In this document: positions 1 to 64,000 of the stretch, piece by piece
How positions within the stretch are numbered: the first letter of the stretch is position 1
Layout: every line of letters begins with the position of its first letter
Assembly: GCA_016235585.1 (NCBI GenBank)
Contig: JACRJY010000178.1
Location: 1 to 64,000 of the forward strand
Source of the DNA: Verrucomicrobiota bacterium
GTDB taxonomy: Bacteria; Verrucomicrobiota; Verrucomicrobiia; Limisphaerales; JACRJY01
Direction: 5' to 3'
Length of the DNA stretch: 64,000 bases
Made by a program: the position numbers and the translations under genes
The notes under the pieces: generated by a model
The model's input: the letters and a program-made list of their open reading frames with translations, nothing else
What the model was told of the DNA's origin: nothing
Database searches by the model: none

Positions 1-1
1 C

Positions 2-715
2 ATCGAGGAGGTGGTTTCCAAGGTGTCGCAGGAGATGGACGAATCCATCGTGAAGTTCGGCGAGGAGGCCTTTTTGAAAACCGGCCTGCCGCTGGCGCAC
101 GCGGAAGTCATCAAGGTGCTGGGCCGGCTGCGCTTCCGGCAAAGCTTCACGCAGAACGTCCTCGACCACTCCATCGAGGTCGCGCAGTTGGTGGGCCTGA
201 TGGCGGCGGAACTCGGCCTCGACGTGCCCGCCGCCAAGCGCGCCGGGCTGCTGCACGACATCGGCAAGGCGATGAGCCACGAGATTGAGGGCGCGCACGC
301 CGTCGTCGGCGCGGACTTCGTCAAGCGCTTCGGCGAGTCCGACGACGTGGTGAACGGCGTCGCCTCGCATCACGACGAAGTGCCGCACACCTGCCCGCTC
401 GGCATCCTCGTGAGCGCCGCCGACGCCATCAGCGCGTCGCGGCCCGGTGCGCGCAGCGAGACGATGACGACTTACCTCAAGCGGCTGGAGGATCTGGAAA
501 AAATCGGCCTGTCCTTTCCCGGCGTGGAAAAATGCTACGCCGTGCAGGCGGGCCGCGAACTGCGCGTTTTCGTGCAGCCGGAGAAACTCACCGACGCCGA
601 GGCCGGCGCGCTGGCCCGCAACCTCACGCGGAAGATCGAGGAGGATTTGCAATACCCCGGCCAGATTCGCGTCACCGTCATCCGCGAGACGCGCGTGGTG
701 GAATACGCGAAGTGA
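2..715 (+). CDS. rny: Ribonuclease Y, C-terminal part (5' end outside window)
   Basis: Membrane-anchored endoribonuclease that starts mRNA decay. The reading frame is open to the left edge, so the N-terminal membrane anchor, coiled coil and KH domain are outside the window. What remains (237 codons) is the HD phosphohydrolase domain and C-terminal tail. The metal-binding HD pair is seen in LLHDIGKAMSHE near window residue 84, followed by the conserved ASHHDEVP stretch, and the family signature GRLRFRQSFTQNVLDHSIEV precedes it. The tail ends in the usual YPGQIRVTVIRETR block just before the stop, so the 3' end is intact. A family A palindromic repeat begins four bases after the stop codon. Identification is secure from conserved blocks along the whole fragment. 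Confidence 0.96.
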   Translation: MEEVVSKVSQEMDESIVKFGEEAFLKTGLPLAHAEVIKVLGRLRFRQSFTQNVLDHSIEVAQLVGLMAAELGLDVPAAKRAGLLHDIGKAMSHEIEGAHAVVGADFVKRFGESDDVVNGVASHHDEVPHTCPLGILVSAADAISASRPGARSETMTTYLKRLEDLEKIGLSFPGVEKCYAVQAGRELRVFVQPEKLTDAEAGALARNLTRKIEEDLQYPGQIRVTVIRETRVVEYAK

Positions 716-718
716 AGC

Positions 719-788
719 GGAGCGCCGGACTCCGATCCGGCAGGGTTGCGAGACGCTCCAAACGCGCCGATTCGGAGATCGGCGCTCC
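719..788. repeat. Palindromic repeat, family A copy 1
   Basis: A 70 bp imperfect inverted repeat between rny and the MoxR gene. The left arm begins ggagcgccggactccgat and the right arm ends tcggagatcggcgctcc; about 19 of 23 arm positions pair. Four more copies lie at 11076, 16071, 18607 and 43227. No coding potential is credible here. Confidence 0.9.
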
Positions 789-861
789 AGGGCTGCCATC
801 CGCAATTTCACAAACGGAATTCAGGTTGAAACCCCGCCGGATTTTTGGATGATGTCGGCCC

Positions 862-1860
862 ATGCCCGAATCCATGAGTGTTGTTGAGGCGCGCGCGCCG
901 GCCCGCCGTTCCTTGTCCCCCGACGGCCAGACCGCCGCCGAGCAGGTGCAGCGGCTCATCGCCAACGTGAGCCTGGCCTTCATCGGCAAGGAGGACGCCG
1001 TGGCGCACGCGGTGCTGGCGCTCATCGCCGGCGGCCACGTGTTGATTGAGGACGTGCCGGGCGTGGGAAAAACTTTGCTCGCCAAGGCCATCGCGAAATC
1101 GCTGGCCGCCGACTTCAAGCGCGTGCAGTTCACCGCCGACCTGCTGCCGTCGGACATCACCGGCGTCACGGTGTTTTCGCAGGAGCGGCACGAGTTCATT
1201 TTCCGCCAGGGCCCCGTCTTCACCAACATCCTGCTCGGCGACGAAATCAACCGCGCCACGCCGCGCACGCAGTCGAGCCTGCTGGAGGCGATGGAGGAGC
1301 AGCACGTGACCGTGGACGGCCAGCAGCATCCACTGCCGCCGCCGTTCTTCGTGCTCGCCACGCAAAACCCCGTCGAGCTGGAGGGCACGTATCCGCTGCC
1401 GTTCGCGCAGATGGACCGCTTCATCATGCGCCTGGCCATCGGCTACCTTGACCGCGCGGCGGAGGTCACGATGCTGCGCGCGCAGCAGACTCACGACCCG
1501 CTGGAGCAACTGGAGCCGGTGATGGACTGCGAGACGCTCGTCCAACTCCAGCGGGCCGCGCGCAACATCTCCGTGGAGGAATCGCTCGCCGGTTATCTCG
1601 TGGACATCGTGCAGGCCACGCGCAAGGCCGACACTTTGGAATACGGCGCCAGCCCGCGCGCGAGCCTCGACCTGCAGTCGTTCAGCCAGGCGCTTGCGCT
1701 GTGGAAAAGCCGCGACTACGTGCTGCCCGACGACATCAAGCTCGCCGCGCGGCTCGTCCTGCCGCACCGCCTGATCGCGCGCAAGGGCACGCGCTCGGTG
1801 ACAGTCAACGCCCGCACGGTGATTGACCACATCATTGACGCCGTGCCCGTGCCGGTATGA
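862..1860 (+). CDS. MoxR-family AAA+ ATPase
   Basis: AAA+ ATPase of the MoxR type (332 residues, normal length), thought to act as a chaperone in assembly or activation of partner proteins. Walker A DVPGVGKT is at residues 64-71 and Walker B with GDEINRA near 126-132, followed by the family block TPRTQSSLLEAMEE and a sensor region FVLATQNPVELEGTYPLPF. The first ATG after the upstream repeat was chosen as start. The stop overlaps the start of the DUF58 gene by four bases, so the two are translationally coupled; MoxR-DUF58-transglutaminase is a common conserved operon. The exact client is not known from sequence. Confidence 0.95.
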   Translation: MPESMSVVEARAPARRSLSPDGQTAAEQVQRLIANVSLAFIGKEDAVAHAVLALIAGGHVLIEDVPGVGKTLLAKAIAKSLAADFKRVQFTADLLPSDITGVTVFSQERHEFIFRQGPVFTNILLGDEINRATPRTQSSLLEAMEEQHVTVDGQQHPLPPPFFVLATQNPVELEGTYPLPFAQMDRFIMRLAIGYLDRAAEVTMLRAQQTHDPLEQLEPVMDCETLVQLQRAARNISVEESLAGYLVDIVQATRKADTLEYGASPRASLDLQSFSQALALWKSRDYVLPDDIKLAARLVLPHRLIARKGTRSVTVNARTVIDHIIDAVPVPV

Positions 1861-2972
1861 TCCGCCTGACTTACACCGGCGTCATCTTCGTCAGCCTCAC
1901 GGTTCTCTTTTACTTTGCCTCGGTCACGTCGCAGTCCAGCACGCTGCTGCTGGTCATCGGGATTTTCCTCGCCCTGTGTGTGTTCAATCTTCTCGGCGCG
2001 CGGCGCGCGGTGAATGAGATTGCCCTCGAAGCCCCGCCCAGCGCGCACGTCAGCGAGGGCGAACGGTTCAATCTCCCGTGGAAAATCTCCCACGCCGGCG
2101 CGCGGCCCGGCGGTTTTCTCGTGGCGGAAACTTCCACCGGGCCGCGGTTTCGCGTCGGGCCGCTGCCGCCGAAATCCACCGTCAACGTCGTGCCGGAGCT
2201 GGTCTGGGCGCGGCGCGGCGTCCACGCCTACGCCGCCGTGACGGTGTCCTCAATTTTCCCCTTCGGCCTCGTGCGGGCGCGGCGGCGCTTCGCGCTGCCC
2301 GGCGAAGTCGTCGTGCATCCGGCGCTGTATGCGGTGGAAAGCCCGCGCGCGACGGGCTTTGACGCCGTGGTGGGCGGCAAGTTCAAGGGCCAGCGCCGGT
2401 CGGCGTCGGGCGCGAACTTCGCCGGCGTGCGGCCCATCCAGCCCGGCGACCCGCTCAAGCAAATCCACTGGAAAAGCAGCGCCAAGGGCGGCGGGCTGAT
2501 GGTGAAAACCTTCGAGGAGGAGCTTGCCGGGCGCATCGGCCTCGTCCTCGACGGCGGCCACGGCGGTGACGCGAAGATTTTCGACGACGCGGCGCGGGCC
2601 GCCGGCTCGCTGATGTTCGCCGCGCTGGACGCCGGGCACCACGTCGAGTGGATTGACCTCGGCGAGCTGGCGCCACGTTTGGTTCCACCCTTTGCCGACG
2701 GCCAGGAAATTCTGAACCGCCTCGCGCGGATGCCGCTCGCGCCGGGCTGCCTCACCACCGACCGCCTCGCCACCGCCGTCGAGCGGCTTTCGCGCCGCAA
2801 CGCGCTGCATTTCGTCCTCACTGCCGTCACTCCGGCGGTTGCGGAAATTCTTCAGCGTTTGCAAAACGGGCGCCGGGCCGTCTCGTTGTATTTGCCCGTG
2901 GGCAGCGAGCCGCCGCCGGGCGAACTGGAATTTTTCCGCTACGGCGAAAGTGAAATCGTGAGGGCCGCATGA
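1857..2972 (+). CDS. DUF58 family membrane protein
   Basis: A 371-residue DUF58 protein, the usual partner of MoxR ATPases. Two hydrophobic helices at the N terminus (about residues 7-45, LTVLFYFASVTSQSSTLLLV and after) anchor it; a beta-rich domain follows. The DUF58 signature is clear around residues 180-220: RPIQPGDPLKQIHWKSSAK, then LMVKTFEEE. The C-terminal half resembles the von Willebrand A-like fold usual for the family. The start codon overlaps the MoxR stop in an ATGA junction. Precise function is unknown; inferred to act with the ATPase and the transglutaminase downstream at the cell envelope. Confidence 0.92.
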   Translation: MIRLTYTGVIFVSLTVLFYFASVTSQSSTLLLVIGIFLALCVFNLLGARRAVNEIALEAPPSAHVSEGERFNLPWKISHAGARPGGFLVAETSTGPRFRVGPLPPKSTVNVVPELVWARRGVHAYAAVTVSSIFPFGLVRARRRFALPGEVVVHPALYAVESPRATGFDAVVGGKFKGQRRSASGANFAGVRPIQPGDPLKQIHWKSSAKGGGLMVKTFEEELAGRIGLVLDGGHGGDAKIFDDAARAAGSLMFAALDAGHHVEWIDLGELAPRLVPPFADGQEILNRLARMPLAPGCLTTDRLATAVERLSRRNALHFVLTAVTPAVAEILQRLQNGRRAVSLYLPVGSEPPPGELEFFRYGESEIVRAA

Positions 2973-3012
2973 GAGGGGGCATTTCATTTTCTTGCAGGCG
3001 AGGAATCGGCCT

Positions 3013-3154
3013 CTCATTAGCACCCGGCTTTGGCCGGGTGTGGGATGGCGTTCCGGTTTCAACCGCTTCAGCGGTTTGTTTGATCGGACAAACCGCTGAA
3101 GCGGTTGCGATTTTCCCGCCGCCCGTCACCCGGCTAAGGCCGGGTGCCAATGAG
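3013..3154. repeat. Nested palindromic element inside the MoxR-DUF58-transglutaminase operon
   Basis: Two inverted repeats, one inside the other. Outer arms are 3013-3040 (ctcattagcacccggctt) and 3127-3154 (ggccgggtgccaatgag), 28 positions with few mismatches. Inner arms are 3061-3079 and 3088-3106: 19 bp, perfect, and each half is itself nearly palindromic (aaccgcttcagcggtt). The short open frames crossing it are repeat sequence and not called as genes. It lies between two co-directional genes, so it could affect transcript stability or readthrough. Confidence 0.9.
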
Positions 3155-3177
3155 CGGGCACCTGATAGTAAAGCGAG

Positions 3178-5136
3178 ATGCGCCGCATGAGAAATCCGCT
3201 GCACCAGCTCATCCTGCTCGGCTTCATCTGCCAGGGATTGTCGTGGGACAACTACACGCTGCCGGTGATCTACGGCATTGCGTGGGCGGCCTGCGTGCTG
3301 CTGGGGCGGCACAAAATCGTCATCGGCACCGCCGGGGAATGCGTGCTGCTCCTGATGGGCTGCGGCCTCGGCTACTACGGCGCGCAGGCGCTCGACGCGA
3401 GCACGCACTTCTGGATCGGCAACGGCCTGGTGTTCGTGCAGTTCTCGCGGCTGCTCCGCTCGGCGGTGCTGACCCGGCGGGAGAGAATCTACTCGCTGCT
3501 CATCGCGATCTTTCACGTTGGCGTCGGCGCGACGTTCATCTTCGATTTCCGCTTCGTGCCGATGTTCCTCGCGGCGGCGGTGCTGCTCCCGCGCGCGCTG
3601 ATGCAGATGGAGGCGGAATCCTTTCCCGCCACGGCGGCGCTGAACGGGCGCGGCCTGCGGCTCGGCGCGGGCGCCTACCTGGGCGCGATGGTTCTGGCGG
3701 TGGTGTTCTTTCTCGTGTTTCCGCGCGGCCTGGTGCCGGGCGGGCTGCCCTTCCAGCGGCCCGGGCCGCGCGAGCGCGGCACGCTGGCGGACGCGGTGCT
3801 CGACCCCGCGCGCGGCGGGCTGACGGCGTCGAGCCAGGTGCTGCTGCAAATCGAGGGCGCGGAGGTCGGCTACCTGCGGAGCTTTGCACTCTCGGTGTTT
3901 GACGGCCAGATGTGGTCGTCGAGCGGGCGGGAGGGTTATCGCGCGCTTGGCCATGTGCCGCCGGACAAGCTCGACAAGTGCGCGCGCCGCCGCGTGCGCG
4001 TGAAAAACGTCGCCTTCCTCGGGCGCATCCTGCCCGCCGACGGTTACGTGGTGAAGGTGGACGGGAAATTTTTCAGCCAGCCCTACGCCAACCACTACGG
4101 CTCCATCCGCTGCGAGAACCTCTGGAGCACGGCGAACAACTATTACGAATACTGGATTGACCCCAGCCCGCCGCCCGACGAGCTGTCCGCCCGGCAGCGG
4201 GACCGGCACATCGAGCTGCCGAAAGGGCTGGCCGAAAGGCTGCAACCCTGGCTCGACGGCGTGTTGAGGAATGTTCCCGACGATCCGCTCGCGCAGGCGC
4301 AGCAGCTGGAGCGGCATTTCCGGCGGAACTTCCAATACCAGCTCGGCGCGCCCGCGCTCAACCGGCTCAACCCGGTGGAGGACTTCATCCTCAACCAGCG
4401 CGAGGGCTATTGCGAGCGCTTCGCCAGCGCGCTGGCGGTGCTGCTCCGCATGAAGGGCATCCCCAGCCGCGTGATGGTCGGCTACCTGCCCAGCTCGAAA
4501 AACTGGATGAGCGGCTGGGTCAATGTGCGGTTCAAGGACGCGCACGCGTGGACGCAGGCCTACATCGCGGGCAAGGGCTGGGTGGATCTGGACGCCACGC
4601 CGGCGGCGGAGCTGCCCGCCGCCGAGCCGCCGTTCGCCGAGCTGCTCGACACGGCGGACTTCGTCTGGAGCGCGTTCGTCGTGAACTTCGACGCGGCGGT
4701 GCAGCATCAGCTCTTCGCCGTCGCGTTCGAGCTTGTCACCAGCCTGCCCGATATTCTTCGTGAACAAACCGCGCTGGTCATGCTCCTGGCGGCAGCGGTG
4801 CTGCTGCTGTTCTACTGGAGGCAAATCAGTGGCGCACTGGTGTTCCGCCGGTCGCCCGGGCGGCAAAGGAAAAAATCACAGGTCTTCGCCGAGCACCACT
4901 ATGGCCGGATGCTTCGCGCGCTGGCGCGGCACGGCCTGCACCGCCCGCCGCAACTGACGCCGCTGGAATTCCTCGGCGAACTCCGGCGCGGCGCGTTTCC
5001 CGCCGTGGAGGACGCGGGGCAGGTCACGTCCGTCTTCTGCGCCACGCGCTACGGCGAGCGCCTCCTTTCGGCGGAGGAACAGCGCACCGTCGCGCTGGCC
5101 GTGCGGCGCATCGAGCAGGGCCGGCCTTCAATCTGA
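3178..5136 (+). CDS. Transglutaminase-like membrane protein (TgpA type)
   Basis: A 652-residue membrane protein of the TgpA class. The N-terminal third (about residues 1-190) has several membrane helices (DUF3488-like). A periplasmic transglutaminase-like cysteine-protease domain follows with the catalytic triad visible: Cys412 in GYCERFASAL, His456 in FKDAHAWTQ and Asp472 in GWVDLDATP. One more membrane helix (residues about 535-555, LVMLLAAAVLLLFYW) and a short cytosolic DUF4129-like tail end the protein. Starts at 3178 and 3187 are both ATG and cannot be separated. It is the third gene of the MoxR-DUF58 operon but is separated from DUF58 by a nested palindrome. Substrate unknown. Confidence 0.93.
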   Translation: MRRMRNPLHQLILLGFICQGLSWDNYTLPVIYGIAWAACVLLGRHKIVIGTAGECVLLLMGCGLGYYGAQALDASTHFWIGNGLVFVQFSRLLRSAVLTRRERIYSLLIAIFHVGVGATFIFDFRFVPMFLAAAVLLPRALMQMEAESFPATAALNGRGLRLGAGAYLGAMVLAVVFFLVFPRGLVPGGLPFQRPGPRERGTLADAVLDPARGGLTASSQVLLQIEGAEVGYLRSFALSVFDGQMWSSSGREGYRALGHVPPDKLDKCARRRVRVKNVAFLGRILPADGYVVKVDGKFFSQPYANHYGSIRCENLWSTANNYYEYWIDPSPPPDELSARQRDRHIELPKGLAERLQPWLDGVLRNVPDDPLAQAQQLERHFRRNFQYQLGAPALNRLNPVEDFILNQREGYCERFASALAVLLRMKGIPSRVMVGYLPSSKNWMSGWVNVRFKDAHAWTQAYIAGKGWVDLDATPAAELPAAEPPFAELLDTADFVWSAFVVNFDAAVQHQLFAVAFELVTSLPDILREQTALVMLLAAAVLLLFYWRQISGALVFRRSPGRQRKKSQVFAEHHYGRMLRALARHGLHRPPQLTPLEFLGELRRGAFPAVEDAGQVTSVFCATRYGERLLSAEEQRTVALAVRRIEQGRPSI

Positions 5137-5154
5137 ATTTTCCACATTACGACC

Positions 5155-5388
5155 ATGAGCAAACCCGCCCGCAAACCACCGCTGGATGACCACGTGCGGC
5201 TCGTGCAAATCGAATCCCACCTCGCCCACGTCGAGCGGCTGTGCGAGGAGTTGAACAAGGTTTTGGTGGCGCAGGGCAGGATAATCGCGCGGCTCCAGGC
5301 GCAGCAGCGGAAGCTGTCAGAATCCATCGAGTCACAGGAGGGCGAACGCATCCGCCAGACCAATCCCCGCCCGCCGCACTACCAGTGA
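5155..5388 (+). CDS. slyX: SlyX family protein
   Basis: A 77-residue, mostly coiled-coil protein of the SlyX family. The residue 12-60 heptad region (LVQIESHLAHVERLCEELNK then VLVAQGRIIARLQAQQRKL) and the C-terminal PRPPHY motif are diagnostic. It begins 18 bases after the transglutaminase stop and is probably in the same transcript. Function is unknown beyond its historical link to the slyD region in enterobacteria. Short length and the exact C-terminal motif make the call firm. Confidence 0.88.
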   Translation: MSKPARKPPLDDHVRLVQIESHLAHVERLCEELNKVLVAQGRIIARLQAQQRKLSESIESQEGERIRQTNPRPPHYQ

Positions 5389-5517
5389 CGCGGGCTTCCC
5401 CTCATCGCTGCCGGCGCAATGAGAAACACCATTGCCTCCGGCCTGCGACCACTCTTCACCGGGAGTCAGCAGGCGGCGAAACCCGAAGGTGAGTTATCGT
5501 TCGCCGCGCCCGGCATT

Positions 5518-6264
5518 TCACTTCGTGAAAATGAGGTTGCAGTTCGCCCCGTAGCGGAGCAGGCGCGGCAGCTTTTGAAAAAGCAGGCCGTCCAGCGTTT
5601 GCACGGCCCGGTTGAGCGGCGCGAAGCGGTCGGAGAAGGCCTTCATCGGGTAGCCCAGAAAATTAAACACCTGCACCTCGCATTTTGAAAAGTCGGCGCT
5701 CATCCCTTCAATCTGGGAAACGAAGAGGTTGCTTTCATCCGGCATTTCCGCCCGGGCCATCCGCATGGCCCGGATCGCCGCCACCAGCAGGTTGTGGCCC
5801 AACGGCTCGAAGATGAAGACCAGCCTGCCCCCGGGCTTGAGCACGCGCCCGACCTGCTGGCACAGGGTGCCGGGATCGTGGGCCAGGTGGTGCAGCGCGG
5901 CCTGCCCCCAGACCAGTTCCACCGACGACGCGGGCAGGAAGTTCAAATCAAAGGCGGAACCGGCCACGTAGGACAAATTCGGCGACTGCTTCCGCCACGC
6001 TTCCGTCTCCGGGCCGGCGGGCACTCGGAAATCCAGCCCCGTCACCGCGGCCTGGGGAAACACCTGGGCCAGCCGCGCGGCCAGTTCGCCGCCGCCGCCG
6101 CAGATTTCCAAGGCGTGCTGTCCATTCAAGTCCACCCGGCACAGCTCCGAGTAGCCCGCCAGAAAAAGGGGCTTGTCCGACGGCGGATACTTGCCCCCGG
6201 CGGGCAGCAGCCGGAAGGCGCGCGGGTCAGGCGCTTCGCGGGGGTGAACGAGTTGAACGGCCAT
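5518..6264 (-). CDS. Class I SAM-dependent methyltransferase
   Basis: A 248-residue methyltransferase. Motif I is HALEICGGGGELAARL at about residues 50-65; the acidic end of strand 2 (GLDFR) follows and the motif IV/post-I region is SVELVWGQAALHHL. RVLKPGGRLVFIFEP is the standard methyltransferase_11 block. The ATG at 6264 gives MAVQLVHPRE; upstream sequence in the same frame crosses a palindromic repeat and is not protein-like, so a longer start was refused. It is the last gene of the leftward polysaccharide block and so probably acts on a glycan or nucleotide-sugar intermediate, but the substrate is not visible. Confidence 0.85.
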   Translation of the reverse strand: MAVQLVHPREAPDPRAFRLLPAGGKYPPSDKPLFLAGYSELCRVDLNGQHALEICGGGGELAARLAQVFPQAAVTGLDFRVPAGPETEAWRKQSPNLSYVAGSAFDLNFLPASSVELVWGQAALHHLAHDPGTLCQQVGRVLKPGGRLVFIFEPLGHNLLVAAIRAMRMARAEMPDESNLFVSQIEGMSADFSKCEVQVFNFLGYPMKAFSDRFAPLNRAVQTLDGLLFQKLPRLLRYGANCNLIFTK

Positions 6265-6387
6265 GATGCCTTGCAGAAGAACATTTGGGGTGCGCCCGCC
6301 AGTTGCAAGCTCGAATTCCGAAAGGGCAAACGTCCGGCCCGCGCGGATCGGATGGGAACAACTCCGGGGCCGGCACTTCTCCGGGTT

Positions 6388-6523
6388 GGGTAGCACCCGC
6401 CTCCGGCGGGTTGAACTCGGCGTCCCCGCCGAGTTCTCGTCCCTCCATCTGAAGTCCGGTTCGACCAGTCGTCCAAGGCCGGGCGCGACGCCCGGCCCAA
6501 CCCGCCGGAGGCGGGTGCTACCC
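6388..6523. repeat. Long palindrome with perfect 26 bp arms at the 3' end of the TIM-barrel gene
   Basis: Outer arms 6388-6413 (gggtagcacccgcctccggc...) and 6498-6523 are perfect reverse complements over 26 bp. Two smaller hairpins sit inside: gaactcggcgt/ccgccgagttc near 6413-6436 and ggccgggcg/cgcccggcc near 6477-6497. The right arm contains the stop codon (6518-6520) of the TIM-barrel gene. Together with non-coding 6265-6387 this fills the whole gap between the two leftward genes. Confidence 0.92.
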
Positions 6524-7504
6524 AGCAGAGCGGGGAAGGTCGCGCCGTCCCAAGCCCAGCGCCTCGCGGCAGTAGCGGAGGCTTCTTTCCAGTTCGGCTT
6601 TCTGAAACTCCGGGTCGAGCGCGAGGCCGTCCGGCGGCGCGGGGCGGGGCGGGCCGCCGCGCGCGAGTTCCATGAACCGGGAAAATTCCTCCGGGCGGCG
6701 GCGCGGATATTCAGCCCAGAATTCGTCGCGGCGGAAGGGCAGTTGAAACTGCCGCGCGGAGATGGTTTCGAGAATGACCGGTGTGTGCGGGCAAAGCTCG
6801 GCAAAGCGCGCGAAGTATTTTTCCCAGTCCACGCCGCCGTCGCCCAGCGCCGTCCACTCGAAGGCCGCGCCGTCGGGCGTCTCCCACGCGGCGGAGTCGC
6901 GCAGGCCGGTGCAGAGCGCGTGGGGGCCGAGGAGTTCGAGGCTGTGGAGCGGATGCTCCATCGCCCAGGTGGCGTTGCCGGCGTCCATCGTGACGCCCAC
7001 AAAATCGCGCCCGGCGGTCTCGATGAGCGCGAGGAGTTCGCGTGACTGCAGGTCGCCGGCGTGATTTTCAACGGCGATTTTCACGCCGCTGTCGAGGGCC
7101 TCGGTGCGGCAGGCGTGCAGGACTTTCACCGTGTCTGCGATGCGCGCCGCGATGCCGCCGGGGCTTCGGCGGTCGTCCACTTTTCCAAGCACGCAGCGGG
7201 CGACGGGCGAGCCGAGCGTGCGGGCGAGGCGGAGGCAGAGGCGGAGTTGATCTTCCGCCGAACCGCGCTTTGGATCGAAAATCACCGACGACGGGCAGAT
7301 GCTCAACATCCCGGCGTAGAGCGCAATTCCATGGTCGTCGGCGCGGCGCTTGAGGTCGCGGAGATAATCGTCGGAGAGTTTTTCGTAGACTTCAAAATCG
7401 GAGAAGAGCAGCGCGTCGAGGTGCAGCGACGCGGCGTAGTCCACGAATTGCCCGGCCTTCCAGCCGAAGGAACGGAGGGAGTAGTTGTCGAAGCCGAGCT
7501 TCAT
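6518..7504 (-). CDS. Sugar phosphate isomerase/epimerase-like TIM-barrel protein
   Basis: A 328-residue protein of the AP-endonuclease_2 / xylose-isomerase-like TIM-barrel superfamily. Features are the N-terminal strand KLGFDNYSLRSFGW, the metal-ligand glutamate in KIAVENHAGDL, GVTMDAGNATWAME and the late glutamate in VILETISARQ. No signal peptide is present, unlike the Tat-exported homologue at 44.8 kb. The ATG at 7504 overlaps the stop of the upstream glycosyltransferase by four bases (ATGA), so it belongs to the polysaccharide operon and may supply a sugar isomer. The C terminus and stop are contributed by a palindromic repeat. Confidence 0.85.
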   Translation of the reverse strand: MKLGFDNYSLRSFGWKAGQFVDYAASLHLDALLFSDFEVYEKLSDDYLRDLKRRADDHGIALYAGMLSICPSSVIFDPKRGSAEDQLRLCLRLARTLGSPVARCVLGKVDDRRSPGGIAARIADTVKVLHACRTEALDSGVKIAVENHAGDLQSRELLALIETAGRDFVGVTMDAGNATWAMEHPLHSLELLGPHALCTGLRDSAAWETPDGAAFEWTALGDGGVDWEKYFARFAELCPHTPVILETISARQFQLPFRRDEFWAEYPRRRPEEFSRFMELARGGPPRPAPPDGLALDPEFQKAELERSLRYCREALGLGRRDLPRSAG

Positions 7505-9390
7505 CGGAGCAGTTGGACAACGTGCCAGGGGCGTTCTCCCTGCGAGGCCAGCAGGGTCAGTGACTGGCTGGCCAGAACGCGGGCGCGATGGTGCCCGCAC
7601 CACTCTTCCACCGTCTGACCGAAGAGCCGCTTCAATCCCGCCGAACTGATGACGACATATTCCACCCCGCGCTGACGCAGCAACTCGATGTCGTCCCCCG
7701 GCAGGATCAGCACCACGCGGCGTCCGCCCAAGGGACGCCAGAGGGAGGTTTCCGGCTCGTTTCCGTTCGAGAGGAAGCCGAGGACGTTGGCGTCGGGCGG
7801 CACGAACCGGCGCAGCGGAGCCAGGCTGTCCGCCCGCCCGGCATAGACCGTGTAGACCCGGGCGGCGCGCTGGACAAACTGGCTTTCCGGCCACGCCGCG
7901 CTGAACCATCCGAGGACGGTTTGCGCGGGCCACAACGGGCGCGACGGCGTCACCACGATCACGAGCAGGGCCGCGCCGCTCACCGCCACGGCCAGCCCAC
8001 GCCACCAGCGGCGGCGTGCGAGGTAATCCTGTGCTGGCAACAGCAGCACGAGCGCGAGCAAAAGCGGATAATAGGGGGCGATGAGACGCGCGGTGGATTC
8101 ACTGCCCAACTGGGTGGCGAGCACGGCCAGCGAAATCCAGGCGGCCATCGCCACGGCCAGTCCGGGCCGGAGGACGCGCCATTCACCCCGGCGGAACTTG
8201 GCAAAAAAAATTCCGGCGACCGCGAGCAGCGTCACCCCCAGGCCCACGCCCGCGCTTTCCTCCTGCGCCAGCTCGCCCACGCCGGGCGTGAAACGCGGAA
8301 AGCCTCCGGCGAGCCGCTGATGCCATGCGGACGGCAGCGCGGCGGTCAGGCGTTCATTCAAGGATCGCGCCGCCGGGTTGAACGGCGGGGCCAGATTTTG
8401 CGCGGCGAGTTGGAGCGAATTGCCGAGCAGCCCCGTCGCGGCATCACTGGCGCGCAGGCGTTCCTGGTTGGCGGGATCGCCGCCCCAGTGGCCGGAGCAG
8501 CGGTGGTTCAACACGGCCTGCGGCAGGAACGACACGCCCAGCGCCAGCAACGTCGCCAGCGCGACCGGGCGGGACAACACCAGGCTTCGGGCCAGCCAGC
8601 AGGCCACGACCCAGGGCAGGAGCAGCGGAAGGTTTGAGGCTTTCGCGCCGGTCATCAGCGCGGCGGCGAGCACGGACCAGGCGAGGTTGCGAGCCGAACG
8701 GTTTTGCGCCGCGCGCTGCGCGAAGAAAATCGCCGCGAGCAGAAACACCGCCGCAAAGGCGTCGTTCCCGATGCTGCCAGCCTGCAGGAGAAAGCAGTAT
8801 CCTCCGGGCAGCAGCCACATCCAATGCCACGCGACAGCCGCCCGGACACCGAGCCGCCGGAACACGGCGAAAACGAGCGGCGGCAAAAGCAGGAAGGGAA
8901 TCCAGTTGAGCAGAAACAGTAGGCGGTCGCTGCGGGCCAGGGCCAGCACCGGGGCCATCAGCCATTCAAACCCGGTCGCACTGTAGTTCAGCCGGAGATC
9001 GGGGGAGGAAATCCAGTGCCAGCGGCCCTCGGCCAGCCAGTGCAGCACGCGCGGGACGCGATACGCCAGGGCGTCGTAGTTGTTCGGCGCGTGGAGCCAT
9101 CCGCTGACCAGCGCGGCGGCGGCGCCCAGTAGCCAGAGCCGGGGGAGCCAGCGGCACACGGGGCCGCGCCCGCGCCAGCAGGATTGAACCGAGCGCCGAC
9201 AACGGCCCAAGGCGGCGGTGCCATCTTCGCGCCGCCAAAACCAGACGGTGGCCGACAGCCCGGCCACCGCCAGCAGCGCGTAGGCCGTCCTGCCCAACAC
9301 GCCAAAGGCGGATAAAATCCATCCGGCCAGCACGCACGCCGCTCCCCCGGCGAGCCAGAGCTTGAGGAAAAATTCCGCCGCCGTCTTCAA
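7501..9390 (-). CDS. GT-C type membrane glycosyltransferase (GT39/ArnT-like)
   Basis: A 629-residue protein with roughly a dozen hydrophobic helices and a soluble C-terminal domain. The first extracytosolic loop has NNYDALAYRVPRVLHWLAEG, which matches the acidic-residue loop of lipid-linked-sugar glycosyltransferases of the GT-C fold. The TTG at 9390 overlaps the TGA of the upstream gene (TTGA on the coding strand) and gives MKTAAEFFLKLWLAGG, a sensible membrane start; a longer in-frame extension merely overlaps the upstream gene. The stop overlaps the TIM-barrel gene. Likely transfers a sugar from a polyprenyl carrier to a surface glycan; donor and acceptor unknown. Confidence 0.83.
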   Translation of the reverse strand: MKTAAEFFLKLWLAGGAACVLAGWILSAFGVLGRTAYALLAVAGLSATVWFWRREDGTAALGRCRRSVQSCWRGRGPVCRWLPRLWLLGAAAALVSGWLHAPNNYDALAYRVPRVLHWLAEGRWHWISSPDLRLNYSATGFEWLMAPVLALARSDRLLFLLNWIPFLLLPPLVFAVFRRLGVRAAVAWHWMWLLPGGYCFLLQAGSIGNDAFAAVFLLAAIFFAQRAAQNRSARNLAWSVLAAALMTGAKASNLPLLLPWVVACWLARSLVLSRPVALATLLALGVSFLPQAVLNHRCSGHWGGDPANQERLRASDAATGLLGNSLQLAAQNLAPPFNPAARSLNERLTAALPSAWHQRLAGGFPRFTPGVGELAQEESAGVGLGVTLLAVAGIFFAKFRRGEWRVLRPGLAVAMAAWISLAVLATQLGSESTARLIAPYYPLLLALVLLLPAQDYLARRRWWRGLAVAVSGAALLVIVVTPSRPLWPAQTVLGWFSAAWPESQFVQRAARVYTVYAGRADSLAPLRRFVPPDANVLGFLSNGNEPETSLWRPLGGRRVVLILPGDDIELLRQRGVEYVVISSAGLKRLFGQTVEEWCGHHRARVLASQSLTLLASQGERPWHVVQLLR

Positions 9391-10973
9391 GCGGAACGCT
9401 CTCCGGCCGATTCCGGGAGCGTGTCCCCGCCGCTCTCCGCCCACCGCGTGGACGCGGCGGGGGAATCCGCCCGGCCCCGCCGCACTTTTTCGAGCTGGAT
9501 GTTGCACACCATGAGCAGGCCGGCCTGGAGCGCAAACGACTTCAAGGCGTGTTCGCTGTCACCGTGGAGGAAAATGAAGACCACGACGTTCGCCATCCAC
9601 AGGCCGGTCAGCACGCTGCACATCCGCGTGAACGTGTCATCGCAGCCGATCCGCCGCAGGCGAAACATCATGCGGACGGCGATCCACGTGCTGGCGCCCA
9701 GAAAAACGAACATGAAGAGGGTGCCAAACAACCCGGTGTTGACCAGGAGGCCGATGGGGCCGTTGTAAAACTTGCCCGTGTTGACGTGCGAGGTCACGCC
9801 CGTGGGATCCCACAGGGAGGAAAAATCCACCGCCGAACTCATGCCGAAGCCGCGGCCCAGCCAGAGATACTGCGGAACCAGCTGCCAGCCGACCTGCCGC
9901 AGCGTGCGGCGCGTCTCCATCGTGCCCGCGCCGTCGGAGAGTGACTGGTTGTCAATGTCAATGCCGGGCAGCACCGAGAGGGCGCGCTGCACAGCCAGCG
10001 GGGTTTCCCGCGCGAACTGGTAGGCCGCCACGAGCGTGAGCACGGCCAGGCACAGGGTGACCAGCGCGTTCTTGACGGTCAGAAACTTTTGCGTGAAGGC
10101 GCAGAACGCCACGGTCAGGCCCACGATGACCAGCATCATGCGATGGCCGCTCGCCAGCCCCAGGCTCATGATGCCCAGCGCCAGCGGCAAGAGCACGAAG
10201 CCGCGCACTCCGAGGAAGTCCCGCAGGTGAAACCGCAGCATGAGCGCGAAGATCAGCGCCTGCCCCACGATCGCCAGCGACTGGAAGCGCCGCACGCCGA
10301 ACCTCATGTTCTGCATCTCGAAGTTGAGCGCGTCGCCCGGCAGCTCGAAGAATTGCAGCAGCACGAACAGCTCCTGCGGCGCGAAGGAAAAGACGAAGTC
10401 CGACACCAGATACGTGGCGCTCAAGAGCAGTTGGAGCATGAACAGGCGCGTGATCAGCTTCGCATCCATCCGAAACGCCAGGAACAGCACGGGGAAGATC
10501 GCGCAGGACAACTGTTGAATGTAAGAGCGCCCCCCCATCTGGTCGGTGCCCAGGATCCGCAGGCCCACCCCATGCACGGCCATCGTTACGAGCAGCACCG
10601 CGCAGTAGCCCAGTATTCCGGCGAACAGCACCCAGTGCCGCCGCAGATTGCCCCAGAAACCCGGCTCGTAGCGCCGCAGCGAAAGCGTCACCAGCATCCC
10701 CGTCCACGCCAGCAGCGCGGCGAACTCCCACCAGTAGGGCCGCCCGGGAAACAGCGGCACGATCAGCGCCGAGCCGAAGGTCGCCACCGCCACGCACGCC
10801 GCGATGGGCGTGTGATACGGCAGCAGCACCAGCCACGCCAGGCCGACGACGAGCATCCCCAGCACGAACGGATTGGAGGCGATGAGATACCCCGTGACCA
10901 GCAGCGCAAACGCCGCCAGGCCGAACCAGAAGAATAAGTTCAGCCGCACCCGATGTTCCCAGCCGGAAGTCAC
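9387..10973 (-). CDS. O-antigen ligase/polymerase-like membrane protein
   Basis: About 528 residues with 12 or so membrane helices and a large periplasmic loop (roughly residues 340-420, with TMETRRTLRQVGWQLVPQYL then GRGFGMSSAVDFSSL). This layout, and the RxxxW-type loop followed by GLLVNTGLFGTLFMF, fits the Wzy/WaaL (O-antigen polymerase/ligase) superfamily. Start is uncertain: GTG at 10973 (VTSGWEHRVRLN) is preferred because the frame extended to 11057 runs into repeat-derived sequence; GTG at 10949 is also possible. It heads a three-gene leftward unit with overlapping stops and starts. Polymerase versus ligase cannot be decided from sequence. Confidence 0.8.
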   Translation of the reverse strand: MTSGWEHRVRLNLFFWFGLAAFALLVTGYLIASNPFVLGMLVVGLAWLVLLPYHTPIAACVAVATFGSALIVPLFPGRPYWWEFAALLAWTGMLVTLSLRRYEPGFWGNLRRHWVLFAGILGYCAVLLVTMAVHGVGLRILGTDQMGGRSYIQQLSCAIFPVLFLAFRMDAKLITRLFMLQLLLSATYLVSDFVFSFAPQELFVLLQFFELPGDALNFEMQNMRFGVRRFQSLAIVGQALIFALMLRFHLRDFLGVRGFVLLPLALGIMSLGLASGHRMMLVIVGLTVAFCAFTQKFLTVKNALVTLCLAVLTLVAAYQFARETPLAVQRALSVLPGIDIDNQSLSDGAGTMETRRTLRQVGWQLVPQYLWLGRGFGMSSAVDFSSLWDPTGVTSHVNTGKFYNGPIGLLVNTGLFGTLFMFVFLGASTWIAVRMMFRLRRIGCDDTFTRMCSVLTGLWMANVVVFIFLHGDSEHALKSFALQAGLLMVCNIQLEKVRRGRADSPAASTRWAESGGDTLPESAGERSA

Positions 10974-11075
10974 GCGGAACTTGTAACTGGCATTCACCGC
11001 GGCTGCAAACCCGTTTTCCCGCAACAACCCTCGGGAGGGGCGCATCCGGGCTGCCACCGCTCCGTCAGGCCGGGC

Positions 11076-11146
11076 GGAACGCCGATCTCCGAATCGGCGC
11101 GGGGCGGGAGTTTTCCCACTCCTGCCGGATCGGAGTCCGGCGCTCC
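11076..11146. repeat. Palindromic repeat, family A copy 2
   Basis: 71 bp copy in the opposite orientation to the others, between the divergently transcribed polymerase-like and first GT4 genes. It starts ggaacgccgatctccgaat and ends cggagtccggcgctcc. It is preceded at about 11040 by gcatccgggctgcc, the outer arm seen complete around copy 4. Confidence 0.9.
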
Positions 11147-11222
11147 GGGGACAGCCGCCGCCCGCGTCCCCGTGGCAATCGCCTTTCAGGCGGCTTGGTT
11201 TTTTCTGGACGTTCCCCGGCGG

Positions 11223-12428
11223 GTGTTAAGACTAAAACCCGTGCAACCATTGGCTCTGGCCCACTGCTTCACCCGCCTGCGCTCCCTGGGCGGCGTGGAG
11301 TCCATCCTGCACCGCCACCACGCCGCCGACGAAGCGGGCGGCTTGGCTTCCAAATTCGTGCTGTTCTTTGAGGACAGGTCATTGGACATCCCGCGCGCCG
11401 CCGGTCTGGGCTGGAACGGCTGCACCACGATCCGGCAGGCCCGCCGCAGCTTCGCCGGATTCATGGCGAAGGAGCCGCCGCCCATCGCGCTGTATCACAA
11501 TCTGTGGGGCGTCCCTTTTCTGGCGGAATTGGATCAGTCCCGCCGCCGGCTGGGGATGCTCCATTCCGACTGGCCGGGGCTGGAAGAAAACCTTCGCGCC
11601 CACTGCGGGCTGCTCGACGGCGTGCTCTGCGTGAGCGAGGCGCTGCGGGCGATGGTGCTGCGCCAACTGCCGGAACTGGAACCGGAGCGCGTGGAGGTCA
11701 TTCCCTATCCGATCACCGCCCACCCGCCCGCTCCCCCGCGCGCGCCGCTGGGCCGCCGGCCCTGGGTGATCGGCTGCTGCGGGCGATTGATCAAAGAGCA
11801 AAAACGAGTGGACCGGTTTCCGGCGTTCGCCCGGCAGCTGGAACAGGCCGGGCTGGATTTCCGTTTGGAATTCCTCGGCACCGGGCCGGAGGAAGACTGG
11901 CTCCGGCGGCAGTTTCCCGACCCGGCCCGGGCGGTTTTCCATGGGCGAAAGAGCGGGCAGGATTACCACACGACCCTGGCCGGCTGGGATGCGATTGTTT
12001 TTTTGAGCGATTACGAGGGGCTGCCGATTGCCCTGCTGGAGGCGCTCCAGGCCGGCGTCCTGCCGCTCTTTCCCAAAGTGGGCAGCGGTGGCGACGCCTT
12101 CGCCCGCCAAATCCGGCCGGAACTGCTCTATCCTCCGGGCGACCTGGCGGCGATGGTGTGCGCCCTGCAACAGCTCCAGCAACTGCCGGACGGGGAAATC
12201 CAGGCGCTGCGCGAACGGGGCCGGGAACTGACCGCGCCGCACCGGGAGGAATTTTATTTCAACCAGTTCAACGGCTTTGTCCGCCGCATCAGCGCCGCGC
12301 CGCGAATTTCGCAAACCACCCAGCCGCGCCGCCCGTTCTTCTTCACGGATCACTGGCCGTTCGCCCTGCTGCGCCGGGTGCGGCCGCGCGGCTTTTACCG
12401 GCGCAACGACGGGAGCCTTTCGCCGTGA
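11223..12428 (+). CDS. GT4-type glycosyltransferase, first of a tandem pair
   Basis: About 401 residues with a GT-B fold. The N-terminal acceptor domain has HCFTRLRSLGGVESILHRHH; the C-terminal nucleotide-sugar domain has the glycos_transf_1 pattern with HGRKSGQDY and the E-x7-E-like motif DYEGLPIALLEALQAGVLP. No ATG is available: GTG at 11223 or 11241 is the likely start, and 11223 aligns best with its neighbour. Its TGA overlaps the GTG of the second copy (GTGA). It is clearly a paralogue of that gene, with collinear blocks along the whole length. Presumably adds two similar sugars in succession to a surface glycan. Confidence 0.85.
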   Translation: MLRLKPVQPLALAHCFTRLRSLGGVESILHRHHAADEAGGLASKFVLFFEDRSLDIPRAAGLGWNGCTTIRQARRSFAGFMAKEPPPIALYHNLWGVPFLAELDQSRRRLGMLHSDWPGLEENLRAHCGLLDGVLCVSEALRAMVLRQLPELEPERVEVIPYPITAHPPAPPRAPLGRRPWVIGCCGRLIKEQKRVDRFPAFARQLEQAGLDFRLEFLGTGPEEDWLRRQFPDPARAVFHGRKSGQDYHTTLAGWDAIVFLSDYEGLPIALLEALQAGVLPLFPKVGSGGDAFARQIRPELLYPPGDLAAMVCALQQLQQLPDGEIQALRERGRELTAPHREEFYFNQFNGFVRRISAAPRISQTTQPRRPFFFTDHWPFALLRRVRPRGFYRRNDGSLSP

Positions 12429-13624
12429 AAGAGTTTGAACCGCCCATCGTGCCGCCGCTGGCCGTCACGCATTACTTCACTCATTTTCGGAGTCTGGGCG
12501 GGGTCGAATCGATCCTGCATCACCATCACGACCAGGATGCGGGAGCGGGTTTGGACTCCCGCTTCGTCATCTACTTCGAGCCGGTCGGGTCGCCCGTCGC
12601 GCGCGTGCATTTTTTGGCGCAGGACACCCGTGGCACGATTGGCTCCATTCGCCACCAGTTGCGCGCCACGGGGCCGGGCGGCGCGACGACGGTCGCGGCC
12701 TATCACTCGCTCTGGGGAATGCCCTGGCTGGCGGAACTGGATCAATCCGCCCGGCGCCTCGCCATCCTGCACAGTGAAACTCCCGGTTTGTCCGAGGAAT
12801 TGCAGTTCCGCCGCGACTGGCTGGATGGCGTGCTGTGCGTCAGCGAACCGCTGCGCCAGCGGGTTCGCGCGTGGCTGCCCGGCTGGGAGGAATCACGGCT
12901 CGCCGTCCTGCCCTATCCCATCTCGCCCCCGGAACAGATCCCGGGACATCCCGCGCTGGCGGGCCGGCCCATGGTCATCGGTTTCTGCAGCCGGCTTGTC
13001 CGGGAGCAAAAGCGCGTGGAACGTCTGCCCGCCCTGTGCCGCCAGTTGACCGCCGCCGGATTGGATTACCGGCTGGAATTTCTCGGCGACGGCCCCGAGC
13101 GCGCGTGGCTGGAGAACCAGTTTCCGAACCGGAAGCAATTTGTTTTCCACGGTCGGAAAAGCGGCGGCGACTACTGGCAAATCCTCGCGGGCTGGGATGT
13201 GTTCCTGTCCGTCAGCGACTACGAGGGGACGCCCATTGCCCTGCTGGAGGCGTTGAGCCAGGGAGTTCTCCCTGTTTATCCGCGCATTGGCAGCGGTGGC
13301 GACAGTTATGCCCGTGCGATCCAGCCCGGCCTGCTTTACCCGCCGCAAGACTGGCCCGGCGTGGCCAGTCTCCTGAACAAGCTCTGTCGCCAGCCCGAGG
13401 CGGACGTGCAACCCCTGCGCGCGCGCTGCCGTGAAACGGCGGCCCCGCATCTGGGCAACGCCTACCTGGAGAAATTTTCGGCGTTTGCCCGGAGCATCGC
13501 CGCGCGCCCGCGAATCTCGCAGAACACCTTTCCCCGCCGCCCGTTTCCGATTGACCACCTGCCGTTCACCTGGCTGAAACCACTGGGCGCGGTGCGCCGT
13601 TTTTGGCGGCGGTGGGCGGCTTGA
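12425..13624 (+). CDS. GT4-type glycosyltransferase, second of a tandem pair
   Basis: 399 residues, GTG start overlapping the preceding stop. Same architecture as the upstream gene: THYFTHFRSLGGVESILHHH at the N terminus, AYHSLWGMPWLAELDQSARR, the linker VIGFCSRLVREQKRVERLPA and the donor-site motif DYEGTPIALLEALSQGVLPV. The proteins also share an unusual C-terminal block (PRISQ...PRRPF...DHLPF). The stop is only three bases from the stop of the convergent methyltransferase gene. Long reading frames continuing upstream in this frame are shadows of the first copy. Confidence 0.85.
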   Translation: MKEFEPPIVPPLAVTHYFTHFRSLGGVESILHHHHDQDAGAGLDSRFVIYFEPVGSPVARVHFLAQDTRGTIGSIRHQLRATGPGGATTVAAYHSLWGMPWLAELDQSARRLAILHSETPGLSEELQFRRDWLDGVLCVSEPLRQRVRAWLPGWEESRLAVLPYPISPPEQIPGHPALAGRPMVIGFCSRLVREQKRVERLPALCRQLTAAGLDYRLEFLGDGPERAWLENQFPNRKQFVFHGRKSGGDYWQILAGWDVFLSVSDYEGTPIALLEALSQGVLPVYPRIGSGGDSYARAIQPGLLYPPQDWPGVASLLNKLCRQPEADVQPLRARCRETAAPHLGNAYLEKFSAFARSIAARPRISQNTFPRRPFPIDHLPFTWLKPLGAVRRFWRRWAA

Positions 13625-13627
13625 TGT

Positions 13628-14401
13628 TTATTTGTCCGGACGCGCCACTTTCTGCGCGCATACCGCGACGCCGATGTAGACCGTGTGGCGATCACCCGCC
13701 GGCACGATGCCCTGGCTGGCGAACGCGCGGCCGAGAAGATTCAGCACCGGCACGCCGAGCCAGCGGTGCAGCCGCCGCACGACGGCAAAGCTGCGATGCC
13801 AGACCGGCCGTTCGGGGCAGCGCAGGTGCGCGACGAGGTGATGGAGCAGTTGGATGGCCCCGCGGATTTCCACCGTCAGCTTGCAGCTTTCCACGACCGC
13901 AAACCCGTGGGCGGTGAGCAGCTTCTCCAGTCCGCGGCTGGTCCAGCGGTGGAAGTCGTCCGGGCAGCCGTGCTCCTGAAACATCCCGTGCGTGGTCAGG
14001 AGCAGCCGCCCGCCGGGCTTCAGGATGCGCCAGCACTCGCGCACGTAGGCCGCCGGATCCTGGACGTGCTCCAGCACTTGCGAGGATAAAACGAGGTCGT
14101 AGGCGTCCGCGCTTTCCCCCGTCAGGCCGTCCGCCCGCAAAACGCGGTCAATGCCCGGGCCGGGCGTCACGTCCGCCCGCACATAATTCTGGCAGCGACC
14201 AAACAGCGCGCGATACGGCGCGCCGCCGCAGCCGTAATAAAACAACGAACCCTCGGCCTGCGCGGCGAACTTTTCCACCCATCGGAGCAAATCCGCGAGC
14301 ATCAGGTAATCACCGTCGCCGACCTGCGGGTTTTGGCGCTGGCGCAAATACGTTTCGTTCGCCAGCCGCGCGGCGAGCGTGGGGTTGGAATCCGGGTTCA
14401 T
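13628..14401 (-). CDS. SAM-dependent methyltransferase (methyltransferase_11 type)
   Basis: 257 residues. Motif I appears as SLFYYGCGGAPYRALFG, with the acidic residue in VRADVTPG, then the diagnostic LVLSSQVLEHVQDPAAYVRE and ILKPGGRLLLTTHGMF. The region DDFHRWTSRGLEKLLTAHGF is typical of methyltransferases found in polysaccharide clusters. ATG at 14401 overlaps the flippase stop by four bases, giving tight coupling. The much longer frame leftwards of this start is antisense to the flippase. Substrate likely a glycan or its precursor. Confidence 0.86.
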   Translation of the reverse strand: MNPDSNPTLAARLANETYLRQRQNPQVGDGDYLMLADLLRWVEKFAAQAEGSLFYYGCGGAPYRALFGRCQNYVRADVTPGPGIDRVLRADGLTGESADAYDLVLSSQVLEHVQDPAAYVRECWRILKPGGRLLLTTHGMFQEHGCPDDFHRWTSRGLEKLLTAHGFAVVESCKLTVEIRGAIQLLHHLVAHLRCPERPVWHRSFAVVRRLHRWLGVPVLNLLGRAFASQGIVPAGDRHTVYIGVAVCAQKVARPDK

Positions 14402-15963
14402 CGGGCGGCGTCCTTTCCGTCCGGCGCGAACAGCCGCTGGAGCGGGCGCTGCAAGGCGCGGGGCGCGCGTTCCACCATTTCCCGCTGCAAACTGGCGGGG
14501 ATGCCCCAGCGGAAAAACAGCAGGCCGCCCAGCGCGCCGCCGACCGCCCCGCTCACGCCCAGCCGCAGCCCGTCCGCCTGCGCCGCCAAGGCCCACCCCA
14601 ACACCGCCGCCGCCGGTGTCAGCACCGCGAGGATTTTAACCAATGGCAGCGACCAGTCACCACCCGCCTCCCGCCAGCCGACATTAAAATAGCGCGTCGT
14701 GCGGTGAATCCCATACGCCAGGCTGAACACGATGCTGCACCCGAGCGAGCAGAGCAGAATCACCGGCATCCCACCCCAAGCCGCCACGAGCGCGGCGAGC
14801 GTGACGAACGCCACGCCTTCGCCCAGGTAAATGAACCGCAGGAAACCGATTTCCTTGGTCAGCAGCACCAGGCAGCTGTGGCAGTGGTTGACCGCCTGCA
14901 CGATCAGGCAGAGGGCCAGCAGCAGGTCATTGCCCGCCGACCAGGCCAGGCGTCCCTTGGTCCAGAGCGCGACAAACGGGCCGTTGCACAGGGCCAGCAG
15001 CACCGCCGCCACGCCGCTGACCGAGGCGGTCAAAATCGTCAGGTCCCGGAACCGGTGGAAGATCCGCTCCCGCTCGCCGCGCACGATCATTTCCGAGAAG
15101 GCGGGCGCGGACGCGTCGAAGATGCGCCAGAGGAGCTGGCACAGCAGGGTGAAGCTTTTCGTGCACACCGTCCAGACCGCCGCGCCCGACAGGCCCAGGC
15201 AGCGGGTGATCACCAGCGTTTGACTGGCCAGAATGAGCTGGCTGCCGAGGGTCACCAGAAAAATGTCCGTCCCGAACGCAAAAGTCTCCTTGAAGCGCGG
15301 CCAGGTGGGCCGGCCCCACGCGCCGACGGTTGGCCACAATTTCAGCCGGCTGCACGCCCACCACGAAATCACGCCGCCCGCCAGCCACCCGGCGGCGTTG
15401 GCCCACAGCAGGCTGAACACGCCCCAGCCTTGCCGGAAGCCAAGCCAGAGCACGAGAAAATTCACGCCGAACGCGCCGATTTGCGCGTAGTTGGCCGCGT
15501 CCAGCCGCTGGTGCGCGGCGAGCAGGTGGTGGAACATCCGCGTGGCAAAACCCGCCGCGAGCAGGGCGCACTGCCAGCGCAGCAGCAGCACGAATTCATC
15601 GGTCAGCGGTTGCGGAATCGCCAGCAACCCCGCGAGCCCGGGCGCGGCGGCCAGCCCGGCGAGCAGGCTGATCCCGCCTTGCGCGAGGGAAACCAGCCAG
15701 CCGGTCTGGATCAAGCCGCCATAGCTGCCGTCGGCGGCGCGGTCTTTGTAGTCAATGAGCAGGCGCGCGACGGACGGCGACATTCCCAGGTCCAGCAGCG
15801 CCACGTAGCCGCTCAATTGCAGCATCACCGCCCACAGCCCGAATTCGTCCGCCGTCAGAAAATGCAGCGCCAGGGGAACCGCAGCCAGCGTGTAAAGGAC
15901 GTTGACCGCGATGACCGCGTAGCCCGAAGCCAGGCTGTGAACGAAACGGTGAAAGCGCGCCAT
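14398..15963 (-). CDS. Wzx-like polysaccharide flippase (MOP superfamily)
   Basis: 521 residues with about 12-14 membrane helices and hardly any soluble domain. N-terminal LHFLTADEFGLWAVMLQLSG then LLDLGMSPSVARLLIDY matches the oligosaccharide flippase pattern. It would move lipid-linked repeat units across the inner membrane, which fits the nearby polymerase-like gene and glycosyltransferases. The downstream methyltransferase overlaps its stop. ATG at 15963 is the only reasonable start; the 325 bases beyond it contain a family A repeat. Confidence 0.88.
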   Translation of the reverse strand: MARFHRFVHSLASGYAVIAVNVLYTLAAVPLALHFLTADEFGLWAVMLQLSGYVALLDLGMSPSVARLLIDYKDRAADGSYGGLIQTGWLVSLAQGGISLLAGLAAAPGLAGLLAIPQPLTDEFVLLLRWQCALLAAGFATRMFHHLLAAHQRLDAANYAQIGAFGVNFLVLWLGFRQGWGVFSLLWANAAGWLAGGVISWWACSRLKLWPTVGAWGRPTWPRFKETFAFGTDIFLVTLGSQLILASQTLVITRCLGLSGAAVWTVCTKSFTLLCQLLWRIFDASAPAFSEMIVRGERERIFHRFRDLTILTASVSGVAAVLLALCNGPFVALWTKGRLAWSAGNDLLLALCLIVQAVNHCHSCLVLLTKEIGFLRFIYLGEGVAFVTLAALVAAWGGMPVILLCSLGCSIVFSLAYGIHRTTRYFNVGWREAGGDWSLPLVKILAVLTPAAAVLGWALAAQADGLRLGVSGAVGGALGGLLFFRWGIPASLQREMVERAPRALQRPLQRLFAPDGKDAAR

Positions 15964-16070
15964 ACCAAGGCTTAATCCAGCGACATGGCCCTACCCAAAG
16001 GAACATCGCCGCGACTTGCAACTAGTTTTTGCCGCCGGGGCCGCACGTGGGCGCCTCCGGGCTGCCCCCC

Positions 16071-16141
16071 GGAGCGCCGGACTCCGATCCCGCAGGGGTG
16101 AAAAAACTCCCGCCCCGCGCCGATGCGGAGATCGGCGTTCC
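16071..16141. repeat. Palindromic repeat, family A copy 3
   Basis: 71 bp copy in the 325 bp gap between flippase and TPR-peroxiredoxin genes, beginning ggagcgccggactccgat. It is followed by ggggcagcccggatgcgccc at about 16158-16177, the outer arm of the larger element, and by a short gcggcgt/acgccgc hairpin. The rest of the gap shows nothing recognisable apart from the likely promoter region of the rightward gene. Confidence 0.9.
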
Positions 16142-16288
16142 GCCCGGCCTGACGGAGCCGGGGCAGCCCGGATGCGCCCGAAGCGGCGTCAACGCCGCGC
16201 TCCGGCTTGCTTCGCGTGCCGAGGCCGCGTAGCGTCGCTGAATGCACCGAGAATCGCGCGAGTCAAAATTGCCGTTGCCTTTCAGCCC

Positions 16289-18583
16289 ATGAAAAAAACC
16301 ATCGTCCTCCTGCTCGCGCTCGCCTTCGCGTCCGCTGCCCGCGCCGACCATCCCGACCCCGGCCATTCCGCGCTCGGCGACGCCTTCGACGAAGGCCCGC
16401 GCCAGGCCGCCGTGCTGATGCCCGGCACCGGTGACGCGGTGAAGTTTCCCATCACCACGGCCAATCCGCTGGCGCAGAAGTTTTTCACGCAGGGCGTCGG
16501 GCAGATTCACGGCTTCTGGTTTTTCGAGGCCGAGCGCAGCTTCCGGCAGGTCGCCGCGCTCGACACGAACTGCGCCATCGCCTACTGGGGCATGGCGCTG
16601 GCGAACTTCAACAACGAGAAGCGCGCGAAGGAATTCATCAAGTCCGCCACGGCCAAACGCAGCCACGCGAGCAAACGCGAGCAGTTCTACATTGACGGCC
16701 TCGCGAAGTTTTACAGCGACGACAAGCGCGAGAAGAAGGTGCGCGAGCGCGAATTCATCCGCAGCCTTGAAGCTGTCGTGCAGGATTTCCCCGACGACAC
16801 CGAGGCGAAGGCGTTTCTCGCGCGCTACATCTGGGAATACCGGAGCAACAATCCCATCAACAGCCATCAGGCCGTGGACACGATTCTCAACGAGGTCTTC
16901 CGCGCCGAGCCGATGCACCCGGCGCATCACTTCCGCATTCACCTTTGGAACGGCGAAAAGGACGCGCGCGCCCTCGAATCCGCCGCGCGCTGCGGCCAGT
17001 CCGCGCCGGGCATCGCGCATATGTGGCACATGAGCGGCCACACCTACTCGTCGCTCAAACGCTACGGAGACGCGGCGTGGCAGCAGGAGGCCAGCGCCCG
17101 CACCGACCACGCCCACATGATGAAATACTGGGTGCTGCCGGATCAGATTCACAACTACGCCCACAACAACGAGTGGCTCATCCGCGACCTGAACCACGTC
17201 GGGCGCGTCCGCGACGCGGTGGAGCTGGCGAAAAACATGATCGAGCTGCCGCGCCACCCCAAGTGGAACACGCCGGACAAAGCGCGCGGCAGCGCCAGCT
17301 ACGGCCGCACCCGCCTGCTCGACACGCTCGTGCGCTACGAACTTTGGGATGACGTGCTGGCCTTGAACAAAACCGCCTATCTGGAACCGGCGACCAACGC
17401 CACGGCGGAAATCGCTCGCGTCCGCGCCGTCGGCCTCGCGCAGTTTCATCAAGGCGAAACCCTGACGCTCAAGGAAACGCTCGCCACGCTCGAAACCTTG
17501 GCAAAGAAGGAAACCTCCACGGGCAATCGTCGCCGCCCCGCCAACGCTTCCACCAATCAGGCGAAGGCCGCCCCGGCCAGCGCCTCGACCGGGCAAGCGT
17601 CTGGCTACGGTTCCAGCACCAACGCGCCCGCCAAGCTTGGCAGCGGCGCGGTCGCCGAAATCAAGGCGCTGCTCGCCATCGCGGAAAACGCCACCAACGC
17701 CCTCGCGCTGCTCGACGCCGCGAAGGACATTCCGAAGGATCGCCAGGCGAAATACTATTTGCGCCTCGGCGCGAACGACAAGGCCGAGCAGGCCGCGCTC
17801 GCCGCCGTGAAGGGCGCAACCAACGAAGTCCAGCCGCTCGCCGCCTGCATTGAGGTGCTCACCACGCTCGGCAAAGCTGCCGAGGCGCGCAAACGCCTCG
17901 AACAGTTGCGGAAAATCGCTGGGCACCTCGATTCGACCGCGCCGATTTATTCCCGGCTTGGCGACGTGGCGCAAAACCTCGGCCTGCCGCGCGACTGGCG
18001 GCAGCCGGCGGTGGCGTCCGCCGATGTCGGCGTGCGGCCGCCGCTGGATTCACTCGGCCCGATTCACTGGACGCCCACCAGCGCGCCGGACTGGACGCTG
18101 CCCGGCGAAAACACGGCCAAAGTTTCGCTCGCGGATTTTCGCGGCAAGCCGGTCATCGTGTTTTTCTACCTCGGCGCGGAGTGCCTGCATTGTGTCGAGC
18201 AGTTGAATGCCTTCGCGCCGCTCGCCACGGATTTCACCGAGGCGGGAATTTCCCTCGTGGCGATTGACGGCGGGCCGTTGAGCGACCTCGCCAAGACGCA
18301 CTCCAAGTGCAAGAGCGGCGACAAGTTTCCCTTCCCGCTCGCGTGCGACGAAAAGCTGGCCGTCTTCAAGCAATGGCGCTGCTTCGACGATTTCGAGGAC
18401 ATCCCGCTGCACGGCACCTTCCTCGTGGACGGCGCGGGCCGCCTGCGCTGGCTGGACATCAGCTATCAGCCGTTCATGGACGTGAAGTTCCTCCTCGCCG
18501 AAGCGAAGCGGCTGCTGAACCTGCCCGTGACCCGCGCGGCGGCGGTGGACGGCGCGAAGGCGGCACGGCGCGGCGGTGAGTGA
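16289..18583 (+). CDS. Exported TPR protein with C-terminal peroxiredoxin-like domain
   Basis: 764 residues. Signal peptide at 1-20 (MKKTIVLLLALAFASAARA). Residues about 45-450 form a helical TPR-like region with GFWFFEAERSFRQVAALD and repeated H-rich helices. A low-complexity Ala/Ser/Thr/Asn linker follows (about 408-450). The last 150 residues are a thioredoxin-fold AhpC/TSA-like domain: LADFRGKPVIVFFYLGAEC with a CLHC redox pair at Cys632/Cys635. The start is the ATG in front of the signal peptide; the frame continues upstream only through repeat DNA. The combination suggests a periplasmic redox protein, but the partner is unknown. Confidence 0.85.
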   Translation: MKKTIVLLLALAFASAARADHPDPGHSALGDAFDEGPRQAAVLMPGTGDAVKFPITTANPLAQKFFTQGVGQIHGFWFFEAERSFRQVAALDTNCAIAYWGMALANFNNEKRAKEFIKSATAKRSHASKREQFYIDGLAKFYSDDKREKKVREREFIRSLEAVVQDFPDDTEAKAFLARYIWEYRSNNPINSHQAVDTILNEVFRAEPMHPAHHFRIHLWNGEKDARALESAARCGQSAPGIAHMWHMSGHTYSSLKRYGDAAWQQEASARTDHAHMMKYWVLPDQIHNYAHNNEWLIRDLNHVGRVRDAVELAKNMIELPRHPKWNTPDKARGSASYGRTRLLDTLVRYELWDDVLALNKTAYLEPATNATAEIARVRAVGLAQFHQGETLTLKETLATLETLAKKETSTGNRRRPANASTNQAKAAPASASTGQASGYGSSTNAPAKLGSGAVAEIKALLAIAENATNALALLDAAKDIPKDRQAKYYLRLGANDKAEQAALAAVKGATNEVQPLAACIEVLTTLGKAAEARKRLEQLRKIAGHLDSTAPIYSRLGDVAQNLGLPRDWRQPAVASADVGVRPPLDSLGPIHWTPTSAPDWTLPGENTAKVSLADFRGKPVIVFFYLGAECLHCVEQLNAFAPLATDFTEAGISLVAIDGGPLSDLAKTHSKCKSGDKFPFPLACDEKLAVFKQWRCFDDFEDIPLHGTFLVDGAGRLRWLDISYQPFMDVKFLLAEAKRLLNLPVTRAAAVDGAKAARRGGE

Positions 18584-18584
18584 A

Positions 18585-18714
18585 GGGGTGCATCCGGGCT
18601 GCCCCCGGAGCGCCGGACTCCGATCCGGCAGGGGTGGAAAAAACCGATCCCGTGCCGATGCGGAGATCGGCGCTCCACCGCGTCCGCCGAGACGCGGGGC
18701 AGCCCGGATGCGCC
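18585..18714. repeat. Complete larger form of family A repeat (copy 4)
   Basis: The core is 18607-18676. Here the element is flanked on both sides: ggggtgcatccgggctgccc at 18585 and ggggcagcccggatgcgccc ending at 18714, a 20 bp outer inverted repeat with one mismatch. This copy shows that the full unit is about 130 bp with two nested stem-loops; other copies keep one outer arm or none. It begins two bases after the upstream stop. Confidence 0.9.
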
Positions 18715-18790
18715 CTGAATGGAGTTGCGGCCTACTCCTACTCCGCGCTCGACACGGCAGGCGGCGGCGATACGCTCCCGATTCAAACTT

Positions 18791-19423
18791 ATGAAAACAT
18801 TTCTCCTCTTCGCGCTGGCTTTCACGCTGTCCCTCGCCGCCGTGGCGGCGGACAAAGGCAAGCCCGTTCCGCTCTTTGACGGCAAGACGTTCAACGGCTG
18901 GGAGGGCGACACGAACAAGACGTGGCGCATCGTGGACGGCGCATTCGTCGGCGGGAACTTGAATGAGAAGGTTCCGCGCAACGAGTTTCTTTCCACCACG
19001 CGGCGCTTCACCAACTTCGTGCTGCGCGTGAAGTTCAAACTGCTCGGCGGCGAGAAGGCCAACGCGGGCGTGCAAATCCGCACCGAGCGCATCCCGAACC
19101 ATCACGAGGTGATGGGCTATCAGGCCGACATGGGCGACCCGGCGTGGTGGGGCTGCCTTTACGACGAGTCGCGCCGTCGCAAGGTGCTCGCCAAATCCGA
19201 CATCGAGGCCGTGAACAAGGTGCTCAAGCGCGGCGACTGGAACGAATACACGATGCGCTGCGAAGGCAAACGAATCCGGCTTTCGATCAACGGCGTGCAG
19301 ACCGTGGACTACACCGAGGAAGACCCGACGATTCCAAACAACGGCATCATCGCCGTGCAAATCCACGGCGGCCCGCCGAGCGAGGCGTGGTATAAGGACA
19401 TCACCATCGAGGAACTGCCGTAG
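18791..19423 (+). CDS. DUF1080 (3-keto-disaccharide hydrolase family) exported protein
   Basis: 210 residues with a signal peptide (MKTFLLFALAFTLSLAAVAA) and one DUF1080 domain, a laminin-G/concanavalin-like beta sandwich. The family starts FDGKTFNGWEGD, then WRIVDGAFVGG, NFVLRVKFKL, NAGVQIRTERIPN, and ends with the block GIIAVQIHGGPPSEAWYKDI. Members of this family in Planctomycetes and Verrucomicrobia are abundant; some hydrolyse 3-keto-glycosides. No partner enzyme is next to it. ATG at 18791 is preferred because it opens directly on the signal peptide. Confidence 0.9.
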   Translation: MKTFLLFALAFTLSLAAVAADKGKPVPLFDGKTFNGWEGDTNKTWRIVDGAFVGGNLNEKVPRNEFLSTTRRFTNFVLRVKFKLLGGEKANAGVQIRTERIPNHHEVMGYQADMGDPAWWGCLYDESRRRKVLAKSDIEAVNKVLKRGDWNEYTMRCEGKRIRLSINGVQTVDYTEEDPTIPNNGIIAVQIHGGPPSEAWYKDITIEELP

Positions 19424-19450
19424 AGAGCAAGAGCGGATTCGCCGCGCAAT

Positions 19451-19532
19451 TTCGGAGGGACGAGCTACGCGAGTCCCGCCATTTCCAACGAGAAGCCGTA
19501 TGTGTGGGACTCGCGTAGCTCGTCCTTCCGAA
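19451..19532. repeat. Palindrome between convergent DUF1080 and sdhB genes
   Basis: Arms at 19451-19477 and 19506-19532 (ttcggagggacgagctacgc...) pair at 26 of 27 positions around a 28-base loop. Placed between two convergent stops it could serve as a bidirectional terminator, though it has no clear T-run. Confidence 0.88.
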
Positions 19533-19540
19533 CGCTCCCC

Positions 19541-20302
19541 TTATTTCCGATCCGGCTGGCGGCCTTTGAGCAGCGCGACGGCATAGTCGCGGTTCATACG
19601 CGAGATGAAGTTGAGGCTGATTTCCTTCGGGCAGACGGCCTCGCATGAGCCGGTGACAGTGCAGTTGCCGAAGCCTTCCGCGTCCATCTGCGCGACCATG
19701 TTGATCACGCGACGCTCCTGTTCCACCGCGCCCTGCGGGAGCAGGCCGAGGTGTCCGATCTTCGCGGAGACGAACAGCATGGCGCTGGCGTTCTTGCACG
19801 CGGCGACGCACGCGCCGCAGCCGATGCACTGCGCGGCGTCCATCGCGAGGTCGGCGTTTTCCTTCGGCACGGGCAGGCAGTTCGCGTCCGGCGTGCCGCC
19901 GGTGTTCACGCTGACGAAACCGCCGGCCTGGATGACACGGTCAAACGCCGAGCGATCCGTGACGAGGTCGCGGATGACGGGAAACGCCTTCGCGCGCCAC
20001 GGCTCAATGACGATGGTGTCGCCATCCTTGAAATGCCTCATGTGAAGCTGGCAGGCCGTGGTGCCGCGATGCCCGCCGTGCGGGACACCGTTGATGACGC
20101 ACGAGCACGCGCCGCAGATGCCCTCGCGGCAGTCGGAGTCGAACGCGATCGGCTCCCTGCCCTCGGCGACGAGGCGGTCGTTCACCACGTCGAGCATTTC
20201 AAGGAACGACATGTCGGGGATGATGTCCTTCGCGGCGTAGTTCTCGAAGCGACCGGGGTCGCTGGCGTTTTTCTGCCTCCAGACGGTTAGCGTAAGATTC
20301 AT
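19541..20302 (-). CDS. sdhB: Succinate dehydrogenase / fumarate reductase iron-sulfur subunit
   Basis: 253 residues carrying three iron-sulfur clusters between SdhA and the membrane anchor. The [2Fe-2S] ligands are in [11 protein letters not shown] (about residues 58-68), the [4Fe-4S] in [13 protein letters not shown] and the [3Fe-4S] in [15 protein letters not shown]. Sequence style is that of the type-B enzymes of Bacteroidetes and Chlamydia. ATG starts 20 bases after the sdhA stop; the operon is sdhC-sdhA-sdhB. It feeds electrons from succinate oxidation into the quinone pool (or the reverse in fumarate reduction). Confidence 0.96.
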
Positions 20303-20322
20303 GGCAATGGAGAGCTTGAAAA

Positions 20323-22293
20323 TTATTTGTAGCTCCGCTTGGCGAGGTGGACTTCCTCGAACTCCAGCGGTTCCTTGTTGAGGATCGGAGCTTTGCCGTC
20401 ACCGGCGTATTCCCACGCGGCGGCGTAGCAGAAATCGTCATCGTTGCGCTTGGCCTCGCCCTCGTCGTCCTGATGTTCGACGCGGAAGTGGCCGCCGCAG
20501 CTTTCGTCACGATGCAGCGCATCGGTGGCAAGCAGTTCGGCGAACTCGAAGAAGTCGGCGACGCGCCCGGCATATTCGAGGTCTTGGTTGAACTCCTCGC
20601 CGGTGCCGGTGACTTTCACGTTCTGCCAGAATTCCTCGCGCAGCGTGGGAATTTCGCGGAGCAGTTCCTTCAATCCTTTTTCGGTGCGGGCCATGCCGCA
20701 TTTGTCCCAGACCATCTTGCCGAGCTGGCGGTGGAAGCTCAACACGCTGCGCTTGCCGTTAATTTTCAGCAGGCGATTCGTTTGCTCCTTCACGGCCGAG
20801 AGCGCGTCGCGGAACGGCGCGGAGTCGGCGCTCAACTTTTCCGGGTTCGCGGCGGCGTAGTTGGACGCGAGATAATTTCCCAGCGTGTAGGGCAGGATGA
20901 AGTAGCCGTCGGCCAGCCCCTGCATCAGCGCGCTCGCGCCGAGACGGTTCGCGCCGTGGTCGGAGAAGTTCGCCTCGCCCGCGACGAACAGGCCGGGCAG
21001 CGTGGACATGAGGTTGTAGTCCACCCAGGTGCCGCCCATCGTGTAATGCACGGCGGGATAAATCCGCATCGGCTGCTGGTAGGCGTTCTCGCCGGTGATG
21101 CGCTCATACATGTCGAACAGGTTGGCGTAGCGCTCGCGGATTTTGTTTTCACCGAGCCGTTTGATGGCGTCGGCGAAATCGAGATAAACCCCAAGCCGTT
21201 TGCCGTCCACGATGGGGCCGACGCCGCGGCCTTCGTCGCAGACTTCCTTCGCGGCGCGGCTGGAAACGTCGCGCGGCGCGAGGTTGCCGAAGCTCGGATA
21301 CTTGCGTTCCAGCACGTAGTCGCGGTCGGCTTCGGGAATGGACGCCGGGGCTTTGCCGCAGTCAGCGGCGTTCTTCGGCACCCACACGCGGCCGTCGTTG
21401 CGGAGCGACTCGCTCATCAGCGTGAGCTTCGATTGATGGTCGCCGCTGACGGGAATGCACGTCGGGTGAATCTGCGTGTAACAGGGGTTCGCGAAGAACG
21501 CGCCCTTCTTGTAAGCGCGCCAGGTGGCGGTGACGTTGCAGCCCTTGGCGTTCGTGCTCAAAAAGAAAACATTCCCGTAGCCGCCGGTGGCGAGCACGAC
21601 GACGTGCGCGGTGTGCGCGGAGATTTCGCCGCTCACCAAGTCGCGCACGATGATGCCGCGCGCCTTGCCGTTCGCGACGACGACATCGAGCATTTCCGTG
21701 CGCGGAAACATCTTCACGTTGCCGAGGCCGATTTGCCGCGAGAGCGATTGATACGCTCCGAGAAGAAGCTGCTGGCCGGTCTGGCCGCGCGCATAAAACG
21801 TGCGCTGAAGCTGCGAGCCGCCGAAGCTGCGCGTGTCGAGCAGGCCGCCGTATTCACGGGCGAAGGGCACGCCCTGCGCGACGCACTGGTCAATGATGTT
21901 CACCGACACCTGCGCGAGCCGGTGGACGTTCGCCTCGCGGGCGCGGAAGTCGCCGCCCTTGATGGTGTCGTAAAACAGCCGGTGGACGGAGTCGCCGTCA
22001 TTCTTGTAATTCTTCGCCGCGTTGATGCCGCCCTGCGCCGCGATGGAGTGCGCGCGGCGCGGGCTGTCCTGGAAGCAGAAGCACTTCACGTTGTAGCCCT
22101 GCTCGCCGAGCGTGGCGGCGGCGGCGGCACCCGCGAGGCCGGAGCCGACGACGATGACCTCGAACTTCCGCTTGTTGGCGGGGTTCACGAGCTTCATCTC
22201 GAACTTGTGTTTGTCCCACTTCTGCGCCATCGGGCCGGAGGGCACGGCGGAATTGAGCTTGGAATTCACGGGTTTGGGAGCTTCAGCGTTCAT
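20323..22293 (-). CDS. sdhA: Succinate dehydrogenase / fumarate reductase flavoprotein subunit
   Basis: 656 residues. FAD-binding GxGxxG motif in [18 protein letters not shown] (about 48-65), the covalent-FAD histidine region [16 protein letters not shown], and the active-site block [14 protein letters not shown]. The substrate-binding [17 protein letters not shown] region and the C-terminal region are intact, and length is normal for the long type-B form. It lies 17 bases downstream of sdhC. Oxidises succinate to fumarate at the cytoplasmic face of the membrane. Confidence 0.97.
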
Positions 22294-22310
22294 TGGCGTC
22301 CGTGAGAAAT

Positions 22311-23006
22311 TTATTTGAGCAAACCGGCCAGCACAGCCAGCGGGATGGAGCAGTTGCCGACAAAGATGACACCGGACGAAATCAGCGCGAAGCGCTCGAT
22401 GAGTTTGGCATAGGCCGCGTTTTTCAGGCCGAGCGACTGGAACATCGCGTTGACGCCGTGGTTCAGGTGCAGGCAGAGCAGCGCCATGCCGAGGATGTAA
22501 AACGATGACGCGAGCTTGCTGGAAAACCCGACGACCATCATGTGATAGACATCGTGGCGGGCGCGATGGTCGCTGAAGTGCTTGAAATCATAGCCGGTGA
22601 AGTTCACCGCCTCAGTCTGCGCCGTGAAGTGCAGCAGGTGATAAATAATGAAACTCGCCACGATAAGTCCGGTCATCGCCATCACGCGCGACTGGTAGCT
22701 CGCGGCCACGGGTGCCGGGCTGTTCCGATAGCCAACGGGCCGCGCGGCTTGGTTCTCCCGCGAAAGGGCGATGGCCGACCAGATGTGCAGAACGACGAAC
22801 GCCAGCAGGCCGATGCGGGCTGGCCAGAGGATTTCTGGCGAGTGCTGGAGGAAGTGCCCGTAGGCGTTGATGTGCTCCGGGCCGAGGAAGATTTGCAGGT
22901 TTCCCAGCATATGGCCGATGACGAACAGGAACAGCCCGCCGCCTGTCACCGCCATGATAAATTTCTTCCCGATGGAAGTTTTGAAAAGTCCGGTAATCAG
23001 ATTCAT
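22311..23006 (-). CDS. sdhC: Succinate dehydrogenase cytochrome b subunit (type B)
   Basis: 231 residues with five membrane helices, the single-anchor type-B form that binds two hemes b. Conserved histidines lie in helices around [38 protein letters not shown] and [10 protein letters not shown]. No sdhD follows, as expected for this type. First gene of the sdhCAB operon; the 255 bases upstream (23007-23261) contain no gene and should include the promoter. Confidence 0.94.
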
Positions 23007-23261
23007 GGATAACGCGGACGGCCGGGGCGCGCGAAAATTTCGCCCTCGATTGCGACTGGGCGGAACCCTTCACCGTGCGGCGCGGTCGTCCAACCCGGCT
23101 ATCTAATGCCCGGCGCGCGGAATCGTCAATGCACACGAAGAAGTATAAGCGAGCCTTCCCCGGCGCTTATCCCGGCTTATTCCCCGGCGAAACCGCAGGA
23201 AGAAAGAACCCGCGACCGCGATTGGGCGCGGCCACGGGCTTTGAAGGAGGAGCGCTTCCGG

Positions 23262-23717
23262 TCAGGCCACTTTCACTTCGATGGCCTTGGGCTTGGCACT
23301 TTCGGCTTTCGCCAGCCGCACGGTCAGCAGTCCGTCCTTGAACTCGGCGTTGACCTTGGCCGGGTCGGCGTTGTCGGGCAGCGCAAAGCTCCGGGCAAAG
23401 CTCCCGTAGGCGCGCTCGATGCGATGATACCGTTTGCCAGCCTCTTCCTTCTCGAACTTCCGCTCGCCGGTGATGAGCAGCGTGCCGTCCTCGACGGTGA
23501 CTTTCACGTCCTCCTTCCGCACTTCGGGCAGTTCGGCCTTGATGAGGTATTCCTTGTCATCCTCGGTGATGTCCACGAGCGGCAGCCACTCGGCCACGGT
23601 CAGCCGTTCCTCCTGGCCGTTGGCGGGCCGGGCCGGTGCCAGCCCGAAGGCGGACGACAGGCGCTGATGCAGGTCTTCCATTTCCCGGATGGGATTCCAA
23701 CGAGTCAATGTGTTCAT
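23262..23717 (-). CDS. hsp20: Small heat-shock protein, Hsp20/alpha-crystallin family
   Basis: 151 residues. ATP-independent holdase chaperone. After a short variable N terminus (MNTLTRWNPIREMEDLHQRL) the alpha-crystallin domain spans roughly 50-145, with LPEVRKEDVKVTVEDGTLLI, the family block GKRYHRIERAYGSFARSFAL and KDGLLTVRLAK. The start is the ATG at 23717, preceded by a purine-rich GAAAGAAAG. An in-frame extension upstream has no family similarity. The 276 bp behind it up to the next gene holds no recognisable feature. Confidence 0.93.
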   Translation of the reverse strand: MNTLTRWNPIREMEDLHQRLSSAFGLAPARPANGQEERLTVAEWLPLVDITEDDKEYLIKAELPEVRKEDVKVTVEDGTLLITGERKFEKEEAGKRYHRIERAYGSFARSFALPDNADPAKVNAEFKDGLLTVRLAKAESAKPKAIEVKVA

Positions 23718-23993
23718 GGTATTCTTTCTTTCCGGACTGGTTGAATGCCGTGGGCGGCGTCCGATACCGGCCCACGCACTTCTCTGGCTGGCGGCAACTT
23801 CGCCGTCAGCGACTGAATGCCGGTGAAGCAACAATTTCAGTGCCAGCGCAGCTTTGGAGTTGAATCACTCGAAAATTTCCGCAACTCGCTTGAAAAGAGG
23901 CATTTTTACGAATCGCCGGGGAAATTATCCCGGTGGCGTGTGGGAATGACTGACTCAATGCGCCGGAAAATTTGGCACACCTTCGGCCCGATT

Positions 23994-25118
23994 TCACCGG
24001 CCATCGCGTGCCGGGGCCATGAATTCCTCCAGCCGCTGGTGACGCACGGTCTTGGGCAGCTTGGCCAACTGGCGGATCTCGGCGTAGAAGCGCGGCAAAT
24101 CGCCGCCGCCCGCCGCGAGCATTTTTTCAAACGCCGGCACGAGCCGGTAATAAGCCTCCACCGTGTTCAGCCGCGCGTTGTTCAACGGGCCGCGCAGCCA
24201 GCCGCCGTAGTCATCGCGCCCGCCCCACTGCCTCTTGAGCATCTCGTAGTTTTGCCGCAGCGTGGCAAAGGCCTGTTCTTTCTGCCGGCGCAGCGCCTCC
24301 ACTCTCGCCAGCTGGCCAGATGATAATTTTCCGGCTGGCATCGCGTTGCACTGCGCGTTGGTGTAGAGCGCGCCGAGTTCGCCGCGCGCGGCGGTGACGA
24401 GCCGGAGGAACTGCTGGTGGCGTTCCAGTTCGCCGTTGTATTCCGCGCGCGCGGCGGATCGATTTTCCGCCGCCAGCCAGCGCCGCACGCCCTCCTGCGC
24501 GACGGCGGTGGCGAAGGCCTCGTTGAAATCCGTGTCGCCCGCCGCAAACACCTGCTGATGCGCCAGCTCGTGAAAAAGCAGCTCCGCCAGCTCGCGCTCG
24601 TCGTCGAGCGGAAACGTGTTCAGCACGGGATCGTGGAACCAGCCGAGCGTCGAGTAGGCCGCCACGCCGCCCACGAACACATCGTTGCCCGCCGCGCGCA
24701 GCTTGTCCGCCACGCGCCGCGCCGCCGCCTCGGCGAAGTAGCCGCGATACTTCTGCCGGCCCACAATCGGATACCACCACGACCTGGCTTCCAGCGAGAA
24801 CTCCGGCGCGGCGTGGACGTTCCACACGACGAACCGCCGCTCCAGATCGGCGTAACTCAAGTAGTCCTTCCCCGGCGTCAGCCCCAATTGATTTCCGGCG
24901 AACTCCCGCAGCCGCAGCACCAGCCGCAGTCGCTCCTTGAGCGGCCCCGGCGTCTGCGGCGCGGCGAGCAGCTTGGGAATCGGCTGCCGGCGGTGCCAGA
25001 TTTGCATCTGCCCGCGCGCGGCCTGCGAATAATACGCCGCCGTCTCGCAGCCCGCGCCCAGCGCGAGCAGCGCCGCGAATGACGCGAGATGCAGCAAACG
25101 ATGAAAGCCAGCAGCCAT
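23994..25118 (-). CDS. Putative lipoprotein aminopeptidase (COG4324 type)
   Basis: 374 residues. A lipoprotein signal is visible: hydrophobic FAALLALGAG followed by Cys24, so it is probably membrane-anchored. The zinc-metallopeptidase core is ELLFHELAHQQVFA (HExxH at about 192-196) with a downstream NEAFATAVAQEG providing the third ligand glutamate. GRQKYRGYF and AAYSTLGWFHDPVLNTF blocks are typical of the predicted aminopeptidase family. It is divergent from purC, whose start lies 107 bases away. Actual substrate preference has not been shown for close homologues as far as I know. Confidence 0.85.
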   Translation of the reverse strand: MAAGFHRLLHLASFAALLALGAGCETAAYYSQAARGQMQIWHRRQPIPKLLAAPQTPGPLKERLRLVLRLREFAGNQLGLTPGKDYLSYADLERRFVVWNVHAAPEFSLEARSWWYPIVGRQKYRGYFAEAAARRVADKLRAAGNDVFVGGVAAYSTLGWFHDPVLNTFPLDDERELAELLFHELAHQQVFAAGDTDFNEAFATAVAQEGVRRWLAAENRSAARAEYNGELERHQQFLRLVTAARGELGALYTNAQCNAMPAGKLSSGQLARVEALRRQKEQAFATLRQNYEMLKRQWGGRDDYGGWLRGPLNNARLNTVEAYYRLVPAFEKMLAAGGGDLPRFYAEIRQLAKLPKTVRHQRLEEFMAPARDGR

Positions 25119-25225
25119 GTGCGGCGCACCTTTTACAGCCCGCCCGCGTCATCGGCAACCATGCCGATGCCCGCCTGCGCGTTTTCATCTTGCCGCCCCG
25201 CGCCTTTGTCGGTGCAATCCGCGCG

Positions 25226-26116
25226 ATGAACAACGACGCCATTCTCCAGCTCGATTTGCCCGGCATCAAAAAAGTCAAAAGCGGCAAGGTCCGCGAAATC
25301 TTCGATCTCGGCGACGCCTTCCTCTTCGTCGCCAGCGACCGCATCAGCGCCTTCGACGTGGTCATGCCCAACGGCATCCCGCGCAAGGGCGAGGTGCTCA
25401 CGCAGATTTCCCACTTCTGGTTCGACCGCACCGAGTCGCTCGTGCCGAACCACCGCCTTGCCCGCGCCAACGACCCGTTGCCGAAGCAGCTTCAGCCCTT
25501 CGCCGACCGAGTCGCGCGCCGCAGCATGATTGTGAAAAAAGCCGTGCCGCTGACCATTGAATGCGTCGTGCGCGGCTATCTCGCCGGCTCCGGGTGGAAG
25601 GAATACAAGGCGAGCCAGACCGTGTGCGGCATCAAACTGCCGGCGGGCCTGAAGGAATCCAGCGAGCTGCCGCAGCCGATTTTCACGCCCGCGACCAAGG
25701 CCGAGACGGGCCACGACGAAAACATTTCGTTCGAGGTCGCCGCGAAGATGGTCGGCGCGGACATCGCGGAGCAGGTGCGCGACTTGAGCCTGAAGATTTA
25801 CAGCACGGCGCGCGAATACGCCCGCCAGCGCGGCATCATCATCGCGGACACGAAGTTCGAGTTCGGCCTGCTCGACGGGCAGATCATCCTGATTGACGAG
25901 GTGCTCACGCCCGACTCGTCGCGCTTCTGGCCCGCTGACCAATACGCGCCGGGCAAGGGCCAGCCGAGTTTCGACAAGCAGTTCGTGCGCGACTACCTCG
26001 AAACGCTCGACTGGAACAAGCAGCCGCCCGGCCCCGTGCTGCCCGCCGACATCATCGCCAAATCGCAGGCCAAATATCTGGAGGCGTATGAGCGGTTGAC
26101 GGGGCGGAAGCTTTGA
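25226..26116 (+). CDS. purC: Phosphoribosylaminoimidazole-succinocarboxamide synthase
   Basis: 296 residues. SAICAR synthetase of de novo purine synthesis: joins CAIR and aspartate using ATP. Conserved blocks run through the protein: VKSGKVREIFDLGD, FVASDRISAFDVVMPNGIP, PLTIECVVRGYLAGSGWKEY, IADTKFEFGL, then ILIDEVLTPDSSRFWP. This is the longer form resembling the yeast enzyme. ATG at 25226 opens on the conserved N terminus; frame upstream is antisense to the aminopeptidase gene. It is 31 bases upstream of the restriction-modification gene, whose presence so close is probably recent. Confidence 0.96.
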   Translation: MNNDAILQLDLPGIKKVKSGKVREIFDLGDAFLFVASDRISAFDVVMPNGIPRKGEVLTQISHFWFDRTESLVPNHRLARANDPLPKQLQPFADRVARRSMIVKKAVPLTIECVVRGYLAGSGWKEYKASQTVCGIKLPAGLKESSELPQPIFTPATKAETGHDENISFEVAAKMVGADIAEQVRDLSLKIYSTAREYARQRGIIIADTKFEFGLLDGQIILIDEVLTPDSSRFWPADQYAPGKGQPSFDKQFVRDYLETLDWNKQPPGPVLPADIIAKSQAKYLEAYERLTGRKL

Positions 26117-26147
26117 GGCACGAAGGGAGCAGCGATGCCCCTTTCAA

Positions 26148-29100
26148 ATGAGTGACAGCCTCATCCTGCGCGAGGAATCTCCCGCCTACGACGCGGGCGG
26201 CGCGCCCGCACCGCTTGCCGATTACTTGCGCAAGCTGGAGCGCACTCTCCGACGCGGGGACGCCACCGAACACACGCACCGGCCCGCGTTGAAAGAACTG
26301 CTGGAGTCGCTGGATTCCCGCATCGTTGCCGTCAATGAACCCAAGCGTTCCGCCTGTGGCGCGCCGGATTTCGCCATCTCCCGCACGGCTGATGAGCTCT
26401 CGCTGGGTTTCATCGAAGCCAAGGACATTGGAGTTTCTCTCGACGAGGCGGCGAAGTCCGAACAGCTCAAACGCTATCGAGGCGCATTCTCCAATTTGCT
26501 GCTCACGGACTATCTCGAGTTCCGCTGGTTCGTGAACGGCGACGAGCGCGACCGCGTCCGCCTTGGCGAAGTTCGCGCCGGGAAAATTGTCCCGGCCGCC
26601 GCCGGCCTCGCCAAAGCCGCCAAGCTGCTCACGGAATTTCTCGACCGCGAACCCATCCGCCTCGACAGCGCCGAGGAACTCGCCCGCCGCCTCGCGCGGC
26701 TGACGCATCTTATCCGCGATGCCATCGTGGTCGCGTTCCAGACTGGCAACGCCTCCGAATTGCTCACGGGCTGGCGCACCGTCTTCACCGAGACGCTCCT
26801 GCCCGAACTCGCCGACGACGCGAAGGTGCCCGACTTCGCGGATATGTTCGCGCAGACGCTCGCCTACGGCCTGTTCTCCGCCCGCGCCATGAGCGGCACA
26901 AGCGCGAAGTTCACCCTCGCCGAGGCTGCCAAGCTCATCCCGCGCACCAATCCTTTTCTCCGCGACTTCTTCGACAACATCACCGGGCCGAAGCTCGACG
27001 ACGAGGCGTTTGCCGGTTACGTGCAGGATCTCGTCACGCTGCTCGAATGCGCGGACATGGCGACGATTCTGGAGGATTTCGGGCGTGGCATCGGCGCGGG
27101 GCGGCGGCGCGATCCCGTCGTGCATTTCTACGAGACCTTCCTCGCGGCCTACGACCCCAAGCTGCGCGAACTGCGTGGCGTCTATTACACCCCGGAGCCG
27201 GTCGTCTCCTACATCGTCGAGAGCATTGACTGGCTGCTGCGCGAGAAGTTCGGGCTGAAGGACGGCCTCGCCGACAAATCCAAAATCGCCTTCACTCGTG
27301 AAGAGAAGGGCAAGACCATTGATGACGAAACGCACCGCGTCCTCATCCTCGACCCCGCCACCGGCACCGGCACGTTTCTCTTCGAGGTCATCGAAACCAT
27401 CCGCGAACAGTTCGAGAAGAACCACAAGGCCGGGCAATGGCCCAGCTACGTGCATGAGCATCTGCTGCCGCGCCTCTTCGGGTTCGAGCTGCTCATGGCC
27501 CCGTATGCCGTGGCGCATTTCAAGATTGGCCTCGAATTGAGCGGGCGGCATCTGCCCGAACTTTTTCGCGCAAAGTGGGCCTACAAGTTCACCGAGAAGG
27601 AGCGCCTCAACATTTTCCTGACGAACACGCTTGAAGACATCGAACACGTCGCGCAGGTCGCCGGGCCGCTCGCCGCGTTGAGCCGGGAGGCCAACGAAGC
27701 GGTCGCCATCAAACGCCACCGCCCCGTGCTGGTCGTCCTCGGCAATCCGCCTTATGCCAACTTTGGCCGGCAGAACCGCAACGATTACATCCTCAACCTG
27801 CTCGCCGACTACAAGCGCGGCCTCAACGAGAAGAAAATCAACCTCGACGACGACTTCATCAAGTTCCTCCGCTGGGCGCATGAGCGCGTCGCCCGCACCG
27901 GGCAGGGCGTCGTCGGCTACATCACCAACAATGTTTATCTCGACGGCCTCACGCACCGCCGGATGCGCGAGAGCCTGCTGGAGAGCTTCGACGAGATTTA
28001 CATCCTCAACCTCCACGGCTCCTCCAAGAAGCAGGAGACCGCGCCCGACGGCTCCAAGGACGACAACGTCTTCGACATCACCGTGGGCGTGGCCATCGCG
28101 CTCTTCGTGAAACTGCCGCCGGGCAGCAAGGGCGCGAAGAAGGGCAAACACGCCACCGTCCATCACGCCGACCTGTGGGGTTTGCGGAAAACGAAATACG
28201 ACTGGCTCGGCAGGAACAACGCGACCTCGACGACGTGGACGAGCTTCGCGCCGGATAAACCGGAATACCGCTTCGTGCCGCGCAACGCGGAGCACGAGGA
28301 GGAGTGGAACAAGGGGTGGGGATTGCGTGACATCTTCCCGGTCAGCAACAACGGCCTGAAAACCGACCGTGACAAATTGTTCTTCGACTTCGACAGGCAG
28401 GTGCTGGAGCGTCGCATGACCACGTTCTTCGCAAGAGATTTGCCGTTAGACTTTGCCGAGACCTTCAACATCAAGGATTCAAGCAGCTACGACATCGAAA
28501 CTCGGCGCAGAGAATGCAAATGGAACGCCAAGGCGATTCGCCGTTGCCTCTACCGGCCTTTTGATTTCCGCTGGCTCTACTACGACATCGGCCTGACCAG
28601 CCGCCCGGCGGAAACAGTGATGAGGCATTTGCTCGCGGATGAAAACCTGGCGCTTTGCGCCCTTCGTCAATCCCGCCGCAGCGAGGAAGGCGCTTTCTTG
28701 GCAACCAACGCCTTGGTCAATAAGGACGTGGTGTCGCTGTTCGACATCGGCACCGTCTTCCCGCTCTACCTCTACGCCAACGGCGACCTGCCCGACGGTG
28801 ATTTGTTCGAGCACGCCAACGGACGCCGCCCGAACTTGAGCAAGGAGTTCGTCGCTGACTTGGAAACGCAGTTGGGCCTCACCTTCGTCCCCGATGGTCG
28901 CGGTAACCTGAAGAAGACATTCGGCCCGGAGGACGTCTTCCATTACGTCTACGCCATCTTCTACGCTCCAAGCTACCGCGAGCGTTACGCCGAATTCCTC
29001 AAGCTTGATTTCGCACGCGTGCCCGTTACCAGCGAGGCCAACCTCTTTCGGAGGCTGTGTGCTTGCGGCCAAAAACTCGTCGCTTCGCATACGATGCGGG

Positions 29101-29504
29101 CGGGCGACGCCACCGAAATCTCCTTCGATGTGCCGGGCGACAACATGGTCGAGCAGGTTGTGTATGTGCCGCCTATTTCGCAGGCGGTGGATGGCCACCG
29201 GCTCAGCCAGCGCAAACAGAAGCTTGCCGCACGCCGCGCGGACGGCTTGAAGCCGGGCCGTAGGGGCCGCGTTTACATCAATGCCAGTCAATTTTTTGAG
29301 GGAATCACGCCACCAGTCTGGCAGTTCCGCATCGGCGGCTACCAGGTCTGCGAGAAGTGGCTCAAGGACCGCCGAGGCCGCGCGCTCGAACACGACGACC
29401 TCGAACATTACCAGCACACCGTCAGCGCCCTCGCCGAGACGCGCCACCTCATGGCGCAAGTGGACTCCCTCATCGCCGACCACGGCGGCTGGCCGCTGGC
29501 GTAG
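26148..29504 (+). CDS. Single-polypeptide restriction-modification enzyme (type ISP-like/IIG)
   Basis: 1118 residues. N-terminal PD-(D/E)xK nuclease: Asp74 in GAPDFAI and Glu90-Ala-Lys92 in FIEAKD. The N6-adenine methyltransferase core has motif I DPATGTGTF at 402-410 and motif IV NPPY at 533-536. The C-terminal third looks like target-recognition plus the type ISP C-terminal region (AIFYAPSYRERYAEFLKLDF). No helicase motifs lie between nuclease and methylase, so it differs from LlaGI-type ISP enzymes of about 1500 residues and is closer to type IIG in layout. Expected to cut and methylate DNA with one specificity; recognition site not predictable. No separate R, M or S gene is adjacent. Confidence 0.88.
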   Translation: MSDSLILREESPAYDAGGAPAPLADYLRKLERTLRRGDATEHTHRPALKELLESLDSRIVAVNEPKRSACGAPDFAISRTADELSLGFIEAKDIGVSLDEAAKSEQLKRYRGAFSNLLLTDYLEFRWFVNGDERDRVRLGEVRAGKIVPAAAGLAKAAKLLTEFLDREPIRLDSAEELARRLARLTHLIRDAIVVAFQTGNASELLTGWRTVFTETLLPELADDAKVPDFADMFAQTLAYGLFSARAMSGTSAKFTLAEAAKLIPRTNPFLRDFFDNITGPKLDDEAFAGYVQDLVTLLECADMATILEDFGRGIGAGRRRDPVVHFYETFLAAYDPKLRELRGVYYTPEPVVSYIVESIDWLLREKFGLKDGLADKSKIAFTREEKGKTIDDETHRVLILDPATGTGTFLFEVIETIREQFEKNHKAGQWPSYVHEHLLPRLFGFELLMAPYAVAHFKIGLELSGRHLPELFRAKWAYKFTEKERLNIFLTNTLEDIEHVAQVAGPLAALSREANEAVAIKRHRPVLVVLGNPPYANFGRQNRNDYILNLLADYKRGLNEKKINLDDDFIKFLRWAHERVARTGQGVVGYITNNVYLDGLTHRRMRESLLESFDEIYILNLHGSSKKQETAPDGSKDDNVFDITVGVAIALFVKLPPGSKGAKKGKHATVHHADLWGLRKTKYDWLGRNNATSTTWTSFAPDKPEYRFVPRNAEHEEEWNKGWGLRDIFPVSNNGLKTDRDKLFFDFDRQVLERRMTTFFARDLPLDFAETFNIKDSSSYDIETRRRECKWNAKAIRRCLYRPFDFRWLYYDIGLTSRPAETVMRHLLADENLALCALRQSRRSEEGAFLATNALVNKDVVSLFDIGTVFPLYLYANGDLPDGDLFEHANGRRPNLSKEFVADLETQLGLTFVPDGRGNLKKTFGPEDVFHYVYAIFYAPSYRERYAEFLKLDFARVPVTSEANLFRRLCACGQKLVASHTMRAGDATEISFDVPGDNMVEQVVYVPPISQAVDGHRLSQRKQKLAARRADGLKPGRRGRVYINASQFFEGITPPVWQFRIGGYQVCEKWLKDRRGRALEHDDLEHYQHTVSALAETRHLMAQVDSLIADHGGWPLA

Positions 29505-29585
29505 GCTGGCCACGCTGCGGCTGTCGCGGGCGCGGGCGGCTTAATTTCTTCGTGCAAAACCGGCCTTTGCGTGTAGCGTGACGCC

Positions 29586-29852
29586 ATGAGCGTGGAACAA
29601 CTCGAATCCCAAGTGCTGGCGCTGCCGGTGGCGGAGCGGCGCGCGTTCACCCGCTGGCTCGACGAGCACCGCGACGAAATCGAGCAGCCCTCCGAGCTGG
29701 CCCGCGCGCAGGAAAGCGAAGTCCGCCAGCGCCTCGCCGAAATGGAGGCCGACCCCGGCTTGCGGGCGCCCTTCACCGGGGCGGACGCCGAGAAAATGTT
29801 CCGCGAATTCGCCGATGCTCGCGCTCGAAAAACATCCCCTGGTCAACGCTGA
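29586..29852 (+). CDS. Putative antitoxin of a RelE/ParE-type module
   Basis: 88 residues, charged and mostly helical. The start resembles addiction-module antitoxins (MSVEQLESQVLALPVAERRA). It overlaps the toxin gene behind it by 38 bases, a strong sign of a two-gene toxin-antitoxin unit. No DNA-binding domain is obvious. The call rests on size, context and N-terminal style. Confidence 0.7.
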   Translation: MSVEQLESQVLALPVAERRAFTRWLDEHRDEIEQPSELARAQESEVRQRLAEMEADPGLRAPFTGADAEKMFREFADARARKTSPGQR

Positions 29853-30126
29853 CCTGCGGGAAGCCTTCGACTGGTATGAGGATCAGCGCGCTGGCCTGGG
29901 CGGGGAATTCAAGGACGATTTCCTGACCCACCTCCGCCAGCTCCCGCGCGACGCGCCACTTTACGCCGTCCGGTTCGCTGACGTGCGCCGCTTGAATCTC
30001 GACCGCTTTCCTTACGGCCTGTTCTACGTCATCCGTCCGCCGGAAATCTGGCTGCTGGCGGTCCTGCACGCCAGCCGCGACAGCGAAACCGTCCTCGCCG
30101 CACGGAGGCAGTGTTTCCATGGCTAA
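29815..30126 (+). CDS. RelE/ParE-family toxin
   Basis: 103 residues. RelE/ParE fold pattern: N-terminal helices (NADLREAFDWYEDQRAGLGG), FKDDFLTHLRQLPRDAPLY, then RRLNLDRFPYGLFYVIRPP and a final strand LLAVLHASRD. Whether it is an mRNA interferase or gyrase poison cannot be told. ATG at 29815 lies inside the antitoxin gene. A very short frame of 23 codons begins at its stop (30118-30189) but is not credible. Confidence 0.8.
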   Translation: MLALEKHPLVNADLREAFDWYEDQRAGLGGEFKDDFLTHLRQLPRDAPLYAVRFADVRRLNLDRFPYGLFYVIRPPEIWLLAVLHASRDSETVLAARRQCFHG

Positions 30127-30201
30127 AATCCTCCACCAAGGCGCGCGCGATCCCCGCTGGCTGCACGAGCGACGTGGGCAGCTCGGTTAAATCCGCCCGC
30201 G

Positions 30202-31122
30202 ATGCACGCCCTCGTCGAAGACTTCCTGTTTTACCTCCGCCACGAGCGCGGGCAGGCGGAGCTGACGCAGCAGACTTACGCCGGGCTGCTCAACCGCTTC
30301 GTCGCGTGGGCGGAAAAACAGAAACTGCAAAGCTGGCGCGACGTGACGCTCGCGCATCTCACGGCCTTCCTCCAGCACGAGCGCGAGCGGCGGCCGGAGA
30401 ACGCGCCGGAGGATTCGCCGCGCAAGCTGAGTTCCGAGCGGATTTACCTGCAAATCGCCGCGCTACGCGCCTTCTACCGTTTCGCCGAGACGGAGAAGCA
30501 CCTGCCCGCGAACGTCGCGGAAAACCTCTCGCTGCCGCGCCGCTGGAAGCGCCTGCCCAAGGCACTGTCCGACGCGGAAATCACGCAGTTGCTCAAGCCG
30601 CTGGCGATGGAGACGCCCGAAGCGCTGCGCGACCAGGCCATCCTCGAACTCGCCTACGCCTCCGGCCTGCGGCTCGCGGAGCTGCGGAACCTGCGCATCG
30701 AGCAGCTTCATCTCGAAGCCGGGTTCATCAACGTCATCGGCAAGGGCAACAAGGAGCGCGTCGTGCCGGTGGGCAAAACCGCCCGGGCGGAAATCATGCG
30801 TTACCTCGAAGCGGGGCGTCCCAAACTCGTGACGCCGAAGTCACCGGGAAATGTCTTCCTCACCCGGCGCGGCACGCCATTCGCGCACTCGACGATGTGG
30901 CTGCACATCAAGCGGCGCGTGAAGCTCGCGGGCATCGGGCGCAACATCACGCCGCACATGATGCGGCACAGCTTCGCGACGCACCTGCTGGAGCATGGCG
31001 CGGATTTGCGCGTTATCCAGGAACTGCTCGGCCACGCGAGCATCAGCACGACGGAGGTCTACACGCACGTCGAAGGCAAGCGGCTGCAAGAAATTCACCG
31101 GAAGTTTCACCCGCGCAGCTAG
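30202..31122 (+). CDS. xerD: Tyrosine recombinase XerC/XerD
   Basis: 306 residues, the normal length of XerC/D. N-terminal SAM-like core-binding domain (residues 1-100), then the catalytic domain with all active-site residues: Arg157 in ASGLRLAELRNL, Lys181 in GKGNKERVVP, His252 and Arg255 in HMMRHSFATHLL, His278 in LLGHASISTTE and nucleophile Tyr287 in VYTHV. The complete set and family-typical blocks indicate the chromosome dimer-resolution recombinase more than a phage integrase; XerC and XerD cannot be separated from sequence alone. No dif site was recognised in the window. Confidence 0.88.
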   Translation: MHALVEDFLFYLRHERGQAELTQQTYAGLLNRFVAWAEKQKLQSWRDVTLAHLTAFLQHERERRPENAPEDSPRKLSSERIYLQIAALRAFYRFAETEKHLPANVAENLSLPRRWKRLPKALSDAEITQLLKPLAMETPEALRDQAILELAYASGLRLAELRNLRIEQLHLEAGFINVIGKGNKERVVPVGKTARAEIMRYLEAGRPKLVTPKSPGNVFLTRRGTPFAHSTMWLHIKRRVKLAGIGRNITPHMMRHSFATHLLEHGADLRVIQELLGHASISTTEVYTHVEGKRLQEIHRKFHPRS

Positions 31123-31221
31123 AATTTGGGACTCGCGCCGCGGGGCGCCAAAAACCGCGCTTGCGATTTTGCCGTTCGTGCCTAAAGTGCCTCCCCCGCT
31201 GGCGCAGGCTGGCGGGCATTT

Positions 31222-32427
31222 ATGAGCCACCACGGCTTTCATTATTTCGACAACAACGCCACGACGCGCGTCGCCCCCGAGGTGCTCGACGCGATGCTGC
31301 CTTTTTTCGAGAAGGACTGGGGCAACCCGTCGAGCGCCTACACCTTCGGCAACCACCTCGCCAAACATATCGAGGCGGCGCGCGAAAAGGTCGCGGCCTT
31401 GTTGCACGCCGACCCGCGCGAAATCATCTTCACCAGTTGCGGCACCGAGAGCAACAACACGGCGATTCACGCCGCGCTCGTCACGCAGCCCGGCAAGCGT
31501 CACGTCGTCACCACGGCGGTCGAGCATTCGGCGAACATCAAGTTCGGCAAGCATCTCCAGAAGATGGGCTGCGAGGTGACGTTCCTGCCGGTCGAGTCGG
31601 ACGGCTCGATTGACATCCACCTCGTCGAGAAATCCATCCGCAAGGACACCGCCATCGTCTCCGCCATGTGGGCGAACAACGAGACGGGCGTGCTCTTTCC
31701 TATCGAGGAGATCGCGGCCATCTGCCAGGCGCACGGCGCGCTGTTCCACACCGACGCCGTGCAGGTGCCGGGCAAGCTCAAGATGAACGTCCGCGACCTG
31801 GGCGCGAATTTCCTTTCGCTCTCCGCGCACAAATTTCATGCGCCGAAAGGCATCGGGCTGCTCTACGTGAAGAAGCACACAAAATTTTCGCCCTACATCT
31901 TCGGCGGCGGACAGGAGCGCGGCCAGCGCGGCGGCACGGAGAACGTTCCCTACATCATCGCCTTTGGCCGTGCGGCGGAACTGGCGATGGCTTCGCTCCA
32001 CGACGAAAACACCCGCGTCCGCGCGCTGCGGGACAAGCTGGAAAAGGGAATTCTCACTTCCATTCCCCACGCCACGCGCAACGGCAGCAAGGAATCCCGC
32101 CTGCCGAACACGAGCAACATCGCCTTCGACCACGTCGAGGCCGAGGCGCTGCTCCTGATGCTCGACCAGATTGGCGTCTGCGCCTCCAGCGGCTCGGCGT
32201 GCACCACCGGCTCGCTCGAACCTTCGCACGTCCTCACCGCCATGGGCGTCAGCCCGGCGCGCGCGCGCGGCAGCATCCGCTTCAGTCTTGGCCTCTACAA
32301 CACCGAGGCCGACGTGGATTATCTGCTGAAACACCTGCCGCCGATCATCGCCAAGCTGCGCGCGACGCCGGGGAGTTCATCGAAAACTGGCAAGGCCGTC
32401 CGCGAAGCGGCTGCCACCGCCGCCTGA
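31222..32427 (+). CDS. Cysteine desulfurase, NifS/IscS family
   Basis: 401 residues. PLP enzyme that takes sulfur from cysteine for Fe-S clusters and thio-cofactors. FDNNATTRVAPEVLDAM opens the protein; the PLP lysine is in SLSAHKFHAPKGIG (about residue 205); active-site loop cysteine is in CASSGSACTTGSLEPSHVL. The RGGTENVPYIIAFGRA block is intact. The group I/NifS layout is complete with a short charged tail. No iscU or iscR is adjacent, so the exact role is unassigned. The gene is followed at once by a family C palindrome. Confidence 0.92.
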   Translation: MSHHGFHYFDNNATTRVAPEVLDAMLPFFEKDWGNPSSAYTFGNHLAKHIEAAREKVAALLHADPREIIFTSCGTESNNTAIHAALVTQPGKRHVVTTAVEHSANIKFGKHLQKMGCEVTFLPVESDGSIDIHLVEKSIRKDTAIVSAMWANNETGVLFPIEEIAAICQAHGALFHTDAVQVPGKLKMNVRDLGANFLSLSAHKFHAPKGIGLLYVKKHTKFSPYIFGGGQERGQRGGTENVPYIIAFGRAAELAMASLHDENTRVRALRDKLEKGILTSIPHATRNGSKESRLPNTSNIAFDHVEAEALLLMLDQIGVCASSGSACTTGSLEPSHVLTAMGVSPARARGSIRFSLGLYNTEADVDYLLKHLPPIIAKLRATPGSSSKTGKAVREAAATAA

Positions 32428-32431
32428 TATT

Positions 32432-32510
32432 TTTTAGCCACGGATGAAACACGGATGAACACAGAATTTTTTCTATCCGTGTTCTATCTGTGTTTCATCC
32501 GTGGCTAAAA
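32432..32510. repeat. Palindromic repeat, family C copy 1
   Basis: 79 bp inverted repeat, left arm ttttagccacggatgaaac and right arm gtttcatccgtggctaaaa. Copies at 49826 and 57318 share both ends. It lies between convergent cysteine desulfurase and GNAT genes, and the last codons and stop of the GNAT gene are inside it. Confidence 0.9.
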
Positions 32511-32997
32511 TCAGCTTCTCCAGATAAACCACATCCAGCCAGCGGTCGAACTTGAAGCCCACTTGTTTGAAGTGGCCGACCTTCTCAAAGCCAAACGCCG
32601 CGTGCAGCCGTAGGCTCGCCTCGTTTGCCGCGTCAATCGCCGCGATGATGGCGTGCAGCCCGCGCTTTTTTGCCGCTTCGATTAACGGCGGCATCAGAAG
32701 TTTCCCGATGCCGCGCCCGCGCAGCGCCGCCGCCACATACACCGAGTTCTCCGCCGTGAACCGGTAGCCCATGCGGTCGTGATAGCGGTTGAGCGCGCTC
32801 CAGCCCGCGACGCGCCCGCCGTCGTCCACCGCCACGAAGACCGCGTAGTCGTGCTTTTGATGATCCTCAAACCACGCGACACGCTGCTCCAGCGTGCGCG
32901 GTTCGTAATCGTAGCTCGCGGTGGTGTTCAGCACCGCGTCATTGTAAATCTCCAGAATGCCGGGCAGGTCGGCGGGCGTGGCGGGACGGATGGTCAT
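32473..32997 (-). CDS. GNAT acetyltransferase, phosphinothricin-acetyltransferase-like
   Basis: 174 residues. MTIRPATPADLPGILEIYND starts the GNAT fold; the acetyl-CoA loop is ALRGRGIGKLLMPPLIEAAK at about 93-112, and NEASLRLHAAFGFEKVGHF is typical of the PAT/Bar subgroup that acetylates phosphinothricin or related amines. ATG at 32997 opens directly on the conserved N terminus. The last ten residues (ATDETQIEHG) are encoded by the palindromic repeat, so the original C terminus has been replaced or extended. Confidence 0.87.
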   Translation of the reverse strand: MTIRPATPADLPGILEIYNDAVLNTTASYDYEPRTLEQRVAWFEDHQKHDYAVFVAVDDGGRVAGWSALNRYHDRMGYRFTAENSVYVAAALRGRGIGKLLMPPLIEAAKKRGLHAIIAAIDAANEASLRLHAAFGFEKVGHFKQVGFKFDRWLDVVYLEKLILATDETQIEHG

Positions 32998-33025
32998 GCG
33001 GAAAATCAGTGTGATGGAAGCTTGC

Positions 33026-33289
33026 TCACGTTCGCTTGTAAATTTCCCGCCGGTTGCCAACGTAATGGAGATAAATGCGGCCCTGCTTCACGTCGAATTC
33101 GTAAAGCACTCGGTAATCGCCGACGCGCAGCTTGAATTCCGGGCGGCCTTGCAGGCGTTGGTGCGGGAAAGTTTCCAAGCGCGCGCCCATTTCATCCACT
33201 TTCTTTTCCACGGCGGCGCGAACCGATGGCGGCAGGATGTCAAACGAGCGGGAAAAAGTCGGCGACCAGATTTGGAGCGCGGCGGCCAC
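33026..33289 (-). CDS. RelE/ParE-family toxin
   Basis: 87 residues with the compact RelE fold. The pattern EKKVDEMGARLETFPHQRLQ, then FKLRVGDYRVLYEFDVKQGR and IYLHYVGNRREIY is the classical RelE/mRNA-interferase style (RVGDYRVLYE is diagnostic). The antitoxin gene ends three bases upstream. Orientation is opposite to the first toxin-antitoxin pair 3 kb away. Confidence 0.88.
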   Translation of the reverse strand: MAAALQIWSPTFSRSFDILPPSVRAAVEKKVDEMGARLETFPHQRLQGRPEFKLRVGDYRVLYEFDVKQGRIYLHYVGNRREIYKRT

Positions 33290-33292
33290 GGC

Positions 33293-33481
33293 TCACTGCG
33301 GCTGGCGCGTGGCGTAGTGGCCGGCGGCGATTTCGCGGCGCGATTCGTCGAGTTTGGCCTTCACCTCGTCGGTCAGCTCAAGCTGCTCTTCGAGAAAGTC
33401 ATCAATCCACGCCCGGATTTCCTCGATCTCGGCGCGGGACAACCGGGGAATGGCTGCTTCAATTTCTTGAACCGTGCTCAT
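33293..33481 (-). CDS. Antitoxin of the second RelE module
   Basis: 62 residues. MSTVQEIEAAIPRLSRAEIE opens a small helical antitoxin, followed by IRAWIDDFLEEQLELTDEVK and a short tail. Such proteins commonly precede RelE toxins. It is only three bases from the toxin start, so the genes are co-translated. Its upstream region at 33482-33526 is short and should hold the promoter of the module. Confidence 0.8.
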   Translation of the reverse strand: MSTVQEIEAAIPRLSRAEIEEIRAWIDDFLEEQLELTDEVKAKLDESRREIAAGHYATRQPQ

Positions 33482-33526
33482 GTCGGCAATCTAACTGGGA
33501 GCTTCGGTAGAAACAAGCCTTGTTGG

Positions 33527-35794
33527 TTATGGAATCTTTACGCCCAATTCTTGCACCAGAAACGCCCACTTGTCCGCCGCTTCCTCGATGAGCTTCGCCG
33601 TCGGTTTGCCTGCGCCGTGGCCGGCCTTGGTCTCGATGCGGATGAGCACGGGCGTGTCGCCCGCGTGGCATTCCTGCAAACGCGCGGCGAACTTGAAGCT
33701 GTGCGCGGGCACCACGCGGTCGTCGTGGTCGGCGGTGGTTACGAGCGTGGCGGGGTATCTCACGCCGGACCGCAGGTTGTGCAGCGGCGAGTAGGCGTGG
33801 AGCGCCTTGAACTCGTCCGCGTTGTCCGCCGAGCCGTAGTCGCTCGTCCACGCCCAGCCGATGGTGAACTTGTGGAAGCGCAGCATGTCCATCACGCCCA
33901 CCGCTGGCAGCGCGGCGCGGAACAGCTCCGGTCTTTGCGTCATGCACGCTCCGACGAGCAGTCCGCCGTTGCTCCCGCCGCTGATGGCGAGCTTGGCGGG
34001 CGAAGTGTAGCGCTGCGGCGGATTTAGTAGTGGGACAGGCGTCCCGCCTGTTCGGTTGGATGACCGAGTTGAACCAGATTCCGCAGCGGAAGAACTGTTT
34101 GCTCTGCTGGACAGGCTGGAAGCCTGTCCCACTACTGAAGCTCCGCCGCACAGCCACTCCGCCGCTGCGATGAAATCGTCGAAGACATTTTGCTTCTTCA
34201 GCTTCGTGCCGGCCTGGTGCCAGTCCTCGCCGTATTCGCCGCCGCCGCGCAAATTCGGCACGGCATAGACGCCGCCCATTTCCAGCCACGTCGCCACGCT
34301 CACGGAAAACGCGGGCGTGAGGCTGATGTTGAAGCCGCCGTAGCCGTAGAGCAGCGCGGGATTTTTCCCGTCAAGCTTCAGGCCGCGCTTGTGCGTGATG
34401 AACATCGGCACGCGCGTGCCGTCCTTGCTCTGGTAAAAAATCTGCTTCGTCTCGAACGCCGCCGAATCAAAATCTACCTTCGGCGCGCGGAACACCGTGC
34501 TCTTGCCGCTCGCCACGTCGTAGCGGTAAATCGTCCCCGGCGTGGTGAAGCCGGTGAAGGAGTAAAAAGTCTCCGTGTCCGCGCGCTTGCCACCGAATCC
34601 GCCTGCGCTGCCGACGCCCGGCAAATCCACGTCGCGGAGAAACTTTCCATCGAGACCGAACACTTTGATTTCACTGCGGGCGTCCTGAAGAAAGTTCACG
34701 ATGAGTTTGCCACCGACGATGTTCGCGTGCTGCAAGGTCGCCTCGCCCTGCGGCACGATTTCGCGCCAGTGCTCGTGTTGCGGCTTGGAGGTGTCAATCG
34801 CCACGATGCGCCCACGCGGCGCGTTGAGGTCGGTGCGGAACCAGAAGACCGGGCCGTCGTTGTCAATGAACGCGAAGTCCGCCTCGAACTCGCGGATGAG
34901 TTCCACGACCTTCGCATCTTTCGCGCGAAGGTCTTTGAAGAAAACCATGTTCTTCGGATCGGTGCCGCGCCAGACGGAGACAATGAGGTAGCGTCCGTCA
35001 TCGGTGACGTGGCCGCCGAAGCCCCACTCCTTCTCGTCGCGCCGCTCGTAGATGAGCGTGTCCGCGCTTTGCGGCGTGCCGAGTTTGTGGAAGAAAAGTT
35101 TCTGGAAATAGTTCACGCCCTTGAGCGATTCGCCCGCCTTCGGCTCGTCGTAACGGCTGTAGAAAAACCCGCTGCCATCCGCGAGCCACGATGCGCCGGA
35201 GAATTTCACCCATTTGATGTGGTCATCGAGGTCTTTGCCCGTGCGCACATCGCGCACCTTCCATTCGTTCCAGTCCGAGCCGGACGCGGCAATGCCGTAG
35301 GCCATCAGATTGCCGTCGTCGCTGATGCTGTAGCCGGCGAGCGCGACCGTGCCGTCGGCGGAGAGCTTGTTCGGATCAAGCAGCACGCGTGGCGCGGCGT
35401 CGGGCGAATCGGCGACGTAGAGAACACTCTGGTTTTGCAGGCCGTCGTTTTTGTTGAAAAAGTAGCGCCCGCCCTCACGGAACGGCACGCCATAGCGCTC
35501 GTAGTTCCAAAGTATTGTGAGCCGCTCGCGGAGCGGCGCGCGCGCCGGAATATTTTCCAGATAGCCGAACGTCACCTTGTTCTGCGCCTCGGTCCACGCC
35601 TTGGTTTCCGGCGCATTGTCGTCCTCCAGCCAGCGGAACGGGTCGGCGACTTTCACGCCATGGTGGTCGTCCACGACGTTTGTTTTGGCGGTCGGCGGAT
35701 AGGCGAGTTTGGGGCGGTCGGCGGCAGGGGCAGGCATGGCAAGAAAGGCGGCGGCGCAAAGCGTGAAGGTTGAAATCAAGGTGGCGGACTTCAT
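33527..35794 (-). CDS. Prolyl oligopeptidase (S9A) with an in-frame palindromic insertion
   Basis: 755 residues, exported (signal MKSATLISTFTLCAAAFLAM). Serine peptidase cutting after proline in short peptides. A seven-blade propeller (about 75-440) is followed by the alpha/beta-hydrolase domain: Ser608 in SGGSNGG, Asp in TTADHDDRVVP and His in TKAGHGAGKP. Between AAEWL and YTSPAKLAI, where homologues have only a few residues, the protein has about 37 extra residues encoded by a palindromic repeat (34026-34136). The frame is intact and the catalytic triad unaltered. ATG at 35794 is preferred over the TTG at 35818 because it opens on the signal peptide. Confidence 0.92.
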   Translation of the reverse strand: MKSATLISTFTLCAAAFLAMPAPAADRPKLAYPPTAKTNVVDDHHGVKVADPFRWLEDDNAPETKAWTEAQNKVTFGYLENIPARAPLRERLTILWNYERYGVPFREGGRYFFNKNDGLQNQSVLYVADSPDAAPRVLLDPNKLSADGTVALAGYSISDDGNLMAYGIAASGSDWNEWKVRDVRTGKDLDDHIKWVKFSGASWLADGSGFFYSRYDEPKAGESLKGVNYFQKLFFHKLGTPQSADTLIYERRDEKEWGFGGHVTDDGRYLIVSVWRGTDPKNMVFFKDLRAKDAKVVELIREFEADFAFIDNDGPVFWFRTDLNAPRGRIVAIDTSKPQHEHWREIVPQGEATLQHANIVGGKLIVNFLQDARSEIKVFGLDGKFLRDVDLPGVGSAGGFGGKRADTETFYSFTGFTTPGTIYRYDVASGKSTVFRAPKVDFDSAAFETKQIFYQSKDGTRVPMFITHKRGLKLDGKNPALLYGYGGFNISLTPAFSVSVATWLEMGGVYAVPNLRGGGEYGEDWHQAGTKLKKQNVFDDFIAAAEWLCGGASVVGQASSLSSRANSSSAAESGSTRSSNRTGGTPVPLLNPPQRYTSPAKLAISGGSNGGLLVGACMTQRPELFRAALPAVGVMDMLRFHKFTIGWAWTSDYGSADNADEFKALHAYSPLHNLRSGVRYPATLVTTADHDDRVVPAHSFKFAARLQECHAGDTPVLIRIETKAGHGAGKPTAKLIEEAADKWAFLVQELGVKIP
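34026..34136. repeat. Palindromic repeat, family B copy 1, inside the prolyl oligopeptidase gene
   Basis: 111 bp (37 codons). Left arm agtagtgggacaggcgtccc at 34026 and right arm ending agcctgtcccactact at 34136; 24 of 26 terminal positions pair. Each arm is also a short palindrome around acaggc/gcctgt. The related copy is in ligA at 55024. In the gene's strand it reads through without a stop. Confidence 0.92.
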
Positions 35795-35930
35795 GCCGGG
35801 GAATTTGCCGGAAAGCAAACCCCGAGGCGAGCCTTCATCTTGAATTCAAAAGCCGAGACGTGCGCCCGCGCCCGGCAGCGGCGGCAAAACACAACTTTGA
35901 CACGCTCCCGTCTGGCCGTATGCTCGCGCC

Positions 35931-37034
35931 ATGCGCGTGGTGAAAGTCGCCCTGGGCGAACGCAGTTATTCCATCCTGATCGGCGGCGGCCTGCTGGCGC
36001 GGCTCGGCGCGGAGTGCGCCCGGCTCAAGCTCGGCGCGCGCTGCGCCGTCATCACGGATGAAAACGTCGCCCGGCGGTTTGCCGCCACCGCGATGAACAG
36101 CCTGCGCGCGGCGGGTTTCGATCCGGTGCTGCTGACCGTCCCGGCGGGCGAAACGGCCAAGCGCCTGCGCGTGGTTTCCGCGTGCTACGACCGGCTGGCC
36201 GCGCACCGGCTGGAGCGGAAGTCCTTCATCGTCGCGCTCGGCGGCGGCGTGGTGGGCGACCTCGCCGGGTTTGTCGCCGCCACGTATCTGCGCGGCGTGC
36301 CATTCGTGCAGGCGCCCACGACGCTGCTCGCGCAGGTGGACAGCTCCGTCGGCGGAAAAGTCGGCGTCAATCTGAAGGCCGGCAAAAACCTCGTCGGCGC
36401 GTTTCATCAGCCGCGCCTCGTCCTCTGCGATCTCGACGCGCTGAAAACCCTGCCGCGCCGCGAACTGCGCGCGGGCCTCGCCGAAGTCATCAAATACGGC
36501 GTCATCTCCGACGCCGCACTTTTCCGGCGGTTGGAGAGCGGCATGGGAAAACTGCTTGCGCGCGATCCCGTCGCGCTCGCCGCCGTCGTCGCCCGCTCGT
36601 GCGAAATCAAGGCCGACGTGGTGGGCCAGGACGAAACCGAGACGGGCCGGCGCGCCATCCTGAATTTCGGCCACACGCTCGGCCATGCCCTCGAGGCGGT
36701 TTCCGGCTACGGAAAATTTCTGCACGGCGAGGCGATTGCCATCGGACAGATGGCCGCCGCACGGCTCTCCGCTGAATTGCTCGGCCTGCCGGACAAGGAC
36801 GTGCGGCGCATTCGGGAACTGTTTCTCCGCGCCGGTCTGCCGGTGAGCCTCGCGCTGCCGCCCGCGCGACGGGAAAAGCTTCTGGCCGCCATGCGTCTCG
36901 ACAAAAAGGTGAGCGGCGGTGAAATCAAGTTCGTGCTCGCGCGGAAAATCGGGGCCGTCGAGTTCGGCCAGCGGGTTCCCGCCGCCGCCATTCACCGGGC
37001 GCTCGACGGCCTGGCTGCTGCGAAAGAATCGTAA
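35931..37034 (+). CDS. aroB: 3-Dehydroquinate synthase
   Basis: 367 residues, usual length. Second step of the shikimate pathway: turns DAHP into 3-dehydroquinate using NAD and zinc. Visible blocks: ALGGGVVGDLAGFVAATYLR (NAD), LLAQVDSSVGGKVGVNL, and zinc ligands in RAGLAEVIKYG, NFGHTLGHALE and FLHGEAIAIGQ. Divergent from the prolyl oligopeptidase gene. ATG at 35931 gives the short beta-strand start typical of AroB. No other aro gene adjoins. Confidence 0.96.
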   Translation: MRVVKVALGERSYSILIGGGLLARLGAECARLKLGARCAVITDENVARRFAATAMNSLRAAGFDPVLLTVPAGETAKRLRVVSACYDRLAAHRLERKSFIVALGGGVVGDLAGFVAATYLRGVPFVQAPTTLLAQVDSSVGGKVGVNLKAGKNLVGAFHQPRLVLCDLDALKTLPRRELRAGLAEVIKYGVISDAALFRRLESGMGKLLARDPVALAAVVARSCEIKADVVGQDETETGRRAILNFGHTLGHALEAVSGYGKFLHGEAIAIGQMAAARLSAELLGLPDKDVRRIRELFLRAGLPVSLALPPARREKLLAAMRLDKKVSGGEIKFVLARKIGAVEFGQRVPAAAIHRALDGLAAAKES

Positions 37035-37112
37035 ATCGCAGGTGACAATTTGCCGGGACTGAATTACAAGTCTGCCAACGCAAGTCCGCCCAACCAATTC
37101 CGCTCAACGCCC

Positions 37113-38027
37113 ATGTCTGCGACCCGATTGATCACTCTCACCGATGCCGAGGGCGGCCTCGCCGTCGTCGCGCCCGCGCTGGGCGGCTGGCTGCTGCGCT
37201 ACGCGCGGAACCTGCCGCCGCACGGCCTCGTCGAGGCGCTGCACTTCGACCAGGCCGTGATGGACCGCCATCCGCTCGGGATGTATGCGGGCAGCCCGAT
37301 CCTCTTCCCGCTCGTGAGCAACAACCACGCGGGCGGCAAGGATCACCACTACGAGTGGAACGGAAAACTGTTCGAGATGCCGCAGCACGGCTTCGCGCGG
37401 CGCTGCCCGTGGGCGGTGGTCGCGCAAAGCGCGGACGCGGTGACGATGGAGCTGGCCGACAGCGAGGCGACGCGCGCGCAGTTTCCGTTCGCGTTCCGCC
37501 ACCGGCTGACTTACCGGCTGGCCCAGGGCCGGCTGCACTGGGAGCAGGTGGTGGAAAATCTTTCGCCGGAGCCGATGCCGTTCAGCACGGGGTTTCATCC
37601 TTATTTTCAACTGCCGCTGACGCCCAGGAGCAAGCGCGAGCTGTGCTTCGTCGAAATCCCCGAGGCGCGGCGCCTGACGCCGGTCGGCAAGAACGACCGC
37701 TTCGCCGCCACGCCGTTCCCCGGGCAGAACTGGAGCGTGCAGGAGGACATCGCCGCCACGCTGCTGCTGGGGAACTTCAAGAAGGCGGAGATGATCCTCG
37801 TGGATCCCGGCAGCGACCTGGAACTGGCGCTCAATTTCGAGGACGCGCCGCAGCACCGCTTCGCCGCGCTGTGGGCCAAGACCACCGATGCGCCGTTCTT
37901 CTGCATCGAGCCGTGGACGGCACTGCCGAACTCCTTTTCGCGTGTCAAGGATCACGAGCTGATCGTGCTGGAGCCGCAGCGCACCTTCCGCGCCGCGATG
38001 TGGATGGAACTGCGCGCGATGGCGTGA
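37113..38027 (+). CDS. Aldose 1-epimerase (galactose mutarotase) family protein
   Basis: 304 residues. Galactose-mutarotase-like beta-sandwich. SPILFPLVSNN and YEWNGKLFEMPQHGFAR give the substrate-site His/Arg pattern; STGFHPYFQLPL carries the second catalytic histidine region, and FFCIEPWTALPNSF is the conserved late block. ATG at 37113 is preferred over one at 37050 because MSATRLITLTDAEGG starts the fold. It is probably cotranscribed with aroB (78-base gap). The exact sugar is not predictable. Confidence 0.86.
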   Translation: MSATRLITLTDAEGGLAVVAPALGGWLLRYARNLPPHGLVEALHFDQAVMDRHPLGMYAGSPILFPLVSNNHAGGKDHHYEWNGKLFEMPQHGFARRCPWAVVAQSADAVTMELADSEATRAQFPFAFRHRLTYRLAQGRLHWEQVVENLSPEPMPFSTGFHPYFQLPLTPRSKRELCFVEIPEARRLTPVGKNDRFAATPFPGQNWSVQEDIAATLLLGNFKKAEMILVDPGSDLELALNFEDAPQHRFAALWAKTTDAPFFCIEPWTALPNSFSRVKDHELIVLEPQRTFRAAMWMELRAMA

Positions 38028-38200
38028 AGTTTCCGGCGGCGGCGGGCACTGATGCACACGGGCGGTTTTCATGCGCTCGGCCCCGCCACTGTCCACCGAT
38101 TCGAGTCAACCCTAGGCTGGGCTGCGCCACCGCCGCGCTCCTGAAAGGGAGGCTGGACGCGCCCGTGCCGTTGGGCCATTCTTCCGGCCAGATTCTCCTT

Positions 38201-41200
38201 ATGAAAACGAAGCCGTTCCGACTCCTCCTGTCCTCCGCATTCTTTTGCCTCGCCGCGCTGGCGGCGGCGGCGGACTGGCCCACTTATTTGCACGACGGTT
38301 CGCGCGTCGGCTACACGCCCGAACCGCTCGCGGCCCCGCTGGCGCAACGCTGGACTTACGCCTCGCCCACCGCGCCGCAACAGGCCTGGGCCGGCGAGGA
38401 CGGCAAACTTTTCGAGGGCAAGGAACTGCGCAACCGCATCACGTTCGACGACGTGTTTCACACGGCGATTGCCGGCGGGCGCGTCTTCTTCGGCTCGTCG
38501 GTGGATGGCCGGGTGTATTGCCGGAATCTCGCGACGGGAAAAGAGGAATGGAATTTTTTCACTGACGGCCCGATCCGGCTCGCGCCGATGGTGGCGGGCG
38601 GAAAACTGTTCGTCGGCTCGGACGACGGCCACGTCTATTGCCTCGATGCGGCCACGGGCAAGGTGATTTGGAAACTCCGCGCCGGGCCGAACGACGAGCG
38701 CATCCTCGCGCGCGGGCGGATGATTTCGCGCTGGCCGGTGCGCACCGGCGTGCTGGTGGACGGCGGCACCGCGTATTTCGGCGCGGGCGTGTTCCCGCAC
38801 GAAAACATTTGTCTCTACGCGGTCGAGGCCGCGACGGGGAAGGTAATCTGGAAGAACGACGCCATCAGCCAGACCGACGCGGGCCGCGATGATCTCTCGC
38901 CGCAGGGCTACCTGCTCGCGACGAAGGACATTTTGTTCGTGCCGTCGGGCCGTTCGCTCGCCGCGTCGTTCCAGCGCGCGACCGGCGAATTTCTCAACAA
39001 GCCCGCGCCCGGCTGGCGCACGGACGCCGGCGGGCAGATCGGCGGCACGCAGGCGCTGCTGGCGGACGATCAGATTTATGCGGTCGGCGAGCATCACATC
39101 CTCGCGATGGATCAGGAGAAGGGCAAGGTGGGCTTCGGCTGGTTTGCGGGCCGGCAGATGACGCTGGCGGGCGACATGGGCTATCTCGCCAGCGGGAAGG
39201 AGATCGTCGCGATTGACCGCGTGCGCCATGCCGAGGGCACGCGCGAGCGGCACAAGGTGGAACTGGCCATTTCCAAATTGAACTCGGATATGCGAAAGCA
39301 CCCGGCCCTCGCCGAATTGAAGAAGGTGGAAAAGGCACAGGCGGACTTGAAGGAGGCGCAGCAGCAGCTCAAGCAACTGGAAGCCGCCGGCAAAAAATCT
39401 TCGCCCGAATTTCAGGCCGCCGATGCTGCCGCGAAGAAAAGCGAGAGGGCGCTCGCCTCGGCAGCGGAACGCTACGAGCCCAGGCGCGTGGATTACCAGA
39501 CGAAGAAGGACAAGCTCGCGTCGCTGAACAAGGAACTCGCCGCCTATTCCGATGTCGGCATCAAGTGGCGGTTCCCCGCGCTGCACGATTCGGCGCTGAT
39601 TCTCGCCGGGAATACCCTGGTGGCCGGCGGCAAGGGCGAGGTCGTCTGCCTCGACGCGGATTCCGGCAAGCTGCTCTGGAAATCCGCCGTCGAAGGCGAG
39701 GCGCGCGGATTGGCGGCGGCCAGCGGCCATCTGGTCGTCAGCACCACGCAGGGGAAAATTTATTCGTTCGCCGATGCGGGCCAGAAATCGCCGCCGCCGG
39801 TCGTTGCCGAGTCGAAATCCCAAGCTGACCCATTCCCGAAAGACGCGCTTTCCTCTCTTTACGCCGCCGCCGCCGAGGCGATTCTCAAACAGACCAGCAC
39901 CAAGCGCGGCTTCTGCCTCGTCGTCGGGAGCGAGCAGGGCCGCTTGGCCTACGAACTGGCGAAGCGCACCGAGCTGACGATTTATTGCGTCGAAGCCGAC
40001 GAGCGCAAGGTGCAGTCGTCGCGCGCGGCGCTCGTCAAGACCGGCCTCTACGGCCCGCGCCTCACGGTGGATCACCTCGACCTGTCGGTGATTCCCTACG
40101 CCAGCTATTTCGCCAACCTCATCGTGTCGGACAGCCTGCTGTTGACCGGCGAAATGCCGGGCATCCCGGCGGAAGTCGCGCGCAACCTCAAGCCCATTGG
40201 CGGAATGATCTGCCTGGGCGTTCCCGACACCGCGCCGGACGCGGTGAAAACCAGGGCGAAGGCGGCGGTTTCCAAATGGCTCGCGGACACCAAGCTCACG
40301 GAGGAAAACGCGAAGATTGAAAGCGCGGGAAACTGGTCACGCCTCGTGCGCGCCGCGCTGCCGAACGCCGGCTCATGGTCGCACCAATACGGCAACGCCG
40401 CCAACACTTCCAGCAACGACGACGGTCGCATCAAGGGCGGTCTGGGCGTGCTCTGGTATGGCGATCCCGGCCCCGGCAAAATGGTCAACCGCCACGCCGG
40501 CGCGGTCGGGCCGCTCTCGGTGAATGGCCGCCTCTTCATCCAAGGCGACGAGTCGGTGATGGCCTACGATGCCTACAACGGTCAATTTTTGTGGGAGGTG
40601 GAAAATCCCGGTGCGCTCCGCACCGGCCTCAAGGGCGCGCATGAGCCGGGCAACATGGCGGCGAGCGACGACAGCCTGTTCGTGGTCGTCGGGGCGGAAT
40701 GCCTGCACTTCGACGCCGCGACGGGAAAAATTCTCCGCACCTACGCCATTCCCGAATCGTCGGCTGACAGCGGCCGCGAGTGGGGCTACCTCGCCTGGAA
40801 AGACGGCCTGCTCTATGGCACCGTCACCGCCCGCAAACAGGCCGCCGCCGAACAGCAGCGCCGGGGCAAGGCCGCCGGCCCGGCGACGGACAGTATTTTC
40901 GCCTTCGACACGGCCACGGGAAAACTGGCGTGGGCGCACCAGGGCAAGAGCATTTCGCACGTCTCCATCGCCATCGGCGACGGGCGCGTGTTCTTCGTGG
41001 ACAGCTCGCTCACGCCGGAGCAGCGCGAGGAACTGCTGCGTCAGGACAAGACTGATTTGAAAAAACTGACCGGCGAAGCACGCGACCTCGCCGAGGAGCG
41101 CATCAAAACGGCCGACCTGCGGCTCGCCGTGGCGCTGGACGCGCGCACCGGACAGAAGCTGTGGGGCAAGCCGGTGGACGTGACGGATTGCAGCGAGGTC

Positions 41201-42364
41201 GGCATCGGCGGCGGGAGCCTGACGCTGATTTATCACAACAACCACATCGTCCTCGGCGGCGCGAACGCGAACGGCCACTACTGGACGCAGTTCCTCGAAG
41301 GCGAGTTCAAGCGCCGCCGGCTGGTGGTGCTGGATGCCGGCTCCGGCACGAAACTCTGGGCCAAGGACGCGAACTACCGTCACCGGCCCATCGTGATTGA
41401 CAATGAAATCATCGCCGAGCCGTGGGGCTACGACCTCTACACCGGCGCGCAGAAGATGCGGACGCACCCGCTGACCGGCGAGCAGACGCCGTGGATGTTC
41501 GCGCGGCCCGGCCACCACTGCGGCGCGATTTCCGCGACGCGCAACATGATGTTCTTCCGCTCCAAGTCCACGGCCTTTTACAACCTTGACCAGGACGAGG
41601 GCACGGAACACTTCGCCGGGCAGCGGCTCGGCTGCTGGATCAACACCATTCCCGCCAACGGCCTGGTGATGATTCCCGAAGCCAGCGCTGGCTGCGTCTG
41701 CCTCTTCTCCATCGCCGCGACGATTGTTTTCGAGCCGCGCGAGAACCGCATGAACTGGGGCGTCTACAGCGCCAGCGGCATGAGCACGCCGGTGCAGCAC
41801 ATGGCGCTGAACCTCGGCGCGCCCGGCGACCGGCGCGACGCGCACGGGAAATTGTGGCTCGGCTATCCGCGGCCCTCATCGCGCGCGGGGATTGATCTGC
41901 CGCTTTCGCTCAAGCCGGTGTTCGCCACGGGCGGTGATTATTTTGTCTTCAACGAAGCCTCGTTCCCGGTGGCGAACACCGACACGCCGTGGGTCTTCTC
42001 CTCCGGCGCGCGCGGTCTGACTCGCTGCGAACTGCCGCTGCTCGGCAAGGGGCAGAAGGCGGAGACCTACACCGTGCGCCTCTACTTCACCGCGCTCGAA
42101 AACGACCAGCCCGGCCAGCGCGTGTTCGACATCCAGCTTCAGGGCAGGACGGTGAAGAAGGGCTTCGACCTCGTGGCGCAGGCGGGCGGGGCGATGAAGG
42201 CGTTCATGGCCGAGTTCCACGGAATCCCGGTTTCGGAAAACCTCGTGGTGGAACTCGTCCCGGCCCAGGCCGGCGCGGACGCCGCGCACCAACCGCTGGT
42301 GAGCGGCATCGAAGTGCTGCGGACGAACGCGAAGGAAATCACCGACCGCGTCGCCACGCGGTGA
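38201..42364 (+). CDS. Giant exported PQQ-type beta-propeller protein with methyltransferase-like and malectin-like domains
   Basis: 1387 residues. Signal peptide MKTKPFRLLLSSAFFCLAAL, then PQQ-type propeller blades (NLATGKEEWNFFTDGPIRLA, CLDAATGKVIWKLRAGPNDE). Residues about 370-450 form a charged coiled coil between blades. Residues about 565-675 are Rossmann methyltransferase-like: FCLVVGSEQGRLAYELAKR, then VEADERKVQSSRAAL and LKPIGGMICLG. A second propeller follows (about 700-1130) and the C-terminal 100 residues look malectin-like (TYTVRLYFTALEND). No CxxCH heme motif is present. Such propeller fusions occur in Planctomycetes and Verrucomicrobia, but function is unknown. Long frame upstream of the ATG at 38201 is antisense to other genes and ignored. 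Confidence 0.86.
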   Translation: MKTKPFRLLLSSAFFCLAALAAAADWPTYLHDGSRVGYTPEPLAAPLAQRWTYASPTAPQQAWAGEDGKLFEGKELRNRITFDDVFHTAIAGGRVFFGSSVDGRVYCRNLATGKEEWNFFTDGPIRLAPMVAGGKLFVGSDDGHVYCLDAATGKVIWKLRAGPNDERILARGRMISRWPVRTGVLVDGGTAYFGAGVFPHENICLYAVEAATGKVIWKNDAISQTDAGRDDLSPQGYLLATKDILFVPSGRSLAASFQRATGEFLNKPAPGWRTDAGGQIGGTQALLADDQIYAVGEHHILAMDQEKGKVGFGWFAGRQMTLAGDMGYLASGKEIVAIDRVRHAEGTRERHKVELAISKLNSDMRKHPALAELKKVEKAQADLKEAQQQLKQLEAAGKKSSPEFQAADAAAKKSERALASAAERYEPRRVDYQTKKDKLASLNKELAAYSDVGIKWRFPALHDSALILAGNTLVAGGKGEVVCLDADSGKLLWKSAVEGEARGLAAASGHLVVSTTQGKIYSFADAGQKSPPPVVAESKSQADPFPKDALSSLYAAAAEAILKQTSTKRGFCLVVGSEQGRLAYELAKRTELTIYCVEADERKVQSSRAALVKTGLYGPRLTVDHLDLSVIPYASYFANLIVSDSLLLTGEMPGIPAEVARNLKPIGGMICLGVPDTAPDAVKTRAKAAVSKWLADTKLTEENAKIESAGNWSRLVRAALPNAGSWSHQYGNAANTSSNDDGRIKGGLGVLWYGDPGPGKMVNRHAGAVGPLSVNGRLFIQGDESVMAYDAYNGQFLWEVENPGALRTGLKGAHEPGNMAASDDSLFVVVGAECLHFDAATGKILRTYAIPESSADSGREWGYLAWKDGLLYGTVTARKQAAAEQQRRGKAAGPATDSIFAFDTATGKLAWAHQGKSISHVSIAIGDGRVFFVDSSLTPEQREELLRQDKTDLKKLTGEARDLAEERIKTADLRLAVALDARTGQKLWGKPVDVTDCSEVGIGGGSLTLIYHNNHIVLGGANANGHYWTQFLEGEFKRRRLVVLDAGSGTKLWAKDANYRHRPIVIDNEIIAEPWGYDLYTGAQKMRTHPLTGEQTPWMFARPGHHCGAISATRNMMFFRSKSTAFYNLDQDEGTEHFAGQRLGCWINTIPANGLVMIPEASAGCVCLFSIAATIVFEPRENRMNWGVYSASGMSTPVQHMALNLGAPGDRRDAHGKLWLGYPRPSSRAGIDLPLSLKPVFATGGDYFVFNEASFPVANTDTPWVFSSGARGLTRCELPLLGKGQKAETYTVRLYFTALENDQPGQRVFDIQLQGRTVKKGFDLVAQAGGAMKAFMAEFHGIPVSENLVVELVPAQAGADAAHQPLVSGIEVLRTNAKEITDRVATR

Positions 42365-42389
42365 CAAGCGGAGCGCGACACCGCTGTTC

Positions 42390-42439
42390 GGTGTCCACCC
42401 TTCAGGGTATTGCGGGGGACACGCTAAAGCGTGGACACC
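42390..42439. repeat. Short palindrome downstream of the propeller gene
   Basis: Arms start ggtgtccaccctt at 42390 and end gcgtggacacc at 42439. It sits between convergent propeller and thiE genes and has no T-run. Confidence 0.75.
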
Positions 42440-42515
42440 AAACGAAAGCGCCGTCGCCGCTGCGCTCTGCCGGCGCACTCCATAAAACCACCGCTGCTTG
42501 TTTCGGAGTCCGGCT

Positions 42516-43166
42516 TCAAATCGTAGCGGAGCCAAGCCGCGCCTTGAACTCGCGGCAGGCCTCCGCGACATCCGGCGCGTTCAAAATCGCGGAGACGACG
42601 CAGATGCGCCGCGCGCCGACGGCCAGCACTTCATCGAGATTTTCCAGATTGATGCCGCCGATGGCGAACCAAGGAACCTTCACCTCGCGCGCCGCCCAGC
42701 GGACATATTCCAGCGTCACCGGCTTCGCGGTCGGCTTCGTGCCCGTGGCGAACACCGGGCCGATGGCGACGTAGTCCGCGCCCGCCGCAATGGCGCGCTG
42801 CGCCTGCGCGGGCGCGTGGGAGGACAGGCCAATTTTGAGTTTTAAGTTTTGAGTCTTGAGTTCGGAAACGTGCATGTGGCCGGCGTCGAAAAAATCCTCC
42901 TGGCCGAGATGGCAGGCGGGCGCGCCGGTTTCGGCGGTGATGGGCAGGTGGTCGTTGATGACGAGCCAGACACCCGCCGCGTTCGTCACCGGCAGGATTG
43001 CTTCCGTCATCCGGCGGATTTCCTCCGGCGACTTGTCCTTCGCCCGCAGTTGGAGGATGTCCGAGCCGCCGTCGCAGAGCTGGCGCGCGACGGTTTCGGG
43101 GGCGCGCCCGCGCAGATACGCGGTGTCCACGAACGTGTAGAGGCGGCATTCGGCGAGCGGTTTCAC
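42516..43166 (-). CDS. thiE: Thiamine phosphate synthase
   Basis: 216 residues. Couples HMP-PP and HET-P to thiamine phosphate. Conserved strands: LYTFVDTAYLRG, GGSDILQLRAKDKSPEEI, LVINDHLPITAETGAPACHL with HLGQED, ADYVAIGPVFATGTKPTA, then PWFAIGGINLENLDEVLA. GTG at 43166 (VKPLAECRLYTF) opens on the first strand; an upstream TTG would add repeat-flanking residues. An odd block SELKTQNLKLKIG at about 100-112 is encoded by an AT-rich low-complexity stretch. No TPP riboswitch was recognised upstream. Confidence 0.9.
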   Translation of the reverse strand: MKPLAECRLYTFVDTAYLRGRAPETVARQLCDGGSDILQLRAKDKSPEEIRRMTEAILPVTNAAGVWLVINDHLPITAETGAPACHLGQEDFFDAGHMHVSELKTQNLKLKIGLSSHAPAQAQRAIAAGADYVAIGPVFATGTKPTAKPVTLEYVRWAAREVKVPWFAIGGINLENLDEVLAVGARRICVVSAILNAPDVAEACREFKARLGSATI

Positions 43167-43226
43167 GCGGGCGACCTTACGCGGGGCGGTGGGCCGGCGC
43201 AATGGGGCGCATCCGGGGCTGCTTTT

Positions 43227-43297
43227 GGAGCGCCGGACTCTGATCCGGCAGGGGTGGAAAAGGGCTGGCTCCGTGCCGATTCGGAGATCGGCGCTCC
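43227..43297. repeat. Palindromic repeat, family A copy 5
   Basis: 71 bp copy between thiE and the cyclophilin gene. Starts ggagcgccggactctgat and ends ttcggagatcggcgctcc; preceded by gcgcatccggggctgc, a partly decayed outer arm. In the same orientation as copies 1, 3 and 4. Confidence 0.9.
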
Positions 43298-43346
43298 ACG
43301 CAATTCAGGCGTGACACGCCGCGCGGGGCATGGCAAAAGTCCCGGC

Positions 43347-43946
43347 ATGAAAGTGAACATCCTAACCTGCCTCGTCGCGCTGTCCCTGGGCGTCGCGCCG
43401 GCGCTTTCCCAAGACAAGAAGGAAGAGAAAAAACCTGTGAGCACCACCAACGAAGTCGCCGTCATCAAAACCACCGAAGGCACCATCGTCCTCGAATTCT
43501 GGCCGGACGTCGCGCCGGGCCACGTCGAGAACTTCAAGAAGCTTGCGAACAAGGGCTTTTACGATGGGCAGTGTTTTCACCGCGTCATCAAGGGCTTCAT
43601 GATCCAGGGCGGCGATCCGAACACGAAGGACGAGGCCAAGAAATCCTCCTGGGGCACCGGCGGGCCGGGCTACCAGATCAAGGCCGAGTTCAACAAGAAG
43701 TCCCACACGCGCGGGGTGCTCTCGATGGCGCGCTCCAGCAACCCGGATTCCGCCGGCAGCCAGTTCTTCATCTGCCATGGCGCCCCGAGTTTCCTCGACG
43801 GCAAATACACCGCCTTCGGCAAGCTGATCAAAGGCGACGACGTGCTGGAGAAAATCGGCACCACGCCCACCGAGCCGGGCGACCGCCCGCTCAAGCGCAT
43901 GGGCATCGAGAGCGTCAAGATTGTCCCGGCGGACTCGGTGAAATGA
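43347..43946 (+). CDS. Exported cyclophilin-type peptidyl-prolyl isomerase
   Basis: 199 residues with a signal peptide (MKVNILTCLVALSLGVAPAL) and one cyclophilin domain: VIKTTEGTIVLEFWPDVAPG, HVENFKKLANKGFYDGQCFH with the catalytic arginine next in RVIKGFMIQGGDP, then LSMARSSNPDSAGSQFFICH. The bacterial short-form cyclophilin is complete. Assists folding of envelope proteins. A strong terminator follows 22 bases after the stop, so it ends its transcript. Confidence 0.94.
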   Translation: MKVNILTCLVALSLGVAPALSQDKKEEKKPVSTTNEVAVIKTTEGTIVLEFWPDVAPGHVENFKKLANKGFYDGQCFHRVIKGFMIQGGDPNTKDEAKKSSWGTGGPGYQIKAEFNKKSHTRGVLSMARSSNPDSAGSQFFICHGAPSFLDGKYTAFGKLIKGDDVLEKIGTTPTEPGDRPLKRMGIESVKIVPADSVK

Positions 43947-43967
43947 GCGGCAGTCCAGAGTTTTGGG

Positions 43968-44003
43968 CGCGGATGGAACGTGAGGTTCCATCCGCGTTTT
44001 TAT
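43968..44003 (+). terminator. Rho-independent terminator of the cyclophilin gene
   Basis: A perfect 12 bp stem, cgcggatggaac (43968-43979) with gttccatccgcg (43985-43996), 5-base loop and a tttttatt tract directly after it. The best intrinsic terminator on the plus strand of the window. Confidence 0.9.
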
Positions 44004-44095
44004 TGACGATGAACGGTTCGTTCGGACGAGGCCGAATTATCTTCAGGAATGGTTTTGCCCCTGACCGCTGACCGCTGAATGCCGAAAGCTTTTTT

Positions 44096-44650
44096 ATGAT
44101 CAAACCCTGGCCGCTCATCAGTTCCACGCCGAAGGGGGACTTCCGCATCTTCTCCATCCGCTCCGACCTCAAGCAGTCGCCGCGCACGGGCCGGAACCAC
44201 GACTTCTTCGTCATCGAGACCTTCAACTGGGTCAACGTCATCGCCGTCACGCCCGACGACAAGCTGGTGATGGTCGAGCAATACCGCCACGGCACGAACA
44301 CGGTGGAGCTGGAGCTGCCCGGCGGCGTCATGGAGGCCGGCGAGACCTCGCCCGTGGCGGCGGGCGTGCGGGAGCTGCACGAGGAGACGGGCTTCCGCGG
44401 CGGCCACGCGCGGCTGCTCGGTCAGATGCTGCCGAACCCCGCCATCATGAACAACCATTGCTACACCGTGGTGGTGGAGGACTGCACGCTGCGGAGTGAC
44501 ACCGCCTTCGACATGGGCGAGGACTTGAACACGAAGCTCGTGCCGTTTGCGGATGTTCCGCAGCTCGTGCAGGCCGGTCACATCCGCCACTCCATCATTG
44601 TCGCGGCGCTGTATCACTACGACCTGCACCGCCGGACGCAGGGGAAGTGA
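44096..44650 (+). CDS. NUDIX hydrolase (ADP-ribose pyrophosphatase type)
   Basis: 184 residues. NUDIX box in ELPGGVMEAGETSPVAAGVR continuing ELHEETGF (about 74-100), preceded by LVMVEQYRHGTNTVELELPG, the style of ADP-ribose pyrophosphatases. The last part (LVPFADVPQLVQAGHIRHSI) is typical of the same group. Substrate probably an ADP-sugar. ATG at 44096 is the first possible start after the terminator. Confidence 0.88.
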   Translation: MIKPWPLISSTPKGDFRIFSIRSDLKQSPRTGRNHDFFVIETFNWVNVIAVTPDDKLVMVEQYRHGTNTVELELPGGVMEAGETSPVAAGVRELHEETGFRGGHARLLGQMLPNPAIMNNHCYTVVVEDCTLRSDTAFDMGEDLNTKLVPFADVPQLVQAGHIRHSIIVAALYHYDLHRRTQGK

Positions 44651-44677
44651 GCGCGGCTGGAATCACACGGGAAGCTT

Positions 44678-44743
44678 CCCGCGAACCACGCAAAGCACGC
44701 AAACTCCCCCCGGCTTCTTCGCGTCCTTGGCGTGGTTCGCGGG
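44678..44743. repeat. Palindrome, cgcgaaccacgc type
   Basis: Arms cccgcgaaccacgcaaag (44678 on) and ccttggcgtggttcgcggg (ending 44743). It lies between the NUDIX and TIM-barrel genes. Word content (runs of cgcgaag/cacgcaaag) resembles the elements at 49088 and in ligA at 54121. Confidence 0.82.
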
Positions 44744-44813
44744 TAATCTTGTCAGGCGCTTGCAATTCTTCGTCGTTGGCGCATCATGCATCGCACACAA
44801 AATAAATCCGCCT

Positions 44814-45734
44814 ATGAACACACAACCGCTCTCCACGCGCCGTGAATTTCTCGGTCAAGTGGCTACCGCCGGGGCCGCCGCCGCGTTGCTGCCCGCCGGT
44901 GAAGCCTTCGCCGCCGCCAAGACGAAGAGTTATCCCATCATCGCCTTCTCCAAACCCTTCGCCCATCTCGGCCCGAAGGAGACCGCCGACTTCGTTGCTG
45001 ACATCGGCTGGGACGGCATCGAGCTGCCCGTGCGCGCCAAGGCCACCCAGATCGCGCCGGAGAAGGTGGAGGAGGATTTGCCCAAGTTCGTCGAGGCGCT
45101 CAAGAAAAACGGCAGGGAAGTCTCCATCGTCACCTCGGACATCACCGCCGTGAACCCGCTCGCCGAAAAAGTCCTCCGCACCTGCGCCCGGCTCGGCATC
45201 AAGAAATACCGCCTCGGCTTCTGGAAATACGCGAAGGACAAGTCCATCCCCGACTCCGTCGCCGAGATTGGTGTGGCGCTCAAGGACATCGCCGCGCTGA
45301 ACAAGCAGCTCGGTCTTCAGGCCGGCTTCCAAAACCATTCCGGCGCGGATTACGTCGGCGCATCGCTCTGGGATTTGTGGACGATGATGAAGGATTTGGA
45401 TCCGAAACACATGGGCGTCTGCTACGACATCGGCCACTCCACGCTCGAAGGCGGCCTCTCCTGGCCCGTGCAGGCGCGACTGATGGAGCCGCGCTACGTG
45501 GCGGTCTATTTCAAGGATTTCTACTGGGAGAAGGGCGCGAAAGGCTGGGCGCCGCGCTGGTGCGCGCTCGGCGAAGGCTCGGTGCAGAAGAGCTTCGTCA
45601 CCAATCTCAAGAAATCCTCCTTCAACGGCCCGCTCTCGCAGCACCACGAATACAAGGACCTCGGCGAAGGCGCGGCGATGGTCAAGAACATGAAGAAAGA
45701 CCTCGCCACGCTGCGCGAGTGGCTGGCGGCGTGA
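44814..45734 (+). CDS. Tat-exported sugar phosphate isomerase/epimerase-like protein
   Basis: 306 residues. A twin-arginine signal opens the protein: STRREFLGQVATAGAAAALL. The mature part is an AP-endonuclease_2/xylose-isomerase-like TIM barrel with DIGWDGIELPVRA, LGLQAGFQNHSGADYVGASL and MGVCYDIGHSTLEGG, where the metal ligands are expected. Exported TIM-barrel proteins of this sort are frequent in Planctomycetes and Verrucomicrobia. Sugar substrate unknown. ATG at 44814 was chosen for the signal. Confidence 0.88.
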   Translation: MNTQPLSTRREFLGQVATAGAAAALLPAGEAFAAAKTKSYPIIAFSKPFAHLGPKETADFVADIGWDGIELPVRAKATQIAPEKVEEDLPKFVEALKKNGREVSIVTSDITAVNPLAEKVLRTCARLGIKKYRLGFWKYAKDKSIPDSVAEIGVALKDIAALNKQLGLQAGFQNHSGADYVGASLWDLWTMMKDLDPKHMGVCYDIGHSTLEGGLSWPVQARLMEPRYVAVYFKDFYWEKGAKGWAPRWCALGEGSVQKSFVTNLKKSSFNGPLSQHHEYKDLGEGAAMVKNMKKDLATLREWLAA

Positions 45735-45783
45735 GCAAAGCAGGGCGCGCCAGCGCGATCAGCACGCTGGCTGGAGCGGTTTA

Positions 45784-45964
45784 AGCCGGAACCATGCAGT
45801 GGAGTTGAATGGGGAGCGCGTGGCGTCTCGCCCGCGGTTTTCGGCGTCTCGCCGAAAACTTCCCCGCCCGCCGGACGCTCGGTTTGGTCTGCGGCCCCAA
45901 ACCCGTCGGCGGGACGCCGACGGGTGCGACCGGGACGGTCGCGCTCCCCGCTTCAACTGTCAGG
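45784..45964. repeat. Repeat family D, copy 1
   Basis: About 181 bp. It opens agccggaaccatgcagtgga, carries ggggagcgcgtggcgtctcg and acccgtcggcgggacgccga, and ends gctccccgcttcaactgt. The same element occurs in the opposite orientation at 52958. It contains several internal hairpins and takes up most of the 334 bp gap before the Ig-repeat gene. Confidence 0.9.
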
Positions 45965-46068
45965 ATGCGCCGTGGCTTTTCCTCGCCGGTTTTCGGCTTG
46001 TTTTTCGCTGGACTCCGGGCCAGAGTGCGCACGATTCAGGAACAGGTGTTGTGAACTCAAGACTTCCA

Positions 46069-47751
46069 ATGACCAGGCGGCTCAAATCGCTCCCGTGGCT
46101 GGCGCTGCTGCTGGTGTCATTGTCTTTCGCATTCCGGGGCGTCGCGCAGAGTAACATCGTCTTCAACCCCAGCTTCGAGATTGATTTCCCTCACATTTTT
46201 GAAGGCTGGAGCGCCGCCTATCTCGGCGGAGCCGTCAACGAGCCCGGGGCCGCCGAGGGCGGTGCCTGGGTCGGTATCGGCAACGGCAGCGGTGGAGTGC
46301 GTGCCACCTATCCCAATTATCTGCTCTTTCAGGATTTGAAGACCGTGCCGGGGCGCGTCTATGACCTGCGCTTTGCCACGCGTGGCAACCTGCAAGGGCT
46401 GAAGGTTCTCTTCGGGGACACGGTGGCGGGCACGATTGACATCGGCGGCTCGACCGGCTTCTGGTTTTACACGAACTACACGGTCACCGCGACCAGCACG
46501 AACACGCGCCTGGCTTTTGACAACTCCGGCGGCAGCAATTATGCGGACGTGGACGCGGTGAGCGTACGCTGGGTGGCGGAGCCAGCGGGCATCATCAAGC
46601 CGGTGGTGAGCCGCAGCGCGTATGAGGGGGCGACGGTGGGTTTCGCAGTGAAGGGTCAGGGCGTGCCGCCGTTGAGCTATCAATGGCATCGCGACGGTCA
46701 GCCGATGGCTGGACAGATGGGGAATGCGCTCACGCTGACGAATATCACCTTGGCTGACAATGGCCGGTATTACGTGGTGGTCAGCAATGCGTTTGGAGCG
46801 GCACAGAGTCTGGATGCGATTCTGGCAGTCACACCGTTGCCGCAAACCCCATTGATAACGACGCAGCCTAAAAGCTTGTCCGTATTTTCTGGCTACGAAC
46901 CAACACTTGATGTGTCGGTCGTGGGCCAAGGGTCGTTGACCTACCAATGGCAGTTTAATGGCAGCAACATTGCCGGGGCCACCAACAACAAACTGCTCAT
47001 GCCCTCGGCAAGTGAAACCAATAGCGGCCTATACACAGTTGTAATCAGCAATCCCAATGGCGTCACGGTAAGCTTGCCCGCCAGCTTGAACATCAATCCA
47101 TCTCCCTCGGGAACTTTTATTGACATTCGAAACGAAGGGACACCCGTATTCGATGTGGATGGAGTGACGAGGCTCGCTGGAACCAATTATTTGGCCCGGC
47201 TCTATGGAGGTGTGAATTCGAATTCACTTCATGCTTTTGGGTCAACTTCAGTTTTCTACACCGACGGCTACGGTCTTCAGGCTGGCGTGTTCGAAAGTTT
47301 GGCAGGACTGGTCCCCGACACAGCGACTGTCGGACAAAACTTGTATGTGCAGGTGCGTGTGTGGGAGCGGGCAAGCGGGGAAGATTATGAGGAAGCCCGA
47401 TTGCGTGGGGGTAAAATCGGGAAGTCTGATCTCTTTCGCATTCAGGCTAGGAGTTATCCTCCCTTTCCGAGCTTCAGGAATTTAACCAACAGCTTCAGTC
47501 TGGAAGCTGGCTCACCGTTATATGCCAGCGCGAAACTTGATCCTGGACAAGTGACACCGGAAGGTGGAGTCGAATTGCTGGTCACCGGCGAAGTGGGCAC
47601 GCGGTATCTGATCGAATACAGCCCGCTTTCCCCGCCTTCGTGGATGCCCTTGATGGTCGTGACCAACCAGACCGGCACAGTCTCCTTTGTGGACGCAAAC
47701 GCCGCCACAAATTCCGCCCGCATCTACCGCGCACAGATTTTGAGCGACTGA
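46069..47751 (+). CDS. Secreted protein with two Ig-like domains
   Basis: 560 residues. Signal peptide (LKSLPWLALLLVSLSFAF), an N-terminal DUF642-like carbohydrate-binding-type beta sandwich (NIVFNPSFEIDFPHIFEGWS), and two immunoglobulin-like domains at about 185-270 and 275-350. The Ig signature is clear twice: YQWHRDGQPMAGQMGNALTL and LADNGRYYVVVSNAFG; then YQWQFNGSNIAGATNN and SGLYTVVISNPNG. The C-terminal 200 residues are unassigned and coded by DNA of visibly lower GC. ATG at 46069; a GTG at 46051 is the alternative. Likely an adhesive surface or secreted protein. Confidence 0.84.
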   Translation: MTRRLKSLPWLALLLVSLSFAFRGVAQSNIVFNPSFEIDFPHIFEGWSAAYLGGAVNEPGAAEGGAWVGIGNGSGGVRATYPNYLLFQDLKTVPGRVYDLRFATRGNLQGLKVLFGDTVAGTIDIGGSTGFWFYTNYTVTATSTNTRLAFDNSGGSNYADVDAVSVRWVAEPAGIIKPVVSRSAYEGATVGFAVKGQGVPPLSYQWHRDGQPMAGQMGNALTLTNITLADNGRYYVVVSNAFGAAQSLDAILAVTPLPQTPLITTQPKSLSVFSGYEPTLDVSVVGQGSLTYQWQFNGSNIAGATNNKLLMPSASETNSGLYTVVISNPNGVTVSLPASLNINPSPSGTFIDIRNEGTPVFDVDGVTRLAGTNYLARLYGGVNSNSLHAFGSTSVFYTDGYGLQAGVFESLAGLVPDTATVGQNLYVQVRVWERASGEDYEEARLRGGKIGKSDLFRIQARSYPPFPSFRNLTNSFSLEAGSPLYASAKLDPGQVTPEGGVELLVTGEVGTRYLIEYSPLSPPSWMPLMVVTNQTGTVSFVDANAATNSARIYRAQILSD

Positions 47752-47790
47752 CCGGGGAGCATCCTGTGTTGGCAATTTACTCGCGCCAGC

Positions 47791-47872
47791 GTCTTGGACT
47801 GCGGCAGCCCTCTGCCGCTTTGTGCTGCGGGCGGGCGATTGAAAGCGGCAGAGGGCTGCCGCACTCCAAGAC
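47791..47872. repeat. Palindrome with 31 bp arms between convergent genes
   Basis: Arms 47791-47821 and 47842-47872 (gtcttggactgcggcagccc...) pair at 30 of 31 positions around a 20-base loop. It lies between the Ig-repeat gene and mrp, which face each other. Confidence 0.92.
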
Positions 47873-47970
47873 CTCGCGGAGTTCCACGGCTCCACTTTCA
47901 AAACGCAGCCACAGTTTTTCTGAAACCGCACTAGCGGGAGTTTTTCCACGAGGGCGCACTTCCCCGGTTT

Positions 47971-49008
47971 TTAGTTCAACTTTTCCTGCAACGCCCGCGC
48001 GATGTTGATGAACGCCTGGCCCGGCGGCTTGTCCGCGTGCGACACGACGACCGGCCGGCCTTCGTCACCGCCGATGCGGATTTCCAGGTAGAGCGGCACT
48101 TCGCCGAGGAACGGGATGTTCTTGCGCGCCGCCTCCGCGCGCCCGCCGCCGTGGCCGAAGATGTCGAAGCGCTCACCGCCGGGCGTCACGAAGCCGCTCA
48201 TGTTCTCGACGATGCCGAGCAGCGGCACGTTGACCTTCTCGAACATCGCCATGCCTTTCCGCACCACGCCGAGCGAGGCCTCCTGCGGCGTGGTCACGAT
48301 GACGCCGCCGTCCAGCGGCACGGTCTGGCAGAGCGAGAGCTGCGCGTCGCCGGTGCCGGGCGGCAAGTCCACGAACAGCACGTCGAGCTGGCCCCAGTCC
48401 ACTTGCGTGATGAACTGCTGAATCGTCTTCTGAATCATCGGCCCGCGCCAGATGACCGGCTGGTCGTCGTTCAGCAGGAAGCCCATGCTCATCAGCTTCA
48501 CGCCGTGGTTCATCGGCGGCACGAGCTTTTCCTCCGGGCTGACGATGGGCCGCTGGTGGATGCCCATCATCAGCGGGATGCTCGGCCCGTAGATGTCGCA
48601 GTCGAGCAGGCCCACCTGCGCGCCGAGCCGCGCGAACGCGCACGCGAGGTTCACCGAGCAGGTGGACTTGCCCACGCCGCCCTTGCCGCTGGCCACGGCG
48701 ACGATGCGCTTGAGGCCGGGGATTTTATTCTGGTGCGCCAGCGGGCCGGCGGGCGGCGCGGTGGCGGCGGGCATTTTGATTTCCACGTGAACCATCTGCA
48801 CGCCGGGCATGGCCTTCAACACGCGCTCGCAGTCTTCCTTGATTTGCCGCGCGGCGTCGGCGTTGGCGGAGGTCAATTCGAGCGAGATGCTCACCGCGCC
48901 GGCATTGGCGGCGGCGCTCTTCACGAGGCCGAACGAGACGATGTCGCGCGAGTAACCGGGATACTTCACGGCCTTCAGCGCGGCGAGGATGTTTTCCTGC
49001 GTAATCAT
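47971..49008 (-). CDS. mrp: Mrp/ApbC-type P-loop ATPase (Fe-S cluster carrier family)
   Basis: 345 residues. N-terminal DUF59-like domain ([20 protein letters not shown], to about residue 80), then the Mrp/NBP35 ATPase with deviant Walker [17 protein letters not shown], switch region [16 protein letters not shown] and [15 protein letters not shown]. Family members carry and deliver Fe-S clusters. The usual CxxC cluster-binding pair after ENMSGF is absent: the text here is [19 protein letters not shown] at 49008 opens on DUF59; the frame upstream is not protein-like. Confidence 0.9.
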
Positions 49009-49087
49009 GCGGGGCGCATTGAGACGTGGGCCGGGGGAATTTGCAAGCCGCCGGCACAATGAATGGCGGCAGGGTTTGAAAGGATTT

Positions 49088-49168
49088 TTTGCGTCGCGCG
49101 AAGGACGCGAAGAAAACCGCAGGGCAAGGCTTCTTTTCCTTCGCCCCCATTGCGGTCTTCGCGCAAAA
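49088..49168. repeat. Imperfect palindrome upstream of mrp and trpG
   Basis: Starts ttttgcgtcgcgcgaagga and ends tgcggtcttcgcgcaaa. Word content matches the element in ligA at 54121, so it is likely a more decayed member of the same family. It lies in the 238-base divergent promoter region. Confidence 0.7.
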
Positions 49169-49246
49169 CCATGCCACGGCTGCACAATGGCCGCCCGGCA
49201 GATTTCTTGTTTTCTCCCGCCCCGCCATGCGCTAGCTTCCGCCCGC

Positions 49247-49813
49247 ATGGTGCTGGTCATAGACAACTACGATTCGTTCACTTACAACCTCGTGCAGTAT
49301 CTGGGCGAGCTGCGGGCGGAGCTGCGGATTTTCCGCAACGACCAGATCACGCTCGATCAGATTCGCGACCTGAAGCCGGAGCGCATTCTCATTTCCCCCG
49401 GCCCGTGCTCGCCGCGCGAGTCCGGCCTCTCAAACGACATCATCCGCGCGTTCGGCCCGACGACGCCGCTCTTCGGCGTGTGCCTGGGGCACCAGTGCAT
49501 CGGCCACACTTTCGGCGCGCAGGTGGTGGTGAACCACCGCATGATGCACGGCAAGACCTCGCCGATCCGGCATAACGGCAAGGATGTCTTCGAGGGAATG
49601 CCGAATCCGTTCAACGCCACGCGCTATCATTCGCTCGTCATCCAGCGCGACACTGTGCCCGACTGCCTCGAAATCACCGCCGAGACGGACGAGGGCGAAA
49701 TCATGGGCGTGCGCCACAAGGCGCATCCGATCTGGGGCGTGCAGTTCCATCCCGAAAGCATCCTCACCGAGAACGGGCGGACGATCATGAAGAATTTCCT
49801 GAAGCTCGGATGA
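49247..49813 (+). CDS. trpG: Anthranilate / aminodeoxychorismate synthase glutamine amidotransferase subunit
   Basis: 188 residues. Class I glutamine amidotransferase. [17 protein letters not shown] start, oxyanion stretch [13 protein letters not shown], nucleophile cysteine in [15 protein letters not shown] and the His-Glu pair in [11 protein letters not shown]. Such subunits supply ammonia to TrpE and/or PabB; which cannot be told, as neither large subunit is nearby. ATG at 49247 opens on the conserved strand. A family C palindrome follows the stop. Confidence 0.92.
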
Positions 49814-49825
49814 ACCGACAGCCGG

Positions 49826-49929
49826 TTTTTAGCCACGGATGAAACACGGATTAAACACAGACAAGCGGGACGGACAGGAACCCAATTTCCCATCCGTGTT
49901 TCATCGGTGTTTCATCCGTGGCTAAAAAA
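49826..49929. repeat. Palindromic repeat, family C copy 2
   Basis: About 104 bp, starting tttttagccacggatgaaac and ending gtttcatccgtggctaaaaa. It separates trpG from the DUF2752 gene by little more than its own length; the DUF2752 ATG comes 10 bases after it. Confidence 0.9.
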
Positions 49930-49938
49930 TTGTGGCCG

Positions 49939-50370
49939 ATGAACCCTGACCCTTCCATCAATGCGCGGCGGTCACGAGCGGCCGCGCCGATCACGATTGG
50001 CGTCTGGCTGCTGGGCGGCGGCGGGTTGGCGGCGGTGCTCTACTGGTTCGACCCGGCGCTCGGCGGGATTTATCCCGTCTGCCTGTTTCACCGGCTGACC
50101 GGCTGGCAATGCCCCGGCTGCGGCGGGCTGCGTGCGCTGCACCAGTTGCTGCACGGCCACTGGGCGGAGGCCGCACGGCTGAACGCGCTGCTCGTGGTCG
50201 CGCTGCCGTTTTTTGCGTGGTTCGGCGCGCGGCAGTTTGCGCGTGAAGTTTGTGGCCTCGAACCCGGAACTGGAGCCGTCCGCCCGGTGCTGCTGTGGAT
50301 TTGGCTGGGTGCGGCGGTGCTGTTCAGCGTGGCGCGCAACCTGCCATTTCTGACGGGCGGGCTTGAATGA
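49939..50370 (+). CDS. DUF2752 membrane protein
   Basis: 143 residues. Three hydrophobic helices and the DUF2752 signature CLFHRLTGWQCPGCGGLRAL, where the CPxCG pair is invariant. Function unknown for the family. ATG at 49939 is preferred; a GTG at 49918 lies inside the palindromic repeat. The next gene starts 63 bases after the stop and is probably in the same transcript. Confidence 0.87.
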   Translation: MNPDPSINARRSRAAAPITIGVWLLGGGGLAAVLYWFDPALGGIYPVCLFHRLTGWQCPGCGGLRALHQLLHGHWAEAARLNALLVVALPFFAWFGARQFAREVCGLEPGTGAVRPVLLWIWLGAAVLFSVARNLPFLTGGLE

Positions 50371-50432
50371 TGGCGGGTGGCGGCTTACAACCTTGCCCGT
50401 CGCCACCAAACGAAAGACACAAAAGGCATCTC

Positions 50433-51395
50433 ATGTATAAAATCATCGGCGCGGATCAGAAGGAGTATGGGCCGGTCACGGCGGCGCAAATCACGCAGTG
50501 GATTGCGGAGAACCGCGCCAACGGCCAGACGCGCGTGCAGGCCGAGGGCGGCGCGGAGTGGCGGCCGCTGTCATCCTTCCCCGAATTCGCCGCCGCGCTG
50601 GCGGGCGGAGCCACGCCGCCCGCTGCGGCTGCTGCACCCACGGGGCAGTCATCCAGTGCGCCGACGGCAGAGGAAATCCTGTCGCGGGGCGATGATTTGT
50701 TCCGCATCGGCAGTTGCGTCAGCCGGGGCTGGGAATTGTTGAAGGCGAACTTCGGCGCAATTTTTGGCGGCACGATCGTGTTCCTGCTCATCATCGGCGG
50801 GCTGACGGTGTTTGCCGAGATTCCCATCATTGGCTTGGTCGCCACGGCGGCGAGTCTCGTGGTGTCCGGGCCGCTGACCGGCGGGCTTTACCGGCTTTAC
50901 CTGAAGTGCATCCGAAACCGGGGGGCGGGCGTCGGCGAAATTTTCTCCGGCTTTCAATCCGGTTTTCTGCAACTGATGCTGGCGCACATCGTGCCCGGAC
51001 TGCTGGCGGCGCTCTCGGCGATGCCGGGCGGCATTGTCATCGTCGTAGCGATCAGGGCCATCGGGTTGTCCAACCCGGTGGGTGTTCTGCTGTTGGTGGT
51101 GGGTATTCTGCTGGCGCTGGTGCCGGCGATTTATTTTTCGATCTGCTGGATGTTCACGCTGGCGCTCGTGGCGGATCGGGAGATGGATTTCTCGCAGGCG
51201 ATGCAATTGAGCCGGAGCGTGGTGAAGAAACATTGGGGCAGCGCCTTCTGTCTCGGTCTTGTGGTCGGTCTCGTCAACGTCGCCGGGGCGCTGGCCTGCC
51301 TCGTCGGCCTGCTGGTGAGCATTCCGATTGGCTTTGGCGCGTTCCTGTATGCCTATGAAGACATCTTCGGCACCCGCACCCGGCAGGACTCCTAG
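50433..51395 (+). CDS. GYF-domain membrane protein
   Basis: 320 residues. N-terminal GYF_2/DUF4339-like domain (residues 1-55: YKIIGADQKEYGPVTAAQIT, WRPLSSFPEF), an Ala/Pro/Ser linker, then a membrane domain with about five or six helices resembling DUF975-type proteins (IFSGFQSGFLQLMLAHIVPG and a conserved LSRSVVKKHWGSAF). Function unknown; the GYF domain may bind proline-rich peptides. ATG at 50433 is right in front of the GYF domain. It is part of a three-gene run of small membrane proteins. Confidence 0.82.
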   Translation: MYKIIGADQKEYGPVTAAQITQWIAENRANGQTRVQAEGGAEWRPLSSFPEFAAALAGGATPPAAAAAPTGQSSSAPTAEEILSRGDDLFRIGSCVSRGWELLKANFGAIFGGTIVFLLIIGGLTVFAEIPIIGLVATAASLVVSGPLTGGLYRLYLKCIRNRGAGVGEIFSGFQSGFLQLMLAHIVPGLLAALSAMPGGIVIVVAIRAIGLSNPVGVLLLVVGILLALVPAIYFSICWMFTLALVADREMDFSQAMQLSRSVVKKHWGSAFCLGLVVGLVNVAGALACLVGLLVSIPIGFGAFLYAYEDIFGTRTRQDS

Positions 51396-51738
51396 CCGCC
51401 GCACGGCCCTCCACTGCGTGCTCATCAACCAACTGGCGACGCCCGGCCTCGGCTCGGTGATCGCCCGCCGGTTCGTCGCGGGGATCGGGCAGTTGCTGTT
51501 GGCCTGCGGCGGCTTCGCCCTAGTCGTGGTGTGGTTTGCCCAGCGGTTCGCGGATTTTTCCAGGCAGTGGCAGAATCTGCCGCCCGCGCCAAAGGCTTAT
51601 CCGTGGGCGGGCAAGGTGGGAGCGCTGCTCTTTCTGGCGGCGTGGCTGTGGGCGTGGGTCACGAGTGTCGCTATTTTGCGCGGGGCACGCAACGCGAAGC
51701 CGCCGGTGCTTCCTACTGATCCGGGCGGCGCGCGCTAG
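51355..51738 (+). CDS. Small membrane protein, unknown function
   Basis: About 127 residues with two hydrophobic helices (residues about 35-60 and 82-105). The block INQLATPGLGSVIARRFVAG looks conserved in Verrucomicrobia, but I know no function. The start is uncertain: ATG at 51355 overlaps the GYF gene by 41 bases; GTG at 51418 lies after the overlap. Same direction as the two genes before it. Confidence 0.68.
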   Translation: MKTSSAPAPGRTPSRRTALHCVLINQLATPGLGSVIARRFVAGIGQLLLACGGFALVVVWFAQRFADFSRQWQNLPPAPKAYPWAGKVGALLFLAAWLWAWVTSVAILRGARNAKPPVLPTDPGGAR

Positions 51739-51741
51739 GGC

Positions 51742-51937
51742 GTGTTTTCAAAATGGCGTTGGTTGCCCGCCCTGTAGCGCAGGATGCCATCCTGCTGTTT
51801 CGCCGGTTGGCAACCGGCCAAGCCGTGAATATTACGAAGGCATTTCGCAGTCAGAGGCGTTGACCGACTGCCAGTCGGCGAAACAGCAGATTGCCAATCT
51901 GCGCTACGCCGCCGATCGCGATTATTTTGAAAACCCG
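51742..51937. repeat. Long palindromic element, about 195 bp
   Basis: Inner arms 51774-51805 (gtagcgcaggatgccatcct...) and 51876-51907 pair at about 28 of 32 positions. Outer arms gtgttttcaaaat and attttgaaaac frame the element. It fills the gap between two convergent genes. Confidence 0.88.
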
Positions 51938-51939
51938 CG

Positions 51940-52896
51940 TTAAAACGACCGGATGAAGGAATTCTTCTTCAGCCGGTCAATGTATTTTTTCTGCAGGCGG
52001 GCGCGCTCCTGGTTGATCAGAATCTGTTCAATCTCGTCCGCCACCTCGGCCAGTGGCTTCACGTGCGCCGTGCGGCGTTCCTCGGTCTGCATCAGGTAGC
52101 ACGCCTCCGGCAGATCCACGACGCCGCTCTTCTGCCCCGGCTTCAGCGCGAACGCGACATCCGCCAGCTCCTTGCGGAGCACGGTGCGCTCCACCCAGCC
52201 CCAGTCGCCGCCCTGGCCGCGCTGCGAGCCGTCGGAATAAATCGCGGCCATCTCCGCGAAGGACGCACCCTCGTCCAGCTTGGTGGAAATTTCCTTCGCC
52301 AGTTTGCCCACGGTGTCGCCGGAGCCGGGCGGCTTGTTGAGGACGATCATCCGCAGCTTGACCTGCTCGGTCATCGCGAACTGGTTGGTGTTCGCCTGGT
52401 AATAATTTTCAATCCGCGTCGGCGAGACGAGGATTTCGCTGGAGACGTTCCGCTGGTGGAGCAGATCCACGATGATGCGCTCGCGCCGCTGCTGCCGGTA
52501 GCCCTCGAACGTCATGCCCTGCGCCTGCAGCGTCTTGGTGAGCGTGGCGCGGTCGCCGAAGCGCGCGCGGATGTCGCGCCGGATCATGTCGTCAATGTAG
52601 CTGTCGGGCAGGCTGAAGCCGGACTCCTTGAAGTCGTGCAGCATGAGCTGCTGCTCGACGAGCTGGTCGAGGGCGTTGCGCCGGGCCTCGTCCACCTTGG
52701 CCTTCAAGATTTGCGGCTGGCCGCGATACTGGTTTTCCAGCACGGCGACGGCCTCCGCCGTGTAGGCGTCCAGATCCTTCAGGGTGATCACCGCGTCGTT
52801 GACGATGACGACGATGCCGTTCACCAGCGCGGGCTGGGCGTGGACGACGGGCGCGGCGAGCGCGGCGAACAGGGCGATGACGAACCAATGTCTCAT
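51940..52896 (-). CDS. SurA-like periplasmic peptidyl-prolyl isomerase
   Basis: 318 residues. Signal peptide MRHWFVIALFAALAAPVVHA, a SurA N-terminal domain (VNGIVVIVNDAVITLKDLDA) and a parvulin/rotamase domain at about 180-275 (VKLRMIVLNKPPGSGD, FAEMAAIYSDGSQRGQGGDW). It should assist folding of outer membrane proteins. ATG at 52896 gives a clean signal peptide; a start at 52911 would add five residues. No lptD gene adjoins. Confidence 0.88.
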   Translation of the reverse strand: MRHWFVIALFAALAAPVVHAQPALVNGIVVIVNDAVITLKDLDAYTAEAVAVLENQYRGQPQILKAKVDEARRNALDQLVEQQLMLHDFKESGFSLPDSYIDDMIRRDIRARFGDRATLTKTLQAQGMTFEGYRQQRRERIIVDLLHQRNVSSEILVSPTRIENYYQANTNQFAMTEQVKLRMIVLNKPPGSGDTVGKLAKEISTKLDEGASFAEMAAIYSDGSQRGQGGDWGWVERTVLRKELADVAFALKPGQKSGVVDLPEACYLMQTEERRTAHVKPLAEVADEIEQILINQERARLQKKYIDRLKKNSFIRSF

Positions 52897-52957
52897 GTAA
52901 GGCGCGCGCATCGTAGGAGAGGCTCCCGCGAGGGTCAAGTGTGGCGAGTCGCGGTCT

Positions 52958-53150
52958 AAACCGGAACGATGCAGTTGAAACGGGGAGCGCGACCGTCCCG
53001 GTCGCCCCCGTCGGCGTCCCGCCGACGGGTTGGGGCGAACCCACCGTCCACCAAACGGTGCGTCCCGTTGGCGCGGGGAAGTTTTCGGCGGGACGCCTAA
53101 AACCGCGGGCGAGACGCCACGCGCTCCCAATTCAACTGCATGGTTTCAGC
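52958..53150. repeat. Repeat family D, copy 2 (inverted)
   Basis: About 193 bp; reverse complement of the element at 45784. It opens aaaccggaacgatgcagttg, and the inner blocks ccgtcggcgtcccgccgacg and gagacgccacgcgctccc match copy 1 on the other strand. It fills the gap between the SurA-like gene and ligA. Confidence 0.9.
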
Positions 53151-53157
53151 TAAAACC

Positions 53158-55734
<2,577 letters not shown>

Positions 55735-55769
55735 TTACCGGCGCGGGCGGATTTACTACACTTCGCCCG

Positions 55770-56420
55770 ATGAATCCGCCGAGTTTCAACGCCCGCCGTG
55801 CGACGCTGGACGACCTGCCCGTGCTGCGTCCGCTCTGGAGCGCGGGGCAGCTCGACGCGCTGCACCTGGAAAAACGGCTCACGGATTTCCAGGTGGCCGA
55901 GACCGCCGAGGGCCGCCTCGTGGCGGCGGTGGGCCTGCACGTGGACGGCCTGCACGGGCGCGTTCACAGCGAGTGTTATCTGGACGCGGCGCAGACGGAT
56001 GCGCTGCGCGCGTTGTTTTGGGAGCGACTGCTGGCCGTGGCGCGCAACCGCGGCCTCGTGCGCCTGTGGACGCTGGAGGCAGTTCCCTTCTGGCGCGAGC
56101 ACGGCTTCGCGGAGGCTGATGCGGAAATCAAAAAGAAATTTCCAGCGGCGTTCGGCGATGAATCGGCGGCGTGGCTCACGTTCAAGCTCAAGGAGGAACT
56201 CGCCGCCGCTCTCTCGATGGATCACGAGTTCGAGCTGTTCCGGCAGGCGTCGGAGCAGGATCGCGAGCGCATGATGCGGCAGGGACGCATCATGAAAGGC
56301 GTGGCCACCGTCCTCGCGCTGATGCTGTTCATCGCGGTCATTGTCGGGGGCGTGCTGCTGTTCAAGAAGCACCGCCTGCGCGTTCCTTTTTCAGGGTCAG
56401 CTCCCGCGAAGCAGAGATAA
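55770..56420 (+). CDS. GNAT-like acetyltransferase domain with C-terminal membrane helix
   Basis: 216 residues. An N-terminal GNAT-like fold (FNARRATLDDLPVLRPLWSA, then GRLVAAVGLHVDGLHGRVHS), though the acetyl-CoA loop is weak. Near the end, EFELFRQASEQDRERMMRQG leads into one membrane helix (about 182-203, VATVLALMLFIAVIVGGVLL) and a basic tail. A tail-anchored GNAT is unusual. Divergent from ligA, whose start is 90 bases away; its stop is two bases from the lipA stop. Confidence 0.72.
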   Translation: MNPPSFNARRATLDDLPVLRPLWSAGQLDALHLEKRLTDFQVAETAEGRLVAAVGLHVDGLHGRVHSECYLDAAQTDALRALFWERLLAVARNRGLVRLWTLEAVPFWREHGFAEADAEIKKKFPAAFGDESAAWLTFKLKEELAAALSMDHEFELFRQASEQDRERMMRQGRIMKGVATVLALMLFIAVIVGGVLLFKKHRLRVPFSGSAPAKQR

Positions 56421-56421
56421 T

Positions 56422-57306
56422 TCAAGCCGTCGCGCTCGCCGCCGAAAATTCATCCGCGTGATACGAGCTGCGCACGAGCGGCCCGCTGGCGACGTGGATG
56501 AACTCCATCTCCTCCGCAACGAGTTTGTATTCCGCAAACTTCTCCGGGCGGATGAATTCCACCACCGGCAGATGTTTCAGCGTCGGCTGGAGATACTGGC
56601 CGAGCGTGAGGATGTCGCAGTTTGCACGGCGCAAATCGGCCATCGCCTCGAACAGCTCGTTCTCCGTCTCGCCGAGGCCGAGCATGAGGCCGGATTTCGT
56701 GTGGATGCCGGGACGCCGCGCCTTCACCTTGGCCAGCACGGAGAGCGAGCGGTCATAAGTCGCGCGATGCCGCACCGAGGGTGTGAGGCGGCGGACGGTT
56801 TCGAGGTTGTGGTTGTAAATCTGCGGATTCGCCGCGAGCACCGAGTCAATCGCGTCGTTGCAGTCCAGAAAATCCGGCACGAGCACCTCGATAACAATGC
56901 CGGGGTTCAACTCGCGCACCTTCTCAATCGTCTGCCGGAAATGTTCCGCGCCGCCGTCCGCAAGATCGTCGCGCGCGACGGCGGTGATGACGACGTGCTT
57001 GAGCCTCATGCGCCGCGTGGCCTCGGCGACACGCGCGGGTTCGTCCGCTTCGAGTGCGAAGGGCTTGGCGGTGGACACGGCGCAGAAGCCGCAGGCGCGC
57101 GTGCAGCGGTCGCCGGCGATCATGAACGTGGCCGTGCCCTTGCTCCAGCATTCCCAGTGGTTCGGGCACTTGGCGCTCTCGCAGACGGTGTGGAGCTTGA
57201 GTTCGTCCAGCAGCGAACGCGTGCGCCCGAACGTGTCCGCCGTGGGCAGCGGCAGGCGCAGCCAGTCCGGCAGGCGCGGGCGGGGCTTCAATTCAACAGT
57301 CGTCAT
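56422..57306 (-). CDS. lipA: Lipoyl synthase
   Basis: 294 residues. Radical SAM enzyme that inserts two sulfurs into the octanoyl group on lipoyl domains. Both clusters are visible: auxiliary CESAKCPNHWEC (about 42-53) and radical SAM CTRACGFCAV (about 68-77); the C-terminal SGPLVRSSYHADEF motif supplies the last ligand serine. PGIHTKSGLMLGLGETENEL is conserved. ATG at 57306. No lipB adjoins. A family C palindrome lies directly upstream, between lipA and the glutaredoxin gene. Confidence 0.96.
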   Translation of the reverse strand: MTTVELKPRPRLPDWLRLPLPTADTFGRTRSLLDELKLHTVCESAKCPNHWECWSKGTATFMIAGDRCTRACGFCAVSTAKPFALEADEPARVAEATRRMRLKHVVITAVARDDLADGGAEHFRQTIEKVRELNPGIVIEVLVPDFLDCNDAIDSVLAANPQIYNHNLETVRRLTPSVRHRATYDRSLSVLAKVKARRPGIHTKSGLMLGLGETENELFEAMADLRRANCDILTLGQYLQPTLKHLPVVEFIRPEKFAEYKLVAEEMEFIHVASGPLVRSSYHADEFSAASATA

Positions 57307-57317
57307 TCAAAATTCAA

Positions 57318-57464
57318 TTTAGCCACGGACGAAACACGGACGAAACACGGAACACAAAAGGTAGGGCGGGCAGTCCTCTGCCCGCCGCACCCAGCGCGCA
57401 CGGAGTGACGCTCTCTGTCTTCAATATTCCGAGTCCGTGTTCATTCCGTGTTTCATCTGTGGCT
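57318..57464. repeat. Palindromic repeat, family C copy 3, with an internal hairpin
   Basis: Ends are tttagccacggacgaaacac and gtgtttcatctgtggct. In the middle is a separate hairpin gggcgggcagtcctctgcccgcc, possibly another element inserted into this copy. It fills the 160 bp between lipA and the glutaredoxin gene. Confidence 0.85.
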
Positions 57465-57466
57465 GC

Positions 57467-57715
57467 TTAAAACTGGTTTTCCTTCCACCACACTTCGAGT
57501 TCATCCGCGCCGAAGTCTGCGAGGATTTTGCCGTCCACGTCAATGCTCGGTGCCCGCGTCTGGCCGGTGAGTTCAAGCATCTCGTCGCGCGCGGTGCGGT
57601 CGGCAGTGACGTCGAGCTGTTCGTAGCGGATGCCGCGCTCGTCGAGCCAGTCCATGGCCTCGTCGCACCACGGGCAGAAGGGTTTGATGAAGAGGCGGGT
57701 TTTCTTTGGCTTCAT
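57467..57715 (-). CDS. Glutaredoxin-like protein
   Basis: 82 residues; thioredoxin-fold glutaredoxin with CPWC at residues 14-17 (LFIKPFCPWCDEAMDWL), YEQLDVTADRTARDEMLELT and the cis-proline stretch TGQTRAPSIDVDGK. Reduces disulfides or glutathionylated targets. The stop lies just outside the family C palindrome. Confidence 0.88.
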   Translation of the reverse strand: MKPKKTRLFIKPFCPWCDEAMDWLDERGIRYEQLDVTADRTARDEMLELTGQTRAPSIDVDGKILADFGADELEVWWKENQF

Positions 57716-57816
57716 TGATTCGCTGTTATAGCTGAAAGGCGGTTCACGCCTTTTGGAAATGTGCTTTTGCTCGGCGATAGTGCAAATTTGCACACAAACG
57801 TATCCTTTATTAACCA

Positions 57817-58452
57817 TCACTCTTGATTTTTGTGATTGGCGGCGTCTATGTATTGAGAAAGCGGTAAGTGTGGTATGAATTTTTCTTTCTCCGCGCCGGC
57901 ACCCACGAACTTCGCCCACTGCCGGCAACGTCGAGACAAATCCTCCATGCCAAATTCATGAAACTTGTTTTTTTCGACTTGAAGGCGGCCACCATCATCG
58001 GAATATCGGACAAATGAGTATGCAAAATACCCCTTAAATCGAAAACTCTTGTCGTAGAATATTTCAACTTCTCCACTTTCATCAATTGTTTCTGAAACTC
58101 TAATCCCACCCCGCAAATCGTCTTCGCTGATTTCTAGAAGTATTCCTGGAGGGAACTGCCGATACAAACACAAGCTTCTGAAAGCCCCGTCGAACGGATT
58201 GACAATCAAACTCCCGATAGGAGCATATCTTGCAGACATGGGTTTCTGAAAGTTTAGTTTAGACATTCTCGGATCGCTCAACATTTGCTCCAAGGGCGTC
58301 CCTAATGGCACCGTATCCAACACGTCTGCGATTTTTTTGACCGTGTTCTTTGGATACACTCCAATGGTGTAACAGCCTGTCAAAACCAACGCCAAGACGA
58401 TATATGAAACGATTTCAAGAATTCGGTTAATCGAAATGAGAATCTCGCGCAT
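57817..58452 (-). CDS. Hypothetical lipoprotein, AT-rich
   Basis: 211 residues. N-terminal hydrophobic segment ending in LVLTGCYTIG, a lipobox with Cys27, so probably a lipoprotein. The rest has no family I recognise. Base composition is visibly AT-richer than its neighbours and codons end in A/T more often, suggesting recent acquisition. It sits between the glutaredoxin and cupin genes, all leftward, with about 100 bases to the first and 11 to the second. Confidence 0.7.
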   Translation of the reverse strand: MREILISINRILEIVSYIVLALVLTGCYTIGVYPKNTVKKIADVLDTVPLGTPLEQMLSDPRMSKLNFQKPMSARYAPIGSLIVNPFDGAFRSLCLYRQFPPGILLEISEDDLRGGIRVSETIDESGEVEIFYDKSFRFKGYFAYSFVRYSDDGGRLQVEKNKFHEFGMEDLSRRCRQWAKFVGAGAEKEKFIPHLPLSQYIDAANHKNQE

Positions 58453-58463
58453 GGGGTTCCGAG

Positions 58464-58829
58464 TTAGTTTTCTGTGATGAACGTATCACTGTGCTCATAA
58501 CACGGCGCGCAACAGCAGAGCAGCCGCAGCACTTCGTTGCCCGTGTTCCAGAGCTTGTGCTTTTTGCCCGGCGGGATGGCGATGGCATCGCCGGGGCGCA
58601 CGTCGCACGTCTCGCCCTCAATCCGCATCCGGCCAGTGCCGTGCGTGATGTAGTAAATCTCCTCCGTCTTCGCGTGGTAATGCTCCATCGTGCTGCCGCC
58701 CACCAGCACGCGCGCCTCGGCCAGGCTCTGATTGCGGATGCCGGAGTTGCGATAGGCCAGCAGCTCGCGGATTTCCGAGCCGTCCTTCGTGGTGAAGGCG
58801 GGCACGTCATCGAGATGTTTCACGTCCAT
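58464..58829 (-). CDS. Cupin-domain protein
   Basis: 121 residues, one cupin_2 barrel. Metal site in EHYHAKTEEIYYITHGTGRM (HxH...E) and the second motif PGDAIAIPPGKKHKLWN. The C terminus carries an unusual CCCAPC run followed by a short tail. Likely metal-binding sugar isomerase-type or regulatory cupin; role unknown. ATG at 58829 starts 23 bases downstream of the EamA transporter stop. Confidence 0.84.
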   Translation of the reverse strand: MDVKHLDDVPAFTTKDGSEIRELLAYRNSGIRNQSLAEARVLVGGSTMEHYHAKTEEIYYITHGTGRMRIEGETCDVRPGDAIAIPPGKKHKLWNTGNEVLRLLCCCAPCYEHSDTFITEN

Positions 58830-58852
58830 ACGCCGGAAATTATTCCGCCAAG

Positions 58853-59779
58853 TCACTCCGATGGCAACCAGCGGTTGCCGAAAATCTTCTCCCAGTTCGC
58901 CTGCCCCAGCGCCACGCCGCCGACAATCAGCGCCGTCGCCAGCCAGAACGTCGGCGTCACCGGCTCGCCGAGGCAGAAGTGCGCCCAGCCCATCGTGGTG
59001 ACGGGGATGAGGTTGCCGGCGAGCAGCACCTTGCTCACGGGCCAGTGCTTGAGGGCGTTGTTCCACAGCGCGAACGACACCACGCCGCCGCACACGACGC
59101 AGTAGAGTTGAATCCCTGCGACATCCCAGCGCCAGACGAGTCCGCCGCGCCGGAAAACTTCAATGGCGGCCAGCGGCGCGAGCAAAGTGGCCGCGCGCCA
59201 CATCGTCTGGGCGGTGATTTCCGCGCCGGAAAGTGTCGCGCCGAGCGCGCGACACGTGCGGCTGTAGCGCGTCCAAATGAGGCTCGCGCCGAGGGCGAGC
59301 GCGCCGCCCTGCAAATGCTCCGCGCCGAGTTTCAACTTCGGCCAGAAGAGCACGAGCACGCCGCTGACGGCCAGCAGCGTGGCGGCGTAGCGCTTGAGCG
59401 ACTCGCGGCGCATCGTCGGGCGGCCCTCCAGCAGCGTCGCCCAGATGGGCGAGGTGCCGAGGCAGAGCGCGACGTTGCTGGCCGTGGTGAACAGCAGCGA
59501 ACAGGTGAACAACACGACGTAGAGCGCGAGGCTTGTCCCGCCGTGCCACCACAGCGTCCGTCTTTGCTCCGGCGTGAGCGGCACGTTCGGGCCGAACCAG
59601 TTCGTCCAGCGCAGCAGGCCGAGCAGGATGGCTGCGACGCAAAACATCCGGCTACAGCCAATCCAGACCGGCGGCCAGTGGCCGACGAGGAATTTCACAC
59701 CGGTGTTGTTCGCCCCCCACAGGAACACGGCGGTAAAGATGCCGGCGGCGATGGCGGAGTTGGAACGGCTTAAAAACAC
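58853..59779 (-). CDS. EamA/DMT-family transporter
   Basis: 308 residues with ten predicted membrane helices in two EamA halves. IFTAVFLWGANNTGVKFLVG opens the first half and the second EamA repeat runs from about residue 160; the late block IQLYCVVCGGVVSFALWNNA is typical. Substrate not predictable (metabolite or amino-acid efflux). Probably cotranscribed with the cupin gene. Confidence 0.88.
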   Translation of the reverse strand: MFLSRSNSAIAAGIFTAVFLWGANNTGVKFLVGHWPPVWIGCSRMFCVAAILLGLLRWTNWFGPNVPLTPEQRRTLWWHGGTSLALYVVLFTCSLLFTTASNVALCLGTSPIWATLLEGRPTMRRESLKRYAATLLAVSGVLVLFWPKLKLGAEHLQGGALALGASLIWTRYSRTCRALGATLSGAEITAQTMWRAATLLAPLAAIEVFRRGGLVWRWDVAGIQLYCVVCGGVVSFALWNNALKHWPVSKVLLAGNLIPVTTMGWAHFCLGEPVTPTFWLATALIVGGVALGQANWEKIFGNRWLPSE

Positions 59780-59932
59780 GGGGGAGAGTTAGGCGATGTC
59801 GCGTGGACGCTGCAACAGGATTCACTCTGCAAACAATGGACAAGCTTCTGCCTATGGGCGACTCCAACCTGAAACCGCTCTTGCAGGGGCCGTGCGGCAC
59901 CACACTCGGAAACGCACGGGATAAACCAAGGG

Positions 59933-60706
59933 TCAAATTTCAATCACCGTGATTTCCGGACGGCAATTGAAACGCACGTTCATGTAAAACCAGCCCAGCC
60001 CCGCGCCCACGTAGAGCGGGCCGGAGGCTGTGTGGAAAAGGCCGAGGTCGTAACGGCCAACGCCCCACGGCGTGACCAGCGGGCCGTAAAAAGGGATCCG
60101 AACCTGGCCGCCGTGGGAATGCCCTGCCAGTGCGAGGTCAAACTTGTAGGCGCCAATCTTGTCCACCCACTCCGGGTAGTGAATCAGCACGATGTTTTTC
60201 GCGGCGGGATTCAGGGTCAACTGCGGTGCCTTCATGCACGTTGCGCCGGCGAGATTCACCCTGCCGCCCGCCGCAGAAATGCTTTCGTCCATCAACCACT
60301 TCCCTCCGGTGGCGGCAAACGCGGCGGCAATCAGTTTGAAATCCGCCTTGCTCCAATAATCATGGTTGCCGGGGACACCGTAGAGCGGCGCTTTGATGCC
60401 ACGCAACAATTCGAGCGCCTCATTCACAAATTCGGCGTCCTCGACAAGGTCGCCGGTGAAGCAGACAAACTCCGGGGCGAGCGCGTTAATTTTCTTCACC
60501 ACCGCCGTCAGATAATCGCGGTCGCCCTTGTGGTGCAGGTCGGTGAAGTGAACGAAGCGAACCGTGGGCTTCTCCTTCGTCAATCGCAGACGACGAACCT
60601 TGAACCAGTTCGGCTCGAACCAGAGCGCATCCGCCACCGCGAGCACGGGCGTCCCGCACAGAAGCGCGTAAAAAAGACGCCGCCGGCTGATTTTGATGAG
60701 TTTCAT
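59933..60706 (-). CDS. Membrane-anchored metallophosphoesterase
   Basis: 257 residues. An N-terminal anchor with basic residues (KISRRRLFYALLCGTPVLAV) looks Tat- or membrane-type. The calcineurin-like phosphoesterase motifs are complete: FVHFTDLHHKGD, FTGDLVEDAE, VPGNHDYW, LIHYPEW and LALAGHSHGGQVRIPF. Resembles YkuE/LpxH-like enzymes; substrate unknown. ATG at 60706 chosen because the upstream extension is not conserved-looking. Confidence 0.87.
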   Translation of the reverse strand: MKLIKISRRRLFYALLCGTPVLAVADALWFEPNWFKVRRLRLTKEKPTVRFVHFTDLHHKGDRDYLTAVVKKINALAPEFVCFTGDLVEDAEFVNEALELLRGIKAPLYGVPGNHDYWSKADFKLIAAAFAATGGKWLMDESISAAGGRVNLAGATCMKAPQLTLNPAAKNIVLIHYPEWVDKIGAYKFDLALAGHSHGGQVRIPFYGPLVTPWGVGRYDLGLFHTASGPLYVGAGLGWFYMNVRFNCRPEITVIEI

Positions 60707-60818
60707 GGCATCACGATCCGGGTGTCGCGCCAGAATACGCCCGGCCTTGGTGCTTCGCAAGGCTGTGCAAAGATGGGTCTGTGGCGGCAATGGAAATGAG
60801 TCGGCCTGTTGATTGCCA

Positions 60819-60857
60819 ATTAAATCAAAAACCCAGCCAAGTCGCCTTGGCTGGGTT
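60819..60857 (-). terminator. Rho-independent terminator of the DUF1501 gene
   Basis: Perfect 12 bp stem aacccagccaag / cttggctgggtt with a 4-base loop (60830-60857). On the minus strand it is followed by tttgattta, so it ends leftward transcription, 24 bases after the DUF1501 stop. Confidence 0.9.
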
Positions 60858-60880
60858 CGTGGAGAATTTGTTTCGTCGGC

Positions 60881-62353
60881 CTACGCGAACAGCTTCGTGA
60901 CGGCCTTGGCCTTCACGAGTTCGCGCGGCTGGTTGAGGTGGTTGTAGACGATCGTCTCCGGGTCAATGCCGACGGCGTGGTAGATGGTCGCCAGCAGCTC
61001 GGTCGGATGCACGGGGTCGCTCTTCGGGCTGGAGCCGGTCTTGTCGGACTCGCCGTGGACATAGCCACGCTTGATGCCCGCGCCAGCAACGATGCTGGTG
61101 TAGCAATACGGCCAGTGGTCGCGGCCGTCGGCGCTGTTGTTGTTGCCGGAGGTGGAGAGACCTTTCTCCGGGCTGCGGCCAAATTCGCCAAGGCAGACAA
61201 CAAGCGTCTCGCTCAACAGGCCGCGTTGATCCAGGTCTTCAAAAAGCGCGCTCAAGCCCTTGTCCAGCATCGGGCCGGACTTGTCCTTCATGCGCTCGGT
61301 GAGGCCGACGTGGTGATCCCACGAATGGTTGTCGGAATTCGCGACCTTGGGCCAGATGACCTCGACGACGCGCGTGCCGGCCTCGACGAGACGACGGGCG
61401 AGCAGCAGGCTCTGGCCGAAAGTGTTGCGGCCATAGCGGTCACGGAGCGCGTCGGATTCCTGCGAGAGCGAGAAGGCGTCGCGCGCGCGGCCGGAGACGA
61501 TGAGGTTGAGGGCGCGCTGATAATACTCGTCGAGGTTGTATTGCGCGGTGGCCTTCTCGATGTCCGGCATCGCGGCCTCGATGGACTCGCGGAGCTTGGC
61601 GCGGCGTTCGAGGCGCATGGCGAAGACTTCCTGCGGGAGCTTGAGGTCATCGGTCTTGATGCGCTCCATTTTCTTCATGTCGAGATCATCACCCTCGGGG
61701 AACAGCGTGTAGGGATCGTAGGCCTTGCCGAGGAAGCCCGCGCTGCCGCCCTTGCCGACGACGTTGGACTCCTGCAACGGCCGCGGGAGCATCACGAACG
61801 GCAGCATCGGCTCCTTCACCGGCTTGAGGCGGATGATGTTCGAGCCGAAGTTCGGATAGTCCTTCGCGTTGGGCGGTTCGAGCTGGCCGGACGGGCTGAC
61901 CTTGTCGGTCGTGTAGCCGGTCATGATCTGGTAGATGGCGGCGGTGTGGTTGAACAGGCCGTTGGGCGTGTAGCTCATCGAGCGGATCATGGTGAACTTG
62001 TCGTTCACCTTCGCGAGCTGCGGCAGGATTTCCGTGTAGTTCACGCCGGGAATCTTGGTGGGGATGGGCTTGAACTGGCTGCGGATTTTGTCCGGCACGT
62101 TGTCCTTCGGATCCCAAAGATCAAGGTGCGACGGGCCGCCCTGGAGATAAACCATGATGACGCTCTTGGCCTTGCCCCAGCCAGGGCCGCCGAGGGCCTT
62201 GCCGGATTCGCTGGCGGCGGCGTTGAGGCGCAGCATGGAGCCGAGCGAGAGGCCGAGGATGCTCGAGCCGCCGAGGCGCAGGAGGTCGCGGCGCGTCATC
62301 TTCGCGTGCGTGTCGCAGAGGTCGGTGTTGTATCCGCCGGGTAGATGGATCAT
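60881..62353 (-). CDS. DUF1501 protein with twin-arginine signal
   Basis: 490 residues. Tat-type N terminus [20 protein letters not shown], then the DUF1501 sulfatase-like fold: [31 protein letters not shown], and [13 protein letters not shown] with the late [17 protein letters not shown]. Very abundant in Planctomycetes and Verrucomicrobia, nearly always with a DUF1549/DUF1553 protein; function unproven, possibly polysaccharide breakdown. Here a small membrane-protein gene stands between the two partners. A good terminator follows. Confidence 0.93.
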
Positions 62354-62490
62354 AGGGTTGCCTTTCGTGTGTTGGTTATACTGTTAATGACTTTCAAAGC
62401 GTTCGTCCAGCGAATATCGAATCCAACCTCAACCACAGCACGCCGACGTGTGCGCGGTTGAATTCAACACATTGTTAAACGAAAAACAGT

Positions 62491-63024
62491 TCATCGTTGC
62501 TTTCTGGTTCGTGTGCTCGATTCTTTCCTCACTTTGGCGACAAGTTCTTCATCGTCTTCTTCGTGATCAAACTCCTCTTGCTCTTCGAGACTGAGCGTGA
62601 CTTCTTCTTTGCGACGCAATGTAGACCTCAACGTAAACCAGCCATAAAGCACTAGCGGCACGCCTACCCCAAAGCTACCCAAACCAAAAAAGAAGCTCGG
62701 CCCGGTGTATTCTTTTTGACGCTCGACGAAAATGTTGTAGAGCACCCAGCCAATGATCGCGACGCCCGCCACGAGACACACGAAACCGAACAACGCAAGT
62801 GGCACACGGAACAGAACATTGAAGACGCGGCTGGACAACGTCGCGCCATCATTCGTGCGATAAAAGTCAATCATTCGCAGAATTCCGAATGGGATCAGAA
62901 GAAAAATGTAAACAATAGCAAGAACCCCACCTACAGTTTCGTTCGGCACCTTGGGCACGACTACCGGCACGCCTAGATACACTAGCAAATAAGCGGCGAC
63001 CCGAATTGACGTTTTCAAATTCAT
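62491..63024 (-). CDS. Small membrane protein of unknown function
   Basis: 177 residues. Four hydrophobic segments (YLLVYLGVPVVVPKV, VGGVLAIVYIFLLIPFGIL, VPLALFGFVCLVAGVAIIGW, FFFGLGSFGVGVPLVLYGWF) and a very acidic tail (EEQEEFDHEEDDEELVAK). No family recognised. DNA is AT-richer than either neighbour. It interrupts the usual adjacency of the DUF1553 and DUF1501 genes. ATG at 63024 preferred; a TTG at 63036 also in frame. About 10 bases behind the stop comes a structured region described in the findings. Confidence 0.7.
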   Translation of the reverse strand: MNLKTSIRVAAYLLVYLGVPVVVPKVPNETVGGVLAIVYIFLLIPFGILRMIDFYRTNDGATLSSRVFNVLFRVPLALFGFVCLVAGVAIIGWVLYNIFVERQKEYTGPSFFFGLGSFGVGVPLVLYGWFTLRSTLRRKEEVTLSLEEQEEFDHEEDDEELVAKVRKESSTRTRKQR

Positions 63025-63036
63025 TATTCCATACAA

Positions 63037-64000
63037 CTAGCGATTAAACAGAAACGCCGGGTTGTTGATGAGCGCCCACGCCAGATCCTGCGCGCCGGTG
63101 AGCCGCTTGTTCGTCACCTGTTTCGCGCTCATCGCGGCGTCGGCACGGAGCTGGACGAGCTTCGGGTCAACCGGCACGGGCGTTTCCGCGCGGGCCAGCA
63201 GGGTCTTCAACTCGGTCAGCTTGGCGTCCTCGATGAGCGGCTTCTTCGCGGTGGCGAGCGCCTGCTCCTTTTTCAAAAGGCCGGTGTCCACGGTGCGATA
63301 GTAGGCCGCGAGTTCCTTCTGCTGCTTCTCGTCGCGCTCGGCGGCGGGAATTTTTACGATGTTCAGCACGTTTTCCGGCAGGCCCAGTTCCAGCGGCTTT
63401 TTCGAGGTCGTCGCCCACAGCCGGAAGCGGCCCAGTTGATAGCCGTCACGAAACCGATGCTGAAGCGTGAAGGTGAAGTTCGCCCCGCCCTTCTCGCCGA
63501 TGGGTTTGGCGAGCGAGAAGCGCGCGAAGTGCGGCACGCCGAACTGCGGCGACACCGCCCAGCCGTCGCGCCCGCCCTCGGCCTTGCCGTTGACAGCGTC
63601 CTTGACCTCGTATTGCTTCTGCGAGAAGTCGGCGCGGGCGTCCTTGAAGGCGACGGCGGTTTGCGCGCGGCGGCCCGCCTTGTCGCCGGTGGTGACGAGC
63701 ATCTCGCTCAACACAAAATTGCCGTCGTTCGCGCGGCCGGGGCCGAAGCGCGGCAGGCTCTCATGCGGCAGCGCCTCCAGCATCACGCCGGTGATGCCCG
63801 CGAGCTTCGACTCCGCGCTAATGATGTAATCCACGAAGTTCGCCGACGGGCCGGAGGCGAGATACGAGCCGTCCTCCAGCTTCTTCAATTCAATGTTGTT
63901 GTTCGCCGTGGCCTTCTTGATGTCGAGCGGCACCCAGGCGGTGGCGAGGCGGTTGGAGTCGAGCGCCTTCTCCCATTCAGCCTGTTTCGCCGCCAGCGTT
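63037..64000 (-). CDS. DUF1549/DUF1553 protein, C-terminal part (5' end outside window)
   Basis: Open to the right edge; 321 residues are visible. The end TGAQDLAWALINNPAFLFNR is the typical DUF1553 (PSD1) C terminus. The middle block HFARFSLAKPIGEKGGANFT, with QHRFRDGYQLGRFRLWATTS, is the jelly-roll-like insert common in this family between DUF1549 and DUF1553. Partner of the DUF1501 protein downstream. Frame runs to the edge without a stop, so the start lies beyond 64000. Confidence 0.88.
   Translation of the reverse strand, partial: TLAAKQAEWEKALDSNRLATAWVPLDIKKATANNNIELKKLEDGSYLASGPSANFVDYIISAESKLAGITGVMLEALPHESLPRFGPGRANDGNFVLSEMLVTTGDKAGRRAQTAVAFKDARADFSQKQYEVKDAVNGKAEGGRDGWAVSPQFGVPHFARFSLAKPIGEKGGANFTFTLQHRFRDGYQLGRFRLWATTSKKPLELGLPENVLNIVKIPAAERDEKQQKELAAYYRTVDTGLLKKEQALATAKKPLIEDAKLTELKTLLARAETPVPVDPKLVQLRADAAMSAKQVTNKRLTGAQDLAWALINNPAFLFNR

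Follow-up and report, generated by a model that had tools for sequence, protein, structure and literature searches.

Five copies of a short nested palindrome, here called family A, lie in the window, by which we mean the whole 64,000-nucleotide stretch of contig C147 analyzed here (Table 1). Their cores occur where the first-pass annotation had placed them, and all five have constant ends (GGAG/GGAA...CTCC/TTCC). Copy 1 starts 4 bp past the end of an ORF with an HD domain, and the left flanking duplication of copy 4 overlaps the stop codon (18581–18583) of an AhpC/TSA ORF. Copy 2 had been described as sitting where a polymerase-like gene would begin if extended. No polymerase domain was found there, and its neighbors are the starts of a minus-strand ORF (9387–11057, no Pfam match) and of a glycosyltransferase ORF. 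The two-tier hairpin reported for copy 4 is real, with the span first given for it, 18585–18714, one base off. This copy is not the only one with both outer arms, as had been supposed, since copy 3 has both and also folds into two tiers.

Table 1. Family A copies in the window and the parts of copy 4
Feature	Position	Strand	Core (length)	Description
Copy 1	719–788	+	719–788 (70 bp)	"Naked" REP-like heterodimer; no TIRs; different spacer
Copy 2	11038–11146	−	11076–11146, inverted (71 bp)	Inverse composite; one TIR intact within 11038–11075, the other degenerate (11147–11172)
Copy 3	16049–16179	+	16071–16141 (71 bp)	Complete composite with both TIRs, 131 bp
Copy 4	18586–18715	+	18607–18676 (70 bp)	Complete composite, putative MITE, 130 bp; TIR 18586–18606, REP dimer 18607–18676, TIR 18696–18715
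Copy 4, left target duplication	18577–18585			TGAGTGAAG; imperfect, 9 bp; 7 of 9 match 18716–18724
Copy 4, REP-like unit 1	18607–18629	+		GGAG tag and hairpin GCCGGA-CTCCGA-TCCGGC
Copy 4, REP-like unit 2 (inverted)	18654–18676	−		GGAG tag and hairpin GCCGAT-CTCCGC-ATCGGC
Copy 4, right target duplication	18716–18724			TGAATGGAG
Copy 5	43205–43297	+	43227–43297 (71 bp)	Composite that has lost its right end and keeps the left TIR

Copies with conserved ends are found genome-wide rather than in the window alone. Across the 4,606,418 bases of the 221 contigs searched, the 23-base half arm GGAGCGCCGGACTCCGATCCGGC has 96 matches at up to three mismatches (1 for the reversed pattern), and a looser pattern for the unit has 215 (37 for its control). 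In five shuffled windows the best match to the half arm is still five to seven mismatches off. The "hundreds per genome" of the first-pass annotation is nevertheless excessive for family A proper: the stretches examined hold at least about 70 inverted dimers, all GGAG subtypes included. The exact 23-mer also occurs in three MAGs, assigned to Limisphaerales, Verrucomicrobia subdivision 3 and Caldilineaceae, in a record set from which close relatives may be missing. These matches suggest that the host is a verrucomicrobium of Limisphaerales type. The exact half arm in the MAG labeled Caldilineaceae (L176) would reflect either transfer or contamination.

The inner layer of the element is a pair of tagged units facing each other. 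Units were sampled from stretches around the genome matches, with chance-looking places omitted and general units after contig C104 under-sampled, and were called on tag and foot alone, pairing not being demanded. At least 172 units are present among the matches listed. At their two variable stem positions, 306 of 344 cells are paired, whereas redealing one side 2000 times gives 144 on average and never more than 181. At least 67 inverted dimers, with units 15–40 bp apart, occur among the same matches, and 59 of these are heterodimers. In the 67 dimers the variable cells pair within the arm in 236 of 268 cases and from arm to arm in 76 of 268; these counts replace those of an earlier scan (254 versus 76 of 276), which was biased because it demanded in-arm pairing. 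What is conserved is therefore not the long hairpin but, as in REP units, a small hairpin within each arm, preceded by a GGAG tag; these per-arm hairpins are kept at the expense of arm-to-arm pairing.

We rejected a long RNA hairpin as the main selected structure because the variable stems pair within arms and not between them. The same pattern argues against a reading in which the unit is retained for an RNA or regulatory role, in mRNA 3′ stability or termination, with its spread secondary. Such a role would suit the strong folding of the unit and the position of copies 1 and 4 directly after ORF stop codons, but the ORFs on either side of copies 2 and 3 are divergently oriented, and there is no Rfam match at gathering score. 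We consider this reading improbable.

The tag itself is GGAG, with GGAA in a minority. The published REP superfamily is defined, in the account given by PMC3733652, by the tetranucleotide GTAG, and on a strict definition (GTAG at one end) the core falls outside it. Because of this difference in tag we call the core REP-like rather than a GTAG REP. Of 38 genomes of the order, the present one included, 10 contain GGAG units at up to two mismatches, and the exact 23-mer occurs in the present genome only. The GGAG dimers examined in relatives are mostly naked, with a few framed, as judged by eye. The REP units thus look older and more widespread than the family A composite.

No RAYT gene lies in the window, as the first-pass annotation had stated. 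A profile search of the genome locates Y1_Tnp at eight places, seven of them above the cut-off and none on contig C147. The RAYT on contig C33 has GGAG units on both flanks and more inside, and its gene is broken by a stop codon; its homologues in genomes G036 and G077 match either side of the insert, in adjoining pieces. Homologues at E 1e-15 or better are present in 15 of 97 genomes of the order, including the present one. Outside the present genome, 18 distinct loci remain once three duplicate rows are dropped, and by the criterion of a GGAG-tagged hairpin of at least 7 bp, seven of these carry such hairpins on each side and 11 carry none, with no locus having them on a single side. GGAG is the commonest hairpin tag near the RAYT homologues (40 versus 1 in shuffles), and from this and the two-sided loci we conclude that it is the tag of a RAYT-linked REP type in this lineage. 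With its tag and covarying mini-hairpin, its inverted heterodimers and its association with RAYTs, the inner 70 bp has the properties of a REP pair.

Several RAYT loci deserve separate description. The sole alaS gene found in the genome has a RAYT gene interrupting its catalytic domain (L103:1209–5179, contig C178); PF01411 is matched on this contig in three pieces. The RAYT frame and the C-terminal half of alaS together span 1040 aa, with the N-terminal half in a different frame; the interruption is either a split essential gene or an assembly indel. On contig C74, which starts inside the RAYT, a RAYT is fused in frame to what resembles, by eye, the C-terminal part of DnaE, with GGACAGGC repeats between them (L102:2–1669). 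We narrowed a broader claim, that essential genes harbor RAYTs in frame, because the alaS RAYT frame continues into the C-terminal half only and because the dnaE contig starts within the RAYT. We also discarded a 623-aa open frame in G036, which by eye looks like an out-of-frame read of a neighboring gene.

The outer layer becomes apparent when the dimers are aligned with their flanks. Many share outer arms, GGGCGCATCCGGGC(A)CTGCCCC on both sides, followed by repeated flanking bases. These arms are TIRs of ∼22 bp that begin with GGG, and the 32 GA-type composites with both ends have a mean pairwise identity of 0.826. Target duplications were scored in the 35 of 69 dimers that have both ends at up to three mismatches, a count that retains two unscorable elements probably not in this frame (L061 and L069). 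With zero slack, flank identity at length 9 is 0.64, compared with 0.25 in controls and 0.20–0.34 at lengths 4–8 and 10–13. A perfect 9-mer duplication is present in 12 of the 35 elements, and a match of at least 8 of 9, with slack, in 16 of 35, as against 3 of 1190 mismatched flank pairs. Nine of the 35 match at just three or four of nine positions, and copy 3 in the window has no recognizable target duplication. Naked dimers (n = 16) show no duplication signal at lengths 2–13. The spacer distinguishes the same two classes, with an ungapped identity of 0.64 among framed dimers and 0.31 among unframed ones.

The same TIRs bound a 1378-bp insertion sequence in the present genome (L107:2439–3816, contig C105), where matches to the arm pattern lie 1378 bp apart. 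Its transposase scores best against the NCBIfam model NF033572 for ISKra4, with an E value of 1.2e-42 but a score (146.6 bits) that falls short of the curated cut-off of 205; ISH6 comes next at 44 bits, and a Pfam search gave no family. The gene is in two frames, apparently broken near the N terminus. This is the only full-length element of its type found in the genome, and it has no target duplication; a truncated second copy was recognized by eye on contig C163. Transposase homologues at E 1e-60 or better occur at nine places in 8 of 97 genomes of the order, counting the present one. In relatives, two of these are insertion sequences of 1380 and 1377 bp (L199 and L202) whose TIRs are of this type and agree at 21 and 22 of 22 positions; with the element of the present genome included, the range is 20–22 of 22. 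A third (L200) is ∼1.37 kb long, with a similar end and a duplication of 8–9 bp, and the remaining five places have no clear ends. ISKra4 is placed in the p-MULT group, for which the relevant entry in PMC3942029 gives IRs of 18–39 bp and DRs of 8 or 9 bp. The IRs of ∼22 bp and the duplications of 9 bp (MITEs) and 8–9 bp (L200) fall within these ranges.

Since 9-bp duplications lie outside the arms and an insertion sequence has the same ends, we read the outer arms as transposon ends, and not as a second REP tier. On this basis the 130-bp unit is a putative MITE, a non-coding composite that carries a REP-like dimer. The 9-bp duplications, their absence from naked dimers and the spacer common to framed dimers argue that the composite has spread as a unit, apparently by TIR/TSD transposition. 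Y1/RAYT-type transposition makes no target duplications. The whole 130-bp unit could alternatively be a large REP/BIME moved by a RAYT, with the outer arms as an extra palindromic tier, and both the eight Y1_Tnp places and the GGAG-tagged units flanking RAYT genes, here and in relatives, would agree with this. However, the 9-bp duplications lie exactly outside the outer arms, the arms are the ends of an ISKra4-type insertion sequence, REP families other than this one also lie between such arms, and some dimers are naked, with no outer arms at all. Mobilization of the whole unit by a RAYT was rejected on the target duplications and TIRs, and we regard it as highly improbable. The REP/RAYT reading of the first-pass annotation accordingly holds for the inner 70 bp, a REP pair, and fails for the whole 130 bp, which is bounded by transposon ends. 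Considered together, the sequence data are consistent with a model, to which we assign a probability of roughly 0.85, in which family A is a two-layer element with an ISKra4-type MITE outside and a REPIN/BIME-like dimer inside.

The two layers are separable. The ISKra4-type frame also encloses other cores, namely GTAGCGCAGG units in L109 and L110 (with both ends in L109 only), GGTAGGGACGACC units in L108 and, with perfect 9-bp duplications, a variant GGAG dimer in L194 and L195. No empty ISKra4-type frame was found among the matches listed. A second frame, with the ends GAGACCTCTGCAAAAC, contains GGAG dimers, GTAGCGGCGG dimers, GTAG(C/T)GGGACAGG dimers and a monomer, and in G029, a genome from another family of the order, a further type of dimer. 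This frame is thus shared by four or more types of dimer, across two bacterial families. The set with both ends comprises 30 elements, 23 from the present genome and 7 from G029. Their duplication is of 5 bp only (identity 0.81 versus 0.33 in controls) and is perfect in 14 of 29 elements, one element being short of flank, compared with 0.5% of controls. The length is 118–122 bp in 25 of the 30, though the measured dimer cores span 64–81 bp. A search for an autonomous donor of the second frame yielded just partial insertion sequence ends, in G020 and G027. In G020, a probable insertion sequence with second-frame-like ends (GAGACCTCTGAAAAAC) lies at several contig ends (L188–L190), likely through assembly collapse. 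An empty second frame of 54 bp, with a perfect 5-bp duplication (AATCC), is present on contig C35 (9770–9823; L134:571–624).

The outer layer of family A would be a non-autonomous MITE of ∼131 bp that shares its ends with an ISKra4-type insertion sequence. Cleavage at these ends by a DDE transposase supplied in trans, followed by insertion of the unit at a 9-bp staggered cut, would give rise to copies around the genome. The inner units are of the kind that the RAYT (Y1) transposases of the lineage are expected to handle as single strands. In the most likely order of events, a short TIR-TIR frame would first have received a REP dimer, with no duplication of the target, and the composite, now of ∼130 bp, would then have been amplified by the DDE system; its near-constant length may reflect a size need of the transposase. 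We tentatively extend this to a general scheme in which short MITE frames, derived from unrelated DDE insertion sequences, are loaded with REP dimers by RAYT-type Y1 transposases, and the DDE transposase then disperses only those frames that have been filled to a set length (118–122 bp for one frame, ∼131 bp for the other), although we hold this scheme to be possible rather than probable. Were such a two-engine transposon real, MITEs in this bacterial order would generally be filled with REP dimers, and the palindromes that surround REP dimers in other phyla, so far unexplained, would be MITEs of this kind.

Hairpins are known points of deletion and template switching. The dimer could therefore have been captured passively, by internal deletion of an insertion sequence around REP hairpins that had inserted into it or lay between two of its ends, the remnant then being amplified. 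This account involves no RAYT insertion into a short frame; it differs from the order proposed above in the sequence of events only and leaves the two-layer anatomy unchanged. The hairpins would have supplied the deletion or template-switch points, and the composite has, by eye, no recognizable insertion sequence interior. Against passive capture stand the number of REP families so enclosed, at least three in the ISKra4-type frame and at least four in the second, all bounded closely by their tags, and the 54-bp empty frame with its own 5-bp duplication. On balance we doubt this account.

The inner layer resembles the REPIN/REP doublets (BIMEs) associated with RAYTs in having two inverted tagged hairpins and a spacer within 70–72 bp, in forming heterodimers with different stems and in the flanking of RAYT genes by the same kind of unit. 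REP doublets have been described as mobile units, and in P. fluorescens SBW25 71 bp is one of the two commonest doublet spacings (PMC3116915). Unlike these systems, the tag here is GGAG rather than GTAG, and most copies lie in TIR frames with target duplications and appear to have moved as a DDE element. The outer layer in turn resembles ISKra4-type (p-MULT) MITEs, being non-coding, with TIRs of ∼22 bp and 9-bp duplications, and in sharing its ends with a full-length insertion sequence of the present genome, but its interior is a REP-like dimer from a different transposition system rather than a remnant of the insertion sequence.

Enclosure of REP dimers or elements by an unrelated palindrome has been described as a regular occurrence in A. 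variabilis (GTAG-15), T. roseum (GTAG-23) and H. neapolitanus (CGTC-1) (PMC3733652), and family A is like these cases. The section of that survey on palindromes mentions neither target duplications nor an insertion sequence and proposes no mechanism, and it reports that A. variabilis and H. neapolitanus yielded no target palindromes free of REPs; for REP heterodimers the survey states that there is "no obvious explanation" (PMC3733652). In contrast to those palindromes as described in that section, duplications, an insertion sequence and one empty frame were found here. Among titles and the openings of abstracts in the open-licence literature, we found no description of REP dimers in MITE frames with duplications. 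REP dimers in unexplained palindromes are thus already published, and the transposon explanation was not found in that literature.

REP sequences and MITEs are common small mobile repeats of bacteria, treated as separate systems with different enzymes. Here the two appear combined in a single unit, more than once and in MITE families of two unrelated kinds, and in such genomes the copy number of REPs can therefore not be credited to RAYTs alone. Our reading offers a testable explanation for the REP dimers in palindromes left unexplained by the 2013 survey, and raises the question of why filled frames are nearly equal in length.

The window contains other repeats besides family A. GTAG-tagged REP-like repeats of the GTAGTGGGACAGGC and GTAGCGCAGG families lie at 34027–34135 and 51774–51907. 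A further inverted repeat family (TTTAGCCACGGATGAAACACGGAT...) occupies 32429–32510, 49826–49930 and 57318–57468, with no duplication obvious by eye. Finally, the segments at 45800–45959 and 52972–53140 are inverted copies of each other, ∼7 kb apart and 94%–95% alike in two blocks.

Follow-up and report, generated by a model that had tools for sequence, protein, structure and literature searches.

We analyzed a 64,000-nucleotide stretch of DNA from a Verrucomicrobiota genome (the window) and focused on one long gene within it. The open reading frame has no internal stop and its translation gives 1387 residues (Table 1). A longer alternative frame begins with a GTG at 37355 and overlaps the upstream aldose epimerase gene; starting from the ATG at 38201 yields a signal peptide and an N-terminus homologous to those of relatives, which reads MKTKPFRLLLSSAFFCLAALAAAA followed by DWPTY. 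The nearest genes include aroB, aldose epimerase and thiE. Elsewhere, the forward strand of the window encodes a Type ISP restriction-modification-like protein (26148-29504; PF18135, N6_Mtase), an 855-residue protein with an AhpC/TSA peroxiredoxin-type domain at its C-terminus (16016-18583) and a 650-residue protein with immunoglobulin-type domains (45799-47751).

Table 1. Features of the gene and of its predicted product, in window positions.
Feature	Position	Strand	Evidence
Gene for a 1387-residue exported protein (propeller, methyltransferase fold, propeller, malectin-like end)	38201..42364	+	Open frame, translation, 534 confirmed relatives
Signal peptide, residues 1-24	38201..38272	+	Sequence, ortholog N-termini
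Propeller A, first part, residues 25-340	38273..39220	+	Pfam PQQ_2, ortholog conservation
Coiled-coil insertion, residues ~345-450	39233..39550	+	Weak SMC-like match, low conservation
Propeller A, last part, residues ~455-520	39563..39760	+	Propeller-type sequence, conservation
Predicted class I methyltransferase-fold domain, residues ~549-717	39845..40351	+	Profile 3dlc, AlphaFold, Foldseek
Degenerate motif I (CLVVGSEQGRL), residues 572-582	39914..39946	+	Alignment, counts
Propeller B, residues 722-1200	40364..41800	+	Family profiles; quinoprotein ADH and BamB matches
Conserved Cys set of propeller B (C1107, C1145, C1165-x-C1167)	41519..41701	+	Ortholog alignment
Malectin-like C-terminal domain, residues ~1215-1378	41843..42334	+	Pfam PF11721, E 8.5e-10

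A first-pass annotation had described an exported protein with PQQ-type propellers, a coiled coil, a methyltransferase-like core and a malectin-like end. A signal peptide is indeed present, and a signal-like hydrophobic stretch precedes the propeller in all 72 orthologs with readable N-termini. The propeller repeats and the malectin-like end also held, with Pfam PQQ_2 matching four stretches of the protein (E 1e-41) and PF11721 scoring 39.3 bits against a gathering score of 23. The coiled coil fared less well, as the segment gives a weak SMC-like match and is poorly conserved among orthologs. Both propellers have repeat sequences like those of the PQQ_2, quinoprotein ADH and BamB propellers, from which the window protein differs by the addition of a methyltransferase-fold (MT) domain and of four conserved cysteines, including a CxC, in propeller B. 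Membership of the quinoprotein dehydrogenases was rejected (TIGR03075, 52.8 bits vs a cut-off of 480; TIGR03074, 26.8 vs 832), as was membership of the BamB family (TIGR03300, 82 bits vs 285). The propeller B cysteines are retained in every ortholog counted (C1107 in 81/81, C1145 in 80/80, C1165 and C1167 each in 79/79), and C1107 is also Cys in 14 of 14 diverse full-length rows representing both domain orders.

Pfam, searched with the whole 1387-residue protein, missed the MT domain, and the isolated domain matched Methyltransf_11 below the cut-off (E 0.005). Among 27 homologs, 14 matched Methyltransf_25 and 11 matched Methyltransf_11. The profile built from these 27 sequences found methyltransferases in the PDB (best match 3dlc, E 6.4e-15); this first alignment (A1) was too divergent for a genome-wide pattern scan. 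An AlphaFold2 model built from 60 aligned sequences (pLDDT 94.4, pTM 0.90) consists of a helix and a beta-alpha series that ends in a beta hairpin, and class I methyltransferases are expected to show such a series with a terminal hairpin. All of the top 50 Foldseek matches in the PDB were class I methyltransferase folds, with 3dlc again the best (E 7.5e-13). Fold prediction and fold search had been set beforehand as the check between a methyltransferase and further propeller blades, and together they rule out the blades. Chance resemblance or a frame artefact is ruled out by the conservation of the family and by purifying selection. The profile, the model and the fold search identify residues ~549-717 as a genuine class I SAM-methyltransferase fold, and the proposal that a Rossmann methyltransferase domain sits between the two propellers of a protein exported by Sec is borne out by Pfam, the profile, AlphaFold and Foldseek; the extent first given, residues 565-675, was too short. 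Class I methyltransferases such as 3dlc (MMP1179) and Methyltransf_11/25 share the fold and align over nearly the full length, whereas the domain of the window family is exported, is fused to propellers and has lost the acid of motif I, in most cases together with the middle glycine.

A scan of genome contigs confirmed 534 relatives. The phyletic spread of the architecture, which the first-pass annotation had proposed checking, covers two phyla among the best 80 of the 534 relatives: all are from Planctomycetota or Verrucomicrobiota, with identities of up to 78%. In a first scan the MT domain was found in 14 of 195 Verrucomicrobiota genomes. Using the profile, we found it within a long frame in 35 of 388 Verrucomicrobiota genomes, where positives were chosen at E ≤ about 1e-12 plus a long frame and the doubtful genome G226 was left out, and in 31 of 149 Planctomycetota genomes. 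The Verrucomicrobiota positives span 26 families. Single genomes can carry very many paralogs (13 matches in G114 and 21 in G538). We found no description of the propeller/MT-fold architecture in the titles and abstracts of a mostly open-access literature.

The family occurs in two domain orders. Of 147 typed members, 121 have the order propA-MT-propB (type I) and 26 have MT-propB-propA (type II). A quick tree separates the type II rows from all others by one branch (support 100), so a single permutation event is probable. In both orders the MT domain immediately precedes propeller B wherever profiles call propeller B, which in some type II members is too diverged for its profile.

An exported domain would not be expected to meet SAM, which is a cytoplasmic cofactor. 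Motif I of the window protein contains VVGSEQGRL, as first described. The segment LVVGSEQG does not fit the pattern hh(D/E)hGxGxG, and Glu occupies the place of the middle glycine. In an alignment of 81 orthologs, position 574 is V or I in every row, and most rows carry E or D at position 578; Glu or Asp usually replaces the middle glycine throughout the window clade. The motif I acid (position 574) is kept in three of the 147 typed members and absent in the other 144, all three glycines are kept in 31, and only two members combine the acid, the three glycines and the acid of strand beta-2. The beta-2 acid, which is the usual ribose-binding position in SAM- or nucleotide-binding Rossmann folds, is present at the strand end in the window protein (E598) and is E/D in 109 of 121 type I and 13 of 26 type II members. 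G570, R608, P665 and G667 are invariant or nearly so across the two phyla (R608 is kept in 141/147 typed members), and type I members also conserve a polar set of R620, N639, D644 and K664. Judged by dN/dS values of 0.055-0.24 in 11 ortholog pairs, which are near those of the propellers, the MT domain is still under purifying selection. The domain is therefore under constraint, though what is preserved is not a normal SAM loop, and we infer that it does not bind SAM. The earlier suggestion that it had switched to a binding or structural module thus gains indirect support from three features of the sequences: 144 of 147 members lack the motif I acid, the middle glycine is usually Glu or Asp in the window clade, and the domain nevertheless remains under selection.

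The conserved beta-2 acid and the GxGxG of 31 of the 147 members make ligand binding by some members possible. One alternative is that the changed Rossmann pocket binds another nucleotide-like or acidic ligand, the propeller protein acting as a sensor or carrier. The beta-2 acid and the strongly conserved R608 beside the remodelled loop fit such a pocket, as does the type I polar set, but no ligand is indicated and the conserved polar residues could equally well face propeller B; we regard this alternative as unlikely, although it is the best placed of the rivals. An active methyltransferase is more doubtful still. It would require SAM to reach the periplasm or cell surface by release or transport, or methylation to take place before export. 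The class I fold is complete and under purifying selection, most type I members retain the beta-2 acid, and a minority have GxGxG, with the whole canonical set in two. Against activity, the motif I acid is almost always missing, most of the window clade has Glu or Asp for the middle glycine, the Sec-type signal peptide implies export in an unfolded state, and we recognized no SAM transporter or methyltransferase partner in the gene neighborhoods examined.

We identified a second family, F1, whose genes accompany those of the MT-propeller proteins. F1 genes have about 320-450 codons, and their sequences had no match in the PDB, Pfam or NCBIfam. The protein has a Cys at its mature N-terminus (CSVPVFRYALE), a CxC downstream and a C-terminal transmembrane-like helix. 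A model (pLDDT 87.9) shows beta-alpha-beta-alpha-beta-beta-alpha elements; the nearest folds are the PDI bb' domains and calsequestrin, with low TM values and a best Foldseek E of 0.003 that is not significant. F1 may consist of thioredoxin-like domains, but the likeness is weak.

In 29 of about 80 loci, F1 adjoins the MT-propeller gene or is only a very short distance away, in divergent or co-directional orientation. In Verrucomicrobiota it is present in 34 of 35 MT-propeller-positive genomes vs 10 of 353 others (343 have neither gene and one has the MT-propeller gene only). In Planctomycetota the corresponding figures are 26 of 31 vs 0 of 118, with five genomes having the MT-propeller gene only, none F1 only and 118 neither. 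Discordant genomes thus comprise 10 Verrucomicrobiota with F1 and no detected MT-propeller gene and six genomes, from both phyla, with the reverse. Fisher values are 1e-38 for Verrucomicrobiota and 2e-24 for Planctomycetota, although these overstate certainty because related genomes are not independent. In the planctomycete G388, three F1 genes each lie <5 kb from an MT-propeller gene; two of the three F1 matches (G388:C1:5223356-5224345 and 3452836-3453873) contain one internal TAA each.

Genes associated with F1 encode an FtsX/MacB_PCD permease, an ABC ATPase and a ModA-like SBP. One genome (G110, locus L154) has a compact run on one strand of F1, FtsX permease, ATPase, MT-propeller gene, two SBP-like genes, permease and ATPase. 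Two others (G023 and G190) have a run of ThiF, F1, FtsX, ATPase, ModA-like SBP, permease, ATPase and a ThiS-like gene; this stretch is without an MT-propeller gene, which both genomes carry elsewhere. MacB/LolCDE-type and ModABC-type ABC systems comprise the same kinds of gene (permease, ATPase, ModA-like SBP), and differ in that here F1 and the MT-propeller protein accompany the ABC genes. Genes of the ThiF family also occur near F1 or the MT-propeller gene at L158, L159, L166, L125 and L094, those of the ThiS family at L158 and L125, and a small 4Fe-4S ferredoxin gene at L163. A tungsten AOR system, considered because of these ThiF, ThiS, ferredoxin and ModA-like neighbors, was ruled out because AOR does not co-occur: among Planctomycetota, the control gene (AFOR_C) is in 8 of 31 genomes with the MT-propeller gene and in 32 of the 118 without it.

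The first-pass annotation saw no adjacent heme or PQQ partner gene. That the window gene has no partner beside it is true, F1 not adjoining it in its own genome, but the picture is incomplete: relatives have F1 as a conserved adjoining partner, and the window genome carries two F1 genes elsewhere. One follows a type II paralog that is split between contigs C96 (25855-27995) and C88 (1-4594), the two pieces aligning to a relative (L054) at 68-771 and 755-1382; on C88 the paralog piece is followed by F1 and then by a ModA-like SBP. With the broken paralog, F1 and the ModA-like protein, this genome holds a second set. The other F1 gene, on contig C56, is 60% identical to the F1 adjoining the ortholog of the window gene (L058).

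That the MT domain is structural filler with no binding role, the F1 linkage reflecting the propellers only, is the least credible explanation: mean column identity is lower in the domain (0.59) than in the propeller parts (0.73 and 0.69), but individual residues are near-invariant across two phyla and the domain stayed beside propeller B through the permutation, even if members gathered partly through MT matches leave losses of the domain under-counted.

We favor, with moderate confidence, the explanation that the exported MT domain serves in binding or docking, without catalysis, as part of an undescribed envelope system of Planctomycetota and Verrucomicrobiota that includes F1. The domain would have its origin in a cytoplasmic class I SAM-dependent methyltransferase, whose fold it has kept. 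With a degenerate SAM-binding loop and SAM unexpected outside the cytoplasm, it most likely no longer methylates, and it was probably retained as a rigid module for binding or docking, joined to propeller B at the N-terminal edge of that propeller. A fold kept in a non-catalytic role is known from pseudo-methyltransferases such as METTL14; proteins of that type act in the cytoplasm or nucleus, whereas the domain described here is exported and fused to propellers.

The propeller protein probably acts together with a membrane-anchored F1, to which the system in many genomes would add the FtsX/MacB-type ABC pair and a ModABC-like uptake system. More tentatively, and at somewhat less than even chances, all of these may form one undescribed PVC envelope machine in which the former methyltransferase domain binds a partner or a ligand other than SAM. 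In a plausible cycle, the ABC pair would drive F1 and the propeller protein; the conserved Cys/CxC sites of F1 and of propeller B would handle a metal ion or a disulfide, which might be transferred to or from the binding protein.

Because their cofactor is intracellular, methyltransferase folds are assumed to be so too. In this family, spread over two phyla, such a fold is exported in abundance, with as many as 21 copies in a single genome, and has apparently been kept for another use. The family would illustrate how the re-use of a cytoplasmic enzyme fold outside the cytoplasm can look, and the strong phyletic partner, the unnamed family F1, makes an uncharacterized PVC envelope system nameable and testable.
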